Positions 1-64,000 of a stretch of DNA of 64,000 nt are shown piece after piece. The position numbers and the translations under genes are program-made. The stretch is from Adhaeribacter swui. GTDB taxonomy: Bacteria; Bacteroidota; Bacteroidia; Cytophagales; Hymenobacteraceae. The stretch spans positions 2,982,585 to 3,046,584 of the forward strand of contig NZ_CP055156.1 in the NCBI RefSeq assembly GCF_014217805.1, read 5' to 3'. The notes beneath the pieces are model-generated. The model saw only the letters and a list, made by a program, of their open reading frames with translations, was not told the origin of the DNA and did not search any database. Position 1 is the stretch's first letter, and each line of letters starts with the position of its first letter.

Positions 1-225
1 ACGGTTTGCTGCCTTAATGAACGAAGCGGATTTTTTTAAGTTTTTTTAATTAAAACTACTCTGCTGAGCAGGCAACCCATTTTACGTAGAAGGTTATTTT
101 TTAAAATATTACGAATAAAATGGGCAGCAGTAATTTGAGCATAACACCGCAGCTCTATCAGTTTAAAAAAAATGCCTGATGCAACGCACATCAGGCATTT
201 TTTTAATTTTTACTAAATTTCGGTA
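1..225. other. Intergenic leader of window
   Basis: No coding region is supported here. The stretch is AT-rich and ends in the bidirectional hairpin at 171-199. Whatever gene lies to the left begins outside the window. Confidence 0.5.
171..199. terminator. Bidirectional intrinsic terminator
   Basis: An 11-bp perfect stem (171-181 with 189-199, core TGCCTGATG) closes a 7-nt loop. It is flanked by an A-run on the left and a T-run on the right, so it can stop transcription on either strand. It sits 27 bp past the stop codon of the minus-strand gene ending at 226. Confidence 0.85.
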
Positions 226-495
226 TTAATATTCCCGCGACATATGCGCTACATTCCGGAAACTCATCCGGGAACGTCTGGACAGATAACCGGCTCCTAA
301 CAATAATAAAGCTCCGCCAACTACTTTTTGAGTAGTGCTCAGGCCTTTTACTTTGTTGGCGGCCGTAGTGCCAAATTGTTTTAATTGATCGGGTACCTGA
401 TTTAAATTGATATTTTTGAAGTAAGAAGCAGCAGTACCTAAAATGTTATTTACGTTGTCTTGCGACTGATTCTGATTATTTGCATTATTTTCCAT
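226..495 (-). CDS. Small putative membrane protein, unknown function
   Basis: This is an 89-residue protein that I do not recognise as a named family. The first 20 residues are rich in Asn and Gln. A single hydrophobic, glycine-rich segment follows at about residues 58-71 (VVGGALLLLGAGYL), then a basic stretch with RRSR and a short polar tail. That arrangement suggests one membrane-spanning helix with a cytoplasmic basic anchor. It starts at an ATG (493-495 on the complementary strand) and is followed by a strong terminator. It stands alone, so context says nothing about its role. Reality as a gene is likely from the start codon, the membrane segment and the terminator. Confidence 0.6.
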   Translation of the reverse strand: MENNANNQNQSQDNVNNILGTAASYFKNINLNQVPDQLKQFGTTAANKVKGLSTTQKVVGGALLLLGAGYLSRRSRMSFRNVAHMSREY

Positions 496-763
496 AGTTG
501 TAGAATTTTAAAATTTTGCACTTTATTTATTCTGGTTAATGGCCTTAAAAAGATAAAACCGTATAATAACCAGATTTATATTATCGGAGAAACAACTAAT
601 TTGGTTACACGGTAAACTAATTTTATTTAAAAAAGCTCCTATAAAGAGGTAATTCTAAGTTATTAATTCTCCGGTCGGCGCCCGATTAATCTGGTTATAA
701 CTTAAGCTTAGCATTACAAAACAATTACTAAATTGCAGGCTAATTTGTAAGGACCTGCTCTCT

Positions 764-1495
764 ATGACCTACACCGAATTTGTAAAAAATATTTCGTTCC
801 GGTTCTTGAAACCCAGCACCAAACAACCCCTTGGCTTTGGTACTTTAAAACGCACTTTGCCTAAGCTGGGGCTTTCGTTGGATGTGCTAAATACAAAACT
901 GCCGGAAAGACACGCGGAATTTAAAAATAAATTAAAAACGGTATGCAAAATTCCGCGGATGTCTACGTTTGCCGTTGGCGCCATGATTAACCGCGGCGTT
1001 TCGGAAATGAAGCCGGGCGAAGTTTTTGTAAATGTAGGTGTCTGGAATGGCTTTACTTTTTTATCGGGAGTAGCGCATAACCCTACCAAAACCTGCATTG
1101 GCGTCGATAATTTTTCGCAGTTTGGTGGCCCGCGCGAAGCTTTTTTAAAACGCTTTAACGCCCTGAAAAGTACTAATCACCATTTCTTTGATATGGATTA
1201 TATCGAGTACTTTAACCGCCTGCATACCGCTAAAATCGGGTTTTACATTTACGACGGCGACCATAAATACGAAGACCAGATCAAAGGCCTGCAAATTGCC
1301 GAACCGCATTTTTCAGATAACTGCATTATTCTGGTAGACGATACCAACTGGCCAGATCCGCGCCAGGCTACTTACGATTTTATGCAGAATAGTGCTTACC
1401 AGTACGAAGTTTTGCTGGATGAAAAAACCTACCGCAACGGCCACATTACGTACCACAATGGCATTATCTTGTTCCGGCGGGTTGGTAAAAAATAA
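764..1495 (+). CDS. Class I SAM-dependent methyltransferase
   Basis: A 243-residue protein resembling the Methyltransf_24 type of class I methyltransferase. The glycine-rich SAM loop is visible as VNVGVWNGFTFLSG, at about residues 89-102. It is followed by an acidic strand end (IGVDNF, about 115-120), and later by IYDGDHKYED and IILVDDTNWPD, which match the acidic motifs of this subgroup. These enzymes transfer a methyl group from S-adenosylmethionine, and members are often linked to glycan or secondary-metabolite tailoring. The substrate cannot be read from sequence or neighbours. Its end lies 7 bp from the convergent acetyltransferase gene. Confidence 0.8.
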   Translation: MTYTEFVKNISFRFLKPSTKQPLGFGTLKRTLPKLGLSLDVLNTKLPERHAEFKNKLKTVCKIPRMSTFAVGAMINRGVSEMKPGEVFVNVGVWNGFTFLSGVAHNPTKTCIGVDNFSQFGGPREAFLKRFNALKSTNHHFFDMDYIEYFNRLHTAKIGFYIYDGDHKYEDQIKGLQIAEPHFSDNCIILVDDTNWPDPRQATYDFMQNSAYQYEVLLDEKTYRNGHITYHNGIILFRRVGKK

Positions 1496-1502
1496 GGTTG
1501 TC

Positions 1503-1967
1503 TTATACCAATTCCATTTCCATTTCCATCTGAATATCGGCTCGTCTATACCCATTGGGAGCGCAGGGTACTTGTTTAAAGCCCATTTTCTGGTATACGT
1601 GCAAGGCTTGCTCCAGCGACCGGTGGCTAAGTAAAACTAACTTTTTAGCGCCGAGTTCCCGGGCTTTGCTAATGGCTGCCGTTACCAATTGCTGGCCTAT
1701 TTTTAGGCCTTGCATTGCGGCGGTTACGGCCATTTTACCTAATTCAAATTCAGTTTCGTTTATTTTTAACAAGGCGCAAGTTCCTACGGTTTGGCCGTTG
1801 TAGCGGGCCATTAATATAGCGCCGCCTTTTGCCAAAATGTAACTTTCCGGATTATCCAGTATTTGGTTATCTACTTCTTCCAGTTCAAAATATTTGGTAA
1901 TCCATTCGTGGTTTAAAGTCCGGAAGGCTTCCGCATCCGCCGGCGTATAGGCCTCTATTTGTAACAT
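1503..1967 (-). CDS. GNAT family N-acetyltransferase
   Basis: A 154-residue single-domain GNAT protein. The acetyl-CoA binding signature is visible as ELGKMAVTAAMQGLKIGQQL, followed by a helix (VTAAISKARELGAKKL). The final strand-helix pair has the usual ALHVYQKMGFKQVP ending. These enzymes acetylate amines on small molecules or proteins; the acceptor is unknown. The ATG start at 1967 gives a length normal for the family. It lies 33 bp downstream of the DUF3616 gene on the same strand and may be cotranscribed with it. The C-terminus carries a repetitive MEMEMEL stretch, encoded by a short repeat. Confidence 0.88.
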   Translation of the reverse strand: MLQIEAYTPADAEAFRTLNHEWITKYFELEEVDNQILDNPESYILAKGGAILMARYNGQTVGTCALLKINETEFELGKMAVTAAMQGLKIGQQLVTAAISKARELGAKKLVLLSHRSLEQALHVYQKMGFKQVPCAPNGYRRADIQMEMEMELV

Positions 1968-2000
1968 AAAAAAAGAAATTTTAAAAATTAATTATCAAGT

Positions 2001-3092
2001 TTATACTTCGAACAAATCGGCCATTACGGCATCGGTATCCAACTTGCGATCGTTGGTAGGGCTATCGAAAACAATAATGGCGTGGTTTTTATCAAATAAA
2101 GTCATGCCTTCGGCTTTGTCCTGGCCCGACGTTAGTCCGGAACCGTTCGGAACATCAAATAAACGAATTAAATCTTTGCGGTGGGTAATGGTTTGGCCGG
2201 TTTGCCGCAAAGCTTGTGGCCAGCGGTACAGTGCAATGGTACCGTCCAAGTCCATCGATGGGCCTGCTAAAATTAACAAATCATCACCGTCTAGATCCAA
2301 CTCCCGGATACCCATGCCTTCCAGGTGTAAAAAATGTTTCAGGTAAAGTTCGCCTTTGGGCCCAATGGGCTTTAATTTAAAAAAGCCATCAGGGATATCT
2401 TGCACGGCTACTTCCAGTATAATGGCCCAGCCCCGTAATACCGGCCCACGCAAACCAATAAATATACGATCGCCGTGAACGGCTAAACCTTCAATATCAA
2501 AACCATTGTCTTTTCCCGGAATTTTTAAAAAATCCTGCACGTGGAGGTCGTTGCTTAAGGCTTCCAGCAACTGGTTGGTGCCAGCGTTATTGCCTGCTAA
2601 CTGCGCCGCCGATAACATAAAGTTTGGCTCGTATGGATGCGTTACGTGTTTCACTAAACTTATTTCGCCGGTTTCTTTGTTGCGGCTTAACGGAATACGA
2701 GACAGTAAATAGCGGTTAGGATCGGTTTTTAGTTTGGCTAAGCGCTTAATCTGGTCTTCGGGTTCTTGGTTCTTTTTGGGTTTTCGGCGAGCCAAGCTGT
2801 GCGATCCTATCAGCCACAGGTAATGTTCTTCCAGGGCAATGCCTTCAATATCAATTTCACTATCAGAACCGGCGGGCAATTTTAAATATTGACTTAAGTC
2901 GAAGGAGTGGTGTTCGCCAAAAGTAAGTTCATCAATTCTTTTTAGCCGTTCCAGGGTGCATCGTTCGTCGCAACTTACCCATAAATAATCGCCGGTTCTT
3001 AAAATAGTAGATAATCCATCGCGCACATGTTTGCCATCGGCGTTAATGCTGAACTCTGGATTAAATTTTAACTTTATGGTACTTTTTCTCAT
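2001..3092 (-). CDS. DUF3616 domain-containing protein
   Basis: A 363-residue protein matching the DUF3616 family by its layout: an N-terminal blade with YLWVSCDERCTLERL, then repeated DIEGIAL / DIEGLAV / LEGMGIREL motifs spaced like blades of a beta-propeller. No signal peptide is visible, so it is probably cytoplasmic. The biochemical role of the family is not established. It starts at an ATG and is followed by the GNAT gene at a 33-bp spacing, so the two may form a small operon. Confidence 0.8.
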   Translation of the reverse strand: MRKSTIKLKFNPEFSINADGKHVRDGLSTILRTGDYLWVSCDERCTLERLKRIDELTFGEHHSFDLSQYLKLPAGSDSEIDIEGIALEEHYLWLIGSHSLARRKPKKNQEPEDQIKRLAKLKTDPNRYLLSRIPLSRNKETGEISLVKHVTHPYEPNFMLSAAQLAGNNAGTNQLLEALSNDLHVQDFLKIPGKDNGFDIEGLAVHGDRIFIGLRGPVLRGWAIILEVAVQDIPDGFFKLKPIGPKGELYLKHFLHLEGMGIRELDLDGDDLLILAGPSMDLDGTIALYRWPQALRQTGQTITHRKDLIRLFDVPNGSGLTSGQDKAEGMTLFDKNHAIIVFDSPTNDRKLDTDAVMADLFEV

Positions 3093-3421
3093 AATTATAA
3101 GGCGTCGTGGGTTTATTAAGTGCCTGATGACAATAAGCGAATAATAGGAACGTAACCAGTGCTAAGCTATTTTGTTCCGCGTAGAATTAATACAGGTAAA
3201 AAGAAAAAATTTAAAAAATTAAGTAGGTGCTTACTTTTAAGAGGCTATTTGTTTGTGCAAAAGGAGGGGCTATAAACCAAAAAGCCTGTCCGGGAACAGG
3301 CTTTTTTATAATTTTTACCAAAAACAGAAGCAAAAGAATTTAGAGTAGTAATATCCAAGTACCGCGCTTCCCTGATCTGATAAGGAGCTGTATCCGGATG
3401 CCAAAAAACGGGAAACACGGC
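3093..3421. other. Intergenic region with terminator
   Basis: This 329-bp gap holds no supported gene. Its one clear element is the terminator hairpin at 3281-3304. The part nearest 3093 should hold the promoter of the DUF3616 gene, but no consensus element is convincing. Confidence 0.5.
3281..3304. terminator. Intrinsic terminator
   Basis: A 9-bp perfect stem (3281-3289 with 3296-3304, AAAGCCTGT) encloses a 6-nt loop and has a T-run on the right and A residues on the left. It most likely ends transcription of the minus-strand gene that stops at 3422. Confidence 0.8.
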
Positions 3422-3793
3422 TTAGGATTCCTTTCTGCCTTCAAAGCTAGAACCTTCGGCATCCAGTGTAATGGCGTTTACTTTTTTGTTGGGGTCTCGT
3501 CTAAATTTTAAAATAGCCCGCCCGGCGGCATCAAAACTATCTGTTTCTTTTAGAGGCGTTAGTTCTGCTTCTTCCTCTCCGGTGTTGGCCATTAGTTTCC
3601 CATCTTTTACCGCAACAGTTAAATATTCAAAAGGCAGGCCTTCAAATTTGTACTTGCCAACGTATTGGTTAAGGTCCACGGGATCATCAACGGATATTAT
3701 AATAGACGAAGGGGCTATACGCACCGCCGGAGCTGCCGCGTAAACAGCCGAAAACGAAACTAAAAATGCGGTACTTGCAAAAAGCTTTTTCAT
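3422..3793 (-). CDS. Small secreted protein, DUF3471-like
   Basis: A 123-residue exported protein. A signal peptide is clear: MKKLF, a hydrophobic core to about residue 17, and cleavage near AVYAAA. The mature part (LNQYVGKYKFEG ... LTVAVKDGKLMAN ... FDAAGRAILKFRRD) has the pattern of the small beta-rich DUF3471-type domain often found at the C-terminus of beta-lactamase-related hydrolases. Here it stands alone. Function is unknown; a periplasmic binding role is possible but unproven. Confidence 0.65.
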   Translation of the reverse strand: MKKLFASTAFLVSFSAVYAAAPAVRIAPSSIIISVDDPVDLNQYVGKYKFEGLPFEYLTVAVKDGKLMANTGEEEAELTPLKETDSFDAAGRAILKFRRDPNKKVNAITLDAEGSSFEGRKES

Positions 3794-4245
3794 AAAACAG
3801 ATAAATGCAGTTAGTTATTACTGATTTAGCTAATATAAAAAATAGAATTAGTAAATTGTTAAAATCAACTTTCTTTTTATGGATAAAATTGTAAATTTTA
3901 AAAATTTACTAAATCAAAAGTGCTAAAGTTGGTTTGCTATAGATTAAACCTGCTGGTACAATTTAACTGGTAAGAGTAGGCTTGTATTTTCTCTGAAGCA
4001 TCTAAGCGATCACCATTAGTTCTGCTACTAGGTAAATAGACTTTCTGGAAATTAAAAAATTTAAAAAAACAGTTTATTCATTATCAAAGCACTTTACAAC
4101 ACAAGCAAGGTAAGGAAATAAGCAATACTTCATAGAAATTCGGCAGACTGTTACACCTTCTTATTAAGGGTTTTATTGAGCTTGTTAAATATTTATTCGC
4201 AAATATTGAATAACGTGCTTATTCCTGTTTATACTTAGTCCTATT
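3794..4245. other. Divergent intergenic region
   Basis: This 452-bp AT-rich gap separates the divergent secreted-protein gene and the TonB receptor gene. It must hold both promoters. I find no recognisable riboswitch or convincing iron-regulator operator in it. Confidence 0.5.
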
Positions 4246-6426
4246 ATGAAAAAACTTTTTACCCTGCTAAGTTTCTGTATGGTAATAACCAGCATGAGCC
4301 AAGCTCAAACTACAATCGACAGTTTAAATGTTAAAAAACTAAACGAAGTTACTGTAACTGGTCGCAAATCTGATTTAGAGCGTTTGCCCAAATTAAAAGG
4401 CACATTTCTTTTTTCCGGTAAAAAAACGGAGGTTATTAATTTAGGGGGCTTAAACGCCAATATTACTGAAAAAACGCCCCGCCAATTATTTGCGAAAGTA
4501 CCAGGCGTGTTTGTGTACGATATGGATGGCTCGGGTAATCAAATAAATATTTCCACGAGGGGTCTAGACCCGCACCGGGGTTGGGAATTTAATATTCGCC
4601 AAAACGGCATTATTACCAATTCTGATATGTATGGGTATCCGGCATCGCATTATAGTTTACCTATGGAAGCTGTGGAACGTATTGAATTGGTACGGGGTAC
4701 CGGCGCTTTGCAATACGGCGCACAGTTTGGAGGCCTGCTGCACTACGTAACCAAACAGCCCGATTCTACTCGCGTGTTAGGCCTGGAGAGTGTAAATGCG
4801 GCGGGTTTGTTCGGTTTGCTGAGCACGTATAATGCCATCAGTGGTACTAAAGGTAAATTTAGTTATTATGCTTATTACAGTAAAAGGGTATCTAACGGCT
4901 ACCGCGATAATAGCCGCACCGATTACGATGCCCAAGGATTTTTGCTTCGCTACCAGCCCGGTAAAGCTTTAAGCTTAACCGCTGAACTGGGCCGTTCTAA
5001 TTATATTTATCAGATTCCGGGCCCGCTTACCGATAGCATGTTTCAGGCAAATCCGCGCCAATCTACCCGCAGCCGCAATTATTTTAACCCCGATATTTAT
5101 GTGCCCTCTATTACCGTTGATTATACCTTATCCGAAAGAACAAAAATTAAATGGGTTACTTCGGCAGTATTGGGAACCCGTAACAGCGTGCAGTTTGATA
5201 AACCAGCCAACGTTGCCGATGTAATTGATCTGGCTACGCTGGCTTATGCGTCTCGGCAAGTAGATATCGACCATTTTAACAGCTATACCTCAGAGTTACG
5301 GGTGTCGCATAATTACCAGATCGGGTCTGTTTCTTCTACGCTGGTAAGCGGCTTCCAAATAATGCGCAACAATTTACACCGGCAACAATTAGGCAAAGGC
5401 ACCACCGGCAGCGATTTTGATTTAACTTTAACGCAGCCCGAATGGGGTCGGGATATGCATTTTAAAACTCGGAATGTAGCATTTTTTGCCGAAAACCGAT
5501 TTCAACTTAGCCCCGCATTTTCGCTTAGCCCAGGTATCCGGGTAGAGCGTGGTCAATCTGATTTAGGAGGAAAAATTACGTATTACCAAAACGAAGAATT
5601 GCCCACCGTAATCAAACACCATTTTCCGCTTCTGGGTATAAACGCCGATTACCAACTCGGAACCAGTCAAAACTTTTATGCGGGATTTTCGCAAGCTTAC
5701 CGTCCGGTAATTTTCAAAGATATAATACCGGCTACTACCTACGAACGGATTGATAAAGACCTGGAAGATGCCAAGGGCTATAATGCCGAGATTGGTTTCC
5801 GGGGAGAAAAATCGGGTTTAAAATGGGATGTTAGCTGGTTCCAGTTACGGTACAATAATCGCTTAGGCAGTTTAAATGAAACGGATGAAGCCGGTAATTT
5901 TTACTTGTACCGCACTAATATCGGCAATTCTTTAACTAACGGGGCCGAGCTTTTTGTGGAATACACGCATCCTTTTTCTTCGTATAGCCAGCTAACCTTT
6001 TTCACTTCTACCGCCTACATGCATGCCCGTTACCTGGATGCGCAGGTGCGGCAAGGCAACGAAAATATTTCAGTCAGAAATAACCACGTAGAAAGTACAC
6101 CGTCCTGGATTAGTCGTAATGGGGTAACTTATAACTTTAAGCTTTTTAGTATTTCCGGATTATACAGTTATACCGCCAAAAGCTACGCTGATGCGCTGAA
6201 TACCCGTAAACCTTCGGCCAATGGAGCGGTTGGCTTAGTGCCAGCCTATGGTATTTTTGATTTAAATGCCTCGTACCGGGTTTCGCGACAAGTTAAATTA
6301 AGAGTAAATATTAATAACCTGCTCGATAAGCAATATTTTACAAAGCGCCCTACATTTTATCCTGGTCCGGGTATTTGGCCTTCGAATGGGCGTAGTGTTA
6401 ATGCTTCTATTGCTATTTCTATCTAA
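4246..6426 (+). CDS. FecA-like TonB-dependent outer membrane receptor
   Basis: A 726-residue outer-membrane receptor that imports a scarce ligand using TonB energy. A signal peptide (MKKLFTLLSFCMVITSMSQA) is followed by a TonB-box-like stretch (LNEVTVTGRK, about residues 32-41) and a plug domain with QLFAKVPGVFVYDMDG, ISTRGLDPHRGW, then VERIELVRGTGALQYGAQFG. The plug layout resembles iron-citrate receptor FecA. The rest is barrel, ending in a typical INNLLDKQYFTKRP segment and a terminal SIAISI strand. There is no N-terminal carboxypeptidase-like domain and no SusD neighbour, so it is not a glycan-type pair. Ferric chelate transport is the likely role, by similarity only. Confidence 0.85.
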   Translation: MKKLFTLLSFCMVITSMSQAQTTIDSLNVKKLNEVTVTGRKSDLERLPKLKGTFLFSGKKTEVINLGGLNANITEKTPRQLFAKVPGVFVYDMDGSGNQINISTRGLDPHRGWEFNIRQNGIITNSDMYGYPASHYSLPMEAVERIELVRGTGALQYGAQFGGLLHYVTKQPDSTRVLGLESVNAAGLFGLLSTYNAISGTKGKFSYYAYYSKRVSNGYRDNSRTDYDAQGFLLRYQPGKALSLTAELGRSNYIYQIPGPLTDSMFQANPRQSTRSRNYFNPDIYVPSITVDYTLSERTKIKWVTSAVLGTRNSVQFDKPANVADVIDLATLAYASRQVDIDHFNSYTSELRVSHNYQIGSVSSTLVSGFQIMRNNLHRQQLGKGTTGSDFDLTLTQPEWGRDMHFKTRNVAFFAENRFQLSPAFSLSPGIRVERGQSDLGGKITYYQNEELPTVIKHHFPLLGINADYQLGTSQNFYAGFSQAYRPVIFKDIIPATTYERIDKDLEDAKGYNAEIGFRGEKSGLKWDVSWFQLRYNNRLGSLNETDEAGNFYLYRTNIGNSLTNGAELFVEYTHPFSSYSQLTFFTSTAYMHARYLDAQVRQGNENISVRNNHVESTPSWISRNGVTYNFKLFSISGLYSYTAKSYADALNTRKPSANGAVGLVPAYGIFDLNASYRVSRQVKLRVNINNLLDKQYFTKRPTFYPGPGIWPSNGRSVNASIAISI

Positions 6427-6442
6427 AATATTCCGGCCAGTT

Positions 6443-6484
6443 AAAACATAAAAAGGTAACCTACGGGCTACCTTTTTATGTTTT
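6443..6484. terminator. Long bidirectional terminator between convergent genes
   Basis: A 16-bp perfect stem (6443-6458 with 6469-6484) closes a 10-nt loop, with A-runs and T-runs on the two sides. It lies between the convergent TonB receptor and lpdA genes and can serve both. Confidence 0.85.
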
Positions 6485-6545
6485 AAAATTAAATTTTTAA
6501 AAAATTTAATTTTTGCTGAATTACGAAATTAACTATTCTTAAATT

Positions 6546-7949
6546 TTAAATATGAATCGGCCGGTTTTCTGTAGCTGCCAAGCAAGCTTCTTTCATGGCT
6601 TCGGTGTAAGTAGGGTGGGCGTGGCTCATGCGGGCTACATCTTCGGCCGAGGCCCGGAACTCCATTGCTACTACCGCTTCGGCAATTAAATCGGCAATCC
6701 GGGGGCCAATCATGTGAACGCCTAAAATTTCGTCGGTTTCTTTATCCGCCAGTACTTTCACAAAACCATCGGTATCCATAGAAGCCTTGGCGCGGCCAGA
6801 AGCTTTAAACGGAAACGAACCGGATTTGTAAGCGCGGCCTTGTTCTTTTAATTGTTCTTCGGTAAAGCCCACGCCAGCCACTTCCGGCCAGGTATACACT
6901 ACTCCCGGAATCAAATTATAGTTAATGTGCGGCTTCTGTCCTACGAGTTGTTCAGCTACCAATACGCCTTCTTCTTCGGCTTTATGGGCCAGCATGGCAC
7001 CCCGGATAACATCACCAATGGCGTAAATGCCCGGCACATTGGTTTGTAAATGATCATCCACGGCAATCATACCCCGTTCGCCCATCTGCACGCCGGCATT
7101 TTCCAGCCCTAATCCTTCGGTGTAAGGTTTGCGGCCAATCGATACCAAACAGTAATCGCCTTCAAACGTTACGGTTTCGCCTTTCGGATTTTGAGCTGTT
7201 ACAGTTACGCCCTCGCCGTTGTTGGTAGCGCCAGTTACTTTGTGCTGGAAGAAAAACTCGAAGCCTAAGGTTTTCTTTAAAATACGTTGTAGTTCTTTGC
7301 CCAACGATTTATCCATGGTCGGAATAATGCTGTCGAGGAACTCAATCACGGTGATTTTGGCGCCTAAGCGTGCGTAAACCGAACCTAGTTCCAGGCCAAT
7401 TACGCCACCACCAATAATTACCATGTGCTTGGGTACTTCTTTCAGTTCCAAGGCTTCGGTAGAAGTAATAATCCGCTGTTTATCTACCGGAATAAACGGT
7501 AAAACGGTTGGCTTAGAACCCGTAGCAATAATGGTATTGGTGGTTTCAATTTCCTGCGAGGTACCATCCTGCGCGGTAATTTTAATGCGGTTTTTATCTA
7601 CGAAAGAGCCCAAGCCGAAATATGTATCGATTTTGTTCTTTTTCATCAGGTAGGTAATGCCATCGTTGTTCGATTTTACTACTTCGCCTTTGCGCTTGAT
7701 CATTTGCTCCAGATTCACCTGCAGGTTATCCAGTTCAATGCCGTGCGTTTTAAACGTGTGCGCCGCATTGTGGTAATGCTCCGAAGAATCGAGTAAAGCT
7801 TTAGAAGGGATACAACCTACGTTTAAGCAAGTACCACCCAGTACGTTATATTTTTCAATGATCGCGGTTTTCAGGCCCACCTGGGCGCACCGGATGGCCG
7901 CTACGTAGCCGCCCGGACCAGAACCAATCACTACAACATCGTATTTCAT
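6546..7949 (-). CDS. lpdA: Dihydrolipoyl dehydrogenase (E3)
   Basis: A 467-residue flavoprotein that reoxidises dihydrolipoyl groups of 2-oxo-acid dehydrogenase complexes, passing electrons to NAD+. Visible features are the FAD-binding GSGPGG (residues 9-14), the redox disulfide GGTCLNVGCIPSK (Cys41/Cys46), a second nucleotide-binding GGGVIGLELG (about 180), the AIGDV FAD motif, and the C-terminal HAHPTYTEA with the catalytic His. Length is normal for the family. It is the last gene of the minus-strand sucA-odhB operon and therefore the likely E3 of 2-oxoglutarate dehydrogenase. A four-helix-bundle gene in a repeat element separates it from odhB. Confidence 0.97.
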   Translation of the reverse strand: MKYDVVVIGSGPGGYVAAIRCAQVGLKTAIIEKYNVLGGTCLNVGCIPSKALLDSSEHYHNAAHTFKTHGIELDNLQVNLEQMIKRKGEVVKSNNDGITYLMKKNKIDTYFGLGSFVDKNRIKITAQDGTSQEIETTNTIIATGSKPTVLPFIPVDKQRIITSTEALELKEVPKHMVIIGGGVIGLELGSVYARLGAKITVIEFLDSIIPTMDKSLGKELQRILKKTLGFEFFFQHKVTGATNNGEGVTVTAQNPKGETVTFEGDYCLVSIGRKPYTEGLGLENAGVQMGERGMIAVDDHLQTNVPGIYAIGDVIRGAMLAHKAEEEGVLVAEQLVGQKPHINYNLIPGVVYTWPEVAGVGFTEEQLKEQGRAYKSGSFPFKASGRAKASMDTDGFVKVLADKETDEILGVHMIGPRIADLIAEAVVAMEFRASAEDVARMSHAHPTYTEAMKEACLAATENRPIHI

Positions 7950-7956
7950 TGTATTT

Positions 7957-7991
7957 AATTAGAAATTATGAATTAGAAATTAGAAATTAAG
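7957..7991 (+). repeat. AATTAGA heptamer array, left arm
   Basis: Five consecutive 7-bp units starting at 7957, 7964, 7971, 7978 and 7985. Units 1, 3 and 4 are AATTAGA, unit 2 is AATTATG and unit 5 is AATTAAG. The array contains the stop codon of the four-helix-bundle gene (7987-7989). Confidence 0.9.
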
Positions 7992-8352
7992 CATTCGATT
8001 TCATGGATATTAGAATGCTACTTATAATTCGTCTGATTTCTATACCATCTTCATAAATGGATTCAAACGCATTTTCAGGCAGGTAGTGACTATCTTTTAA
8101 CAGGCGTAACCAGTAAGCCGTTTCTCTTGCCTCTTTTGCTGCAATATTTAATTTATGAACGAAATCAGCTTTAGAACTTGCAGCTATTGCTTCTTCAACA
8201 TTAGCCCCAATGGATGTTCCGCTACGTAACAATTGCTTAGAAAGAATAAACTCTTTCTGTTCCAAGGTTAAATACTTGTAAAGCTTAATAATCCGAAGGG
8301 CGAAGGCATAGCTCTTATCACAAATTACATTCTCCTTCTTGCCTTCCGCCAC
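7987..8352 (-). CDS. Four-helix-bundle protein (S23/IVS-type)
   Basis: A 121-residue protein of the family first seen as open reading frames in 23S rRNA intervening sequences (TIGR02436 type), related in fold to the Avd accessory protein of diversity-generating retroelements. Diagnostic stretches are FILSKQLLRSGTSIGANVEE, KADFVHKLNIAAKEARETAY and WLRLLKDS. Its molecular role is not settled; Avd-like proteins bind nucleic acid. The start is a GTG at 8352, since an in-frame TAG lies just upstream in the repeat arm. It is not in an rRNA gene here but sits between odhB and lpdA, in the same orientation, with its ends inside the heptamer arms. Confidence 0.88.
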   Translation of the reverse strand: MAEGKKENVICDKSYAFALRIIKLYKYLTLEQKEFILSKQLLRSGTSIGANVEEAIAASSKADFVHKLNIAAKEARETAYWLRLLKDSHYLPENAFESIYEDGIEIRRIISSILISMKSNA

Positions 8353-8356
8353 AATT

Positions 8357-8384
8357 TCTAATTTCTAATTTCTAATTCATAATT
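8357..8384 (-). repeat. AATTAGA heptamer array, right arm
   Basis: On the plus strand three TCTAATT units (8357, 8364, 8371) are followed by CATAATT (8378), which is the inverse complement of the left-arm order. It is adjacent to the GTG start of the four-helix-bundle gene. Confidence 0.9.
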
Positions 8385-8387
8385 TTA

Positions 8388-10115
8388 CTACACGCCTATT
8401 AATAACCGCATTGGGTCTTCCAGCAATTCTTTTACGCGTACCAGGAAGCTTACTGATTCACGACCGTCGATGATGCGGTGGTCGTACGATAAGGCGACGT
8501 ACATCATGGGGCGAATAACTACCTGGTCGTTGATGGCGATAGGGCGGTTAACGATGTTGTGCATACCCAGAATAGCCGATTGCGGCGCATTGATAATCGG
8601 AGTAGACATCATGGAACCGAACACGCCCCCGTTGGTAATTGTGAAGGTACCACCAGTCATTTCCTCAATCGAAATTTTATTTTCGCGGGCTTTCTTAGCT
8701 AAACGCACTACTTCTTTTTCAATGCCATCCAGCGATAAACTTTCGGCATTCCGAATTACCGGCACTACCAATCCTTTTGGCGCTGATACAGCTATAGATA
8801 TATCGCAGAAATCATTAAATACAATTTCGTTTTCTTCCAGTTGCGCGTTTACGGCAGGCCATTCCTGTAAGGCCACGGTACAAGCCTTCACGAAGAACGA
8901 CATAAAGCCCAGGTTTACTTCAAATTTCTCCTTGAACTTATCTTTGTACTTCGCCCGGATGTCCATAATCGGTTTCATGTCTACTTCGTTAAAAGTAGTA
9001 AGCATGGCCGTTTCATTTTTCACGGCTACCAAGCGGCGCGCTACCGTTTTCCGTAAGCTCGACATCCGTTCGCGGCGCTGGTTGCGGTTCCCCGAAGTGG
9101 CCGGAGCAGCAGCGGGTTGCGAAGTTGCTGGCTTAGAAGCTGGAGCCGCCGATTGTGCTGGTGCTGCCGGAGCAGCAGGTTTTGCCTGGGTGCCTATAGC
9201 ATCTTCTTTTGTTATGCGGCCATCCCGACCGGAGCCCACTACATCGGTAGCATTAATGCCTTTTTCAGCTAGTATTTTACCAGCAGCCGGCGAAGGAGTA
9301 CCACTCGCGTAGGTTTGAGCGCCACCACTGGTTGCGGCCGCTGCTTGTGCAGGCTGCGATGCTGTGGTTGGGGTATTGGCCGGAGCCGCAGGAGCGCCAG
9401 ATACCGCACCCGTAGTACTTTCGATGGTGCATATAACGGAACCTACTGGTACGGTTTCTCCTTCCGGAGCAATAATATGTAAGGTGCCGGCAACTTCGGC
9501 GGGTAATTCAAAAGTAGCTTTATCGGATTCCAGCTCGCAAATAACTTCGTCCAGGGCTACTACTTCGCCATCTTTTTTGAGCCATTTTGATATGGTTACT
9601 TCCGTAATGGATTCGCCAACTGTCGGAATTTTAATTTCTTTAGTGCTGCCAGCAGCGGTAGCGGCCGCATTACCTACCTGCGGATTATTATTCGTTGACA
9701 CTGGATTGTAAGAGCTTTCGGCAACTGGCGCTTTTTCGGCAGCCGGGGTACTCTGCGGATCCGTGATGGTTTTAGCCTCGGCAGGTTGCGGTTCCGTTAC
9801 GGCACCTCCATAACCAGAGCCACTGCCTTTACTTTCGGCATTTCCGCCACCGGCAGTAGTACCGGTTCCGTTGCTGCTACCGCCATCCTCAATGCTGCAG
9901 AGCACGGTACCAATTGGAATGGTTTCGCCTTCGGCTACTATAATGCGCAATATACCGGCTCCTTCGGCTGGGAGCTCAAAGGTAGCTTTATCCGACTCCA
10001 GTTCACAAATAACTTCGTCCATTGCTACCTGGTCGCCGTCTTTCTTAAGCCATTTGGCAATAGTTACTTCGGTTATCGACTCGCCCACCACGGGCACTTT
10101 TACTTCCAATGACAT
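8388..10115 (-). CDS. odhB: Dihydrolipoyllysine succinyltransferase (E2o), two lipoyl domains
   Basis: The 575-residue core subunit of 2-oxoglutarate dehydrogenase, which moves the succinyl group from lipoamide to CoA. Two lipoyl domains are visible, each with [14 protein letters not shown]; the lipoylated lysines are K43 and K199. Ala/Pro-rich linkers follow, then a peripheral-subunit-binding domain (about 270-310, [12 protein letters not shown] ... [10 protein letters not shown]). The catalytic domain ends with SYDHRIIDG (His546, Asp550). Typical E2o proteins have one lipoyl domain and about 400 residues, so the duplication accounts for the extra length. It lies between sucA and lpdA in one operon. 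Confidence 0.95.
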
Positions 10116-10127
10116 AGTTTTCTTTTA

Positions 10128-10229
10128 AATTAGAAATTAGAAATTAGAAATTATGAATGGATTATGAATTAGAAAAGTCATCCTATTTAAAGCAAACAAT
10201 TTCTAATTCATAATTTCTAATTCATAATT
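10128..10229. repeat. Gene-less heptamer palindrome in the sucA-odhB gap
   Basis: The whole 113-bp gap is occupied by the same heptamer family. On the left are AATTAGA at 10128, 10135, 10142 and 10167, and AATTATG at 10149. On the right are TCTAATT (10202, 10216) and CATAATT (10209, 10223). A 15-bp perfect stem (10161-10175 with 10200-10214) encloses a 24-nt loop with no coding capacity. It appears to be an empty or miniature relative of the element at 7957-8384. Confidence 0.85.
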
Positions 10230-13000
10230 TAAATCGCGAATGCTTTTTCGATGAGTTCGCGTTGTTCTTTGTTATGGATTTTAAGGTAACCGGTAGCCGG
10301 CGATGAACTGGCTTTTCGGGCAACCACGTCTTGTAAAATGTTTTTGAAACGTAAAGCCCGTAAAATATAAGCCCAGTAACCCATGTTAGATGGCTCTTCC
10401 TGCGCCCAGTATACCTTCGGATTATTGTATTTACTTAATTCTGCTTCCAGTTGCAGGTGCGGGAACGGATGCAATTGCTCCAAGCGAATGATAGCCACAT
10501 CTTTCCGGTTGTTTTTCTGCTGTTCATCAAATAAATCGTAATAAAATTTACCGGAACATAGAATTACTTTAGTTACCGCACTGGCTTCGGCATACGAATC
10601 GCCAATTACTTCCCGGAAAGAGCCGGAAGTAAACTCAGCTATCGGTGAAACTGCTAACGGATGCCGCAGCATTGACTTTGGCGACATGTTTACTAGCGGT
10701 TTCCGGAACGGTAATGCCAATTGGCGGCGCAACACGTGGAAGAAGTTAGCCGGGAAAGTAATATTGGTTACAAAAATATTGTATTCGGCGGCTAGCTGTA
10801 AAAACCTTTCCGGACGGGCATTGGAGTGCTCCGGCCCCTGGCCTTCGTAACCGTGCGGTAATAACATCACTACGCCGTTCATCCGTTGCCATTTCGACTC
10901 GGAAGGCGTAATAAACTGATCGATCATTACCTGGGCACCATTGGCAAAATCACCGAACTGCGCTTCCCAAATAGCTAAAGCATTGGGGTTAGCCATGGCG
11001 TAGCCAAATTCAAAACCTAAAGCACCATATTCCGAAAGCAAGGAGTTGTAAATACGCATTTTCTCCTGGCTTTCGTCTATGTAATTTAAGCTGTTATAGC
11101 CCTGGTTGGTTTCGGCGTCGTGGAGAACGGCATGACGGTGCGAGAATGTCCCGCGCTGCACATCTTGTCCGCCTAAACGCACAATTTTATTCTCGAGTAA
11201 CAACGAGCCGTAGGCCAGTAATTCACCCGCGGCCCAGTTTAAGGTTTTGGTATTGAAAAACATGTCCTGCCGTTCTTTTAGCAGTTTTTCAATTTGCTTT
11301 AAAGGCTTAAATCCTTCCGGAATGGTAGAAAGTGCTTTACCTACTTTTTCTACTACTTCCTGGCTAATGCTGGTATCCGGCGATTTATCAAAATCTTCGG
11401 GCTTAGAGCGGCGTAATACTTGCCATTCTTTTTCCAGCACCTGGTAGTTGTAAGGCAAAGGCTTTTGTTTTACTAAATTCAGACGGTCTTGCAGCAAATC
11501 ACGGAACTCTTTGTCCATGTTTTCGGCCAGTTGCGCGTCTACTTCGCCCCGGTTAATTAATACTTTATTATAAATTTCCCGTGGATTCGGGTGTTTTGAA
11601 ATCAGATTATATAATTGCGGCTGCGTAAATTTAGGCTCATCGCTTTCGTTGTGGCCATGACGACGGTAGCAAACCATATCCACGAAAATATCGGCCTGGA
11701 AACGCTGGCGGTATTCGGTAGCCACCTGTACGGCGTAAACTACCGCTTCCGGATCGTCGCCGTTTACGTGCAACACGGGCGCATCAATAATTTTAGCTAC
11801 ATCGGTAGAGTAAATGGAAGAGCGGGCATCCTCAAAATCAGTAGTAAAACCAACCTGATTGTTGATTACAAAGTGAATGGTACCACCGGTTTTATAACCT
11901 TCCAGTTGCGACATCTGCGTTACTTCGTACACAATGCCTTGGCCCGCCAGAGCGGCATCGCCGTGAATTAGAATCGGGAGGATTTTTTTGTAATCGTTCT
12001 TGTACATGCTATCAATTTTAGCCCGTACAAAACCTTCTACTACCGGGTTAACGGCCTCTAAGTGCGAGGGGTTAGGCGCCAGTTTTAAATTTACTTTTTT
12101 ACCTGAAGCTGTAGTTACCTCGCTGGAATAACCCATGTGGTATTTTACGTCGCCATCGCCCATGGTTAAATCGGGTACAGCCGTTCCTTCAAACTCGCTG
12201 AAGATTTGTTCGTAGGTTTTTCCCAGAGTGTTTGCCAGCACGTTTAAACGACCGCGGTGGGCCATCCCGATCATTACTTCTTCTACTCCCAGTTCCGAAG
12301 CTTTGTCGATAATAGCATCCAGGGCCGGAATGGTAGTTTCGCCGCCTTCCAGCGAGAAACGTTTTTGGCCTAAAAATTTGGTATGTAAGAAGTTTTCAAA
12401 AACAACGGCTTCGTTTAATTTTTTCAGAATCCGCTTTTTGTATTCCAGAGGTGGGTTAAAATTTAAAAATTCTTTCTCGATTTTATCCCGGAACCAATCC
12501 AGTACTTCCGGATCGCGGATGTACATGTATTCAAAACCAATAGTTTCAGTATAAATTTTATTAAGCGCCGTAATAATGTCGCGCAGCGAAGAAGCACCAA
12601 TGCCAATAGCTTCGCCGGCTTGGAAAACAATATCCAGATCGGCGTCGGATAAACCAAAATCTTTTAAATCCAAAAGCGCTTTCCGGTCTTTGCGCGGACG
12701 TACCGGGTTTGTTTTAGAAAGTAAGTGGGCCCGGCTGCGGTAAGCCTGAATCAGGTTCCGTACTTTTAATTCCCGGTCAATGTCGGAAGTAGAAGTAGCG
12801 GGTGCAGAAGCGGTTTTACTGGAACCATTAGCCGAAGGGGCGGAGTGTCCATTTTCTGACGTATATTTAACGGAGAAATCGTACCCCTCAAAAAACTTAC
12901 GCCAGCCAAAATCTACAGATTCTGGGTCTTGTTGATAGGCTTTATACAGCTCATCAATGTACGATGCGTCTGCATTAGCAATATACGAGAAACTACTCAT
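10229..13000 (-). CDS. sucA: 2-oxoglutarate dehydrogenase E1 component
   Basis: A 923-residue thiamine-diphosphate enzyme that decarboxylates 2-oxoglutarate and succinylates the E2 lipoyl group in the TCA cycle. The N-terminal E1o signature (YIDELYKAYQQDPESVDFGW) is present. So are the substrate and cofactor region GMAHRGRLNVLANTLGK, the diphosphate region HGDAALAGQG, and the C-terminal transketolase-like part (LPHGYEGQGPEHSNARPERF). Length is normal. It heads the sucA-odhB-lpdA operon. The last codons run directly into the heptamer repeat region at 10128-10229. Confidence 0.96.
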   Translation of the reverse strand: MSSFSYIANADASYIDELYKAYQQDPESVDFGWRKFFEGYDFSVKYTSENGHSAPSANGSSKTASAPATSTSDIDRELKVRNLIQAYRSRAHLLSKTNPVRPRKDRKALLDLKDFGLSDADLDIVFQAGEAIGIGASSLRDIITALNKIYTETIGFEYMYIRDPEVLDWFRDKIEKEFLNFNPPLEYKKRILKKLNEAVVFENFLHTKFLGQKRFSLEGGETTIPALDAIIDKASELGVEEVMIGMAHRGRLNVLANTLGKTYEQIFSEFEGTAVPDLTMGDGDVKYHMGYSSEVTTASGKKVNLKLAPNPSHLEAVNPVVEGFVRAKIDSMYKNDYKKILPILIHGDAALAGQGIVYEVTQMSQLEGYKTGGTIHFVINNQVGFTTDFEDARSSIYSTDVAKIIDAPVLHVNGDDPEAVVYAVQVATEYRQRFQADIFVDMVCYRRHGHNESDEPKFTQPQLYNLISKHPNPREIYNKVLINRGEVDAQLAENMDKEFRDLLQDRLNLVKQKPLPYNYQVLEKEWQVLRRSKPEDFDKSPDTSISQEVVEKVGKALSTIPEGFKPLKQIEKLLKERQDMFFNTKTLNWAAGELLAYGSLLLENKIVRLGGQDVQRGTFSHRHAVLHDAETNQGYNSLNYIDESQEKMRIYNSLLSEYGALGFEFGYAMANPNALAIWEAQFGDFANGAQVMIDQFITPSESKWQRMNGVVMLLPHGYEGQGPEHSNARPERFLQLAAEYNIFVTNITFPANFFHVLRRQLALPFRKPLVNMSPKSMLRHPLAVSPIAEFTSGSFREVIGDSYAEASAVTKVILCSGKFYYDLFDEQQKNNRKDVAIIRLEQLHPFPHLQLEAELSKYNNPKVYWAQEEPSNMGYWAYILRALRFKNILQDVVARKASSSPATGYLKIHNKEQRELIEKAFAI

Positions 13001-13420
13001 GAATACTGGTTATTATTAAACGGTTTTCAAATGTAAATACTTTAGTAAAATTTAAAAAATTCGTATTCGCATAAGCAAATATAACTGTAAAACAATTAAA
13101 TACGCGCATAAGTGCAGTTTTGATCTTGCGGGCAACTGGTGCTAATTACGATGTATTTTAAAAATTGTGTTTGCAACAGTTACGGGTTTATACGAATTAA
13201 AACAATCAAGATGAATGCTTTACCGGTAAAATTTGATGATTTTTTTCTAACAAACAACAGGTTTCGGGTAAATTCATCAGGTTGTTTTTTGAATAATTTC
13301 TAACAAAAAATTAGTTGAATTTTAATTAACTGTCTGGCATTACTCATAAAATGCCTATAGTTAGCCGTCTTTTAATTCCAAAACAAAATTTATCTTACGA
13401 AAAAATAAATTTTAAATCGT
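13001..13420. other. Divergent intergenic region
   Basis: This 420-bp AT-rich gap separates divergent sucA and the M49-like peptidase gene. Apart from the two possible -7 elements for sucA, I see no RNA gene, repeat or operator. Confidence 0.5.
13028..13035 (-). promoter_or_regulatory. Possible -7 element for the sucA operon
   Basis: On the minus strand this reads TACATTTG, matching the Bacteroidota -7 consensus TAnnTTTG, 28 bp before the sucA start. A second match (TATATTTG) lies at 13076-13083. Neither has a clear TTTG -33 partner, so the assignment is weak. Confidence 0.35.
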
Positions 13421-15097
13421 ATGAAAAGGGAATATTTTCAAATTCTGTTTTTAATAAGTGCTTTTTATTTATTCGGCTGCAGTAAAAATCAAAATGAACA
13501 GACCGCTGACCAGCAAGCAACTACCTTGGGTTCCGAGACGACACAGGCAACTCCTATTCACAAACGTTTAGGTAAGTATGTGCAGGTAAAACTTACTTCC
13601 GATTTAAACGGATTATCTGCCAAAGAAAAGCAAATGCTGCCTTTGCTGATAGAAGTAGCTCAAATAATGGATGACCTTTTTTGGTACGAAGCCTATGGCA
13701 ACCGCGACTCTTTATTAGCCGCCGTTGAAGATGGGGCTACCCGCAAGTTTGTAGAAGTAAACTATGGCCCCTGGGACCGGTTAGAAAACAATGAACCATT
13801 TATACCGGGTGTAGGACCTAAACCCGAAACAGCCAACTTCTACCCAAAGGATATGACCAAAGCTGAATTCGAAAAGGCAGACTTAAAAGATAAAAAAAGC
13901 CAGTATACTTTTTTGCGCCGTGATGCGCAGGGCAAGCTAATAACGGTGCCGTACCATGTGCAGTTTAAACCCCAAATTGAAAAAGCCGCATCGTTGCTGC
14001 GCCAAGCCGCCGGTTTAGCCGAAGATGCCGGTTTAAAAAAATACCTGACTTTACGCGCCGAAGCCTTGCTCACCGATAACTACCAACCCAGCGACTTAGC
14101 CTGGATGGATATGAAAACCAACAATATTGATTTTGTAGTGGGCCCCATTGAAGTATACGAAGATAAACTGTATAACTACAAAGCCGCACACGAAGCCTAT
14201 GTGCTGGTAAAAGACCAGGCTTGGAGTAAACGGTTGGCAAAATACGCGGCTTTTTTACCGGAGCTGCAAAAAGGGTTACCCGTACCAGCTAAATACAAAA
14301 CCGAAACTCCCGGCACCGACTCGGATTTAAATGCGTACGATGTAATTTATTACGCCGGCGATTGCAATGCGGGCAGTAAAACCATTGCCATAAATTTGCC
14401 AAACGATGAAGAAGTGCAATTGAAAAAAGGTACCCGCCGCTTGCAATTAAAAAATGCCATGCAGGCCAAATTTGATAAAATTATGGTGCCCATTACCAAA
14501 ACCTTAATTGCTCCGGATCAGCAACAACTCGTTAATTTCGATGCTTTTTTTGCCACTACCATGTTCCACGAAGTAGCTCATGGCTTAGGAATTAAAAACA
14601 CCATAAATAAAAAAGGAACGGTGCGCGATGCGTTAAAAGAACAGGGATCAGCGCTGGAAGAGGGGAAAGCAGATATCCTGGGTTTGTACATGATCACCCA
14701 GCTCCATAAGAAAGGCCAGATAGAAGGCGATCTAAAAAGTTATTTTACAACATTTCTGGCGGGTATTTTCCGGTCGGTACGGTTTGGGGCGGCTAGTGCT
14801 CACGGCCAGGCCAATATGGTGCGGTTTAACTTCTTCGAGCAAAATGGCGCTTTTGTACGCGATGCAGCTACCGGCACCTACCGGGTAGATTTTGAAAAAA
14901 TGGAACAAGCCATGAACAAGTTATCCGAGAAAATTCTGACGCTACAAGGTGATGGCGATTATGCGGGAGTAAAACAATTGCTCACCGAGCAAGGCCAAAT
15001 AAGCCCGGAACTACAAAACGACTTAAACCGCCTCGCGCAGGCAGAAATACCCGTTGATGTAGTGTTTGAGCAAGGTAAAGAAGTTCTAGGGCTTTAA
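13421..15097 (+). CDS. M49-like (dipeptidyl-peptidase III-type) lipoprotein metallopeptidase
   Basis: A 558-residue protein with a lipoprotein signal (LFGC, lipid-acceptor Cys20), so probably a membrane-anchored envelope enzyme. The zinc site is HEVAHG (His383, Glu384, His387) with the second acidic motif EEGKAD (about 413-418), the arrangement of the dipeptidyl-peptidase III group. Classical family members have a six-residue HEXXGH; this one has the five-residue HEXXH, a variant known in some bacterial and Nudix-linked relatives. It should cleave peptides, but specificity is not readable. The gene stands alone and ends in a clear terminator. Confidence 0.8.
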   Translation: MKREYFQILFLISAFYLFGCSKNQNEQTADQQATTLGSETTQATPIHKRLGKYVQVKLTSDLNGLSAKEKQMLPLLIEVAQIMDDLFWYEAYGNRDSLLAAVEDGATRKFVEVNYGPWDRLENNEPFIPGVGPKPETANFYPKDMTKAEFEKADLKDKKSQYTFLRRDAQGKLITVPYHVQFKPQIEKAASLLRQAAGLAEDAGLKKYLTLRAEALLTDNYQPSDLAWMDMKTNNIDFVVGPIEVYEDKLYNYKAAHEAYVLVKDQAWSKRLAKYAAFLPELQKGLPVPAKYKTETPGTDSDLNAYDVIYYAGDCNAGSKTIAINLPNDEEVQLKKGTRRLQLKNAMQAKFDKIMVPITKTLIAPDQQQLVNFDAFFATTMFHEVAHGLGIKNTINKKGTVRDALKEQGSALEEGKADILGLYMITQLHKKGQIEGDLKSYFTTFLAGIFRSVRFGAASAHGQANMVRFNFFEQNGAFVRDAATGTYRVDFEKMEQAMNKLSEKILTLQGDGDYAGVKQLLTEQGQISPELQNDLNRLAQAEIPVDVVFEQGKEVLGL

Positions 15098-15208
15098 GTT
15101 AAGTCTTACAGGAGGTCTGGTATCCTGTATTATTAATTATCAAAAAAGACTATTTTAATTTATTATCCGTTCTAATTGAGCCGGATTAAAGCTGATTTTT
15201 TAAATTTT

Positions 15209-15251
15209 TTGTATTGGGGTAAGCCATTGTCTTAAACTTACCCCAATACAA
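15209..15251 (+). terminator. Intrinsic terminator of the M49-like gene
   Basis: A 15-bp perfect stem (15209-15223 with 15237-15251, core GTATTGGGGTAAG) closes a 13-nt loop and is followed by a T-rich run. It lies about 110 bp downstream of the peptidase stop codon. Confidence 0.8.
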
Positions 15252-15392
15252 TTTTCTTTTTACGGATAAAAAGCAGAAACAACTCTGTTGGCCGTAACTT
15301 TCCCCGATGCACCAAAGTAAATGTACCATTAAGCTGTTCGCTTTTTGATAGCTTTCCGGTAGCCTTACTTAGTGCAAACGATCCATTTACCT

Positions 15393-18119
15393 ATGACATC
15401 ATCCAAATTGGCGCTTTCAATTGATTCACAGCTATTACTCCATAATTTGCCCGGGCGTTATCTTATTTTAAATAAAGATTTAACTATTGCCGAAGTTAGT
15501 AATGCCTACTTAAAAGCTACCTTAACCAAGCGAAAGGAAATAGTAAATAAGTACCTATTTGATGTTTTTCCTGATAACCCGGACGCACCGGAAGCAAACG
15601 CTGTACGTAATTTACGGGCATCGCTGGAGCAGGTAATTCAACAAAAAAAAGCGCAGAAAATGCCTGTGCAACGTTACGATATTCAGTTACCGGCAGAACG
15701 TGGGGGTGGTTTTGAGAAGCGTTTCTGGCTAGTAAAAAATCAGCCGATAAAAGATGCCAACGGGGACTTACTATACATTATTCACCAGGTAAAAGACATT
15801 ACCCGCTATTATATTGAAAAGCAAGCCCAACGCCGCAACGAAGAATTGCTGCAAGTGGCCATGCAAATGATTAATGACGTTATCTGGGATTGGGATTTAC
15901 TAAATAACCAGATAAAATGGAGTGATGGCTTTAATATTAAATTTGGTTTTAGCCAGCAAGAAACAGACCCCACCGTAAAATCCTGGTATTCCCGCATTCA
16001 CCCGGAAGATCTAGGGCGCGTTAAGCAAAGCATCTTCAACGTTATTCAACACAACTTAGACGTTTGGAGCGATACGTACCGGTTTAAACGCAAAGATGCC
16101 TCTTACGCCGACATCTTGGACCGAGGCTTTGTGCTCCGGGATGCAAATCAAAAGCCTTACCGCATGATTGGGGCTATGGTGGATATCAGCGATGTTAAGC
16201 AGGTCGAGCAAGAGTTACGGCAAAGTGCGCTTCGGTTTCAAGGTTTAATGGAAACCCTGCCCTCAATGATTTGGACAGCATTGCCTACTGGCGAAGTAAA
16301 TTATTACAATGAGCGTTGGTCGGAGTATTTAGGAGTGCCGGTGAACCAATTATTAACGCAGGGCTGGGCGAGTTACATCCACCCGGATGATTTAGCAACT
16401 ACGCATCGGCACTGGCAGCATGCCATAACTACCGGTACCAATTTAGAAATGGAAAACCGGTGGCGATCTGCTAATAGCCAGAAGTATCGCTGGTTTTTAG
16501 TCCGGGCTGTACCTATTCGCGACGAAAATAATGATATTACTCTTTGGATAGGTTCTCATACCGATATTGAAGTTCATAAAAGTTACCAGGAAGAACTAAA
16601 ACGCCAGGACAAAAAATTACAACGGATATTAAGTCTGGCCCCAGCCCATTTCTGTTTAGTAAAGGGACCCGATTTAATCATTGACTTTGCTACACCCGGT
16701 ATCCAGCGCTTATTTGGTAATCGTGCCTGTGTGGGTTTACCCATTGCCGTGGCCTGGCCCGAAATAGAAGAGCAAGGTTTAACCCGCCTGATGGAGCAAG
16801 TATATACCAATGCCGAACCCTTGGCTTTTGAAGAAATAAAGGTGCTGGTTGATCGTAATAATAACGGGCAGTTGCAAGAAGGATATTTTAATATTACTTA
16901 CCAGCCGTTCCGCGAAGGCCAGGACACCGTAGAAGGAGTATTAATTATGGCGCTGGAAGTTACCAACCAGGTACTAGCCAAACGCCAGACTGAATTATTA
17001 ACGGAACAACTGCGGGCCGAAAAAGAACGTTTTCAGTTTTTAACCGAAGCTATTCCGCAGTTTATCTGGACTACAGACTCGCAAGGCTATCACGAATACT
17101 TTAATCAGCGCTGGATTGATTATACCGGCTACGATGTAGAAGCCAGCAAAGGCACCGAAATGTGGCGCAATTTGTTGCACCCGGATGATCGGGAGCGTGT
17201 GCAGGCCCGCTGGCAACATTCGCTGCAAACCGGCGACTTTTACGAAGTAGAATACCGTTTTAAAAGTAAAACCGGCACTTACCGGTGGTTTTTGGGCCAG
17301 GCCATTCCCATGCGCGATCAGCAAGGCAACATTACCCAGTGGTTTGGCTCCTGCACCGATATAGAAGAGAAAAAACTAGCCGAAGCAGAATTATTGCAGA
17401 TAAATCAGGAACTCCGCAAAACCAACGAAGACCTGGATAGCTTTGTTTACACCGCTTCGCACGATTTAAAATTGCCTATTATCAGCATGTCGCGTATCTT
17501 TAGCGAGTTAACCGAAACGGCGCAGTTTAATACCCCCGATGCCGAGATTCTGGTTTCCATGTTTCACAAATCACTAGATCAGATTCATACTACCATCCGC
17601 GATTTAGCCGACATTGTGGAAGTACAGAAAAACATTGAGTCGAGCCGGGAAAATACTTCGTTTGCCGCTATCACCGACGAAGTAAAGCTCAGCATTCAGG
17701 ATATAATTAAAGAATCACAAGCCCAGATTATCACGGATTTTAGTGCGGCACCTTCTATCTACTTTTCGCGGGTTAATTTAAAAAGCATTATTTACAATTT
17801 ATTGAGCAATGCCATTAAGTACCGTTCGCCGCATCGGGTGCCTGTTGTATATATAAAAACCACCCTGGAAAATGATTTTACGCTCTTAACGATACAAGAT
17901 AATGGTTTAGGTATTAATTTAGACCGGCATAAAGGCAAACTTTTTCAGATGTTCAAGCGCTTTCATAATCATGTAAGTGGCTCGGGCATTGGGCTATACA
18001 TCATAAACAGAATTGTGCAGAATAACGGTGGGCATATTGAAGTCGCTAGCGAAGTAGATACCGGCACTACCTTTAAAGTGTACTTAAAAGATCAAATTGA
18101 CCCTCCTGCAACCGTATGA
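15393..18119 (+). CDS. Multi-PAS sensor histidine kinase
   Basis: About 908 residues counted from the ATG at 15393; a GTG 21 bp upstream is open but less likely. Roughly five PAS folds are strung in tandem, three of them with the typical YRFKRKD / W..PI.DE / WIGSHTDIE or WFGSCTDIE endings. The transmitter follows: phospho-acceptor SHDLKLPI (His690), N-box LLSNAIKYRSP, DNGLGIN and GSGIGLYIINRIV ATP-binding boxes. No transmembrane segment is seen, so it is a cytosolic sensor; the ligand is unknown. The stop codon overlaps the start of a response regulator by 4 bp, which marks the two as a signalling pair. Confidence 0.92.
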   Translation: MTSSKLALSIDSQLLLHNLPGRYLILNKDLTIAEVSNAYLKATLTKRKEIVNKYLFDVFPDNPDAPEANAVRNLRASLEQVIQQKKAQKMPVQRYDIQLPAERGGGFEKRFWLVKNQPIKDANGDLLYIIHQVKDITRYYIEKQAQRRNEELLQVAMQMINDVIWDWDLLNNQIKWSDGFNIKFGFSQQETDPTVKSWYSRIHPEDLGRVKQSIFNVIQHNLDVWSDTYRFKRKDASYADILDRGFVLRDANQKPYRMIGAMVDISDVKQVEQELRQSALRFQGLMETLPSMIWTALPTGEVNYYNERWSEYLGVPVNQLLTQGWASYIHPDDLATTHRHWQHAITTGTNLEMENRWRSANSQKYRWFLVRAVPIRDENNDITLWIGSHTDIEVHKSYQEELKRQDKKLQRILSLAPAHFCLVKGPDLIIDFATPGIQRLFGNRACVGLPIAVAWPEIEEQGLTRLMEQVYTNAEPLAFEEIKVLVDRNNNGQLQEGYFNITYQPFREGQDTVEGVLIMALEVTNQVLAKRQTELLTEQLRAEKERFQFLTEAIPQFIWTTDSQGYHEYFNQRWIDYTGYDVEASKGTEMWRNLLHPDDRERVQARWQHSLQTGDFYEVEYRFKSKTGTYRWFLGQAIPMRDQQGNITQWFGSCTDIEEKKLAEAELLQINQELRKTNEDLDSFVYTASHDLKLPIISMSRIFSELTETAQFNTPDAEILVSMFHKSLDQIHTTIRDLADIVEVQKNIESSRENTSFAAITDEVKLSIQDIIKESQAQIITDFSAAPSIYFSRVNLKSIIYNLLSNAIKYRSPHRVPVVYIKTTLENDFTLLTIQDNGLGINLDRHKGKLFQMFKRFHNHVSGSGIGLYIINRIVQNNGGHIEVASEVDTGTTFKVYLKDQIDPPATV

Positions 18120-18559
18120 GAAAAATAATACCCCTTAAATTAATAATGTTGGTAGACGACGATGATACTACCAATTACCTGAACCATCGTTTATTAACCA
18201 AACTAAATGCTGCTGAAGAAATAAAAGTAATTACCGACGGCGAAAAAGCTTTTGAGTACTTAAGCCTGGCCTGCGATCAGGAAAACAATGCCACGCATCC
18301 TTGCCCGGATTTAATATTAATGGATATTAAAATGCCGGTAATGGATGGTTTTGAGTTCCTGGAAATGTACCAGCAATCCAATCTGGCTTTAAAAAATAAG
18401 GTAACTATTTTAATGCTTACCTCTTCTGCCAGTTTCTACGATTTAGAACGCTTAAAAAAGTACGAAGCGGTAAAAAAACATTATTCCAAAGCCCTCACCG
18501 AATCGGATGTAAAAGAAATACTGGAAGAATATTTTCCAGATCACATTACCCGGCAGTAG
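18116..18559 (+). CDS. Single-domain response regulator
   Basis: A 147-residue receiver domain with no output domain. The acidic pocket (VDDDD, residues 13-17), phospho-acceptor Asp70 in ILMDIKMP, the conserved Thr/Ser in LMLTSSAS and a lysine in HYSKAL are all visible. The ATG overlaps the kinase stop (ATGA), implying translational coupling. It resembles the small Rcp1-type regulators that pair with phytochrome-like or multi-PAS kinases. It probably relays phosphate to another protein. Confidence 0.92.
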   Translation: MRKIIPLKLIMLVDDDDTTNYLNHRLLTKLNAAEEIKVITDGEKAFEYLSLACDQENNATHPCPDLILMDIKMPVMDGFEFLEMYQQSNLALKNKVTILMLTSSASFYDLERLKKYEAVKKHYSKALTESDVKEILEEYFPDHITRQ

Positions 18560-18640
18560 CGCGCCCGGTGTTTTACCCAAGTAGCAAAAAGGTGAATACC
18601 TCCAATCTTATCTGCTTACATTCTAAACCAGTACTGGTTT

Positions 18641-19180
18641 ATGGATATACAATATAGTGCTTATTTACAGGTTGTTGGCCGGGCCGTAGCGGTATATTTA
18701 TTTATTATTCTGGCCATCCGGTTTTTCGGTAAAAAAGAACTTACGCAATTATCCGTTATTGATCTGGTATTTATATTATTAATCAGTAATGCGGTGCAAA
18801 ACGCCATGGTGGGTCCGGATGTTACTTTAACCGGCGGTTTAGTGGCGGCAGCTACTTTGTTTTTAGTAAACTATATTTTAAAATTAACCATTTACCGCTC
18901 GCGCCTGTGGAGCAGATTAATTCAGGGAGAGCCGGTAATGCTTATTTATAAAGGTGAATTAAAAGAACAGAACCTGCAGAAAGTACGCCTTTCTGTAACC
19001 GAACTGGAAGTAGCTGCCCGGGAACACGGCATTAAAGACCTAAGCGAAGTTGACTTAGCAATATTGGAAATAGATGGTAATATTAGCATGCTCACGCATA
19101 ATTTTCAGAACCAGCATAAAACACACCGGGCTAAGATAAATTCAACCCAAGCTAAAGAATTTGTTAGTTCGAAAGCGTAA
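18641..19180 (+). CDS. DUF421 membrane protein (YetF-like)
   Basis: A 179-residue protein with three hydrophobic segments near the N-terminus (about 10-28, 38-55, 62-82) and a soluble C-terminal domain. The pattern IRFFGKKELTQLSVIDLVFILLIS and IQGEPVMLIYKGELKEQNL is that of DUF421/YetF proteins. Their biochemical role is not established. It follows the kinase-regulator pair by 81 bp on the same strand and might be cotranscribed. Confidence 0.85.
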   Translation: MDIQYSAYLQVVGRAVAVYLFIILAIRFFGKKELTQLSVIDLVFILLISNAVQNAMVGPDVTLTGGLVAAATLFLVNYILKLTIYRSRLWSRLIQGEPVMLIYKGELKEQNLQKVRLSVTELEVAAREHGIKDLSEVDLAILEIDGNISMLTHNFQNQHKTHRAKINSTQAKEFVSSKA

Positions 19181-19293
19181 TGGTTTCCGGATTTTTTAAA
19201 ATTTAAAAATTTACCAAGGCCGTTTACTGATTTGTTATTTTTAAGCAAAATCTTTACTGCCTTAACCAGACACAAGCAAATTGATTTTAGAAG

Positions 19294-21009
19294 ATGATGA
19301 GAAAACTTGTTTTTATATTAATTGGCTCGCTGTTTTTAGGAAGTTGCCGCGAAAACAACCGGAAACCAACCGACTCTACCGAAAACAGCGCTTTAAACAC
19401 CGAAGCCATTCAACCAGCGCTTACCAGCTTTACCGCAGATGATATTTTAAAGCATACCAAAGTTTTAGCTTCGGATGCCTACGAAGGCCGGGCGCCCGGT
19501 ACCAAAGGCGAAGATTCTACCATTGCTTACTTAACCCGCCAGTTTAAGCAATTAGGTTTAGCGCCGGGCAATCCAGATGGCACCTACATTCAGGATGTGC
19601 CCCTTTATGGTTTTACCTCACAACCTACGGCTTCTTTTACCGCCAACAACAAAAAAATCAGCCTGCGTTTTCGCGATGACTACGTAGCTTTTTCGCACCA
19701 ATACAAACCGCAAGTTACGGTTACCAACTCCGATATGGTGTTTGTGGGTTACGGCATTGTGGCTCCTGAGTACGGCTGGGACGATTACAAAGGCGTAGAT
19801 GTAAAAGGTAAAACGATTGTAATGCTGGTAAACGATCCGCCTATTCCGGTAGGTAACGATACCACTAAACTGGATAGCACGATGTTTGGCGGCCGGGCTA
19901 TGACGTATTATGGCCGCTGGACTTATAAATACGAAATCGCCTCGGAAAAAGGAGCGGCCGCCGCCATTATCATTCACGAAACGGGGCCGGCCGGTTACCC
20001 TTACGAAGTAGTTTCGGGCAGCAACAGCCGCGAAAACGTAGATATTCAAACTCCCGACAAAAATGCCAGCCAGGTAGCCGTAAAAAGCTGGATTACCACC
20101 GATAAAGCCAAAGAATTGTTTGCCGCTTCGGGTCAGGATTTTGCTAAACTTAAAAAAATGGCGATCCAGAAAGATTTTAAACCGTTTACCTTGCCCGCTA
20201 AAGCTAATTTTGATTTAAAAATGACCTTGCGCGAGTTAAAAAGTCGCAACGTAATTGCCAAACTGGAAGGCAGTGATCCAAAATTAAAAAACGAATACGT
20301 AGTGTATACTGCTCACTGGGACCACCTGGGCAAAGACCCCAAACTAACCGGCGACCAGATTTATAACGGTGCGCTAGATAATGCCACCGGCACTGCCGGT
20401 TTGCTGGAACTGGCCGAAGCTTACAAAAAATTACCCACGCCGCCCAAACGCTCCATCTTATTTTTGGCGGTAACTGCCGAAGAAAAAGGTTTGCTGGGCT
20501 CTAAATATTACGCGGCTAATCCTTTGTACCCGCTCAACAAAACGCTAGCCGATATTAACATGGACGTACTAAATGCCTACGGACGTACCAAAGACGTTAT
20601 TATTATTGGATACGGCAACTCTACTTTGGATGATATTCTGGCCCGGGCAGCTCAAACCCAGAACCGCCGGATTGTACCGGAAGCTACCCCCGAAAAAGGC
20701 TCGTTCTACCGGTCTGATCATTTTGAATTTGCCAAGCAAGGGGTGCCGGCTTTGTACGCTGAATCCGGGGAAGAAGCGGTAGACAAACCGCAGGATTACT
20801 TCCGGAAAAAAGCGGAGGCTTACACCACCAACGATTACCACAAAGTATCCGACGATATTAAAACCGACTGGGATTTTGCAGGAGCCGTAGAGGATTTGCA
20901 GTTGTACTTTATGGTGGGTTACGACGTGGCCCAAGGTGATAAATACCCCGAATGGAAACCCGGCACGGAGTTTAAAGCCAAGCGAGAGGCCATGTTAAAA
21001 GTGCAGTAA
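19294..21009 (+). CDS. M28 family zinc aminopeptidase-like lipoprotein
   Basis: A 571-residue lipoprotein (FLGSC lipobox) with a PA insert between the N-terminal part and the M28 catalytic domain. Zinc-binding motifs are HWDHLG (His341, Asp343), LDNATG, the catalytic EEKG and a later SDHFEF. Family members remove N-terminal residues from peptides, here probably in the periplasm or at the outer membrane. Two adjacent ATG codons (19294, 19297) could start it. It is monocistronic as far as spacing shows. Confidence 0.9.
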
Positions 21010-21195
21010 ATATGTAAAAGAGTCTAAATTTTTAAATTTTAGGCCTTTTTGCTTTTTAAAGTCTACGAAATCCAGCTACTATTAATAAAAGGTAATATTG
21101 TTAAGATTGACCAGATAATCCGGGGCAAGGGTTACTTTTTCAGAAATAAAGTATTAAGATCAAAATTTGGTATTAAGAACTTTAAATAAACCATT

Positions 21196-21423
21196 ATGAA
21201 AAATTTAGCAAAGATCACGGTATTAGCTTTTACGGCTCTTTCTTTTACATTTGCTTCGTGCAACTCTAAACCCGCCGAAACTACCGAGAATGCTGTAGAA
21301 GGAGCAGCAGATGCTGCGGGTGCTGAGTTAGATTCAGCTACTACTCCTACCGAGGGTGACACTGCCGTAGTACAAGATCAGCCGGTACAAGATGGAGTAG
21401 TAGATTCTACGGCTACCAAATAA
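21196..21423 (+). CDS. Small acidic lipoprotein
   Basis: A 75-residue protein with a lipoprotein signal (hydrophobic core, then FASC). The mature part is low-complexity, rich in Ala, Thr, Glu, Asp and Val, with no recognisable domain. Similar tiny lipoproteins are common in Cytophagales and have no assigned function. A strong terminator follows 18 bp after the stop codon, supporting an independent transcript. Confidence 0.75.
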   Translation: MKNLAKITVLAFTALSFTFASCNSKPAETTENAVEGAADAAGAELDSATTPTEGDTAVVQDQPVQDGVVDSTATK

Positions 21424-21744
21424 GCTAAACTAATTTTATACAAAAGCCTTGTTCTTTTTAAAGAGCAAGGCTTTTTTGTTTGTTTTTAGTACTGCTCAAA
21501 TTAAATTCTAATTTCTAAAAAAACAAAATACTAAAACGTAGCTGTTTGCTGAATAGCTATATGGGGTAATTTATTGATGAAGGTTAATTTTTAAAAAATT
21601 TTAAATTTCCGGGGAATAAGAGTGCCGGTTTAACCCGTTTTTTGCTTATCTTTTAGATAACTTACCCGTACTAGTTTAACACATACAGAATTCTGACTAG
21701 GGTACGTTTTATAACATATACCTTTCACTAAAATTTTAACAGCC
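21424..21744. other. Intergenic region with remnant heptamers
   Basis: This 321-bp gap holds the terminator at 21442-21475, an AT-palindrome near 21588-21606, and a short degenerate match to the heptamer family (TCTAATT at 21507, then TCTAAAA). No gene is visible. Confidence 0.45.
21442..21475 (+). terminator. Intrinsic terminator
   Basis: A 14-bp stem with one G-T pair (21442-21455 with 21462-21475) and a 6-nt loop, ending in a T-run. It ends the small lipoprotein transcript. Confidence 0.88.
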
Positions 21745-22098
21745 ATGGTTTTACTTCGCAACAGTTTCGCCGCTTTTATTTTTTTAGTTCTTACTTCTTT
21801 CACGCTCTTCCACCACGGTTGGGCCGATTACGACCAAACCAAAGTGCTCGATTACACGGGTACCATCGAAGAGTTTACGTATGAAAATCCGCACGCTTTA
21901 GCTAAAGTAAAACAACACGATAAAGTCTGGACGGTTTATCTGGCTCCAACCAGCCGCATGGAAAGCCGGGGTGTTCCTAAAGCAAAACTGGCCAAAGGAA
22001 ATACGGTGCGGGTAGTAGGTTATCCGCATAAAGAAGTAGCCGACGAAATGCGGGCCGAGCGCATTTTTGTGGACGGTAAGAAATTTGAATTGCGTTAG
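21745..22098 (+). CDS. DUF6152 family exported protein
   Basis: A 117-residue protein with an N-terminal hydrophobic export signal. The mature part (DYTGTIEEFTYENPHALAKV, then WTVYLAPTSRMESRGV and KGNTVRVVGYPHK) matches the DUF6152 pattern, a small beta-rich periplasmic fold. No activity is known. It sits 3 bp ahead of a DUF6644 membrane protein, a recurring pairing, so the two probably act together. Confidence 0.8.
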   Translation: MVLLRNSFAAFIFLVLTSFTLFHHGWADYDQTKVLDYTGTIEEFTYENPHALAKVKQHDKVWTVYLAPTSRMESRGVPKAKLAKGNTVRVVGYPHKEVADEMRAERIFVDGKKFELR

Positions 22099-22101
22099 GC
22101 A

Positions 22102-22590
22102 TTGACAGGATCATATACGGAGTGGCTGACCTGGTTAGAAAAATCTAGCTGGGCGGCCACTATCCGGCAATCGAACTGGTTATACCAATGGCTGGAAATT
22201 GGCCATATTACAGGCATTGCCTTGTTGGTAGGGGCGGCTTTTTTGTTTGACTTACGCTTGCTGGGCAATTCCCGCTTTTTACCCGTTACGGGCTTGGTAC
22301 GCTATTTATTGCCTTGGTCGCGGCGTGGCTTAATTTTAGTAGTGCCCACGGGTATTTTATTGTTTATTACCAACGCCGCAGCCTTAGGCCACGATCCTAC
22401 CTTTTGGTTAAAAATGGGTTTATTAATACTGGCAGGCCTCAATGCCACCATTTTTCACACCATAACTTTTACCACAGTTGTACGCTGGGATGTTAATCGT
22501 TCCACGCCCCCGAAAGCGAAACTCGCCGCTGGTTTCTCTTTGGTACTCTGGACCGCCATTATTGCCTGCGGGCGTTTGTTAGCGTACTAA
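22102..22590 (+). CDS. DUF6644 family membrane protein
   Basis: A 162-residue integral membrane protein with about four hydrophobic segments (residues 33-52, 70-92, 99-122, 140-158). The opening WLEKSSWAATIRQSNWLYQW and IGHITGIALLVGAAFLFDLR fit the DUF6644 family. The start is a TTG, forced by the absence of any nearby ATG and by family alignment; it lies 3 bp after the DUF6152 stop, so translation is probably coupled. Function is unknown; a conserved His in the first membrane segment could bind a metal or heme, as speculation. Confidence 0.75.
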   Translation: MTGSYTEWLTWLEKSSWAATIRQSNWLYQWLEIGHITGIALLVGAAFLFDLRLLGNSRFLPVTGLVRYLLPWSRRGLILVVPTGILLFITNAAALGHDPTFWLKMGLLILAGLNATIFHTITFTTVVRWDVNRSTPPKAKLAAGFSLVLWTAIIACGRLLAY

Positions 22591-22747
22591 AATTTTAAAA
22601 ATTTTTAATTTTTTATGCTCTTCCCGGTACTAAAACTAAGGTGCCAATGGCTATTTGGTGGTTGTCAGGTTAGAAGGACTCAGCGATGTTAAAACTTATT
22701 CTACTCCCGGTAGTATTAACATCATTCTGTTTAAGCAACGCTGTATT

Positions 22748-24157
22748 ATGAACAACACCCGCATTGAGCACGATTTTCTCGGGGAAAAAGAAATTCCCGC
22801 CGACGTTTATTATGGAGTACAAACCCTGCGCGCCCTCGAAAATTTTAATATTACCGGCCAGCGCATTTCGCAGGAACCCTTTTTTGTGCAGGCGCTGGCT
22901 TACGTAAAAAAAGGAGCCGCCATGGCTAACCGCGATCTAGGCGTACTGGATCCAACCATTGCCGAGTACATTATTAAAGCCTGCGATTTATTGATAGCCG
23001 GTAAATATCTAGACCAATTTCCTTCCGATATGATTCAGGGAGGCGCCGGCACTTCGGTAAACATGAATGCCAACGAAGTTATTGCCAACGTAGCCCTGGA
23101 ACTAATGGGGCACGCTAAGGGCGAATATCAATACTGTCACCCAAACAACCACGTTAACTTTTCGCAATCTACCAACGATGCCTATCCCACCGCTTTCCGG
23201 ATTGCTATTCTGAATAAACTCACCGCCTACACCCAGGCTTTAACGGCTTTATCGGCGGCGTTTGAGGCCAAAGGCGTAGAATTTAAAAATGTTTTAAAAA
23301 TGGGCCGCACGCAGTTACAAGATGCGGTTCCCATGTCGATGGGCGATGAGTTCCGGGGTTTTGCCAATACCCTGGCCGAAGAAGTAGGTCGCCTGGAAGA
23401 TGCCAAGCAGTTAATGGCCGAAATTAACATGGGCGCCACCGCTATTGGTACGGCCGTAAACGCTCCTGAAGGTTACCCCAAACTGGTAACCAAATACTTA
23501 GCCGAAATAACCGGTTTGCCGCTTTACCTGGCCCCCGACTTAATCGAAGCTACATCTGATACCGGTGCTTACGTGCAGCTTTCCGGCGTTTTAAAACGGA
23601 CGGCGGTTAAAATTTCAAAAATCTGTAACGATTTGCGTTTATTATCTTCCGGGCCGCGAACGGGCTTGTTCGAGATTAGTTTGCCGCAAATGCAGCCGGG
23701 TTCATCTATTATGCCGGGCAAAGTAAACCCGGTAATTCCGGAGGTGGTAAACCAAACGGCCTATTACGTTATTGGCGCCGACCTAACCATTACCCTGGCC
23801 GCCGAAGCAGGCCAGTTGCAGTTAAACGTTATGGAGCCGGTTATTTCTTTTGCACTGTTTACTTCTATCAGTTACATGACCAATGCTTGTTACACGCTCC
23901 GTGAAAAATGCGTGCTGGGCATTGTGGCCAATAGCGCCCGCACCCAGGATATGGTTATGCACAGCGTAAGCATTGTTACCTTACTCAACCCCATTATCGG
24001 CTACGAGGCGGCGGCCGCTACCGCTAAAGAAGCTTTGCAAACCGGTAAATCGGTGCAACAGATTGTAGTGAACGAAAAGCAATTAATAACCCAGCAAAAG
24101 TGGGATGAACTTTATTCTTTCGAAAATTTAATAAAACCCAAGTTTATGCAGAGTTAA
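22748..24157 (+). CDS. aspA: Aspartate ammonia-lyase
   Basis: 469 residues from the ATG at 22748; an open frame extends 93 bp further up to a GTG, but that extension is not family-like. The enzyme interconverts aspartate with fumarate and ammonia. The fumarase/aspartase signature GSSIMPGKVNPVIPE (catalytic Ser near residue 319), the N-terminal LGEKEIPADVYYGVQTLRA and the TSDTGAYVQLSG region point to AspA rather than fumarase C, which is its close relative. Length is normal. A hairpin with a short stem follows. Confidence 0.93.
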   Translation: MNNTRIEHDFLGEKEIPADVYYGVQTLRALENFNITGQRISQEPFFVQALAYVKKGAAMANRDLGVLDPTIAEYIIKACDLLIAGKYLDQFPSDMIQGGAGTSVNMNANEVIANVALELMGHAKGEYQYCHPNNHVNFSQSTNDAYPTAFRIAILNKLTAYTQALTALSAAFEAKGVEFKNVLKMGRTQLQDAVPMSMGDEFRGFANTLAEEVGRLEDAKQLMAEINMGATAIGTAVNAPEGYPKLVTKYLAEITGLPLYLAPDLIEATSDTGAYVQLSGVLKRTAVKISKICNDLRLLSSGPRTGLFEISLPQMQPGSSIMPGKVNPVIPEVVNQTAYYVIGADLTITLAAEAGQLQLNVMEPVISFALFTSISYMTNACYTLREKCVLGIVANSARTQDMVMHSVSIVTLLNPIIGYEAAAATAKEALQTGKSVQQIVVNEKQLITQQKWDELYSFENLIKPKFMQS

Positions 24158-24185
24158 GCACTATTCGCTCATTTTGAATTACAAT

Positions 24186-24217
24186 AACCCGTCTGATTTT
24201 TAAGAATTAAACGGGTT
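24186..24217 (+). terminator. Probable terminator of aspA
   Basis: A 7-bp stem (AACCCGT at 24186-24192 with 24211-24217) with a long loop, followed by TTTT. It is weak but correctly placed after aspA. Confidence 0.5.
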
Positions 24218-24384
24218 TTAGTTTATATGTGTTAAGAAAATACTTACCAACTACCCTCACTTTAAACCGTACAATTACCAGGGCATTACTAGTAAAAAAC
24301 TACCTGAAAAATAAAATCAACAGGCCGGGATACTAACTAATTTGCTGCTGAAAAATTCCGGATTCATCATTAATATTTAAAAGT

Positions 24385-24918
24385 ATGCTTAAACATGTCG
24401 CTTTTCTGCTGCTTACTTTATTGGGGTTTATGGTATCGTGTAAAGAAGTTAAAAAGCTACTCACCTTTGAAATTGAAAATAGCCAGACCATTACTCTGGA
24501 TACAGGTTTACCTTTAAATAGTAGCGTAGTTTCGTTGCCGATGGATGTAACTACCAACTCCGAAGACGAATTTAAAAGCAATAACACCCAGGCCGAGTTT
24601 GTAAAAGACGTTACTTTAAAAAGTTTTAAACTTACTATTACCAACCCGCCCACCGAAAATTTTAGTTTTTTAAAAAACGCCTACGTGTACATTGCCTTAC
24701 CCGATAACACCAACGAAGTATTACTGGCTTACCGCGAAAACATTCCGGATGATATTGGCAACACCATGGAACTGATTTCTACTAACGAAAAACTGGATAA
24801 GTACGTAAAATCGCCTTCGTTTAAAGTACGCACCAAAACTACCTTCGACAAATCCATCACCAGCCCCATTACTTTACGCGCCGACATGAAGTTTAGCGTC
24901 ATGGCCGACCCTTTGTAG
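24385..24918 (+). CDS. Lipoprotein of unknown function
   Basis: A 177-residue lipoprotein (MVSC lipobox, Cys about residue 19). The mature part looks all-beta, with alternating hydrophobic strands and Asn/Thr-rich turns (FEIENSQTITLDTGLP, LKSFKLTITNPP, NAYVYIALPDN). I do not recognise a named family. Its location between aspA and a GroES-like gene gives no functional hint. Confidence 0.75.
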   Translation: MLKHVAFLLLTLLGFMVSCKEVKKLLTFEIENSQTITLDTGLPLNSSVVSLPMDVTTNSEDEFKSNNTQAEFVKDVTLKSFKLTITNPPTENFSFLKNAYVYIALPDNTNEVLLAYRENIPDDIGNTMELISTNEKLDKYVKSPSFKVRTKTTFDKSITSPITLRADMKFSVMADPL

Positions 24919-25053
24919 TAACTTTCCGGTAAGTTGTTTTGTTCTTAGTTAAGAGGCCGAATTTTAGGAGGGATTTTTTCTTTAATACCATGAAAAATAA
25001 GTTTTTCCGGTTAGGCAATCCGGATTACAGGCCGGTTAAAAAAAGTTTATCCG

Positions 25054-25061
25054 TATATTTG
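25054..25061 (+). promoter_or_regulatory. Possible -7 element for the GroES-like gene
   Basis: TATATTTG matches the Bacteroidota -7 consensus TAnnTTTG and lies 23 bp before the ATG. A -33 TTTG partner is not visible. Confidence 0.35.
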
Positions 25062-25083
25062 CCAGCCAAAATAGAAATTAATT

Positions 25084-25470
25084 ATGCATATATCCGAAAC
25101 AAATAAGTTACAGAAAATTATTATTGTGGGGGATCGGGTATTAATTAAGCCAAAATCTCCGAAAGACCAGACTAAAAGTGGCTTGTTTTTACCGCCGGGC
25201 GTGCAGGAAAAAGAAAAAGTACAGGAAGGTTACGTCATGAAAGTTGGGCCCGGCTATCCGATTCCGGCCGATTATACTTTCGAAGAGGAATCGTGGAACC
25301 AAAACGATCCGGAAGAAGATGTGCGCTATATTCCGTTGCAAGCCAAAGAAGGCGATTTAGCCATTTACCTGCAACGCGATGCCATTGAAATTAACTACCA
25401 GCAGGAGCGTTATTTTATTGTGCCGCAAGCAGCCGTGCTGATGCTCATCCGGGAAGAAGATTTAGATTAA
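25084..25470 (+). CDS. Co-chaperone GroES family protein
   Basis: A 128-residue Cpn10-fold protein. The GroES-like pattern is clear: IVGDRVLIKPKSPKDQTKSG, LFLPPGVQEKEKVQEGYVMK, the mobile-loop region, and the closing RYFIVPQAAVLMLIREED. It is about 30 residues longer than classic GroES because of an acidic insertion (about residues 62-85). No GroEL gene is adjacent. It may be a second, specialised cofactor of the chaperonin or have another partner; that is inference. Confidence 0.82.
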   Translation: MHISETNKLQKIIIVGDRVLIKPKSPKDQTKSGLFLPPGVQEKEKVQEGYVMKVGPGYPIPADYTFEEESWNQNDPEEDVRYIPLQAKEGDLAIYLQRDAIEINYQQERYFIVPQAAVLMLIREEDLD

Positions 25471-25494
25471 AAAACTAATGAACTAATAGTTAAG

Positions 25495-25516
25495 AAGCGG
25501 CTTTAATCGGCCGCTT
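25495..25516. terminator. Terminator between convergent genes
   Basis: A 7-bp GC-rich stem (25495-25501 with 25510-25516, AAGCGGC) with an 8-nt loop and a following T-run. It lies between the GroES-like gene and convergent asnB. Confidence 0.75.
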
Positions 25517-25547
25517 TTTTTATGGTTGCAGGTTCCGGTAGAAGGCA

Positions 25548-27422
25548 CTACGCAAAGTTCTTGTGAAGCCACTTGGCGAGCACCAGCAAAGCCCACAGCT
25601 CGGTACTGTAATCGTGGCGGCCCTGGCGCAAAGCCCGGATCATGGTTTGGGTTTCCGGAAATTTTAAAAATTTAAAAATAAGATGCTGCGGATTCTGCAA
25701 ATCGGCAAAAAGCCATTGGTTAGAGGCTTGTTTTAGCCATTGGCCTAAGGGCATGGCAAAGCCTTCTTTGGGGCGTTGGGTAAGCTGCTGACCGTGATGC
25801 TGCTCCAGAATACGTTTTAAAATCCACTTCGAGCCGTTTTTAAATAACAACTCAGCTGGTAAGCTTTGGGTAAAAGCTTGTAACTCATTATCCAGGTACG
25901 GTGTCCGGACTTCCAGGGAATGCGCCATGCTGGTTTTATCTGTCATTGCCAGAATATCTGAAATTAAATACTGGTGTAAATCGTGGTCTAAGCTCCACCG
26001 CAAATACCCGGTTGTTGCGCCGGGTTGCGCGCTAGGTTGCAGCAAAAACTGATAATCGGGAAGCAATAATTGCTGCAGGTGCCGGTCCATGGCCGTAAAA
26101 TTTAAAAAAGTTTGCTCCGGCTGATGCGGCTTTATTTTGTAAGCTAACTTTCTTAAAAGTAAAAATTGTTTGCGCAACGGATGCTTTACCCCCGTAACGA
26201 GCAAAGGGGCGCCGGGCTTTAACAAAGGCAAGATAAAACGAGCTAAAGAACGATGCTGCAGAAAATAGTAAAAGGCCCGGTGCCGGTTATACCCACCAAA
26301 AAGCTCGTCGGCGCCGGCTCCCGAAAGCGCCACTTTAATTTTGCCTTTAACCTGTTCTGATAGATAATACGTAAGCAAAGCCGCGCCATCAGCAATGGGT
26401 TGATCAAGGGTAGTAATTAACTCGTCGAGGTAATGTAAAATAGAGGCATCTATTTCAAAGGAATAATGATCGGCTCTAAATTGTTTAGCCGCTACCCGCG
26501 AAAACCGGTAATCTTCGGAGCCAAAAACGCTCTCTGTGGCTTTGTTGCTAATGGTAAAAGACGGAAAATGCGTATAACCCAGTTGCTGCACCAAAGCCAG
26601 AATTAAAGTAGAATCAATGCCACCGCTTAAAAACAAACCCACGGGTACATCGGCCTGTAAGTTTTTTTCTACAGCCTGCAGCAATAAATCTTCGGTTTTT
26701 TTAATAATTTCTGTTTCTGGGTAGGTATTGGTAAGCAGCGTGCTCCCGGGTAAATAAGAGCAAATTTTTAGATGCTGGTTTGCATACGTCAGCACCTGCC
26801 CCTCTTCCAGTTCCAGAATATTTTTGTAAAAAGTTTGCGGTTTTAAGGCATGGCGGTAATGCAAGTAGGAGAGAAGCTGTGCCTCGTTTAGCTCTTTGGC
26901 TACTAAACCCGATGTCAGCAAACTGTTTATTTCAGAAGATATAAGCAAGTACTCCGGGGAGTGTACGTAATACAAGCGCTTTACTCCAAAACGGTCGCGG
27001 GCGGCCAATAGTTGTTGGGTTTGCGTATCGTAAAAAACAAAAGCAAACATGCCGTTTAATTTTTCTAAACCCGCTTGCCCGTAAGTTATTAATACTGCCA
27101 GCAGTACTTCTGTATCGGAGTTAGTCCGGAAAAGATAGCCGGTAGTTTGCAGTTCTTGCCGAAGCGTTTGATAGTTATACAGCTCACCGTTGTACAAAAG
27201 CAAATAACGCCTATCCGCAGAGAAAAAAGGTTGGTTTGCTGCCGACGACAGATCAATTATTTTTAAGCGATTGTGGCCAAAGTAAATTTTGCCCGCTCCG
27301 TAATTATCGGTAAAGTACGCCGTAGCATCTGGGCCTCGATGCTTATTGGCTTGCGTAAGCGATAGAATGGCTGAATCCGGCGCTTTGCCCGTTTTACTGA
27401 TAATAAGATTAATGCCGCACAA
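25548..27422 (-). CDS. asnB: Glutamine-hydrolysing asparagine synthetase
   Basis: A 624-residue enzyme making asparagine from aspartate, glutamine and ATP. The start is a TTG: the next codon must be the Cys2 nucleophile of the class II glutaminase (MCGINLI), which fixes it. Visible are HRGPDATAYF, the glutaminase NGELYNYQ region, the ATP-pyrophosphatase loop LFLSGGIDSTL, and SGAGADELFGGYNRH. An AT-only palindrome (25659-25680) encodes an unusual FKFLKF stretch near the C-terminus, and a second lies near 26100. The homolog could also act in surface-glycan amidotransfer, but no such cluster is nearby. Confidence 0.9.
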   Translation of the reverse strand: MCGINLIISKTGKAPDSAILSLTQANKHRGPDATAYFTDNYGAGKIYFGHNRLKIIDLSSAANQPFFSADRRYLLLYNGELYNYQTLRQELQTTGYLFRTNSDTEVLLAVLITYGQAGLEKLNGMFAFVFYDTQTQQLLAARDRFGVKRLYYVHSPEYLLISSEINSLLTSGLVAKELNEAQLLSYLHYRHALKPQTFYKNILELEEGQVLTYANQHLKICSYLPGSTLLTNTYPETEIIKKTEDLLLQAVEKNLQADVPVGLFLSGGIDSTLILALVQQLGYTHFPSFTISNKATESVFGSEDYRFSRVAAKQFRADHYSFEIDASILHYLDELITTLDQPIADGAALLTYYLSEQVKGKIKVALSGAGADELFGGYNRHRAFYYFLQHRSLARFILPLLKPGAPLLVTGVKHPLRKQFLLLRKLAYKIKPHQPEQTFLNFTAMDRHLQQLLLPDYQFLLQPSAQPGATTGYLRWSLDHDLHQYLISDILAMTDKTSMAHSLEVRTPYLDNELQAFTQSLPAELLFKNGSKWILKRILEQHHGQQLTQRPKEGFAMPLGQWLKQASNQWLFADLQNPQHLIFKFLKFPETQTMIRALRQGRHDYSTELWALLVLAKWLHKNFA

Positions 27423-27543
27423 ACTCTTCTGGCTAAATTTTTAAAAAATTTACTTTCCGGAAATTCTTTGCCCCGTATTACGGAATAAACTAAAACAAAG
27501 GCTTTTTGTTTTGTGGAATATTGCCGCTGTAACGGCGGGTAAT

Positions 27544-28218
27544 TTACAAGCGGTTTTCGGGGTCGTCGGGGATGGCTGGCCAGTGCGCCTGGTAAAATTT
27601 ACAAAAATGCGTGAGCGGGCACTGGTCGCACTTGGGCTTGCGGGCTACGCAAATATAGCGGCCATGTAAAATTAGCCAATGGTGGGCTTTCGGAACCAGC
27701 TCTCTGGGAATATTTTGCATGAGCTGCTTTTCCACTTCCAGAGGCGTATGCGCGTTTTGCGTAACCAAACCTAAACGTTTCGATACCCGGAATACATGGG
27801 TATCTACAGCCATGGCGGGCTGGTTATAAATTACCGAGGCAATTACATTAGCGGTTTTGCGGCCTACGCCGGGTAGTTTTTGCAGTTCTTCTACGCTACT
27901 GGGTACTTCGGCGTTAAACTGCTCTACCAGCATTTTGCCCAAACCAGCCAGGTGTTTGGCTTTGTTATTTGGGTACGAAATGCTTTTAATAAACGGGAAA
28001 ATATCTTCGGGAGTAGCGGCGGCCAGGTGCTGCGGCGTTGGGAATTGCGCGTACAAAGCCGGGGTTACCATATTTACGCGCTTATCGGTGCATTGGGCAC
28101 TAAGTACCACTGCCAGAATTAATTCGTAAGCGTTGCCGTAATCCAGCTCGGTTTCAGCTTCGGGAAAGTTTTGGGTGAAATACTCGATTAAGTGTTGGTA
28201 CCGTTCTTTTTTGCGCAT
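27544..28218 (-). CDS. nth: Endonuclease III (base-excision DNA glycosylase/AP lyase)
   Basis: A 224-residue repair enzyme that removes oxidised pyrimidines and nicks abasic sites. The helix-hairpin-helix LPGVGRKTANV carries catalytic Lys121, and the VDTHVFR stretch holds Asp139. The C-terminal cysteines (CVARKPKCDQCPLTHFC) ligate a 4Fe-4S cluster with the standard C-x6-C-x2-C-x5-C spacing. Length matches the family. Its ATG directly abuts the terminator at the end of the upstream sigma-factor operon, so it needs its own promoter or read-through. Confidence 0.95.
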   Translation of the reverse strand: MRKKERYQHLIEYFTQNFPEAETELDYGNAYELILAVVLSAQCTDKRVNMVTPALYAQFPTPQHLAAATPEDIFPFIKSISYPNNKAKHLAGLGKMLVEQFNAEVPSSVEELQKLPGVGRKTANVIASVIYNQPAMAVDTHVFRVSKRLGLVTQNAHTPLEVEKQLMQNIPRELVPKAHHWLILHGRYICVARKPKCDQCPLTHFCKFYQAHWPAIPDDPENRL

Positions 28219-28223
28219 AAAAA

Positions 28224-28253
28224 AAGTTTGCAGCGTTTTACTGCTGCAAACTT
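28224..28253 (-). terminator. Terminator overlapping the 3' end of the sigma-partner gene
   Basis: An 11-bp perfect stem (28224-28234 with 28243-28253) overlaps the last codons of the gene ending at 28238. Read on the minus strand it is followed by a T-run that reaches the nth start codon. The overlap of coding end, terminator and next start is very compact. Confidence 0.8.
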
Positions 28254-28468
28254 AAGTTTTTTGAATAAGTTAAAATAGAATTGATCGTTTTTTCGCTGGG
28301 TACTTTCAGTTCTGTGTTTAACTTTTCCTGCAAAATCAATAACTCTGCACAATGCTCAGCCAATTCATGATTCTGGGCAAGGGTTTGTTCAAATAGTTGT
28401 TTCTCACCCAATGCCAATTCATCGTAAATGTATTGGATGAGATCATTGTGAGTAGAGGTTTTTATCAT
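28238..28468 (-). CDS. Small soluble partner of the ECF sigma factor (putative)
   Basis: A 76-residue helical protein with no membrane segment and no cysteine cluster other than one Cys. Its start overlaps the end of the ECF sigma-factor gene by 26 bp. That arrangement, and a helix-turn pattern like the N-terminal sigma-binding part of anti-sigma factors (YIYDELALGEKQLFEQTLAQ), suggests it regulates that sigma factor. Classical anti-sigma factors carry a transmembrane segment, which is missing here. The role is inference from context. Confidence 0.65.
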   Translation of the reverse strand: MIKTSTHNDLIQYIYDELALGEKQLFEQTLAQNHELAEHCAELLILQEKLNTELKVPSEKTINSILTYSKNLSLQQ

Positions 28469-29042
28469 AATCTATACTAGGGTTTGTCATCTTCTTCCGA
28501 AGATTAATCAAAGCATAGCGCATACGGCCTAAGGCTGTATTAATGCTTACCCCCGTAGTTTCGGCAATTTCCTGAAAGCTCATATCGGCGTAATGCCGCA
28601 TAATCAAAACTTCTTTTTGTGCTTCAGGCAACTGCTGGATCAATTCGCGAAGCCGCTTGTGCGTATCTTCTTTGATCTGCAGGGATTCGATTGATTCTTC
28701 GGCAAATGCCAGCGTGTTAAAAACATTACTGCCATCTTCCATTTCTATGGTGGGGTTACGTTTTTCTTTCCGGAAAAAGTCGATTGCCAGGTTGTGGGCA
28801 ATGCGGCAAATCCAAGAAGAAAATTTACCCTCCTCGTTATACCGGCCGCTTTTCATGGTGTGGATGGCTTTAATAAAAGTATCCTGCAACAAATCTTCGG
28901 CGGTATAAGTATCCTTTACGATTAATAAAATCGTGGTAAAAACTTTGTTCTTGTGTCTTTTAACTAAAAGTTCGAAAGCGTTTTCATTACCTGCAATATA
29001 TAGCGATACCAGTTCAGAATCGCTAAGTTGGATTGTGTTCAT
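28443..29042 (-). CDS. ECF-type RNA polymerase sigma factor
   Basis: A 199-residue sigma-70 family protein. Region 2 is visible as AEDLLQDTFIKAIHTM and FSSWICRIAHNLAIDFFRKE. Region 4 is visible as LPEAQKEVLIMRHYADMSFQ and ITGVSINTA-type text (TTGVSINTALGRMRYALINL) with the DNA-recognition helix. ECF sigma factors redirect polymerase to a small regulon, usually under control of an anti-sigma factor. The overlapping small gene downstream is the candidate partner. No SusCD or FecR neighbour is present. Confidence 0.93.
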   Translation of the reverse strand: MNTIQLSDSELVSLYIAGNENAFELLVKRHKNKVFTTILLIVKDTYTAEDLLQDTFIKAIHTMKSGRYNEEGKFSSWICRIAHNLAIDFFRKEKRNPTIEMEDGSNVFNTLAFAEESIESLQIKEDTHKRLRELIQQLPEAQKEVLIMRHYADMSFQEIAETTGVSINTALGRMRYALINLRKKMTNPSIDYDKNLYSQ

Positions 29043-29607
29043 ACAAAAGCTACATAAAATTAACGTAGAGCTTTATATCATATTGTACAGATTAAAAACT
29101 TTTAAGGATATATTAAGGAGGTGTTTATGTAAATATATAGAAGTATTTTTAGAATTGCAAAGTGTAAACCTAAGTAGATGTTATTTTTTTGAAATTTTTT
29201 TTATAAAGCTCTGCAAAAACCATCCCATATTAGAAAAATTGAGTAATTACCCCTGCTTTTCTGTGCAAAGTTAAAGAATATAGATTAACCTACCCGGTTT
29301 TTAGTAAGGTAAAATTTACATCTGAGCGCTTTTTTAGAATAAAGTTTGCTTTACTTAACCAGATTTGAATTACGCTTGAAATTTTTATAAAAAGTGTCTG
29401 GTAAGTTGTTTTCAATCAGGGAAGTAAAGCCAGAATAATAGCGTGAATTTTAAAGCAAGGGCTTTAATTGTAACCTTTTGGTTTTTTGTGCTTCCGGAAG
29501 ATAGCAAAAGCCTGTTTTTTCGAAATCAAGTAAACCTAAAGCAGCCAAAATTTAAAAATTAACTGCCAGTTTTTGCTGCGGTAAATCCCACTTCACTCAT
29601 TTATTAT
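29043..29607. other. Gene-free AT-rich stretch
   Basis: I see no supported gene, RNA or repeat family in these 565 bp beyond an AT palindrome near 29550. It should contain the promoter of the ECF sigma-factor gene at its left edge. Confidence 0.5.
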
Positions 29608-29928
29608 TTACTCTTCGGGGGTTAGCGCATTTAAAAATTGGCTAAAAAGCTCACGTACTTTTTGCATTTGTTCCCCGTTCAGGTAATAGCAAACGCAGGC
29701 TCCGTTTACTTCGCCGGTAATCAGGCCAGCCAATTTTAATTCTTTTAGATGCTGCGAAACCGTAGACTGCGATAAAGGAAGCTCTTCCACAATGTCGCCG
29801 CAAATGCAAATCTGCTTTTGGTGGAGCATACGTAAAATAGCAATCCGGGCCGGATGCGCCAATGCTTTTGCATAGGCAGCCAGCGTAACTTCGTTTTGCC
29901 CGAATGCAGCCGCTTTAGACGTAGACAT
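29608..29928 (-). CDS. ArsR/SmtB family transcriptional regulator
   Basis: A 106-residue winged-helix repressor. The recognition region is [18 protein letters not shown], and a Cys-x-Cys pair ([11 protein letters not shown]) sits just ahead of it at the place where ArsR-type sensors bind arsenite or metals. A second pair (ACVCYYL) lies in the wing. Such proteins leave DNA on binding thiophilic metals. No metal-resistance gene is next to it, so its target may be itself or elsewhere. Confidence 0.88.
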
Positions 29929-30282
29929 GATTGTTTTTTATGAACCGTAATTTTTAGAAAGGTAGCAAGTAATTTAATGAAGTAAAAAGGCGCAAGTATG
30001 TAGATATTAGCTGGTAGAGTTTTATTTTTTTTAATTTTGATTTTCAGCAAATATTAAAACAATCTTACGAACTAGAGTGTCAAATCAATTTTGGGTAGTT
30101 GCTTAAATAAAAATACGTTAACTAACAAAATCGGGTCGTTTAAGTTGCCGGCGAAATAAGCCAGATTTTAAAAAATTTAAAAAATCAACTTAAGATATCT
30201 TGCTGGGTAAGTTTCCTGAACCTGGTTTTGTTTACCCATCATAAACCAGAACCCACATGAATCAAAATCTTCCGGGGTTCTT
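29929..30282. other. Divergent intergenic region
   Basis: This 354-bp gap separates the divergent ArsR and murF-alr genes. It contains AT palindromes around 30168-30185 and should hold the ArsR promoter/operator, but I could not identify a convincing inverted-repeat operator. Confidence 0.45.
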
Positions 30283-30290
30283 TACCTTTG
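30283..30290 (+). promoter_or_regulatory. Possible -7 element for murF-alr
   Basis: TACCTTTG fits the Bacteroidota -7 consensus TAnnTTTG and lies 19 bp before the ATG at 30309. If real, a TTG start at 30288 is excluded because it would lie inside the promoter. Confidence 0.4.
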
Positions 30291-30308
30291 CAGGAATTAG
30301 TACAGCAT

Positions 30309-32792
30309 ATGATACGCTTCGAAGAACTTGCGGGCCTGACTTCAGGCACATTATTGCAATTAAAACAAGAATACGGCATTCAGCATTTATTAACGGATAG
30401 CCGGCGACTGGCCCACCCGGTTAGTTCTTTGTTTTTTGCCATAAAAGGCCCGTTTAACGATGGACACCGGTATATTTTTAATTTATACCAAAGAGGCGTG
30501 CGGCAATTTGTATTGGAAGATTACCTGGCTATTCCGGAAATTAACCACAATACTACCCTGCAGCAGCTTTTCCCGGAAGCTAATTTTTTACAGGTAAGCA
30601 ACAGTTTAGCGGCTTTGCAGCGACTAACCGCCTATTACCGGCAGCAATTTAGCTTGCCGGTTTTTGCCATTACCGGGAGCAACGGTAAAACCATTGTAAA
30701 AGAATGGCTGAGCCAGTTATTAAGCCCCGACGAGCGCGTCGTGAAAAGCCCACGGAGTTATAATTCGCAAATTGGCGTGCCGCTATCGGTGTGGCAAATA
30801 AACCAGAACCACACGCTGGGAATTTTCGAAGCCGGGATTTCGCGCCCCTCCGAAATGGAAAAACTCGAAAAAATAATCCAGCCTACTTGGGGTATATTCA
30901 CCAACATTGGCCAGGCTCACGCCGAAGGTTTTGTTTCGCGGGAGCAGAAAATTGAGGAAAAATTAAAATTATTTAAAAACGTTAAGCAACTGTTTTACTG
31001 CCGCGATCATGCTGCTATCCACGCGGCGGTTACGGCTGCGCAAATTCCGGCTTTTACCTGGTCGCGCAAGCAAACTGCAGATGTACGTATACTTACGGGT
31101 TCGGTGCGGGGCAACCAATATACCCTGGAATTTGCGTATCAGAATCAAAACGGGTTAGTTGTATTGCCTTTTACCGATGAGGCATCTATCGAAAATGGTT
31201 TGCACTGCCTGGCGGTTTTACTGAGCCGGCAAGTGCCCGTATCCGAAATTCAGCAGCGGTTTTTAAAGCTATCGCCGGTAGCTATGCGCCTGGAAATGAA
31301 AGAGGCCATAAACGGCTGCTATTTAATTGATGATTCGTATAATAATGATTTAAGCGGCTTAAGCATTGCCTTAAACTTTCTGCAAAACCAAACCCGCACC
31401 AAAAAGAAAACCCTGATTTTATCGGATTTGCTCGAAGCCGGTTTGCCCGAAGCTGTTTTGTATCAACAAGTAGCCGAGTTAGTCCGGATTCACCGCATTG
31501 ATCGGTTGGTGGGCATTGGCCCGGTTATTAGCCAGCACCAGCCGCTGTTTCATTTACCCCAGGAATTTTATTCAAGCACTGCTGAATTTTTAAAAAATTT
31601 TAAAAACGAGAGTTTTCGTAACGAAACCATTTTGTTAAAAGGCGCCCGGGTATTTGAGTTTGAAAAAATAGTAGCAGCCTTTCAACAGAAAATTCATGGT
31701 ACGGTGCTGGAAGTAAACCTGGATGCGTTGGTACATAATTTAAATTTTTACCGGGCCCGGCTTGCTCCCAAAACTAAATTAATGGTAATGGTAAAAGCTT
31801 TTGCCTATGGTAGCGGCTCCTACGAAATTGCGAATCTGCTGCAGTACCACCGGGTAGATTATTTAACGGTAGCCTATACCGACGAGGGAATTTTACTACG
31901 GGAACACGGCATTAGTTTGCCCATTATGGTCATGAACCCTTCTGCCGAGTCTTTTGGTAAATTGCAGCAATATCAGCTAGAGCCCGAAATTTATTCTTTA
32001 GAAATTTTAGAAGCCTGCATCCAGGCTTTACCGGACGATGAGAGCTATCATCAAAAAATTCATTTAAAGCTGGATACCGGTATGCACCGCTTAGGTTTTA
32101 CCGAAAACGATTTAGAAGCATTATTTACGCGATTAGCCGCTGTACCGCAACTGCGGGTAGTAAGTATGTTCAGCCATTTAGCCGGTGCCGACGAAGCCCT
32201 GCATAACGATTTCTCGCAATTGCAGATTAGCCGTTTCCGGGCCATGACTGGCCAAATAGAACAACGATTGGGTTATGCCATAATTAAACATATTTTAAAT
32301 TCGGCGGGCATTGTGCGTTTCCCGGAACACCAACTGGATATGGTTCGGTTGGGAATTGGTTTGTACGGGGTAGAGGCAACTGGCTCAGAACAAGATGCAC
32401 TGCGGATGGTGAGCCAGCTTAAAACCACGGTATCGCAGGTAAAAGTAGTAGCTGCCGGCGAAACAGTGGGCTATAGCCGTCGGGGAATTGCCCGTGAACC
32501 TAAACAAATTGCCACCATTGCCATTGGCTACGCGGATGGCTACGATCGCCGGTTTGGGAACGGCGTAGGGCAGGTATTTATTAACGGCCAGCAAGTACCT
32601 ACCATTGGTAATATTTGCATGGATATGTGCATGCTAGATGTAACCGGCCTTTCGGTAAAAGCAGGCGATAGCGTAGAAATATTCGGGAAAAACAGTACCC
32701 TTACCGATATGGCGCAACGCATTGGTACTATTCCGTACGAGCTGCTTACCAATATCAGCAGCCGGGTAAAGCGGGTATTTTATTCAGAGTAA
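30309..32792 (+). CDS. MurF-alanine racemase fusion
   Basis: A bifunctional cell-wall enzyme of about 827 residues from the ATG at 30309. The N-terminal half resembles MurF (adds D-Ala-D-Ala to UDP-MurNAc-tripeptide), with ATP loop ITGSNGKTIVKEWL and the GIFEAGISRPSEM region. The C-terminal half is a PLP alanine racemase that makes D-Ala: lysine motif MVKAFAYGSGS, then LKLDTGMHRLGF, GYSRRG (second catalytic Tyr region) and NICMDMCMLDV. Fusing supply of D-Ala to its ligation is characteristic of Bacteroidota. An AT-palindrome (31586-31606) encodes FLKNFKN in the linker zone. Confidence 0.93.
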   Translation: MIRFEELAGLTSGTLLQLKQEYGIQHLLTDSRRLAHPVSSLFFAIKGPFNDGHRYIFNLYQRGVRQFVLEDYLAIPEINHNTTLQQLFPEANFLQVSNSLAALQRLTAYYRQQFSLPVFAITGSNGKTIVKEWLSQLLSPDERVVKSPRSYNSQIGVPLSVWQINQNHTLGIFEAGISRPSEMEKLEKIIQPTWGIFTNIGQAHAEGFVSREQKIEEKLKLFKNVKQLFYCRDHAAIHAAVTAAQIPAFTWSRKQTADVRILTGSVRGNQYTLEFAYQNQNGLVVLPFTDEASIENGLHCLAVLLSRQVPVSEIQQRFLKLSPVAMRLEMKEAINGCYLIDDSYNNDLSGLSIALNFLQNQTRTKKKTLILSDLLEAGLPEAVLYQQVAELVRIHRIDRLVGIGPVISQHQPLFHLPQEFYSSTAEFLKNFKNESFRNETILLKGARVFEFEKIVAAFQQKIHGTVLEVNLDALVHNLNFYRARLAPKTKLMVMVKAFAYGSGSYEIANLLQYHRVDYLTVAYTDEGILLREHGISLPIMVMNPSAESFGKLQQYQLEPEIYSLEILEACIQALPDDESYHQKIHLKLDTGMHRLGFTENDLEALFTRLAAVPQLRVVSMFSHLAGADEALHNDFSQLQISRFRAMTGQIEQRLGYAIIKHILNSAGIVRFPEHQLDMVRLGIGLYGVEATGSEQDALRMVSQLKTTVSQVKVVAAGETVGYSRRGIAREPKQIATIAIGYADGYDRRFGNGVGQVFINGQQVPTIGNICMDMCMLDVTGLSVKAGDSVEIFGKNSTLTDMAQRIGTIPYELLTNISSRVKRVFYSE

Positions 32793-32855
32793 AATTTTAA
32801 AAACGGCGCATGCAGGATAGCTTTCGTTAGCTTTTTAAGAACGGCAACAGGTTTA

Positions 32856-32899
32856 AAATAGAAAAGCAGCTAATAGATTCATTAGCTGCTTTTCTATTT
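32856..32899. terminator. Strong bidirectional terminator
   Basis: A 19-bp perfect stem (32856-32874 with 32881-32899) with a 6-nt loop. It serves murF-alr on the plus strand and the small gene ending at 32914 on the minus strand. Confidence 0.9.
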
Positions 32900-32913
32900 A
32901 ATTTTTTAAATTT

Positions 32914-33030
32914 TTAATCTTTTTTCACGCAGTTCGGTACTTTTTTACCGTTCTTGTTTTTCATGCCTTCTTGTTCGTAGCCGTTCCAGCACGGATCTTT
33001 CTTTTCGGAAGTTTTCTTTTTCGTGGCCAT
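32914..33030 (-). CDS. Tiny Lys/Asn-rich protein with a C-terminal CWxGY...PNCV motif
   Basis: A 38-residue protein starting at ATG (33028-33030) and ending at TAA, directly ahead of a strong terminator. A lysine-rich start (MATKKKTSEKK) is followed by DPCWNGYEQEGMKNKNGKKV and PNCV, with two cysteines. From memory, the motif CWxGYxxxGMKxKxGKxVPNCV recurs at the ends of small bacterial and phage structural proteins, which supports this as a real gene despite its size. Its function is unknown. A longer overlapping frame at 32945-33133 on the same strand is a shadow. Confidence 0.72.
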   Translation of the reverse strand: MATKKKTSEKKDPCWNGYEQEGMKNKNGKKVPNCVKKD

Positions 33031-33172
33031 AGCATTGCTGGTTTTGTTTATTTGGCTGTACGTAACTATGGCGGAGGAAGCTGCGATTATCCGGAAAAAT
33101 ATTAATTTTTAAAAAATGCATTTCTAAAGACAATGCAAATATTGTTAGTGGGGCTTACCCAAACCGAAGCAT

Positions 33173-33487
33173 TTATAACAGTAAAATCAATAATAAAACA
33201 ATGATAACAACAGCCCCCGTAGAAAGATAAATGCCTCCACCCCGGCGGGCTTCTTTTTTTAATTCGGTTAACTCCGCCCGTAAATCTTTTCGGTCTGCTT
33301 TTGTTAATTTTGATTTATCCAGCGCCTTAATTTCATCTAACCGGGCCTGAATTTCCAGTAGCCGCTGCTCCTGTTGCGCCGAAATGTTTTTCTTGTTGGG
33401 GATGTAAATGTCATTGGCCATACCGGCTCCGGCAGAAGCTAAAAAGATTATTACGCTAAAAACAAGCGGGCGAATTAAATTTTTCAT
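33173..33487 (-). CDS. Exported protein with coiled coil and C-terminal membrane anchor
   Basis: 104 residues from the ATG at 33487; an upstream extension to 33529 is open but breaks the signal peptide. An N-terminal signal (MKNLIRPLVFSVIIFLASAG) is followed by a charged helical region with heptad character (LLEIQARLDEIKALDKSKL ... LRAELTELKKEARRGGG), and a C-terminal hydrophobic stretch (VVIIVLLLILLL). It looks like a periplasmic coiled coil tethered to the inner membrane. I do not recognise a functional family. Confidence 0.72.
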   Translation of the reverse strand: MKNLIRPLVFSVIIFLASAGAGMANDIYIPNKKNISAQQEQRLLEIQARLDEIKALDKSKLTKADRKDLRAELTELKKEARRGGGIYLSTGAVVIIVLLLILLL

Positions 33488-33872
33488 AGAGGATAGGCTT
33501 TTAAAAAAATAAAACTTTACGTTTAACAAGCATTATAAATAATAACAGGTTATTAAACTTTTATTTCGGCTAAAAGTTACGCCCCACCGGCCAGGTTTGG
33601 GTTGGTTTGGAACTTACTCCAGGCTGTTTTAAAGTTGTAAATTTTAAAAAAATTAAAATTTAATGAACGGTAAAATAACCCATAATCCAACAGTTTTGTA
33701 ACTGTAATAACTTAAAGCCGGTACTTATGGTTAATAAATTACCTTGTGTTTATTTTAAAATTATGAAAGCGCTTAATCTCCTTGTTTCTATATTCGCTTT
33801 TTAAAGCTGTATCAACGTAACCAGTTCGGCTGCTGATTTGCTGGTTATTAATTACCTAAACCATTGCTGCTC
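33488..33872. other. Divergent intergenic region
   Basis: This 385-bp gap holds an AT palindrome around 33640-33662. No gene, RNA or operator is recognised. Confidence 0.45.
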
Positions 33873-34457
33873 ATGAAACAAATTCTTTTTTTATCTTTTC
33901 TTCTCCTTATTGTTCTGTCAGGTTGCGGTATGCAGGAACGCGAAAAATTAGTGAAAAATAAAGAAAAAGAACTGGCCCGGAAAGAGCAGGAGTTAATAAC
34001 CCGCGAAGAAGCCTTGCGGCTGAAAGAAGAATCTCTGGCAAAAAAGCAACAAAAATTGGATAGCACGCAACTCGATTCGGCGTTTTATAACCCAAGCATC
34101 ACCGGTTCATGGAACGTACGTATGGTTTGCGTTGAAACTAATTGTACCGGATCGGCCATTGGCGATACAAAAAACGAAATCTGGGATATTTCTTACCAAA
34201 ACGACCGGGTAATAGCCAAAGCCATGACCGACAATACAGTAGTAAGAACTTACGAAGGTACTTACAATAATAATCTACTGGAATTAAGAGACAATATTGA
34301 GGTTTCGCCGAACACCCCGGCTACCGAAATAGTTGTACGATTAACGCTGCTTAATAACACGCTGGAAGGGCAAAGGCAAATTATACGTTCCGGCGACTGC
34401 CGCATTGTGTACTCCATGCAGTTAGACAAGGGTAATAACGTTATTCTTTTAAATTAA
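33873..34457 (+). CDS. Lipoprotein with coiled-coil stalk
   Basis: 194 residues from the ATG at 33873; a TTG 9 bp upstream is open but unlikely. A lipobox (LSGC, Cys about residue 18) is followed by a strongly charged coiled coil (about 20-68, KEKELARKEQELITREEAL), then a compact beta domain (GSWNVRMVCVETNCTGS ... IWDISYQNDR). Two cysteines in that domain could form a disulfide. The antiporter gene starts 4 bp after its stop, so they are cotranscribed. A role in envelope attachment near the antiporter is speculative. Confidence 0.72.
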   Translation: MKQILFLSFLLLIVLSGCGMQEREKLVKNKEKELARKEQELITREEALRLKEESLAKKQQKLDSTQLDSAFYNPSITGSWNVRMVCVETNCTGSAIGDTKNEIWDISYQNDRVIAKAMTDNTVVRTYEGTYNNNLLELRDNIEVSPNTPATEIVVRLTLLNNTLEGQRQIIRSGDCRIVYSMQLDKGNNVILLN

Positions 34458-34461
34458 GGTT

Positions 34462-36627
34462 ATGGTATTATTAAGCGAGCTTAACTTTGACTTGCCCCTG
34501 CGTAATCCGGTAATTATATTTTCGCTGGTACTGTTTATTATTCTTTTTGCGCCGATAGTATTCAATAAAATAAAGGTTCCGCCAATTATCGGGCTTATTC
34601 TGGCGGGTATTATTATTGGCCCTTACGGTTTAAATTTACTGCTCCGCGATAGCAGCATTGTATTATTTGGTACTGTTGGGCTGTTGTACATCATGTTCAC
34701 GGCCGGTTTAGAGATAGACCTGGAAGAGTTTAAGAAAAACCAGGTAAAAAGCCTGGTGTTCGGTATTTTTACCTTTATTGTGCCCATTACTTTAGGTACC
34801 GCGGCGGCTTTTTATTTGTTAGAGTTTAATATTGCTTCTTCGGTTTTATTGGCCAGTATGTTTGCCTCGCATACTTTGCTGGCTTATCCCATTACCAGCC
34901 GCTACGGTATTAACCGCATCCGCTCGGTTACCCTCACTATTGGGGGCACCATTATTACCGATATTCTGGCTTTATTGGTTCTGGCGGCCATTGTGGGCAT
35001 GTACAAAGGCGATATAAGCAGTGCTTTCTGGATCCGGTTAGCTGTTTCGTCGATTGTTTTTGCGGCGATCGTTATTTTTGTTTTTCCATTGATTGCCCGT
35101 TGGTTTTTTAAAAAATTCGACGACAATATCTCGCAGTATATTTTTGTATTAGCCATTGTATTTCTGGGGTCGTTTCTGGCCGAAGTGGCTGGTTTGGAAG
35201 CGATTATCGGGGCTTTTCTTTCGGGGCTGGCCATTAACCGGTTTATTCCGCATTCTTCGCCTTTAATGAACCGCATTGAATTTGTGGGTAATGCCTTATT
35301 TATTCCGTTCTTTTTGATTGGCGTAGGCATGTTGGTTGATTTTAGCGTGCTGTTTAAAGGCATCGGGGCGCTTAAAGTAGCTGCCGTTATGATTGTGATG
35401 GCCGTTATTGGTAAGTTTCTGGCAGCCTGGCTTACCCAAAAAACTTTTCGCTTATCCCAGGACGAACGGCAAATGATTTTTGGGTTGAGCAATGCCCGGG
35501 TGGGGGCAACCCTGGCCGTGGTGTTGGTGGGGTACAACGTAATCTTGGGTGAAACGCCATCTGGGGTGCCCATTCGTTTACTTAACGAAGATGTTTTGAA
35601 CGGTACTATTTTAATGATTTTGGTTACCTGCACCATTAGCTCGTTTACTGTAGAGAAAGTTTCTGCCAAAATGGCTTTGCTGGAGAATGAAGCAGCCGAA
35701 ACCCCCGAAGGCGACCCCGATGAAAGAATTTTAATTTCTTTGGCTTACCCCGAAACCGTTAATGATTTAGTGGACCTGGCTTTTTTAATTAAACCGCACA
35801 AAAGCAAAGCGCCGGTGTACGCCCTGCACGTGCGCGACGAACAAGATACCTCGGAAAGCAAACAATCGGCGGGAAAAAAAATGATGGAAAAAGTAATTAA
35901 GCACGCCGCCGCCACCGACAACCATATTGTGCCCTTAACCCGGTTTGATGTAAACATTAGCAATGGCATTATTTACACCATTAAAGAACACAACATCACC
36001 GACGTAATCATTGGCTTGCACCATTTAGCCCACGAGGGCAATGCATTTTTTGGGCCTTTAACCGAAAGAATTCTGGAAAAAACCAGCGAGTCTATTTTTA
36101 TTTATAAGGTAGCGCAGCCGGTTAACACTTTAAAACGCATTGTTACGGCTGTACCGCCTAAAGCCGAGTTTGAGTTAGGTTTTCAGCAATGGTTTGATCG
36201 GGTAAAAACCATTGCCCGCGAAACCGGTTTGCCCTTGTTTATTTATGCCACCGCAGCAACTGCAAAAGAACTGCAGCAACTAAACGAAAACAACAAAACC
36301 CCGCTCACCATTGTGTTTGAGCCTTTCGAGAACTGGGAAGAATTTTTAATTTTTAGCCGCGAAGTAAAACAAGACGATTTATTTATTATTATCTCGTCGC
36401 GCAAAGGCTATTTATCTTATAACTCCGAAACCGAAAAATTGCCGAAGTACCTAACCAAATACTTTGTCCGGAATAGTTATATCATTCTGTACCCGCAACA
36501 AACCGAAGACACCGCCGATCCAAATTTAAAACCTCTGGAAGAAAATGTAGAACTAATAGATAAAGCGGGCGATTCCGTAAAAAGTATTTTTAACCCCGAC
36601 GAGGACAATTCTAAAAACAAAGCTTAA
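34462..36627 (+). CDS. CPA2-type cation/proton antiporter with USP-like C-terminal domains
   Basis: A 721-residue membrane transporter. About 12 hydrophobic segments fill residues 18-400 with the CPA2 hallmarks LAGIIIGPYGLNLL, FTAGLEIDLEEF and IGVGMLVDFSVLF. The remaining ~310 residues are soluble and contain two universal-stress-protein-like halves (ILISLAYPETVNDLVDLAF and IIGLHH...FFGPLTERILEKTSES). Such proteins exchange Na+ or K+ for protons and the USP part may sense nucleotide or stress. It follows a lipoprotein gene by 4 bp. Confidence 0.88.
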   Translation: MVLLSELNFDLPLRNPVIIFSLVLFIILFAPIVFNKIKVPPIIGLILAGIIIGPYGLNLLLRDSSIVLFGTVGLLYIMFTAGLEIDLEEFKKNQVKSLVFGIFTFIVPITLGTAAAFYLLEFNIASSVLLASMFASHTLLAYPITSRYGINRIRSVTLTIGGTIITDILALLVLAAIVGMYKGDISSAFWIRLAVSSIVFAAIVIFVFPLIARWFFKKFDDNISQYIFVLAIVFLGSFLAEVAGLEAIIGAFLSGLAINRFIPHSSPLMNRIEFVGNALFIPFFLIGVGMLVDFSVLFKGIGALKVAAVMIVMAVIGKFLAAWLTQKTFRLSQDERQMIFGLSNARVGATLAVVLVGYNVILGETPSGVPIRLLNEDVLNGTILMILVTCTISSFTVEKVSAKMALLENEAAETPEGDPDERILISLAYPETVNDLVDLAFLIKPHKSKAPVYALHVRDEQDTSESKQSAGKKMMEKVIKHAAATDNHIVPLTRFDVNISNGIIYTIKEHNITDVIIGLHHLAHEGNAFFGPLTERILEKTSESIFIYKVAQPVNTLKRIVTAVPPKAEFELGFQQWFDRVKTIARETGLPLFIYATAATAKELQQLNENNKTPLTIVFEPFENWEEFLIFSREVKQDDLFIIISSRKGYLSYNSETEKLPKYLTKYFVRNSYIILYPQQTEDTADPNLKPLEENVELIDKAGDSVKSIFNPDEDNSKNKA

Positions 36628-36829
36628 GAGATAGGCAAAAATTTTAAAAATTTAAAATTTGGCAAATTGCTTAGGTAAGGCTGGCTAAATCAAAGCTTTA
36701 CTTAAATTAAATTTTATTTTCAGCTTTAAATTCAGGTAAAAGTAAATGATTTAGCGTCATATTTTGGAATAACCCGGAACACAATGTATCTTGCATCTGT
36801 TTATAATAAGTCTAAATAAGGAAGTATAG

Positions 36830-37060
36830 GTGCAGAAACGCGAAAAAAGTGTCCGGGATTTAAAAATTGGCGAAAGCGGTACTATTTGCTGCCTCAGCGA
36901 TCCGGAAATGTCTTTAAAACTGCTGGAAATGGGTTGCATACCCGGTACTCCGGTTAAATTAAACAGCAAAGCTCCCCTCGGTGATCCTATTACTATCATT
37001 GTAAACGATTATACCCTTTCTTTACGTTTAGACGAAGCCGCCACCATCAAGCTTAAATAG
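36830..37060 (+). CDS. feoA: Ferrous iron transport protein A
   Basis: A 76-residue SH3-like protein (SVRDLKIGESGTI, LLEMGCIPGTPVKL, APLGDPITIIVNDYTLSLR) that supports FeoB. It begins with a GTG at 36830; no in-frame ATG is available. It lies 8 bp ahead of feoB in one operon. Confidence 0.92.
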   Translation: MQKREKSVRDLKIGESGTICCLSDPEMSLKLLEMGCIPGTPVKLNSKAPLGDPITIIVNDYTLSLRLDEAATIKLK

Positions 37061-37068
37061 TTTCGTCT

Positions 37069-39222
37069 ATGGCCGAATTGATTCATCCGGAAGAGAAAAT
37101 AGAAGTAAGTACTAGTGTTAATAAGCCGATTACCAAAATCGCGCTGATAGGGAATCCAAACTCCGGGAAATCATCTTTATTTAACCAGTTAACCGGTTTA
37201 AACCAGAAAGTAGGTAATTTTCCGGGCGTTACCGTTGATAAAAAAACCGGTATTTGCCAGCTTAATTCGCATCAAAAAGTCAGGATTATTGATTTGCCGG
37301 GTACGTACAGTTTGTACCCTAAATCGCTCGATGAAAAAGTAATTATTGATTTGCTGTATAACCAGCAGTCGGATTTGTACCCGGATTTAGTAATTGTTAC
37401 CGCCGATGCTTCTAATTTAAAGCGCAACCTGCTTTTGTTTACCCAACTCGTAGATTTAAAAATTCCGGCGGTGTTGGCCTTAAACATGATGGATGTTGCT
37501 ACCAAAGAAGGTGTAAAAATTAATCTGGAGCAGTTGCAGCAAGATTTAGGCGTGCCCATTGTGCCTGTAAATGCCCGCAATGGCAGCGGTATTGCCGCCT
37601 TGAAAATTGTAATCTCGCAGCAACTGCAAGCCCCCAAACGATCGTTTTTTAAAATTCCGGAAAATTTAGAAGGCTTGGTGCAGCAGATACGCCAGTATTT
37701 CGATCTGGAAACTGATTACCTGGCCTGGCATTTTGCCCACCAATATCAAAATTTAAAATTTTTATCGGAGACAGATAAAGGTTTTATTTCGAATCTGCTC
37801 CAGCAATATGAGTTTACGTCCAACACTTTACAAGCCAACGAAACCATTACGCGCTACACGCAGATTAACGAGTTACTGCTCGACTCGGTACGCGTAGAAA
37901 AAGCCGATAATAACGAAAAATTCAGCAACCGTTTAGATCAGATTTTAACCCATAAAGTGTGGGGTTACCTGATCTTTTTTACGGTGTTGTTTATGATGTT
38001 TCAGGCCATTTTTGCCTGGGCTACCTACCCGATGGATTTGATTGATGCTGGTGTGACCGGTGTTAATGCATTTATTCAGGAAAGGTTTGATGGACCATTA
38101 ATTAGTTTGCTAACCGAAGGTGTTATTGCCGGGTTGGGTGGTATTTTAATTTTTATTCCGCAGATTGCTATTTTGTTTGCCTTTATTGCCATTCTGGAAG
38201 AAACCGGCTACATGGCCCGGGTTACTTTTATGATGGATAAAATCATGCGCAAATTTGGCCTGAACGGGAAAAGTATTGTGCCGCTTATTTCGGGCGTAGC
38301 CTGTGCGGTGCCCGCGGTAATGGCTGCCCGCAACATTGATAACTGGAAAGACCGGATGATTACCATTTTCGTGACACCGCTCATGAGTTGCTCCGCCCGG
38401 ATTCCGGTTTACACGGTTTTAATTGCCTTGGTAGTGCCCGAAAAATATTACCTGGGCTTTCTAAACCTGCAAGGTATGGTGCTGATGGGCTTGTACTTAC
38501 TGGGTTTTGTAGCGGCGGTACTTTCGGCGTGGGTCATGAAAATAATTTTAAAAACCCGGGAGCGCAGCTATTTTATCATGGAGTTTCCGGTTTATAAAAT
38601 GCCCCGTTGGAAAAACGTGGGACTTACTATTATCGAAAAAGTAAAAGCTTTTGTATTTGAAGCCGGTAAGGTAATTATTGCTATATCGGTGATTTTGTGG
38701 GTGATGGCTTCTTACGGACCGGGCGAACGCATGGCCCAGGTCGAACAAACCGTGCAGCAACAAGCCCGGCAAAACAACTGGACCCAAGAAGAAACTAACA
38801 TCCGCTTGTCCTCCGAGAAATTAGAATCTTCGTACGCCGGCGTATTTGGGCACGCGATAGAACCGGTAATCCGGCCTTTAGGTTTCGACTGGAAAATTGG
38901 TATTGCCCTGCTCACTTCTTTTGCTGCCCGCGAAGTTTTTGTAGGCACCATGTCCACGATTTATAGCGTAGGTGATTCCGAGAATATCAAAACCATTAAA
39001 GAAAAATTAATGACCGAAAAAGACGATGCTGGTAATCCGTTCTTTACCCCAGCACGGGCTTTTTCGCTGCTGATTTTTTACGTATTTGCCATGCAATGCA
39101 TGAGTACCTTGGCCGTAGTTTACCGCGAAACTAAATCATGGCGTTGGCCGGTAATGCAGTTAATTTACATGAGTGGTTTAGCTTACGTGTGTTCGTTTAT
39201 CGTGTACCAGATTTTTAAATAA
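37069..39222 (+). CDS. feoB: Ferrous iron transporter B
   Basis: A 717-residue inner-membrane Fe2+ transporter with an N-terminal G domain: G1 loop GNPNSGKSS (residues 28-36), GNFPGVTVDK, DLPGTYSLYP (G3) and LNMMD (G4). The membrane region carries the two FeoB gate repeats, with GFxxP/C-type text such as SGVACAVPAVMAARNI and TPLMSCSARIPVY, and a conserved REVFVGTMSTIYSVG later. Length is standard. It is coupled to feoA and ends in a 26-bp stem terminator. Confidence 0.96.
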   Translation: MAELIHPEEKIEVSTSVNKPITKIALIGNPNSGKSSLFNQLTGLNQKVGNFPGVTVDKKTGICQLNSHQKVRIIDLPGTYSLYPKSLDEKVIIDLLYNQQSDLYPDLVIVTADASNLKRNLLLFTQLVDLKIPAVLALNMMDVATKEGVKINLEQLQQDLGVPIVPVNARNGSGIAALKIVISQQLQAPKRSFFKIPENLEGLVQQIRQYFDLETDYLAWHFAHQYQNLKFLSETDKGFISNLLQQYEFTSNTLQANETITRYTQINELLLDSVRVEKADNNEKFSNRLDQILTHKVWGYLIFFTVLFMMFQAIFAWATYPMDLIDAGVTGVNAFIQERFDGPLISLLTEGVIAGLGGILIFIPQIAILFAFIAILEETGYMARVTFMMDKIMRKFGLNGKSIVPLISGVACAVPAVMAARNIDNWKDRMITIFVTPLMSCSARIPVYTVLIALVVPEKYYLGFLNLQGMVLMGLYLLGFVAAVLSAWVMKIILKTRERSYFIMEFPVYKMPRWKNVGLTIIEKVKAFVFEAGKVIIAISVILWVMASYGPGERMAQVEQTVQQQARQNNWTQEETNIRLSSEKLESSYAGVFGHAIEPVIRPLGFDWKIGIALLTSFAAREVFVGTMSTIYSVGDSENIKTIKEKLMTEKDDAGNPFFTPARAFSLLIFYVFAMQCMSTLAVVYRETKSWRWPVMQLIYMSGLAYVCSFIVYQIFK

Positions 39223-39280
39223 ACTAGTAATTGCTTGAAAAGCTTTTCTTTATAATCATACGCTGAACTTATACTAACCC

Positions 39281-39337
39281 AAACAATAAAAAGCAAAAGC
39301 CTTCTGCTTATCAGAAGGCTTTTGCTTTTTATTGTTT
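39281..39337 (+). terminator. Very long terminator hairpin of feoAB
   Basis: A 26-bp perfect stem (39281-39306 with 39312-39337) with a 5-nt loop. Its core GCCTTCTG/CAGAAGGC recurs in the hairpin at 40163-40213, which bounds the other side of a gene-free block. Confidence 0.88.
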
Positions 39338-40162
39338 TATCTTGATTGCGTGGAGCTTTTGCAAGCCTTCGTGCCTTGGTGCTATCTAATTTGATTAGTA
39401 ATAAGTTTGCCTTATTGCTACAAGCTTTTTCCTAACGCACGTTTTCCTTTTTCTCTGGCGCAAGTTTTCCATTCAACTTGGGCCTAGCGGCCATGTGAAG
39501 TCTCTGACTTTACTCCGGCTTTAGGCAGAACTCGCATTGGCTGTAATAAGTTGATAAAAGTGAGTTTTAGAAGTTTCATATTTTTTAAAAATTTAATATT
39601 CTACCTTCCTTACGTGGAGCCTTCTAGCTTGGTGGCTTCAAATTTTGCCTCATGGCTGGTGTTAAACCCCTCTCCCTGCGGAACCTCCCCTAAAAACAGG
39701 GGAGGAGATGGCGCTATTTCTTTATTACTGCCTATTCTCGGAATTTTGCTTTGCAGTACGGAACCGTAGCAGGTGCGAGAAAGCCAAACTAGAATCAGTT
39801 ATTTTTCACTACGGCTTTTCTGACTTCAGCCTTTGGGAGTAGATCAAGTTTGTACTTAGGTTTTGGTAATCGTTTTGGAGAAAGGCTAATTCTAAACCAA
39901 AAACAAAAACTGTATTTTCTAATACTTGCAACTAAGTAGCTACAAGCAAAGATACCAGTATAGCCAGCGAGGACCTTCTAAGGTTTCGGTTCTGCACAGC
40001 AGAATTCCGCAGACGGAGTCGAGGAAAGGAAGCTTAGACCGTCCGAACTGGTTAAACGAGGCCTGCCGGCCATGAGGCAAACTCAGCCGGTTCAAATACG
40101 ATGGAACCAGAGCCTGGAGGCTTGAAAAGACTCCAAGTAATCAGGATAATCAAGACAAACCA
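39338..40162. repeat. Gene-free block of degenerate inverted repeats
   Basis: This 0.8-kb stretch has no credible gene. It holds diverged copies of a ~80-bp motif starting TGGAG...: plus strand 39351-39425 and 39615-39670, minus strand 40050-40136. Two copies share the block TTTGCCTCATGGC(C/T)GG (39643-39659; minus 40066-40082). A second shared module, CGGAATT(C/T)TGCT(G/T)TGCAG, lies at 39738-39766 (plus) and 39980-40010 (minus). So 39615-39766 and 39980-40136 form a degenerate inverted duplication. A small CCTCCCCT hairpin sits at 39684-39705. Confidence 0.6.
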
Positions 40163-40213
40163 ATAAAACACAAAAAAGCCTTCTGTTTAACAGAAGGCTT
40201 TTTTGTGTTTTAT
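40163..40213. terminator. Long terminator hairpin
   Basis: A 24-bp perfect stem (40163-40186 with 40190-40213) with a 3-nt loop and an AAGCCTTCTG core matching the feoAB terminator. On the minus strand it ends the cytochrome-dehydrogenase transcript that stops at 40230. Confidence 0.88.
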
Positions 40214-40229
40214 CAAAAATTTAAAAATT

Positions 40230-43200
40230 TTAGTTAGAAGCAGAAGCTTTTTTGAGTGAAGTTAAGTATTCCACCAGGTTTACCAGTTCTTTCTCAGACA
40301 TGGTTTGTTGCAGGTTAGAGGGCATTAACGAGGTATCCATTTGCTTTTTAGAAGTTATATCGGCTAGGGCATAACTGGTAATGGAGCCACCTGGTTGGCG
40401 CAAGTCTAACTTGTCTTCGGTTTGGCTGGCAATAATACCTACTACCTGGCTACCATCTTTTAATTTTAACTGATACCCTTCGTAACCAAAACTAATACCG
40501 GCATCTGGGTGCAGAATAGATTTGTAAAGCGCCTCTTTTGGTAATTTATTGCCAATTTCGGATAGTTCCGGACCAAAGGCAGTACCTTCGCCGTTTACTT
40601 TATGGCAAACCAAACATGATTGTGAAAACACCGCCTTGCCATTTACCGGGTCGCCGTTTAAAGCCGCTAACTGGTCGATGGGAGGCAGGGGGTTACCTTC
40701 GCGAGAAGGCGTTTTTAAATATTGGGCCGCTTCGGTCCGGATGTTTTCGCGCCAGGAGTTTAGTAAAACACTACCCGCCGCTTGCTGCATTTCCGGGCTA
40801 AGCTTATTGTTTTTAACAATATTAAGCAACCGGGCTTCGCCGGAACCACCCCTGCCAATTTTCTTTAATGCCATTTTTCGAACTTCCGGGGTGCGGTTGC
40901 CGTTTAGGGCAACATCTTCGAGCAGTTCCTGCGCTTTTTTGTCTTCGTAGCGGCCCATGGCCGTAATCATGGCTAAAGCGGTTTCTTCTTTCCCGTTTAA
41001 AACACGCATAATCTGGTCGGGTCCGGTGCGTAATAAGATTTTAGAAGCTTCTACGCCAGTTTCAGATTCGGGCTGGGTGGTGGCTAGGCGTACTAATTCG
41101 GCATTCTGGTCTTTTACATCAAAGCGTTTTACCAGTTGCACAAATTGGTGCTGGCCTTTTACAGTTTGCAAGGCCCGTTTTAAAGCGGTTTGTACCTGCG
41201 GATCGGAACCATATTTTTTAGCATCAATGTGATTTAAAGCCAACGAAGTAATCTGCGCTTGTTGCGGGTTATTGCCGTTTAGTAAACCAATTAAAATTTG
41301 TTGCTTCGCGTCATCTTCAGGGTAAAAATCGAAAGCCCGGAAATAGCGGGGACGTTCTTTTTCGTTCACCGAAGCCTGAACAATTACCGTAGGCAACATT
41401 TTTAAAGCTTCCGGGGTGCGGGCGCGCCAGATAATATCGCGGTTGGCTTTGTTACTTAAATCGCGGTTGCCTTGTTTTTGCCAGTTAGCAAAGAAAGTAT
41501 CCCACTGCAGATCAGCGCCAATGCCCAATGCTTCCAGGTACCAACGGTCTTGTCCATCGTACTGGTTCGCCAGGGTAGTCCATATTTGAGCCGCTTCCGG
41601 CGATTTATTAAACCTTAAGTTTACGGCTACTTCGCGGCGTACCTGCGGCGATGGATCTTTAGCTAATTTAGTTAAAATGGGAATGGTGTTCATCTTCAGC
41701 TCTTCGGCAGCGCGTATACCGGCCATGCGGATGTTGGCATCGGAGTCGTTAACGGCGGCATCAATATATTTTTTGCCTTTTTTATCCAGCTTGCTCAACA
41801 ACCAAAAGGCCCGGGCACGGAATCGGGGATTACTATCGGAATTAAACATTTTAGCCAGTACTTTCTCCGACTTTTTACCCCAGCCTTGGAGTTTTTCGTA
41901 GGCTAAGTAGCGGGTAGCCAAATTCGGGCTTTTTAAAGCTTCAGCGGCACCGGCTGGATTAGATAAATCAAATTTAGGTACGGTGTACGCGGTACCCGGA
42001 GGCGCTAACCGGAAGATACGGCCTTTTTCCAGATCACCTACCTGGTGGCCACCCACGCCCGGATCGTACCAATCCGATACAAACAAAGATCCATCCGGGG
42101 CAATGGTTACATCCGAAGGCCGGAACCACTTATCTTCTTTGGTTTTTAAAATATTTACAATTTCAGCTTTATAACCGGCGCCATCGTTTTGCACCGGGTA
42201 GGCACGTACCACGTTTGGTCCGGCATCCGAGTGAATCATCTGACCCTGGAACTGGCTAGGCAATAAATTACCTTCGTACAGCACCATACCGGTAGGAGAG
42301 CCCGCTCCGGTTTGCAACAGATTCGGAACTACGCCCGGATCATTCAGGTGCCAGTGGCGCAACGGAATTTCTTCTTCCATGTTGGTGCGCGGCGATTGCC
42401 AACTGGCGCCGGTCATTTGGTCCTGGTAGCCATAATTGCCATAAGGCATCACGTAATTAATGCGTACACCCCGGTTTCCATCGTCGTCGTTATCGGATTG
42501 CCACAGTGTACCGTAGGAGTCAACGGCTACTTCGTAATTATTCCGGAAGTTATGACCCAGTACCTCAATGTTAGAACCATCCATGTCGCAGCGGAATACC
42601 ATACCCTGGCGGTAAGGCTTGCCGTTGTTGGCAATTTCATTCCCTTCGCGATCTTTTAGGGGGTTGCCGTCTTTATCTTTTATTTGCTGGCCTTCGTTAC
42701 CAAAGTTAAAATACAATTTGCCATCAGGGCCAAAGGTAAAAGCATGCACGGCATGGTCGTGTTGCTCGCCGCCGATACCGGTAAACAGTAACTCTTTTTT
42801 ATCAGCTTTATCATCGCCGTCGGTATCGGTAAATACAAATACGTTGGGCGATACCGATACAATTACCTTGTTGCCCAGCACCGCAATACCTAAAGCCGAG
42901 TTTACATCATTGCCCTGGTAAAATACTTTTTCTTTATCGGCTTTGCCGTCGCCGTCAGTATCTTCCAGAATTAAAATGCGCTCGCCTTCTTCCTGGGTTT
43001 TATTTTTAGGATTGAGCTTAGGCCGGTAATTTACGCCTTCGCACACCCACACCCGGCCTTTAGCGTCAATGTCCATATTAGTGGGGTTGCGCAGCGATGG
43101 TTCCTGGGCAAACGTTTTTACTTCCAAACCATTGGCTACTTCAAAGCCTTTGGTAAGATCGTCGTCGGCGGGTCGTATTTTGTAAATATTGGTGCTAAAT

Positions 43201-43316
43201 GCAGCACTTATGCATAGCAAGCCACCAACGAGCAAGCGGTTTTTGGTGCTTCCCAGCGAAACCCGTTTACTTAACTGCCCAGACCGTTGTGCGGCAGATT
43301 TCCCTTTTTTACTCAT
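40230..43316 (-). CDS. PVC-type dehydrogenase with HEAT repeats and c-type heme domain
   Basis: A 1028-residue exported protein. An N-terminal membrane segment (LLVGGLLCISAAFS) follows a basic tail. A beta-propeller resembling sugar/sorbosone dehydrogenases fills about residues 55-440 (ILEDTDGDGKADKEKVF, NFRNNYEVAVDSYG). HEAT-like helical repeats follow (about 460-860), then a cytochrome c domain with CLVCH (Cys901, Cys904, His905) and Met ligand region. It should oxidise a sugar-type substrate and pass electrons to the respiratory chain in the periplasm. Substrate unknown; the carbohydrate neighbours suggest a glycoside. Confidence 0.82.
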   Translation of the reverse strand: MSKKGKSAAQRSGQLSKRVSLGSTKNRLLVGGLLCISAAFSTNIYKIRPADDDLTKGFEVANGLEVKTFAQEPSLRNPTNMDIDAKGRVWVCEGVNYRPKLNPKNKTQEEGERILILEDTDGDGKADKEKVFYQGNDVNSALGIAVLGNKVIVSVSPNVFVFTDTDGDDKADKKELLFTGIGGEQHDHAVHAFTFGPDGKLYFNFGNEGQQIKDKDGNPLKDREGNEIANNGKPYRQGMVFRCDMDGSNIEVLGHNFRNNYEVAVDSYGTLWQSDNDDDGNRGVRINYVMPYGNYGYQDQMTGASWQSPRTNMEEEIPLRHWHLNDPGVVPNLLQTGAGSPTGMVLYEGNLLPSQFQGQMIHSDAGPNVVRAYPVQNDGAGYKAEIVNILKTKEDKWFRPSDVTIAPDGSLFVSDWYDPGVGGHQVGDLEKGRIFRLAPPGTAYTVPKFDLSNPAGAAEALKSPNLATRYLAYEKLQGWGKKSEKVLAKMFNSDSNPRFRARAFWLLSKLDKKGKKYIDAAVNDSDANIRMAGIRAAEELKMNTIPILTKLAKDPSPQVRREVAVNLRFNKSPEAAQIWTTLANQYDGQDRWYLEALGIGADLQWDTFFANWQKQGNRDLSNKANRDIIWRARTPEALKMLPTVIVQASVNEKERPRYFRAFDFYPEDDAKQQILIGLLNGNNPQQAQITSLALNHIDAKKYGSDPQVQTALKRALQTVKGQHQFVQLVKRFDVKDQNAELVRLATTQPESETGVEASKILLRTGPDQIMRVLNGKEETALAMITAMGRYEDKKAQELLEDVALNGNRTPEVRKMALKKIGRGGSGEARLLNIVKNNKLSPEMQQAAGSVLLNSWRENIRTEAAQYLKTPSREGNPLPPIDQLAALNGDPVNGKAVFSQSCLVCHKVNGEGTAFGPELSEIGNKLPKEALYKSILHPDAGISFGYEGYQLKLKDGSQVVGIIASQTEDKLDLRQPGGSITSYALADITSKKQMDTSLMPSNLQQTMSEKELVNLVEYLTSLKKASASN

Positions 43317-43340
43317 TACTAAAAATTAAAAAATAAAAAA

Positions 43341-44273
43341 TTAAGCTACACTAAAGTCGTCGGAAGTAACGTAGGCATTAATTAACGCTTTTTCGCCTTC
43401 TTTGCCCGGAGTCGCGTTGCCGTGCTCCATGCCCATTACCCCTTTGTAGCCTTTTTTGTAAATGTGCTCAAATACTTTTTTGTAATTTATTTCGCCGGTA
43501 GTAGGCTCGTTGCGGCCAGGCTCATCGCCAATCTGGATGTAGGCAATTTCGTCCCAGCATTGATCCATGTTGTAAATTAAGCGTCCTTCGTTTTTCTGCA
43601 TGTGATAAGCGTCGTACAGGATTTTGCAAGCCGGGCTTTTTACCCCTTTGCAAATCATGTAGGTTTGGTCGGAGGTGCGTAAAAATAAATTTGGCGAATC
43701 GCTGAGCGGCTCCAGTACCATTACCAGATTGTGCGGTTCCAGAATTTCGGCCCCGCGTTGCAAAGCTTCAATTACATTACCCGTTTGAATACCAATCGGA
43801 ATGTTACGGTGAAAATCGCCGGGTACTACGGTCATCCATTTGGCGTTTACGCGTTTAGCGGTTTCTACGGCTTTTTTGCAGCCATTCAAGAAAATATCAA
43901 TGTGTTCTTTTTTGCCGGCGGCTAAGGTGTTTTGGCCATTTCCGCCTTTATCTACCACAAATACGCCCATGGTCATACCCAGCTTAGCCAAAGTGTCGCC
44001 AATTTTAGTTTGCTCGGCGGGTGGGCGACCCATCATACCGTTATCTTCCAGAGCCATGAAACCATTATCGGCCATAAACTTAAGCTGATCCACCACATCA
44101 TCGCCGGCACTATTTTTAAACATGCCAAAGTGTGGGGCATAATTAAGCTTAAATTTGCGTTTGGGAGCCACTGCCGATGCAGCAGCCTGTAGTTCCGGAC
44201 TAAGCGAAGCCGAACCCAGCGCCACAGCAGCACTGGCAGCTAAGCCTTTTTGAAAGAAATTTCTACGGTTCAT
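43341..44273 (-). CDS. Exported TIM-barrel isomerase/epimerase-like protein
   Basis: A 310-residue member of the xylose-isomerase-like TIM-barrel superfamily (hydroxypyruvate isomerase-like). A twin-arginine signal (MNRRNFFQKGLAASAAVALG) indicates folded export. The barrel shows metal-site stretches typical of the family: VLEPLSDSP, LYDAYHMQKNEG, AYIQIGDEPGRNEP and GYKGVMGMEHG. It lies 24 bp downstream of... the same-strand cytochrome dehydrogenase gene starts after it, so the two are cotranscribed, this gene first. Likely acts on a keto-sugar in the periplasm (inference). Confidence 0.85.
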   Translation of the reverse strand: MNRRNFFQKGLAASAAVALGSASLSPELQAAASAVAPKRKFKLNYAPHFGMFKNSAGDDVVDQLKFMADNGFMALEDNGMMGRPPAEQTKIGDTLAKLGMTMGVFVVDKGGNGQNTLAAGKKEHIDIFLNGCKKAVETAKRVNAKWMTVVPGDFHRNIPIGIQTGNVIEALQRGAEILEPHNLVMVLEPLSDSPNLFLRTSDQTYMICKGVKSPACKILYDAYHMQKNEGRLIYNMDQCWDEIAYIQIGDEPGRNEPTTGEINYKKVFEHIYKKGYKGVMGMEHGNATPGKEGEKALINAYVTSDDFSVA

Positions 44274-44710
44274 AAGAAAGGTGTATTTGCTATTAAAAGA
44301 GTAAATAATTCGGTTTTAAGAATCTAAAATAGAATATTAATTTAAAATATTTCAAGTGAGCGAACCGTTATCTTAGGTTTTTTACATATTAGCTAAGGCT
44401 AAGCCTTATTTGTTGCAGGAAGTGTAGTATAAACACCTAATTAGTATTAATTGTACAATAAGATGGTAGTCTTACTTTATTATTCGCTTGCTTCTGTTTG
44501 CGCTTGTCCGCATCCGTCAGAATTAAGATGTTCGCTATTTCGGAAACTATAATTTTTTTAAAAGTTTCGGTTTTATATTTTTTTAATTTTCTACTAGTTT
44601 TAGAAGCAAAGTGCCGTATTTTCGAGGCTGGGAACTAGGGAGCATACTTTAGTGCTACTGGTACTTAAAATTTGATTAAATCAGCAAAACAAGATAAAAG
44701 CTTACTGTAC
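44274..44710. other. Divergent intergenic region
   Basis: This 437-bp AT-rich gap separates the divergent TIM-barrel and Gfo/Idh genes and must hold both promoters. No consensus promoter, operator or RNA element is convincing. Confidence 0.5.
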
Positions 44711-45871
44711 ATGATGAACCGAAAACTTAGAATGGGCATGATTGGTGGGGGCAAAGATGCCTTTATTGGCGCTGTACACCGCATGGCCGCTGCTTTAGAT
44801 GGTGAAATTGAGTTTGTTTGCGGCGCTTTCAGCAGCAACGCAGAAAAATCAAAAGCTTCCGGCGAGGCTTTGCGTTTACCACCGGATCGGGTGTATGCCA
44901 ATTTTGAGGAAATGATCCTGAAAGAAAAAGAGCTGCCCGAGGGCGAACGCATGGATTTTGTTTCGATTGTAACGCCTAACCACATGCACTTTCCGCCGGC
45001 TAAAATGGCGTTAGAAAATGGTTTCCATGTAGTGTGCGATAAGCCGGTTACTTTAAACTTGCAGGAAGCTTTAGATTTAAAAAAAGTAATTGACGAAACC
45101 GGTTTGTTGTTTTGCCTCACGCATAATTATACCGGCTACCCTATGGTAAAAGAAGCCCGGGCTATGGTACAAAGTGGTAAACTGGGTAAAATCCGGAAGG
45201 TAATTGTGGAATATCCGCAAGGTTGGCTGGCCCAATTGCTGGAAGCTACCGGTAATAAGCAAGCCGATTGGCGCACCGACCCGGCCCGTTCTGGTGCTGC
45301 CGGTTGCATGGGCGATATTGGTACTCACGCCGAAAATTTAGCCGAATACATTACCGGTTTAAAAATTACGGAGCTTTGCGCTGACTTAACCACTTTTGTA
45401 GAAGGCCGCAAATTAGAAGACGATGGTAACGTGTTGTTGCGGTTTGATAACGGCGCCAAAGGCGTATTACACGCCAGCCAGATTGCCAACGGCGAGGAAA
45501 ATGATTTAAATATCAGGGTTTACGGCGAGTTTGGCGGCTTGCAGTGGTGGCAAATGGACCCCAATACGCTTATCTATAAAACCAACGAAGAAGGTGCTCG
45601 TCGCCTGCGGCCGGGAGTAGGGCAGCAATCCGAAGCTACCAAAGCCCACATCCGGGTACCGGCTGGTCATCCCGAGGCATTTCTGGAAGCTTTTGCCAAT
45701 TTATACCGCAATTTCGCCATTACTTTACGCGCCCGCATGAACGGCGAAGAACCTAATCCGATTTACACCGATTTTCCGGGCATTGAAGAGGGTATTCGCG
45801 GCTTAGCGTTTATTGATACTTGCCTGGCTTCCGCCCACTCCGACCAGAAATGGACGAAGTTTGTGATTTAG
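44711..45871 (+). CDS. Gfo/Idh/MocA family oxidoreductase
   Basis: About 386 residues from the ATG at 44711 (a second ATG follows at 44714; the upstream TTG frame is not family-like). The Rossmann start [17 protein letters not shown], the [18 protein letters not shown] strand and the CDKPVTLNL motif with the conserved Lys identify an NAD(P)-dependent sugar dehydrogenase. The active-site His lies in [13 protein letters not shown]. No export signal is seen, so it is cytosolic. It is followed by a TIM-barrel isomerase, a pairing typical of inositol or 3-keto-glycoside pathways. Confidence 0.9.
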
Positions 45872-46029
45872 ACCATAAACAAACCATGGTCGATAATCTA
45901 ATAGGAAGGTGGTTATCGACTAAATTACTTAATAACATTTGTATACTATGGTTTACGGATCATTGACTAAATAAAATATTGTTTAACCCCTCCGTGGACT
46001 GTCGTCCATGGACTATCGACTAATTATTC
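45872..46029. repeat. Intergenic 7-bp-periodic repeats
   Basis: The gap between two same-strand genes contains four consecutive 7-bp units (TGGACTG, TCGTCCA, TGGACTA, TCGACTA; 45995-46022), including the palindrome GTCCATGGAC (46004-46013). A smaller palindrome ACCATGGT lies at 45883-45890 followed by CGATAATC, and TATCGACTAA recurs at 45915 and 46014. The 7-bp periodicity resembles the AATTAGA arrays near 8 and 10 kb, with a different unit. Confidence 0.55.
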
Positions 46030-47076
46030 ATGAAAGGACCCGGAATATTTTTAGCGCAGTTTTTGGGCGACGAAGCCCCTTTTAATTCTTATGAAAGTAT
46101 TTGTAAATGGGCCGCCGGTTTAGGTTATAAAGGTGTACAAATTCCTACCTGGGCCAGCAGCATCGTAGATTTAAAACAATTAGCCGAAAGCAAAACCTAC
46201 GCCGATGAGTTTAAAGGTATAGCCCAAGCCGCCGGCGTAGAAATTACCGAATTATCGACGCACTTACAAGGGCAATTAGTAGCCGTTCACCCGGCTTACG
46301 ATGCCATGTTTGATGGTTTTGCTCCGGCCGAATACCACAATAACCCCAAAGCCCGTACCGAATGGGCCGTACAACAATTGAAATACGCCGCTAAAGCTAG
46401 CCAGAACTTAGGCTTAACGGCCCACGCTACTTTCTCGGGGGCTTTGCTATGGCATACGGTTTACCCTTGGCCGCAGCGCCCGGCTGGTTTAGTAGAAACT
46501 GGTTTTAAAGAATTGGCTAATCGCTGGTTACCGATCTTAAATGCTTTTGATGAAGTAGGGGTAGATGTATGTTACGAAATTCACCCGGGCGAAGACTTGC
46601 ATGATGGCGTAACTTTTGAACGTTTCTTAGCCGCTACCGGTAACCACAAACGAGTAAACTTACTCTACGATCCGAGCCACTTTGTGCTGCAACAATTAGA
46701 TTATTTACAGTACATCGATATCTATCACGAGCATATTAAAATGTTCCACGTAAAAGATGCCGAGTTTAACCCTACGGGCCGTTCCGGGGTGTACGGTGGC
46801 TACCAGGATTGGATTGATCGTCCGGGACGTTTCCGTTCATTAGGCGATGGCCAGGTAGACTTTATGGGTATCTTCAGTAAACTGGCGCAGTACAACTACG
46901 AAGGCTGGGCCGTGTTGGAGTGGGAGTGCGCCATTAAACATCCAGAGGATGGTGCTGCGGAGGGTGCGCCGTTTATTCAGCAACATATTATTCGCCGCAC
47001 CGAACGAGCTTTTGACGATTTTGCCGGCACTGGCTCCGACGAAGCGTACAACCGCAAAGTTCTGGGATTAGATTAA
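46030..47076 (+). CDS. Cytosolic sugar isomerase/epimerase-like TIM-barrel protein
   Basis: A 348-residue member of the xylose-isomerase-like TIM-barrel superfamily without a signal peptide. Metal-site motifs are CYEIHPGEDLHDG, NLLYDPSHFVLQQLDY, MFHVKDAEF and WAVLEWECAIKHPEDG, the last carrying the conserved Glu. Family members isomerise, epimerise or lyase sugar substrates with a divalent metal. It follows the Gfo/Idh gene on the same strand across a 158-bp repeat-bearing gap. A role after the dehydrogenase in keto-sugar processing is inference. Confidence 0.88.
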   Translation: MKGPGIFLAQFLGDEAPFNSYESICKWAAGLGYKGVQIPTWASSIVDLKQLAESKTYADEFKGIAQAAGVEITELSTHLQGQLVAVHPAYDAMFDGFAPAEYHNNPKARTEWAVQQLKYAAKASQNLGLTAHATFSGALLWHTVYPWPQRPAGLVETGFKELANRWLPILNAFDEVGVDVCYEIHPGEDLHDGVTFERFLAATGNHKRVNLLYDPSHFVLQQLDYLQYIDIYHEHIKMFHVKDAEFNPTGRSGVYGGYQDWIDRPGRFRSLGDGQVDFMGIFSKLAQYNYEGWAVLEWECAIKHPEDGAAEGAPFIQQHIIRRTERAFDDFAGTGSDEAYNRKVLGLD

Positions 47077-47100
47077 GTTCTTCTATCCTTAAAAATTTAA

Positions 47101-47143
47101 AACCCTACCGGATACTTGTTTTACACGAGTATCCGGTAAGGTT
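47101..47143 (+). terminator. Intrinsic terminator
   Basis: A 16-bp stem with one mismatch (47101-47116 with 47128-47143, core CTACCGGATACT) followed by a T-run. It ends the Gfo/Idh-TIM-barrel transcript. Confidence 0.8.
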
Positions 47144-47301
47144 TTATTATTTACCAGATAAATAGGCAACCTGGTGTTATTAACTACGGGCTTTTTGCTC
47201 CGGTTTAATACTAAAAGGTTAGCCTTTATAACATCTGGGTTTATTTATTACGGTAAGAATTTTTAAAATTTAAAAATTTTCAAATCCGAAGGAGAGTGCC
47301 C

Positions 47302-47901
47302 TTATCGGTTACCTCGTCCTGGCAGGTATATCTGAAAGGCAAAGCCCAATGATAAACCAGTCTGCGCATTTCCTACATCTATATCAGCATGGCTGCGGGT
47401 TAAGTTTAACGTACCTTCTAACGATACATTAGATGCTACAAAGTGAGCGTAGCCGGCACGCACCCCATAAACTGCCGAAACAACCGGATCGATATCATCA
47501 TTTTTATAAGTGGTGCCCCCAATACCGGCTAGTGCTTCCCCAAACCATCTGTGAGTAGGCGTTGCCCCCTCTGGGAAATAATACCGGGCAAAAGGAGTTA
47601 AACCATAAATAAACGTATTACCGCCCCCTTTAACGCTGTTAAAACCTAGCTGTATCTGGGCGCCGAGAACCGCATTATCGCTAACAAAATAGCCGGCCCG
47701 GGGCTGTACTGAGAAATTAAAAGTTTTAGATTTAAAATTCTGGCCAATCGATCCAAGATCGGCACCAACTAACCAATTACCGCGTTGAATGGAGGAAAAA
47801 GCCGTTGCTGAAGTGTTTTGTGGCTGAGGTATGTTTTGTGCGGAAAGTTCACCGGAAAACAAAAGCAACCAAAATAAGAATAGTGAAAAAGTGCGTTTCA
47901 T
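47302..47901 (-). CDS. Small outer-membrane beta-barrel protein
   Basis: A 199-residue exported protein. The signal peptide MKRTFSLFLFWLLLFSGELSA ends near AQN. The mature chain has alternating amphipathic strands (NWLVGADLGSIGQ, FSVQPRAGYFVSDNAV, LGAQIQLGFNSV, YGVRAGYAHFV) and ends in aromatic/hydrophobic SLGFAFQIYLP, the pattern of an eight-strand barrel of the OmpX/OmpW-like porin-family type. It may be a structural or small-solute barrel. Neighbours do not define its role. Confidence 0.78.
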   Translation of the reverse strand: MKRTFSLFLFWLLLFSGELSAQNIPQPQNTSATAFSSIQRGNWLVGADLGSIGQNFKSKTFNFSVQPRAGYFVSDNAVLGAQIQLGFNSVKGGGNTFIYGLTPFARYYFPEGATPTHRWFGEALAGIGGTTYKNDDIDPVVSAVYGVRAGYAHFVASNVSLEGTLNLTRSHADIDVGNAQTGLSLGFAFQIYLPGRGNR

Positions 47902-48231
47902 AGTTTTACGTTAAATAAATTGTTCTTTCATTTATTCCTATAAAACGACAATATAAGTAGTAGGTTTTAACAAGGTACAGATTCTATTATCTGTATAAAC
48001 CTTAGATTTAAAATTAGAGGCTTGTAAATAACTATAAATAAGCGGTTTGTTGTGGCTAAGCCTATCTGAAAAATTATTCCGGAAAATAGCGGTAAAAAGT
48101 AGTTACGCAATCTGCAGGCCGCTTTAATTAAACTTACAGGAGCCGTAAGGCATGATTTAAAAATAAAAAACCGCTTCAGAAGCTAAAAATTTAACTTGCT
48201 GAAGCGGTTTTTTTAAGAACTAAACTAAATC
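47902..48231. other. Intergenic region with terminator
   Basis: A 330-bp gap between two same-strand genes, containing the terminator at 48165-48213. The part near 47902 should hold the promoter of the beta-barrel gene. Confidence 0.5.
48165..48213 (-). terminator. Intrinsic terminator
   Basis: A 14-bp perfect stem (48165-48178 with 48200-48213, CCGCTTCA core) with a 21-nt loop and T- and A-runs. It follows the minus-strand ThuA fusion gene. Confidence 0.82.
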
Positions 48232-51200
48232 TTACTCGGGTATAAAGCTAATTGTTTTAAGGTAAGCTCTACCACCCGGCTGCACTGGTTTTACAACCAG
48301 ATAGATGTCTTGTAACTGACCATTCGTGGCGTTTTTAGGTACTGGCACGCTAGCTGTAACTTTTTGCCGGTTGTCGGCAAAGTCAACGGTAGTTTGCCCA
48401 ATTACGGCGCCGTTTGCCTGGCCACTGCGTAACTCCACCTGGTATTTACCCGGACGTCCGCTGCCAAAACCAGCTAATTCAATGCGGCTAATGCCGGTTA
48501 AATCCAGTTGTGCGCCTTTAATGTAGCCTTCGGTAGTAGGCAGAGTTAAGTAACGGGCACCCGCCGAATCTTTAGGAGCAAAGCCTTTTACTTCCTGGAA
48601 ATCCGATACGTCCATAGTCGTATTGCGCAGGTAAATAGCCTGTGAACCAGAAAGCGGTTGAATACCCGCTCCACCGGCATCGGTGTACGTAGCCATTAAC
48701 CGGAATACGTTATTGCGCTTTTTCTCTTCATTTACAGTAGGCACAATTTTACCAGTAGCTGGCAAGCTAGCTTTAGCATTGTCGGCATTGGCTAACGATA
48801 AAATAAACGTAACAATTTGCCGGGCATCACCTTCTTTCATGGTTAAGTGGGCTGGCATTACGTTTTCGCCCCAAACACCGCCACCACCTTTAATGATCTT
48901 GCTAATCAGGTAATCGTGGGCACGGGTATCTTTTTGGTAACGTTTAGCCACATCAGTAAAGGCTGGTCCAATGGATTTTTCGGTAATGCTATGGCAAGCC
49001 TTACAGTCAGAATTCATCATCAGGTTCTTGCCCAAAATAGCTTCCGAAATAACCTGGTGACCGGTAGAAGCTGCCGCCATATCGCGGCCCTGAATGTAGT
49101 CGGTAGAAACAAACAAGTTTTTAGGATCAACTTTGGCTCCTTCGTCGATTACTTTAACCTGGTAATTAACCGGCTTATTTGGGAAGTAGAAAGATTTATT
49201 GCCCTGAATGGTAATATTAACCACGGGCTGCTCATTACCGGCATAAACAGTTACCACATTGCTGCTGCTTGCTGCTTTTTTATCGTCTAGCACTTGCACT
49301 TGTACTTTGTAGTCGCCGGCTTTATTTAAAGTGTATTTTAACTGCGGTTCTTTGGTTTCCTTTTTAATGTCGCCAATGCTCCACACGTACGTTAAATTAT
49401 CTTTTTCCGGGTCGGTGGCTTTTACGCTGGCCGTAAAGGTAAATGGTAAATTGCCGTTCAGGTTGTCGATATCTATTGTAGATACTTTTGGCGGGCGATT
49501 ACCAGCTAGGTAATCTACGCGGGAAATTCCGGCATCCGGGTTTTTTGCGAACCAGCCTTTGCCGTATTCCAGAATGTACAAACGGCCATCCGGACCTACT
49601 TCCATGTCAATAGCGGCTGCTAGTTTAGCGTTTTGCATGAAAGGCTCCATTTTGTCGTAGTTCATATCCTTATCCAGGGTTACTACTTTTATCCAGTCGC
49701 GAATCCACTCGTAGATAAACAGCTTACCGTTGTAATAATCCGGGTAACGGGTTTCTTTCGGGAACATATCAGTGTAATAAACTGGCCCGGCCATAGCGTT
49801 ACGGCCGCCAGTACCCACTTGCGGGAATTCCGGCGACTCTGCATATGGGTACCAGATAAAGGCTGGGGTGGTTGGCGGCAATTCGGTTAAACCAGTATTA
49901 TTGCGCGAATTATTAATTGGTTTGGCCGGATTAAATGCTTCGCCGCTTTTGCCGGTAGCATAGTCATAAGCCCGGTAAGGATAGTTATTACCGATAAATA
50001 ATGGCCAGCCAAAATTACCGGCTTTCTTGGCTTGGTTTATTTCGTCGTAACCGCGGGGGCCACGGGTGGCCATGCTGTCTTCACGGGCATCGGGTCCAAC
50101 TTCGCCCCAGTACAAAATGCTGTTTTTCTGGTCTACGGTAATGCGGTACGGGTTACGATGGCCCATGGTGTAAATTTCCGGGCGGGTTTTAGCAGTGCCT
50201 TTCGGAAATAAGTTGCCTTCCGGAATTTCGTAAGAACCATCTGGCTTTACGCGAATGCGTAGGATTTTACCCCGCAAATCGTTGGTATTACCCGAAGACC
50301 GGCGTACATCGTACTGTAAATGGCCGGGACGGTCGTCCAGAGGCGCATAACCGTGGCTTACGTATTTCTGGCCAGGCTCATCAAAAGGAGTAGAGTTATC
50401 GCCGGTAGATAAGTATAATAATTTATCGGGGCCGAAGGCAATAGAACCACCGGTATGGCAGCAGATTTCGCGCTGTGAATAAAGCTGTAAAATCATTTTT
50501 TCTGATTTACGATCCAGGGAATCGCCCCGGAAAGTAAACCGCGACAACCGGTTTACTGATGTATCGGCTGGGCTATAGTAAAGGTAGATGTAATTATTAT
50601 TTTTAAAATCCGGATCAGCGGCAATACCTAAAATTCCTTCTTCAGCATTTACTCCTTTAGTATTCGTCCGGAAATAGACGTTAAGGGCACCCACTTGCTT
50701 TACTTTTTGCTCTTTCTGGCTGTAAAGCATTAACTCTCCCCGGCGCTGGGCTACTAAAATATCCAGATTAGGCAGAATGGCCATTTCGGTAGGTTCATTA
50801 AAGTTACCCTGGTCGAGTAATACTTTTACAAAACGGTCATCTTCGGGTACGTTCTGCGTTTTAGCTTTGGTGTAATCCAGTGGTTTGTTTTCGCCAATAG
50901 CGTATTTAAGACCTCCTAATACGTGTTTTAAATACTGCGGATCATCGTACGATTCGTCGGTGTGGCCTAAACCGGTATAGAAGGCTCGGCCGCCATCGTA
51001 CTCGTGGTACCAGGCAATGGGATGGTTTTTACCGTTTTTACCACCTTCGTAAGTGCTTTCATCCAGGTTCATCAGCACCTTAATATCCGGATTAATTTTT
51101 TTGTAGCTGTACCACTCATCCCAACGTTTCCATTTTTTTGGTAAGTGTTTGGTAGAGCCGTGTTTACGATTAGTTACCTGAATAACGGCATTTTGTTGCT

Positions 51201-51627
51201 TGGGGTGATTTAAAAAGTAAGCGCCAACCAAGCGGCCATACCAGCCCCAATCGTATTCCGTGTCGGCAGCGGCATGGATACCCATAAAACCGCCACCCGC
51301 CTGAATATAGCGTTCAAAAGCAGCTTCTTGGTAGTTGTTTAACACGTTGCCGGTAGTGCTTAAGAAAACTACAGCGGCATATTGTTTTAAATTGTTGTCG
51401 TTAAAAGCCGTGGAATCAGTAGTAGTGTCCGCGTCCATGTTATTTTCGCGGGCTAGTTTAAGAAGGGCAAGCTGGCCTTTAGCAATAGAAGCATGATGAT
51501 AGCCCGCTGTTTTACTAAAAATCAGGATTTTTGGCTTGACTAACAGCTTGCTGAAAGTAAACAATCCAACGATTACCATCGCAAAGATACTTCCGGCTAT
51601 AAGCCGCCAGGAATTTTTAATTTTCAT
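48232..51627 (-). CDS. ThuA-sugar dehydrogenase-PKD-cytochrome c fusion protein
   Basis: An 1131-residue envelope protein with an N-terminal membrane anchor (about 8-25). A ThuA trehalose-utilisation-type domain (about 32-245, ILIFSKTAGYHHASI, GGGFMGIHAAADTEYDWGWY) leads. A PQQ-type glucose/sorbosone dehydrogenase propeller follows (about 265-690, CCHTGGSIAFGPDKLLYLST, YTMGHRNPYRITVD). Then come a PKD-like Ig fold (715-790), a cytochrome c domain with CKACH (Cys875, Cys878, His879), and a C-terminal carbohydrate-binding-like beta domain. It probably oxidises a bound sugar and passes electrons to the respiratory chain. Such fusions are common in Bacteroidota; the substrate is unknown. Confidence 0.88.
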   Translation of the reverse strand: MKIKNSWRLIAGSIFAMVIVGLFTFSKLLVKPKILIFSKTAGYHHASIAKGQLALLKLARENNMDADTTTDSTAFNDNNLKQYAAVVFLSTTGNVLNNYQEAAFERYIQAGGGFMGIHAAADTEYDWGWYGRLVGAYFLNHPKQQNAVIQVTNRKHGSTKHLPKKWKRWDEWYSYKKINPDIKVLMNLDESTYEGGKNGKNHPIAWYHEYDGGRAFYTGLGHTDESYDDPQYLKHVLGGLKYAIGENKPLDYTKAKTQNVPEDDRFVKVLLDQGNFNEPTEMAILPNLDILVAQRRGELMLYSQKEQKVKQVGALNVYFRTNTKGVNAEEGILGIAADPDFKNNNYIYLYYSPADTSVNRLSRFTFRGDSLDRKSEKMILQLYSQREICCHTGGSIAFGPDKLLYLSTGDNSTPFDEPGQKYVSHGYAPLDDRPGHLQYDVRRSSGNTNDLRGKILRIRVKPDGSYEIPEGNLFPKGTAKTRPEIYTMGHRNPYRITVDQKNSILYWGEVGPDAREDSMATRGPRGYDEINQAKKAGNFGWPLFIGNNYPYRAYDYATGKSGEAFNPAKPINNSRNNTGLTELPPTTPAFIWYPYAESPEFPQVGTGGRNAMAGPVYYTDMFPKETRYPDYYNGKLFIYEWIRDWIKVVTLDKDMNYDKMEPFMQNAKLAAAIDMEVGPDGRLYILEYGKGWFAKNPDAGISRVDYLAGNRPPKVSTIDIDNLNGNLPFTFTASVKATDPEKDNLTYVWSIGDIKKETKEPQLKYTLNKAGDYKVQVQVLDDKKAASSSNVVTVYAGNEQPVVNITIQGNKSFYFPNKPVNYQVKVIDEGAKVDPKNLFVSTDYIQGRDMAAASTGHQVISEAILGKNLMMNSDCKACHSITEKSIGPAFTDVAKRYQKDTRAHDYLISKIIKGGGGVWGENVMPAHLTMKEGDARQIVTFILSLANADNAKASLPATGKIVPTVNEEKKRNNVFRLMATYTDAGGAGIQPLSGSQAIYLRNTTMDVSDFQEVKGFAPKDSAGARYLTLPTTEGYIKGAQLDLTGISRIELAGFGSGRPGKYQVELRSGQANGAVIGQTTVDFADNRQKVTASVPVPKNATNGQLQDIYLVVKPVQPGGRAYLKTISFIPE

Positions 51628-52080
51628 TACGTTTATTTATTCGATTAAGGATTTGTTTGTTTTAAGTAATTCGATTTATTTACGGGAGGCTACCAACTGC
51701 TAAATTATACTGCGTTTCTAAAATTATTATTTATTTTAAAATAAATCGTTGTAGAAAAATGATAAAATATTTTTCTTACTATACAAACGAGATAGTTGGC
51801 TATAAAGTCTATCCCAAATACAATTCAGAAGGTTAGATGCTTAGCCTTATTGTAGCTTAAAGATAAGTAGAAAATAATCAATTTAGGCTCTAATTAAACA
51901 AAAATCAACGATTTGGTTGTTTTGTTTTAAATGTGTTATTAAAGTAAATTAATTATTGTATTTTTTACAAAATTAGTAAAATTCAATCTAGATTAAGGAA
52001 AATTATTTCGTTGTTTCGTTTTAAATTCTTTATTTTTAGTCAAATTTCATTTACACGATTATCTCTTAAAAAAAGTTTTA
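51628..52080. other. Divergent intergenic region
   Basis: A 453-bp, very AT-rich gap between the divergent ThuA-fusion and DUF1080 genes. It should carry both promoters and shared regulation is possible, but I see no clear operator. Confidence 0.5.
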
Positions 52081-52827
52081 ATGAAAATTAGTCTTAAAAA
52101 AGTAAAATTAATAGCTATTGCCGTTTTAGCTGTATCAGCCTCATATGCGGGTGTTATTCAGGTACAAAAGACTGCGGCCAAACAAGATAACACCTTAACC
52201 AGCGCCGAAAAAAAGGCTGGTTATACCTTACTTTTTGATGGTAAAACCATTAATCAGTGGCGTGGTTTCCGGAAGGATAATGTTCCGGCTGGTTGGACCG
52301 TGGAAGATGGTGCCATTACTTTAACGGGTAAAGGTGCCGGCGACCTGATTACCAAAAATCAATATGAAAATTACGAATTACTGCTGGACTGGAAAATTTC
52401 GGAAGGCGGTAACAGCGGTATAATATATAACGTGTCGGAAGACCCGCAGTATGGCGCTACTTACCATACCGGTCCGGAAATGCAGGTTTTAGATAACGAA
52501 AAACACCCCGATGCGAAACAAGGTAAAAATGGCAACCGCCAGGCGGGTGCCAACTACGATATGATTCCGTTATCTACCCCGGCAGTAAATCCTGTAGGCC
52601 AATGGAACCACGTAAAATTGGTAGTAAATAAAGGCCACGTAGAGCATTGGTTAAACGGTAAAAAAGTGGTGGAGTACCAATTGGGTAGCCCCGAGTGGGA
52701 AGCATTGGTAAAAGAAAGCAAATTTGCCTCTATGCCGGGTTACGGTAAAATTAAAAAGGGCCATATTGCCCTGCAAGATCATGGTGATAAGGTGTGGTAC
52801 AAAAACATTAAAATCCGGCAGTTGTAA
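52081..52827 (+). CDS. DUF1080 (3-keto-disaccharide hydrolase-type) exported protein
   Basis: A 248-residue exported protein (signal about residues 1-25, ending near ASYAG). The DUF1080 jelly-roll pattern is plain: GYTLLFDGKTINQWRG, WTVEDGAITLTGKG, EYYELLLDWKIS-like (NYELLLDWKISEGGNSGI), TGPEMQVLDNEKHPD and KKGHIALQDHGDKVWYKNIK. Members have been linked to cleavage of 3-keto-glycosides in Bacteroidota and Verrucomicrobia. It is divergent from the ThuA fusion and precedes an MFS transporter, in line with periplasmic sugar cleavage followed by uptake. Confidence 0.9.
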   Translation: MKISLKKVKLIAIAVLAVSASYAGVIQVQKTAAKQDNTLTSAEKKAGYTLLFDGKTINQWRGFRKDNVPAGWTVEDGAITLTGKGAGDLITKNQYENYELLLDWKISEGGNSGIIYNVSEDPQYGATYHTGPEMQVLDNEKHPDAKQGKNGNRQAGANYDMIPLSTPAVNPVGQWNHVKLVVNKGHVEHWLNGKKVVEYQLGSPEWEALVKESKFASMPGYGKIKKGHIALQDHGDKVWYKNIKIRQL

Positions 52828-52842
52828 AAGCTGTTAATGAGA

Positions 52843-52873
52843 GGAGGTTATTTTATTTAGATAAAATGCCTCC
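52843..52873 (+). terminator. Possible intra-operon terminator
   Basis: An imperfect stem (52843-52856 with 52861-52873, GGAGG/CCTCC base) with a 4-nt loop, followed by TTTT, between the DUF1080 and MFS genes. It could attenuate transcription into the transporter gene. Confidence 0.55.
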
Positions 52874-52927
52874 TTTTATAATTTTCAAGAACATCTATAT
52901 TTAAAAAACTTCTAAACTTAAATAATA

Positions 52928-54166
52928 ATGAACGAGAACATTAACAGATCCGCTCTGTTTTACGGGAGCTGCTTTGCGCTAATCACCACAGGCTTTACTT
53001 TTTCAATCCGGGCCGGAATTTTACCACAGTTAGGAGAACAGTTTGGTTTATCCGCTGAACAATTAGGTTTTATCAACTCCATGTGGTTTTTAGGTTTTCC
53101 CCTTTCAATGGTTATAGGTGGGTTAGTTTACCACACGGTTGGGCCTAAAATTATTATGACTGTAGCATTAATTGGCCACGTATTGGGTATTCTGTTAACC
53201 ATTTACGCTGGAGGATATACCGGTTTACTTATTTCTACCTTATTAATCGGGATTGCCAACGGATGTACGGAAGCAGCTTGTAATCCAATGATTGCGGATA
53301 TGTACTCAGGCATAACTCTAAATAAAATGCTAAACCGGTTCCACATGTGGTTCCCTGGTGGAATATTAATTGGCTCACTTATATCAAAATTCATGACTGA
53401 TTTAGGTACTTCATGGCAAGCCCAAGTGTGGGTTATCCTGTTGCCTGCAGTTATTTATGCCTTTTTATTCTTCGGAAAAACTTTCCCAAAACCAAAAGTG
53501 GAAGGTGCTACCTCCATTGGCCAAAACTTAAAGGCTATGTTAAGTCCGTTATACATCTTTTTGATTGTTTGTATGGCATTAACAGCTATTACCGAGTTTG
53601 GTCCTGGCCAGTGGGTAGGTATTATTTTGAGCAGCAGCGGTGCCGATCCAATGTTAATTTTAGCACTTACAGCTGGATTAGTAGCTGTGGGCCGCTTCTT
53701 TGCCGGACCAGTAGTAGCTAGCTTAGGTCAAACTGGGGTGCTTTTATTTGGCGCAATCTTTTCGGCCATTGGTATTTATTTGTTTAGTACCGTTACGGGT
53801 TCTACCGCTTACTTAGCTGCGGTTATTTTTGCATTGGGTTATTGCTACTTCTGGCCAGTAATGGTAGGTTCTGTGGCGCAACGAGTGCCGTTGAGCAGTG
53901 CCTTGGGTATGTCTATTATTGGAGCCGTAGGTATGTTTTCTTCTTCTATCTTCCAACCGATTATTGGTAGCTGGATTGATAGTTCCCGAGCTAAATTTAC
54001 CGCGCAAGGATTAACTGAAAATGCGTTGGAGTTAGCTACGGGCCAGGACACTTTACAAAAAATGATTGCTTTCCCAGCTATCTTAATTGTATTATTTACT
54101 ATCCTGTTCTTCTGGCAAAGAAATACCAAAAAAACAAAGGAAATGCAGATGGCAGGTCACTATTAA
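52928..54166 (+). CDS. MFS transporter
   Basis: A 412-residue integral membrane protein with about 12 hydrophobic segments and the MFS loop 2-3 pattern weakly visible (GGLVYHTVGPKIIM). Segments such as GIANGCTEAACNPMIADMYS and RFHMWFPGGILIGSLIS resemble sugar-porter-like MFS proteins of the FucP/NupG-like side. It starts 100 bp after the DUF1080 gene on the same strand. Uptake of the sugar or keto-sugar released there is the simplest reading, as inference. Confidence 0.85.
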   Translation: MNENINRSALFYGSCFALITTGFTFSIRAGILPQLGEQFGLSAEQLGFINSMWFLGFPLSMVIGGLVYHTVGPKIIMTVALIGHVLGILLTIYAGGYTGLLISTLLIGIANGCTEAACNPMIADMYSGITLNKMLNRFHMWFPGGILIGSLISKFMTDLGTSWQAQVWVILLPAVIYAFLFFGKTFPKPKVEGATSIGQNLKAMLSPLYIFLIVCMALTAITEFGPGQWVGIILSSSGADPMLILALTAGLVAVGRFFAGPVVASLGQTGVLLFGAIFSAIGIYLFSTVTGSTAYLAAVIFALGYCYFWPVMVGSVAQRVPLSSALGMSIIGAVGMFSSSIFQPIIGSWIDSSRAKFTAQGLTENALELATGQDTLQKMIAFPAILIVLFTILFFWQRNTKKTKEMQMAGHY

Positions 54167-54210
54167 TTAATAAGCTTAAATTGTATTCTAGTACAAATTA
54201 TTTGCTAAAC

Positions 54211-54246
54211 AAAAGTCCTTGCTAATATCTTTTGGCAAGGACTTTT
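54211..54246 (+). terminator. Intrinsic terminator
   Basis: A 12-bp perfect stem (54211-54222 with 54235-54246, AAAAGTCCTTGC) with a 12-nt loop and a T-run, downstream of the MFS gene. Confidence 0.85.
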
Positions 54247-54323
54247 TTAATTTATTTCTCCCGGAGAGAAAGTAAAAACAAGGTTTGGTTTGCTTCATTA
54301 ACAAGCAACACGCATTATTCCAT

Positions 54324-55904
54324 TTAAGCACCCGGTACTTTCTCGAAGGGGTTACCGGGCGGTACCAGAATAACTTTTTCCCGTTCCACTACTACTTCGC
54401 CGGGGGCAGCGCCTTTGCGTTTTCGCACGTATTTTTTGGGAGTATATAAGACCGGACAGAGTGAGTCGGTTTTGCGTTTAGAATAGTAAGCAGCCAGTTG
54501 GGCTGCTTTATAAATTACAGGTTCCGGAAAAGTTTTACCAGCCTGGTATTTTATTACCACGTGCGAGCCACTTACATCTTTGGCGTGGAGCCATAAATCT
54601 TCTTTATAAGTAAACTGTTGCGTAAGTACATCGTTGTTTTTGGCGCTTTTGCCTACCCATATCTGAAAACCACTGGTTTGAAATACCCGGAAAGGCTTTT
54701 CGCCCGTTGAGTCCGGCGGGGCTACGGCATCTAGGTTAATTTTTAAAAAAGCCTTTAATGTTTTGTAATCCGCAATAGCCGTAAGCTCCTGCAACAAAAT
54801 TTCTGTTTCCAGCAGTTCTTCTTCTTTTTGACTTAAACGTTCCTGTAACTGGGCAAGCTCAATTTGCTGATTTTTGCTTTTTTTATACAGTCGTTCGGCA
54901 AACTTCTGCGGGCTTTCCGTTGCTTTTAATTTAAAAAGGCGCTCCTGATCCTGGTAGAAATCAAACAAGAGTACCTCCTCCGCCCGTTGTGGTATATTAC
55001 TTAAGTTGGCCATAATCACATCCGCCGTTTGGGAGTAAGATGCCTCGGATTGCAGGGCTTTTAACCGACTCTGAATGTGGCGGATCATTTGCTCGGCCTG
55101 CTGTTTTTTTCGAAGTAATTTTTGATGGACTTGTTTGTAGTTTTTCTCAAAGCCAGATTCTGCCAAATAAGCCGGCACAAATTCTTTTAAAGTAATTACT
55201 GGGGAAGCAAACTCTTTTTTTATCTGGCCAAGGGGTAGCAGCGACAAGCGGGTTTGATTATTTACCTTAACAATATAATACGCCGGCGGATTTTCTAAAA
55301 TTTGTTTCACTTCTTGAATCAAATTCCATTTTTGTTCCGGCGAAGCCTCATTGTATCCCCAATTTTTCAAATAAATTCCGGGTAAATCGCCGAAAGTAGG
55401 GTAGAGCTTATCGGGCGCTGACTGGTTTATTATAAATTCATTCTTATCGGGTTGCCATTGCCGGTGCATTTGCTGCAGGTTTAGCTCTAAATCTCTCGGA
55501 AATTTTTTATGGAATAAGCTTATTGCTTGCTCCTGCTCAAAATAAACAATGTTTGCCCGGTTACCGAATAATTTAAAAAGCAAGGCTTTTTGGTTGCTTA
55601 ATTCCAGATAAAAGCTTCGTTCGTTTTGGTGTTGTATAATATCCAGCACTGTTTCCCCAATTACTTCCGGAAATAAATTAACGGAGTTGCTCCGGGCCCG
55701 GTTAAAATAATCGGGAAAGTACAAAGAGGAGAAATTAGCCGTTAATATGGCTTTAATTACAAAAGAACTACTTTGGTCAGCCCGGTCGAAAGAAAAAATA
55801 AGTTCATCTTTATCCTGGCTAAAACAAGCCGATATACGGGAATTTACCAGTTCTGATTTTAAAGCGGTAGTTAACTGGCGTAGAAAATAGTAGTTATTAT
55901 GCAC
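54324..55904 (-). CDS. NFACT-domain protein (RqcH/Rqc2-like)
   Basis: A 526-residue protein of the NFACT family. The N-terminal part carries the YYFLRQLTTALKSEL and GNRANIVYFEQ features, a long coiled coil occupies about 270-390 (KLLRKKQQAEQMIRHIQ, LAQLQERLSQKEEELLETEI), and the NFACT-R domain has EDLWLHAKDVSGSHVVIKYQ. Family members bind peptidyl-tRNA on split 50S subunits and add alanine tails for ribosome quality control. The motif DLWLHA-DVSGSHV is the RNA-binding core. It is monocistronic here. The N-terminal part is somewhat divergent, so exact activity is not assured. Confidence 0.85.
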   Translation of the reverse strand: MHNNYYFLRQLTTALKSELVNSRISACFSQDKDELIFSFDRADQSSSFVIKAILTANFSSLYFPDYFNRARSNSVNLFPEVIGETVLDIIQHQNERSFYLELSNQKALLFKLFGNRANIVYFEQEQAISLFHKKFPRDLELNLQQMHRQWQPDKNEFIINQSAPDKLYPTFGDLPGIYLKNWGYNEASPEQKWNLIQEVKQILENPPAYYIVKVNNQTRLSLLPLGQIKKEFASPVITLKEFVPAYLAESGFEKNYKQVHQKLLRKKQQAEQMIRHIQSRLKALQSEASYSQTADVIMANLSNIPQRAEEVLLFDFYQDQERLFKLKATESPQKFAERLYKKSKNQQIELAQLQERLSQKEEELLETEILLQELTAIADYKTLKAFLKINLDAVAPPDSTGEKPFRVFQTSGFQIWVGKSAKNNDVLTQQFTYKEDLWLHAKDVSGSHVVIKYQAGKTFPEPVIYKAAQLAAYYSKRKTDSLCPVLYTPKKYVRKRKGAAPGEVVVEREKVILVPPGNPFEKVPGA

Positions 55905-55995
55905 GGTACAACTTACGAAATAGCTTTTTCAAACGTTTCTGCGAATTAAACCCGCAAGTTATAACAGAATTTCGGGCAATGGTTTAGAAACTAAA

Positions 55996-56037
55996 AGTCT
56001 GAAAAACTAAAATTTTGAAAATTTAGTTTTTCAGACT
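55996..56037 (-). terminator. Terminator of the kinase-MBL operon
   Basis: A 16-bp perfect stem (55996-56011 with 56022-56037), extended by an AT inner part, lies about 130 bp past the minus-strand stop at 56171. It should end the four-gene signalling operon. Confidence 0.7.
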
Positions 56038-56170
56038 CTCATAAGTGCCGGTTAGTTAAACAATGATGCTATTTGCGTTAACCTAATGTTTCACGGTTAG
56101 CCTTAACTACCTGAAATTTTAAAATTTCTGATTTTCTATGAGGTAAGTAAAAGCCTAAGCTTCCATTTTT

Positions 56171-56932
56171 TTAATTTAAGGCTACCTTCAGGCCATCGTA
56201 GGCTAACTTAATAAAGTCGGGTAATTCGGCTTCAACTTCGTGGTGTAGGCCTAGTAAATGACTTATATGGGTTAAATAAGCTTTTTTTGGTTTTAGCTCC
56301 TGTAATAAATCAATGGCCTCACTTAAAGAAAAATGCGAAATGTGCGGTTCGTGCCGTAGGGCATTTAACACGATGATTTCGGAACCTTGAATAATTTCTT
56401 TTGATTCGTCAGAAATAAAGTTGGCATCGGTAATGTAAGATAAATTACCCACCCGGAACCCCAGGATAGGTAATTTATGGTGCATAATGCGGATAGGCTG
56501 AAAAAGAATTCCTTCGGCTTCAAAGGCGTTTTCCGAAATGGGATACAGCTCTACACGCGGTACCCCCGGGTACGAAGCATTATGGAAAATATAAGCAAAC
56601 TCGTTTTTTATTTGCGATAAAACCCGGGGCTCGCCGTATAAGGGCATATCGCGGTTTTGAAGAAAATTGTAGGCCCGGATATCGTCGAGGCCAGAGGTAT
56701 GATCTTTGTGCTCGTGGGTATAAATAAGGGCATCTAACCTTTTTATGCGTTCCCGCAGCACCTGTTGCCTAAAATCCGGGCCTGAATCAATAATAATACT
56801 TTTGCCCCCTATTTGCAGGTGAGCCGAAGTACGTAAACGTTTGTCGCGGTAGTCTACCGATTGGCAAACTTCGCATTCACAACCAATAACAGGTACACCC
56901 TGCGACGTACCGGTACCTAAAAAAGTTAACAT
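56171..56932 (-). CDS. PhnP-like MBL-fold phosphodiesterase/hydrolase
   Basis: 253 residues from the ATG at 56932; a longer frame to a TTG is not preferred. The metallo-beta-lactamase motif is THEHKDH (about 76-82), followed by a conserved HISHLLGLHHEVE near the C-terminus. Paired cysteines (CECEVC) near the N-terminus match the extra zinc site of PhnP-type cyclic-phosphate phosphodiesterases. The start overlaps the preceding stop (TAATG), indicating translational coupling to the 91-residue protein. Cyclic phosphate or a nucleic-acid fragment is a plausible substrate but not shown. Confidence 0.85.
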   Translation of the reverse strand: MLTFLGTGTSQGVPVIGCECEVCQSVDYRDKRLRTSAHLQIGGKSIIIDSGPDFRQQVLRERIKRLDALIYTHEHKDHTSGLDDIRAYNFLQNRDMPLYGEPRVLSQIKNEFAYIFHNASYPGVPRVELYPISENAFEAEGILFQPIRIMHHKLPILGFRVGNLSYITDANFISDESKEIIQGSEIIVLNALRHEPHISHFSLSEAIDLLQELKPKKAYLTHISHLLGLHHEVEAELPDFIKLAYDGLKVALN

Positions 56933-57207
56933 TAATGGGAGTGCTCTGTCCGACAAATTTCTTGGTATAATAATCGGGTTTTTTCACTTAAACAGGATTC
57001 ATCCAGGGCCATGTTTTTTAAAATATCAAACAAGCAGTTAATCTTACCTTCTATCGGGTAATATTTATTAACAATAGCCACTTTAGAATCTTTAATCAGG
57101 CAAAATCCCGATTTGAAATTTCCTTTTTCGTAGCGCAAAACATAGTTCGCTTCCGTAAAGATTTCTTCGAGCTTACCTAAAAAATGACGTGTATATTTTA
57201 ACTCCAT
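56932..57207 (-). CDS. Conserved hypothetical protein of the signalling operon
   Basis: A 91-residue soluble protein with no recognised family. It is mixed alpha/beta (MELKYTRHFLGKLEEIFTEA, KGNFKSGFCLIKDSKVAIVN) with two cysteines apart from a C-terminal one. It lies 9 bp after a response regulator and shares a TAATG junction with the MBL-hydrolase gene, so it is coupled to both. Its role is unknown; the tight coupling argues for a partner function with the hydrolase. Confidence 0.65.
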   Translation of the reverse strand: MELKYTRHFLGKLEEIFTEANYVLRYEKGNFKSGFCLIKDSKVAIVNKYYPIEGKINCLFDILKNMALDESCLSEKTRLLYQEICRTEHSH

Positions 57208-57216
57208 CCAGTTGGG

Positions 57217-57594
57217 TTACACTACGTATTGTTTAACAGTTTGCACCAGCATATCAAAATCGAGCGGTTTAGGTAAGTAAGCATTAATGCCTGCTTCTTT
57301 AAACTGCTCCATGGTATAATTATTGGCGTTGCCGGTAACCGCAATAATCGGAATGCTGGCAATATCTTTATTATCGCTGTTACGGATTTCTTTGGTACAT
57401 TCCATGCCGTTTTTTTTAGGAATGTTTAAATCCATTAAAATGGCATCAATCTTCTGGTTTTGAACCTGGTTGATTACCTCGGTGCCATTTTTAGCAGTTA
57501 AAATTTTATAATTTTGAAGTTCCAGAATTTTTTTTGTCAGGTTTAGAATTACAGAACTATCTTCTGCAATTAATATGGTTTTATTTTCTTCCAT
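57217..57594 (-). CDS. Single-domain response regulator (CheY-like)
   Basis: A 125-residue receiver domain: acidic pocket AEDSS (10-14), phospho-acceptor Asp55 in AILMDLNIPKK, the Thr in IAVTGNA and the Lys in LPKPLDF. No output domain is present. It starts 6 bp after the hybrid kinase gene and is the likely direct partner or side acceptor of that kinase. Confidence 0.93.
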   Translation of the reverse strand: MEENKTILIAEDSSVILNLTKKILELQNYKILTAKNGTEVINQVQNQKIDAILMDLNIPKKNGMECTKEIRNSDNKDIASIPIIAVTGNANNYTMEQFKEAGINAYLPKPLDFDMLVQTVKQYVV

Positions 57595-57600
57595 TTGATT

Positions 57601-60600
57601 TTATATAAATTTGTTTCGATAATTTTTTTTATAAAATTCAAAGCGGTCTTCTAACAACTGAAAATCCTGCTCTACGGTACTTACATTCTTTTGCTTAATA
57701 TCGTGCTCAATTTTTTTAACAACTTCGGCAAATTGGTTTAAACCCAAGGTAAATCCCGTACCCTTCATTTGATGCAAAGTACTTAAAATATTAGCGTATT
57801 GTTTCGCTTCCACTTCTTTTTTCGCTTCTGCAATTAAAGGTTCCGCTTCTTCCTCAAATTCAATGTATAACTGCAGGGCAAAATCTTTGTCGCCTACGTC
57901 AATCAAACTCTGAACTACCTTTTCATCAATAAAAGGTTCATCTTCCGCAATGGCTTTTTCTGTTGTGGCTTCTTCATTATTTTGTTCCTCCGCTATTGGT
58001 GTTGCGGCGGTTGGTTCGGCTGGTTCAGTAGCTTCTATAACCGGTGGCGCGGGCGATTCAAGTTCTTCCGTAATAACTTCGGCTGCTTCCCAATCTTTAC
58101 TGGGTTCCGGTTGCCGCCGCCATTTTAAAATCATGTTGTATAAGTCGCCGGCTTTAATCGGCTTCGACACATAATCGTCCATGCCCTGCGACATAAATTT
58201 CTCGGCGTCATCTTTCATGGAATAAGCCGTCATGGCAACAATGGGTGGGCATTTATCACCCAGTTGTTCTTTTATCCGGCCGGTTGCTTCAATGCCATCC
58301 ATTTCGGGCATTTGAATATCCATGAAAATTACCTGGTACGGGTTTTTAGTAGCTTGTTCAATGGCTTCAAAACCGTTAGAAGCCAGTTCGGTACGGCATC
58401 CCATTTTGGCAAGTAGTTTTTGGGCTACCTTTTGGTTGATGCTGTTATCGTCTACTAATAAAATGTACGGCTCGTCTTTAAATACTTCGGTATCCAAAGG
58501 TTTTTCTTTGTTTTTCTTCCGGTTATCCAGTATTTCCTGGTGGTTGTGCGCTTCCCGGCACCGAATGGTAAACCAGAAAGTACTGCCTTGGCCATAAACC
58601 GATTCTACGCCAATCTCACCGCCTAAAAGTTCGCTTAATTGTTTAGAAATTGCTAATCCCAGACCGGTTCCCCCAAAAGTTTTAGTGGAGGTGTTATCTA
58701 ACTGCGTAAAATTAGTAAAAAGTAATTTTTTATCGGCATCCGTAATGCCTATGCCACTATCTTTTATCCGGAACATAATGTTATAGAATTCCCCGTCGGA
58801 GAAAATGCTATTTACATTAATCGTAACCTTACCGGCATTAGTAAACTTAATGGCGTTGGAAGTTAAGTTAGATAAAATCTGCAGCAAGCGGGTTTCGTCG
58901 GTAACAATAAACCGGGGCGTGTGCGGCGAAATAGAATAGCTAAAGTCCAGATCTTTTAGGTTGGCCCGGTTAGCAAAGAGCGAATGGATTTTTTCCAGGG
59001 AATAATGTAAATCAATGCTGGTTTCGCTCAGTTGCAATTTGCCCGCCTGTATTTTCGATAAATCCAGAATATCGTTTAGGATAGCTAATAAAGCATCGGA
59101 AGATTTCCGGAGCGTATCAATGTATTCTACCTGTTCTTCGGAGGTATCGGTGCTATGCAGTAAATCAATCATGCCGATGATACCGTTCATAGGCGTTCTT
59201 AATTCGTGGCTCATATTCGCCAGGAACAAGGTTTTGGCATGTGCAGAATCTTCGGCAACTTCTTTGGCGCGGATTAATTCTAACTGGGTTTGCTTCAGTT
59301 CGGTCATGTCCCGGCCTACCCCTTCAATTCCTAAATACTGACCTTCTTTATCTTTTAATAGGTGGGCATTTAAAAGAAAAGGAATAATAGTACCCGATTT
59401 ACTTACCAGGTTGGTTTCGAAGTTACGAACCGTTCCTTCTTTTTTTAAGGTATAAACTAAATTAAGGAGCTCTTCGGGGTAAGCATAAAAGCTGGTAGCC
59501 GGTTTGCCAATTACTTCGTCTGGCGCGTAGCCCAACATATCCCGCACCGATGGGCTCATCAGAACCACCTTGTTTTCGTCGTCGGTGCGGTAGTATAAAT
59601 CCTGGAAAGATTCGAAAATACTCCGGAATTTTTCTTCTTCTTTAGCCAGGGCCATTTGCGAAAGTTTTTTCTCGGTAATATCTAAGGCGATACCGGATAC
59701 TTCTTCAAAAGAGCCGTCTTCGAGGTAAATTGGGTTTAAGTAAACTTCCCGCCAAATGGTGGAACCATCCAGTAAAGGCAAGTTCATTTCAAATTGCTGC
59801 GGAACTCCTTTTAATGCGCTCTCGTAATATTCGTTCCATTCTTCGGCCGGGGTTGGGCTTAGGTCATCGTTTTTTATGTCGCGTAAACTTAATTCTGATT
59901 GCGGCATAAAACCATACTGCTTTAAAAAGGCCGTAGCATAGTTTTGGTTAAACGAGGTAAGGCAGGAATTTTTATCGATGGACCAGATCTGGTGCGAGCC
60001 ACTTTCGAAAATAGCTTTTAAGCGGGCGTTCTGATTATTAATCTGAACTTCGTTCCGCTTTCTTTCAATGGCTAAGGCTACCTGGTTCGAGATAAAGTGC
60101 AGGATTTCAATGTCGGATTGAACGTAAACATCCGGCTTTTTATAATCTTGCACCGCAATAATACCAATAATGCGTTCTCCCACCGAAAGCGGAGAGCAAA
60201 GCATTACTTCGGGCATTTTGCCTACTAATTGCAGCAAACCCTTTTGTTCCAGTTCTATAATATCGTCGCGGAGCAAATACGCCGGTTTACCCGTATTGAT
60301 AATGTACTCCGCCATACCGTTAGAGAAAGGCCGTTCTACCACCTTTTCTTCTTCGGTTTTATACTGATCGACGTAATAAACAAATTGTAACTTAGTTTTT
60401 TCGTCGTCGCAGAGGGCAATAAAAATGTTATTGGTTTCAATTATTTTACTAAGCTCGCGGTGAATGGCGCCATAAAGCGATTGTAAATCTTTACTGCTAA
60501 TGGCCAGGTTTGCAATGCTATAGTAAACTTTTTGTAGACGCTCGGCTTTAATCCGGTCGGTAATGTCGTGCAGAATGGCCCGCGATAAAACCGGTTTGCC

Positions 60601-62187
60601 GTTTTGCCAGGTGCAGCTAATACTACCAATTAAATGCACTGGCTTATTAGTTTTTGTTAAAAAAACCGTTTCTATTTTGTTAACGTGCTCGCCTTTGTAC
60701 AAATTTCGAAGCTGGTAAATAAGCTTAGCTTTGTAATACGGGTGCACAATGTCGTTCAGGGTTAAACGCTCAATATCAAAATCATCGTAGCCTAGTTTTT
60801 CTTTCCAGGCTTTGTTTACAAAAATAAACTTATTATCGATGGAGATATTCTGAATTAAGTCGTGGGCATTATCAAAAATATCCTGGAGGCGGCTTTTATT
60901 GTCTTTCAGCGCTTCCATGGCAATCTTTTTATCGGTTACATCGCGCCCTAAATGCGTTACGCCAATAATGTTGCCTTCGCGGTCAAAGTCGAACATGCGC
61001 TGCCAACGCAAGGTTTTCACCATCCCGGATTTAGTTTCGATATCGCGTTCGTTGTAACTGGTGATGATTTTGGAGCGAATCATATCGAAATAATTCTGCC
61101 GCCGTTCTTCGCGCTCCGATTCGGGTACAAAAGAGTCGAAAAAGTTAACTCCGATAACTTCTTCGCGGTTATAATTGGTGTATTCTAAAAAATAATTGTT
61201 TACGAAAGTAATGGTGCCTTCCACATCCAGGCTCAGGTAGGCCATTTCTATTTTGCCCAGAAAATCGCGGAAGTGTTTTACCGATTCGTATAAAATTTCC
61301 TCACGTCGCTGCGAGAGCACTTCTGATTTAGTAGCCGTAACATTCCGGATAATAATTTGCCGGCAGCGTTGGTTGTTTATATGCGTAACCGATACAGTAA
61401 TTTCCAGGTCCAGTTCTACGCCATCGGCCCGCATTATTTTCCAGTCTACTTTTTCAGTTTGGCCAGGAGCTAATTCTTTATCCGCAATAGCGTAGGCGTT
61501 CATTTGCCGAGCCTGGTGTTCGCCGGAAAATACCCCGGTATTTTGCGTAGGCAAAAATTTCCACAGAGGCGCCCCCAGTAACTCTTTTTTAGAAGTGTTA
61601 AATAAAGCCGCCGCCTGGGAATTACACTCTATAATGGTTTTATTTTTAAGCAGTAAAACGGCATCCGGAACGTTCTCAAAAAGAGTAAGATACTTTTCTT
61701 CTACTTCTTTTAATTTAGTTTCCGGATTGGCCGCATCCCAGATAGAATTATTTTTAAAATTTTGCTCCGGTGCCGCGGATTTCTTCAGGGAATCCTCTGA
61801 ACCGCCGTCTAATTTTAAAATTTTAAATTCCTGGCCATCTAAAAACAACGCCGAAACCTGATAAGTATAATTCCGGGTTTGGTTAGTCGTAGATTTTAAA
61901 TGTAAAGAGCCGTTTACCGCAGAAAAACCTGGTACTACATTCCAGGTACTGGCCAGTTCGGGAGTACTATCCGCAAACAGCTCTAACACGTTCCTGTTAT
62001 CCCGGAAAAAAGAATTGGGATCTGAAAGTAAACCTGCATTTTCGTTTTGCGCCTGAATTATTCCGTTGGGTAAACAAACAAAAATAATGGTTTCGGGAGC
62101 GGTTAATGCGGTAGCTATTGCCAACACCTGTTCGGCAAGGGCAACGGTGTCAGCTAAAGGGGTAATTTGATTATCTTTGGTCGGCAT
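57601..62187 (-). CDS. Large hybrid histidine kinase (multi-PAS/GAF/REC/HPt)
   Basis: About 1528 residues from the ATG at 62187 (a TTG extension by three codons is not preferred). Roughly five PAS folds (about 165-555 and 725-975) and one GAF domain (about 565-715) form the sensory part. A HisKA with SHELRTP (His994) and ATP-binding boxes follow (SNAIKFTNAG, DSGIGI, GGTGLGLAISKQL). A receiver domain has Asp1290 in FMDIQMPEMDG, an acidic Pro/Glu linker comes next, and an HPt domain with LHQMKGTG (His1472) ends the protein. A full four-step phosphorelay is therefore encoded in one chain. No membrane segment is seen, so the signal is cytosolic and unknown. Confidence 0.93.
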   Translation of the reverse strand: MPTKDNQITPLADTVALAEQVLAIATALTAPETIIFVCLPNGIIQAQNENAGLLSDPNSFFRDNRNVLELFADSTPELASTWNVVPGFSAVNGSLHLKSTTNQTRNYTYQVSALFLDGQEFKILKLDGGSEDSLKKSAAPEQNFKNNSIWDAANPETKLKEVEEKYLTLFENVPDAVLLLKNKTIIECNSQAAALFNTSKKELLGAPLWKFLPTQNTGVFSGEHQARQMNAYAIADKELAPGQTEKVDWKIMRADGVELDLEITVSVTHINNQRCRQIIIRNVTATKSEVLSQRREEILYESVKHFRDFLGKIEMAYLSLDVEGTITFVNNYFLEYTNYNREEVIGVNFFDSFVPESEREERRQNYFDMIRSKIITSYNERDIETKSGMVKTLRWQRMFDFDREGNIIGVTHLGRDVTDKKIAMEALKDNKSRLQDIFDNAHDLIQNISIDNKFIFVNKAWKEKLGYDDFDIERLTLNDIVHPYYKAKLIYQLRNLYKGEHVNKIETVFLTKTNKPVHLIGSISCTWQNGKPVLSRAILHDITDRIKAERLQKVYYSIANLAISSKDLQSLYGAIHRELSKIIETNNIFIALCDDEKTKLQFVYYVDQYKTEEEKVVERPFSNGMAEYIINTGKPAYLLRDDIIELEQKGLLQLVGKMPEVMLCSPLSVGERIIGIIAVQDYKKPDVYVQSDIEILHFISNQVALAIERKRNEVQINNQNARLKAIFESGSHQIWSIDKNSCLTSFNQNYATAFLKQYGFMPQSELSLRDIKNDDLSPTPAEEWNEYYESALKGVPQQFEMNLPLLDGSTIWREVYLNPIYLEDGSFEEVSGIALDITEKKLSQMALAKEEEKFRSIFESFQDLYYRTDDENKVVLMSPSVRDMLGYAPDEVIGKPATSFYAYPEELLNLVYTLKKEGTVRNFETNLVSKSGTIIPFLLNAHLLKDKEGQYLGIEGVGRDMTELKQTQLELIRAKEVAEDSAHAKTLFLANMSHELRTPMNGIIGMIDLLHSTDTSEEQVEYIDTLRKSSDALLAILNDILDLSKIQAGKLQLSETSIDLHYSLEKIHSLFANRANLKDLDFSYSISPHTPRFIVTDETRLLQILSNLTSNAIKFTNAGKVTINVNSIFSDGEFYNIMFRIKDSGIGITDADKKLLFTNFTQLDNTSTKTFGGTGLGLAISKQLSELLGGEIGVESVYGQGSTFWFTIRCREAHNHQEILDNRKKNKEKPLDTEVFKDEPYILLVDDNSINQKVAQKLLAKMGCRTELASNGFEAIEQATKNPYQVIFMDIQMPEMDGIEATGRIKEQLGDKCPPIVAMTAYSMKDDAEKFMSQGMDDYVSKPIKAGDLYNMILKWRRQPEPSKDWEAAEVITEELESPAPPVIEATEPAEPTAATPIAEEQNNEEATTEKAIAEDEPFIDEKVVQSLIDVGDKDFALQLYIEFEEEAEPLIAEAKKEVEAKQYANILSTLHQMKGTGFTLGLNQFAEVVKKIEHDIKQKNVSTVEQDFQLLEDRFEFYKKNYRNKFI

Positions 62188-62357
62188 GAGCAACAAAAAA
62201 TAAGCCTGTGTTTTATTCGCAACGTAGTTAGAGCAAATAAGGTGCTTCGAAATAAATAATAATTTAGGAAAATAAATTTAACTTTCTAGGCGGTACCATT
62301 AATATTAGTGTATTACGTGCATAAAACTTAGAAATGTATTGTACTTAGCTAAGATTG

Positions 62358-63464
62358 ATGAAAAAAATTTTTTTGGCAGTAACCACCGACCTGAATTATG
62401 ACCAACGCATGCAACGCATTTGTACTACGCTGGCACAAGCGGATTATCAGGTTTTACTAATGGGCCGTACCTGGCCGGAGTCGCTGCCACTGCTGCCGCG
62501 AACGTATAAACAACATCGTTTAAATTGCTTTTTTAACAAGGGTAAGTTGTTTTATTTAGAATACTCTATCCGGCTGTTTTGTTACCTGTTGTTTAAAGCT
62601 TTCGACGCGTTTGTAGCTATAGATTTAGATACAGCCGTGCCGCTTTATGTAAAAGCAAGGCTTAGTAAGAAAGCCTTTGTATACGATGCGCACGAATATT
62701 TTACCGAAGTAGTAGAGGTAGTTAACCGGCCAATAATTCAAAAAACTTGGTTAGCCATCGAACGGTTTATTTTATCCCGCACCCGTTTTGCTTACACCGT
62801 AAATGATTCGCTGGCCCGTTTGTTTTACAACCGTTACCAGGTACCGTTTGCCGTAATTCGTAATTGCCCCATTCTGGAGCCTGATTTAACTTTACCCGCT
62901 CCTAACTCCCGCGATTACTTACTTTACCAGGGAGCGCTGAACGAAGGCCGGGGATTAGAGCAATTACTACAGGCAATGGTATTGGTAGATAAAAAGCTGG
63001 TACTCTGCGGGAAGGGCGATAAATACGACTATTTAAAAAAGTTAAGCAAAGACCTGGGGCTGCAGGATAAAGTTATTTTTAAAAATTACGTGCGGCCAGA
63101 AGAGTTAAAGCAAATTACCCGGAATGCTTTTTTAGGTATAAATTTGCTGGAAAACTGGGGATTGAACTATTATTACTCTTTAGGAAATAAGTTTTTTGAT
63201 TATTTGCACGCCGGGGTTCCGCAATTAGTGGTTGACTTTCCGGAATACCAGCAATTAAATAACCAGTGGGAGGTAGCCAAAATAGTTATTCTTGACCCCG
63301 AAACCATTGCCACGGCGATAAATCAGTTAATTCACGATGCGGCTTATTACGATAAACTGGTACAAAATTGTTTAATAGCCCGACAGCACTGGAATTGGCA
63401 AAACGAAGAAAAAAAGCTTTTAGATTTTTATAAAACCATATGGGGCCCAGCACCGAAAATTTAA
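62358..63464 (+). CDS. GT4-like glycosyltransferase
   Basis: 368 residues from the ATG at 62358. The GT-B fold is suggested by KKIFLAVTTDLNYDQRMQRI at the start, an EYFTEVVE segment in the middle, and LLYQGALNEGRGLEQLLQAM plus LLENWGLNYYYSLGNKFFDY near the C-terminus, the sugar-nucleotide donor half. It transfers a sugar to an unknown acceptor, perhaps a lipid or surface glycan. Its last 25 bp overlap the start of miaA. Confidence 0.82.
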   Translation: MKKIFLAVTTDLNYDQRMQRICTTLAQADYQVLLMGRTWPESLPLLPRTYKQHRLNCFFNKGKLFYLEYSIRLFCYLLFKAFDAFVAIDLDTAVPLYVKARLSKKAFVYDAHEYFTEVVEVVNRPIIQKTWLAIERFILSRTRFAYTVNDSLARLFYNRYQVPFAVIRNCPILEPDLTLPAPNSRDYLLYQGALNEGRGLEQLLQAMVLVDKKLVLCGKGDKYDYLKKLSKDLGLQDKVIFKNYVRPEELKQITRNAFLGINLLENWGLNYYYSLGNKFFDYLHAGVPQLVVDFPEYQQLNNQWEVAKIVILDPETIATAINQLIHDAAYYDKLVQNCLIARQHWNWQNEEKKLLDFYKTIWGPAPKI

Positions 63465-64000
63465 AAAAAAACATTTTAATTGTTCTGGTTGGCCCCACGG
63501 CAGTAGGTAAAACAGAATTAAGCATCCGGTTAGCCCAGCATTTGCAAACGGTAATCATTTCGGCCGATTCCCGGCAGTTTTACCGCGAAATGAATATCGG
63601 AACGGCTAAACCTACACCGGCCGAAATGCAAGGGGTGACGCATTATTTTATTGATTCGCATGCGATAACCCAGGAGTATAATGCCGGCGCCTACGAGCAA
63701 GATGTACTGGCATTATTAGATACCTTATTTGAAGAACATCGCTGTGTAATCCTTACGGGAGGTTCGGGGTTGTATGTACGGGCAATTACCGACGGCATGG
63801 ACGAAATGCCGGAAGTGCCGGCACACATTCGGGAAGAACTCAACCAGCAAAAACAAGTCCACGGGTTAGCGCCTTTATTGCAGCAACTACAGCAACTGGA
63901 TCCGGTTTATTACAACCAGGTAGACCGGGCAAATTCCCAACGGGTTATCCGGGCTTTAGAAGTCTCATTAGCTACTGGCCAGCCCTACTCTGCCTTTCGA
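63440..64000 (+). CDS. miaA: tRNA dimethylallyltransferase (partial, cut by window end)
   Basis: The first 187 residues of the enzyme that prenylates A37 of tRNAs reading codons with first-position U. The ATP loop GPTAVGKTE (residues 18-26), ISADSRQFYREMNIGTAKP and ILTGGSGLYVRAITDG are diagnostic. It starts at the ATG at 63440, overlapping the glycosyltransferase gene by 25 bp, and runs off the end of the window still in frame. Confidence 0.95.
   Translation, partial: MGPSTENLKKNILIVLVGPTAVGKTELSIRLAQHLQTVIISADSRQFYREMNIGTAKPTPAEMQGVTHYFIDSHAITQEYNAGAYEQDVLALLDTLFEEHRCVILTGGSGLYVRAITDGMDEMPEVPAHIREELNQQKQVHGLAPLLQQLQQLDPVYYNQVDRANSQRVIRALEVSLATGQPYSAFR

Follow-up and report, generated by a model that had tools for sequence, protein, structure and literature searches.

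The 2-oxoglutarate dehydrogenase operon of Adhaeribacter swui carries, between odhB and lpdA, a small gene of the S23 (PF05635) type, whose two sides are inverted arrays of a 7-bp word. The question raised by this locus is whether the gene and its arms form a single genetic element and, if so, of what kind. To our knowledge, no function has been assigned to S23 proteins, structures of which have been available since 2006, and we know of no catalytic domain in this family. A first-pass annotation of the window (the whole stretch of 64,000 nucleotides analysed here), made from the letters alone, had proposed a small element whose protein recognizes the arms. Our own reading, to which we assign a probability of about 0.7, is that arm, S23 gene and arm (~430 bp in total) constitute one REP/RAYT-like element, and that this element belongs to a widespread class that includes the S23-bearing intervening sequences (IVS) of 23S rRNA.

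Table 1. Features at and around the S23 locus of the window
Feature	Coordinates	Strand	Description
lpdA-like dihydrolipoamide dehydrogenase (E3)	6546..7949	-	downstream of the S23 gene
Left arm	7957..7998	+	inward-reading heptamers AATTAGA-AATTATG-AATTAGA-AATTAGA-AATTA(AG); contains the S23 stop codon (7987-7989)
S23 / 23S rRNA-IVP four-helix-bundle gene	7987..8352	-	121 aa, GTG start
Right arm	8353..8385	-	inverted heptamers AATTTCT AATTTCT AATTTCT AATTCAT AATT; touches the GTG start
odhB, 2-oxoglutarate dehydrogenase E2	8388..10115	-	upstream of the S23 gene
Gene-less inverted AATTAGA/AATTATG pair	10128..10229	.	arrays 10128-10155 and 10202-10229, in the odhA-odhB gap
odhA, 2-oxoglutarate dehydrogenase E1	10229..13000	-	first gene of the operon

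The assignment of the protein is straightforward. It matches PF05635 (4.5e-29, 101.2 bits against a cut-off of 33.8) and TIGR02436 (3.6e-32, 110.8 bits against a cut-off of 24), and the AlphaFold2 model is a confident four-helix bundle with a pLDDT of 94.3. The closest solved structures are 2RLD (57% identity, TM 0.91) and 2GSC, followed by the accessory protein Avd of diversity-generating retroelements (DGR), which has the same fold (chains 8UBE, TM 0.70, and 4DWL, TM 0.63), as had been noticed in the first-pass annotation. The dedicated Avd models place the window protein outside that family: PF22296 (bAvd) scores 20.3 against a cut-off of 40 and NF033474 gives no match. A profile search found no HUH/Y1 tyrosine transposase in the protein, the only matches being PF05635 and the sub-threshold bAvd. 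In the broad alignment A1, which covers all S23 subfamilies sampled, Q40, R43, N51, E54 and E77 are invariant and S47 nearly so, a degree of polar conservation beyond the needs of a plain helical bundle.

The arms fit the gene closely. Segments 7957-7988 and 8353-8384 (32 nt) are 88% complementary and enclose a perfect inverted repeat, which had been described as 25 bp long and in fact extends over 27 nt (7963-7989 with 8359-8385). RNA folding predicts that the two arms pair as a stem enclosing the S23 open reading frame, and comparison of the reading frame with the arm coordinates bears out the earlier remark that the gene ends within one arm and starts against the other. The same operon harbors a second inverted pair of the same words that contains no gene and had been overlooked in the first pass; its predicted RNA fold is strong (z = -5.6), and it is a candidate non-autonomous derivative of the element. 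An Rfam search of positions 7700-10400 yielded no match, so that the window element, located between two protein-coding genes, sits outside 23S rRNA, and a search of PHROGs yielded none either.

Inverted arrays of short words around S23 genes are by no means a peculiarity of this operon. The source genome (6.2 Mb, three contigs) contains three PF05635 genes, and the other two lie within inverted arrays of different heptamers, GTATCAG-like and GTTGCAG-like; exact AATTAGA arms on every S23 gene are thereby ruled out. When the flanks of 30 PF05635 loci of the genus are summed, base matches peak at a lag of 7, with harmonics at 14 and 21. The strongest period of the best flanking inverted repeat is 7 or 8 in 170 of the 186 Bacteroidota loci sampled and in 97/106 of the family and phylum loci, while the 80 loci from named GTDB genomes give a best period of 7 in 60 cases and of 8 in 13. 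Of the 106 family and phylum loci, 85 attain an inverted-repeat score of 12 or more (period 7 in 74, period 8 in 10) and 75 a score of at least 14, as compared to 11 of 250 control ORFs of the source genome, among which heptamer arrays account for three, two of these flanking PF05635 genes; in G002, a congener without PF05635, none of 250 control ORFs reaches this score. It must be noted that the locus sample is biased towards high-scoring PF05635 matches, and that the scan of genome contigs relied on the narrower alignment A2, the broad A1 being too poorly conserved. Since high inverted-repeat scores are common at PF05635 loci and rare at control ORFs, the layout seen in the window is not due to chance. 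The expectation that four-helix-bundle genes elsewhere would lie between inverted arrays was thus borne out in the genome, the family and the phylum, but the AATTAGA word is usually not theirs.

The arms share further features across loci. The heptamers combine about five fixed positions with two adjacent variable ones, G exceeds C in the inward-reading arm in 78 of 91 loci, and left and right arms agree unit by unit in 49/55 loci (p 1.6e-9), beyond the expectation from a shared word; some process may rewrite both arms together. S23 elements nearly always lie in sense orientation between the cistrons of an operon: both neighbors are co-directional with the S23 gene in 159 of 174 scorable loci and both are opposite in only five. 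Clear arms are missing from some PF05635 loci (L136, L205 and L210). In an uncultured Mucilaginibacter (L258), the arm word TCTCACA is the reverse complement of those in its closest relatives (ATATGAGA type), as though the polarity of the arms had flipped. In the source genome itself, a non-S23 gene, the N-terminus of which resembles by eye an LptF/LptG-type permease, lies inside inverted GTTGCAG arrays (L170:12958-14034), perhaps as a result of two separate gene-less arrays.

One could argue that such heptamers are simple-sequence repeats born by slippage, the inverted copies being kept as hairpins or terminators and the S23 genes being there by chance. Such arrays have been reported from many bacteria, slippage has been proposed as their origin (Mrazek 2007, as cited in PMC4679880 and PMC4692102), and S23 genes are fewer than gene-less arrays. 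Yet the enrichment of arrays at S23 genes relative to other genes is both strong and specific, and we regard this explanation as very improbable.

A more informative test is provided by the relationship between arms and proteins. Of the 12 period-8 loci in a tree of 101 proteins, nine fall into one clade (support 100/99) that spans three host families; nine of its ten rows have period 8, the remaining row being unclear, and elsewhere in the sample these host families contribute period-7 loci or are found in other clades. The period label changes five times on the tree, against a mean of 11.6 for shuffled labels, and none of 500 shuffles gave so low a number. The words behave in the same way: their distance drops from ~3.4 for random pairs to 0.60 once protein identity exceeds 80% (Mantel r -0.38, 0/999), words of different S23 genes within one genome are no closer than those between genomes, and the relation persists when the comparison is restricted to loci without a common flanking gene family (r -0.22, 0/999). 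Hence, both the word, be it a heptamer or an octamer, and its period track the lineage of the protein and not the host genome or the site, which also speaks against repeats generated by slippage. Because period and word follow the protein phylogeny, unrelated loci included, these data indirectly support the view that the S23 protein may recognize its own arms. On the other hand, joint inheritance or joint travel of gene and arms in the absence of binding would also yield at least part of the word-protein correlation.

That gene and arms do form one unit is evident from plasmids. Plasmids searched with tblastn yielded S23 genes mostly from cyanobacteria, and most of the ten plasmid genes examined are flanked by inverted heptamers, e.g. 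TAGGGAG, CAGGGAA, ACAGGTG or AGGGTGT, at sites that include nrdB-nrdA, cas6-cas4 and cas10-cmr3 (the last with a period of 8 bp). Related plasmids without the insert supply empty sites at several cyanobacterial plasmid junctions. In the alignments the added unit is arm-gene-arm, which lies at a stop/start junction or no more than a few bases away from it and sometimes replaces the spacer; the three parts are therefore present or missing together at gene junctions, in line with the earlier view of gene and arms as one unit. Three plasmids of Nostoc sp. ATCC 53789 (L383, L347 and L382) have one gene cluster in common; one of them contains an S23 element, another contains a different S23 element at the neighboring junction, and the third is free of both. 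The insert in L383 has TTCTA on each side, and no consistent target-site duplication was seen in the aligned plasmid junctions. The comparison of the Anabaena cas6-cas4 site with Dolichospermum gave no clean junction, the spacer being wholly different.

Three of the plasmid elements (L342, L341 and L346) lie within CRISPR-Cas operons, twice at cas6-cas4 of type I-D and once at cas10-cmr3 of type III-B. One of them, at cas6-cas4 of a Pseudanabaena galeata plasmid (L341), has long, near-perfect arrays of AAAAGCT and AAAAGCC that run in the same direction rather than inverted.

The same anatomy is found within rRNA. An unannotated insert on plasmid AZO_p2 of Azospirillum lipoferum (L371:1438-1906), the host gene of which is 23S rRNA (RF02541, 2464 bits), carries an S23 ORF flanked by inverted heptamer arrays; it is a classical intervening sequence with the anatomy of the window element, and the class of S23 elements is wider than rRNA intervening sequences. 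In general, the IVS of Coxiella burnetii, Leptospira and Azospirillum resemble the window element in having an S23/PF05635 ORF within terminal inverted repeats that form a long stem, and differ from it in their location, being in rRNA, whereas the window element lies between protein-coding cistrons of a genome rich in gene-less arrays. The Coxiella IVS has two to three copies of GACAGAT ahead of the S23 start, their number depending on the strain, as well as a terminal 28-bp stem, and is excised by RNase III (PMC4990558).

This precedent invites an explanation at the level of RNA only, according to which the arms are a stem cut by RNase III that renders the insert harmless or sets mRNA stability; the arms would not be read by the protein, and the correlation with the protein would stem from co-inheritance or co-movement. 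The sense orientation of the elements, the strong predicted stem and the Azospirillum insert are all consistent with this scenario, and the authors of the Coxiella study thought that the S23 protein is not produced there (PMC4990558). Nevertheless, a stem for RNase III requires neither a strict unit of 7 or 8 bp nor the retention of a particular word, the period follows a protein clade over unrelated loci, and the protein is under purifying selection (see below), which makes us consider a purely RNA-based element improbable.

The odhB-lpdA junction itself has a long history. An AATTAGA-armed S23 gene occupies it not only in G000 and the congener G005 but also in four genomes of other genera (G072, G048, G098 and G012), where the proteins are 83-85% identical and the AATTAGA word is retained. 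In comparisons with other genera the S23 gene is saturated at silent sites (pS ~0.74-0.87), as are lpdA and odhB, from which we infer old vertical inheritance with the word retained; the dN/dS ratio between G000 and G005 is ~0.11 (0.062/0.577). The element at this junction appears to be an old resident, passed on for the most part vertically and kept under purifying selection, and the S23 gene and its arm word can stay together over long times. The equal saturation in the S23 gene, lpdA and odhB rules out a recent horizontal gain. Thus, the reading as a small element stands, as supported by its behavior as a unit and by the empty sites, but recent insertion at odhB-lpdA does not. The retention of the arms despite saturated silent sites is again difficult to reconcile with slippage.

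The junction has not been static, either. The empty site anticipated in close relatives exists in four of the seven congeners (G001, G002, G006 and G007), and in two others a different element takes the place of the AATTAGA one: G003 has an S23 gene of only 61% identity with AGTTAAG arms, between flanks that are 90-98% identical, and G004 has a frameshifted S23 copy with AGTTATA arms. The gene-less hairpin between odhA and odhB is made of AATTAGA in G000 and of AGTTATG/AGTTAAA in G003, G004 and G005, so that the word at a given site is replaceable; in G059 an S23 gene is located at this same junction.

Gene-less inverted arrays are dispersed through the genome. In 800 kb of the 6.2 Mb source genome there are 27 arrays at lag 7, 21 at lag 14 and 11 at lag 8, and 0-5 at other lags, while 400 kb of G002, a genome devoid of PF05635 genes, contain none at lags 7, 8 or 14. 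In the family sample, genomes without S23 genes have three arrays in 246 kb versus 16 in 400 kb for genomes with at least four such genes. Two of those three arrays form an inverted heptamer pair in G063 (L307:9502-9608), a genome without a detected PF05635 gene; strict co-occurrence of arrays and S23 genes at the genome level is therefore rejected, as it holds for G002 and is a mere tendency in the family. The arrays are not ephemeral, since five of the gene-less AATTAGA sites of G000 that were compared have an AATTAGA array at the orthologous place in G005.

Such stability would also be expected if the S23 protein were a resident regulator of transcription or of a post-transcriptional step, and the arrays its binding sites on its own message and on target operons, i.e. 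a regulon and not a mobile element. The low dN/dS ratio and the long vertical retention at odhB-lpdA, the orthologous gene-less sites, the contact of the arrays with start and stop codons, and the translational control proposed for TAACTGA arrays (MacGregor 2015, PMC4679880) all agree with this possibility. It accommodates less easily the occurrence in one genome of several words, each with only few genes, the pseudogene copies of S23 (L039, L040, L045 and L060), the clean presence or absence at junctions, partly on plasmids of one strain, and the substitution of another S23 lineage with another word in G003 and G004. We therefore consider a host regulator unlikely, albeit less so than an element acting through RNA alone.

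The reading we prefer, a REP/RAYT-like element, draws on a well-known precedent. A RAYT gene is flanked by its own inverted repeat, gene-less copies of this repeat are dispersed in the genome, and the repeat sequence tracks the protein lineage. The S23 elements resemble this system in all three respects, and may follow the same logic of a protein paired with its own dispersed repeats. The protein, on the other hand, is unrelated: RAYT is an HUH/Y1 transposase, while S23 is a four-helix bundle for which no active site is known, and the S23 repeats are tandem arrays of 7-/8-bp units rather than single palindromes.

By this analogy, the S23 protein (solved relatives such as 2GSC from Xanthomonas are homopentamers; PMC4990558) would recognize the repeated word of its own arms, be it as an RNA or single-stranded DNA hairpin or as duplex DNA. 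It would assist the copying of the element, or its insertion, at junctions between genes, probably with the aid of host enzymes, and may act likewise in trans on gene-less arrays. In the transcript the arms would pair into a stem that RNase III could cut, and therefore an insert between two cistrons would do little harm. Several observations count against this proposal: the vertical inheritance and low dN/dS at odhB-lpdA are those of a useful gene, S23 has no known catalytic domain, target-site duplications are not consistent, some loci are armless, the arrays of the Pseudanabaena plasmid are not inverted, and the L307 pair exists without a detected S23 gene.

The arrays themselves have been described before, without a cognate protein. 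They include the cyanobacterial STRR, GGGGA(C/T)T of Nostoc, GGGAATC of Xanthomonas and TAACTGA of Beggiatoaceae and Bacteroidetes, all of which are, like the arms in the window, tandem intergenic units of 7 bp; the S23 genes of cyanobacteria are flanked by arrays of this kind. The GGGAATC heptamers often form convergent pairs, 70 of them in Xcc, in a study that also covers the Nostoc heptamers (PMC4692102), and the repeats of Beggiatoaceae and some Bacteroidetes have been treated separately (PMC4679880); S23 genes go unmentioned in both papers. The first-pass annotation knew of no description of the pairing, and we located none in the open-access literature, except that heptamers beside the S23 gene of Coxiella had already been printed in a figure, where the wider link was not drawn (PMC4990558).

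The pairing of S23 genes with heptamers joins three puzzles: the function of S23 proteins, the heptamer repeats that lack a protein, and the origin and spread of the IVS of 23S rRNA. It is tempting to go further and to regard S23 proteins as the word-readers of tiny selfish elements that cross phyla, each lineage recognizing and rewriting its own 7-/8-bp word; this would explain the hairpins of Bacteroidota, the STRR-like repeats and the IVS by a mode of movement unlike that of any known transposase, but we hold this broader view only tentatively, at somewhat less than even odds. If the S23 pentamer does bind its own word, these elements would rank with the smallest known protein-coding elements that insert between genes, and one could predict the sequence of a repeat from the S23 protein.
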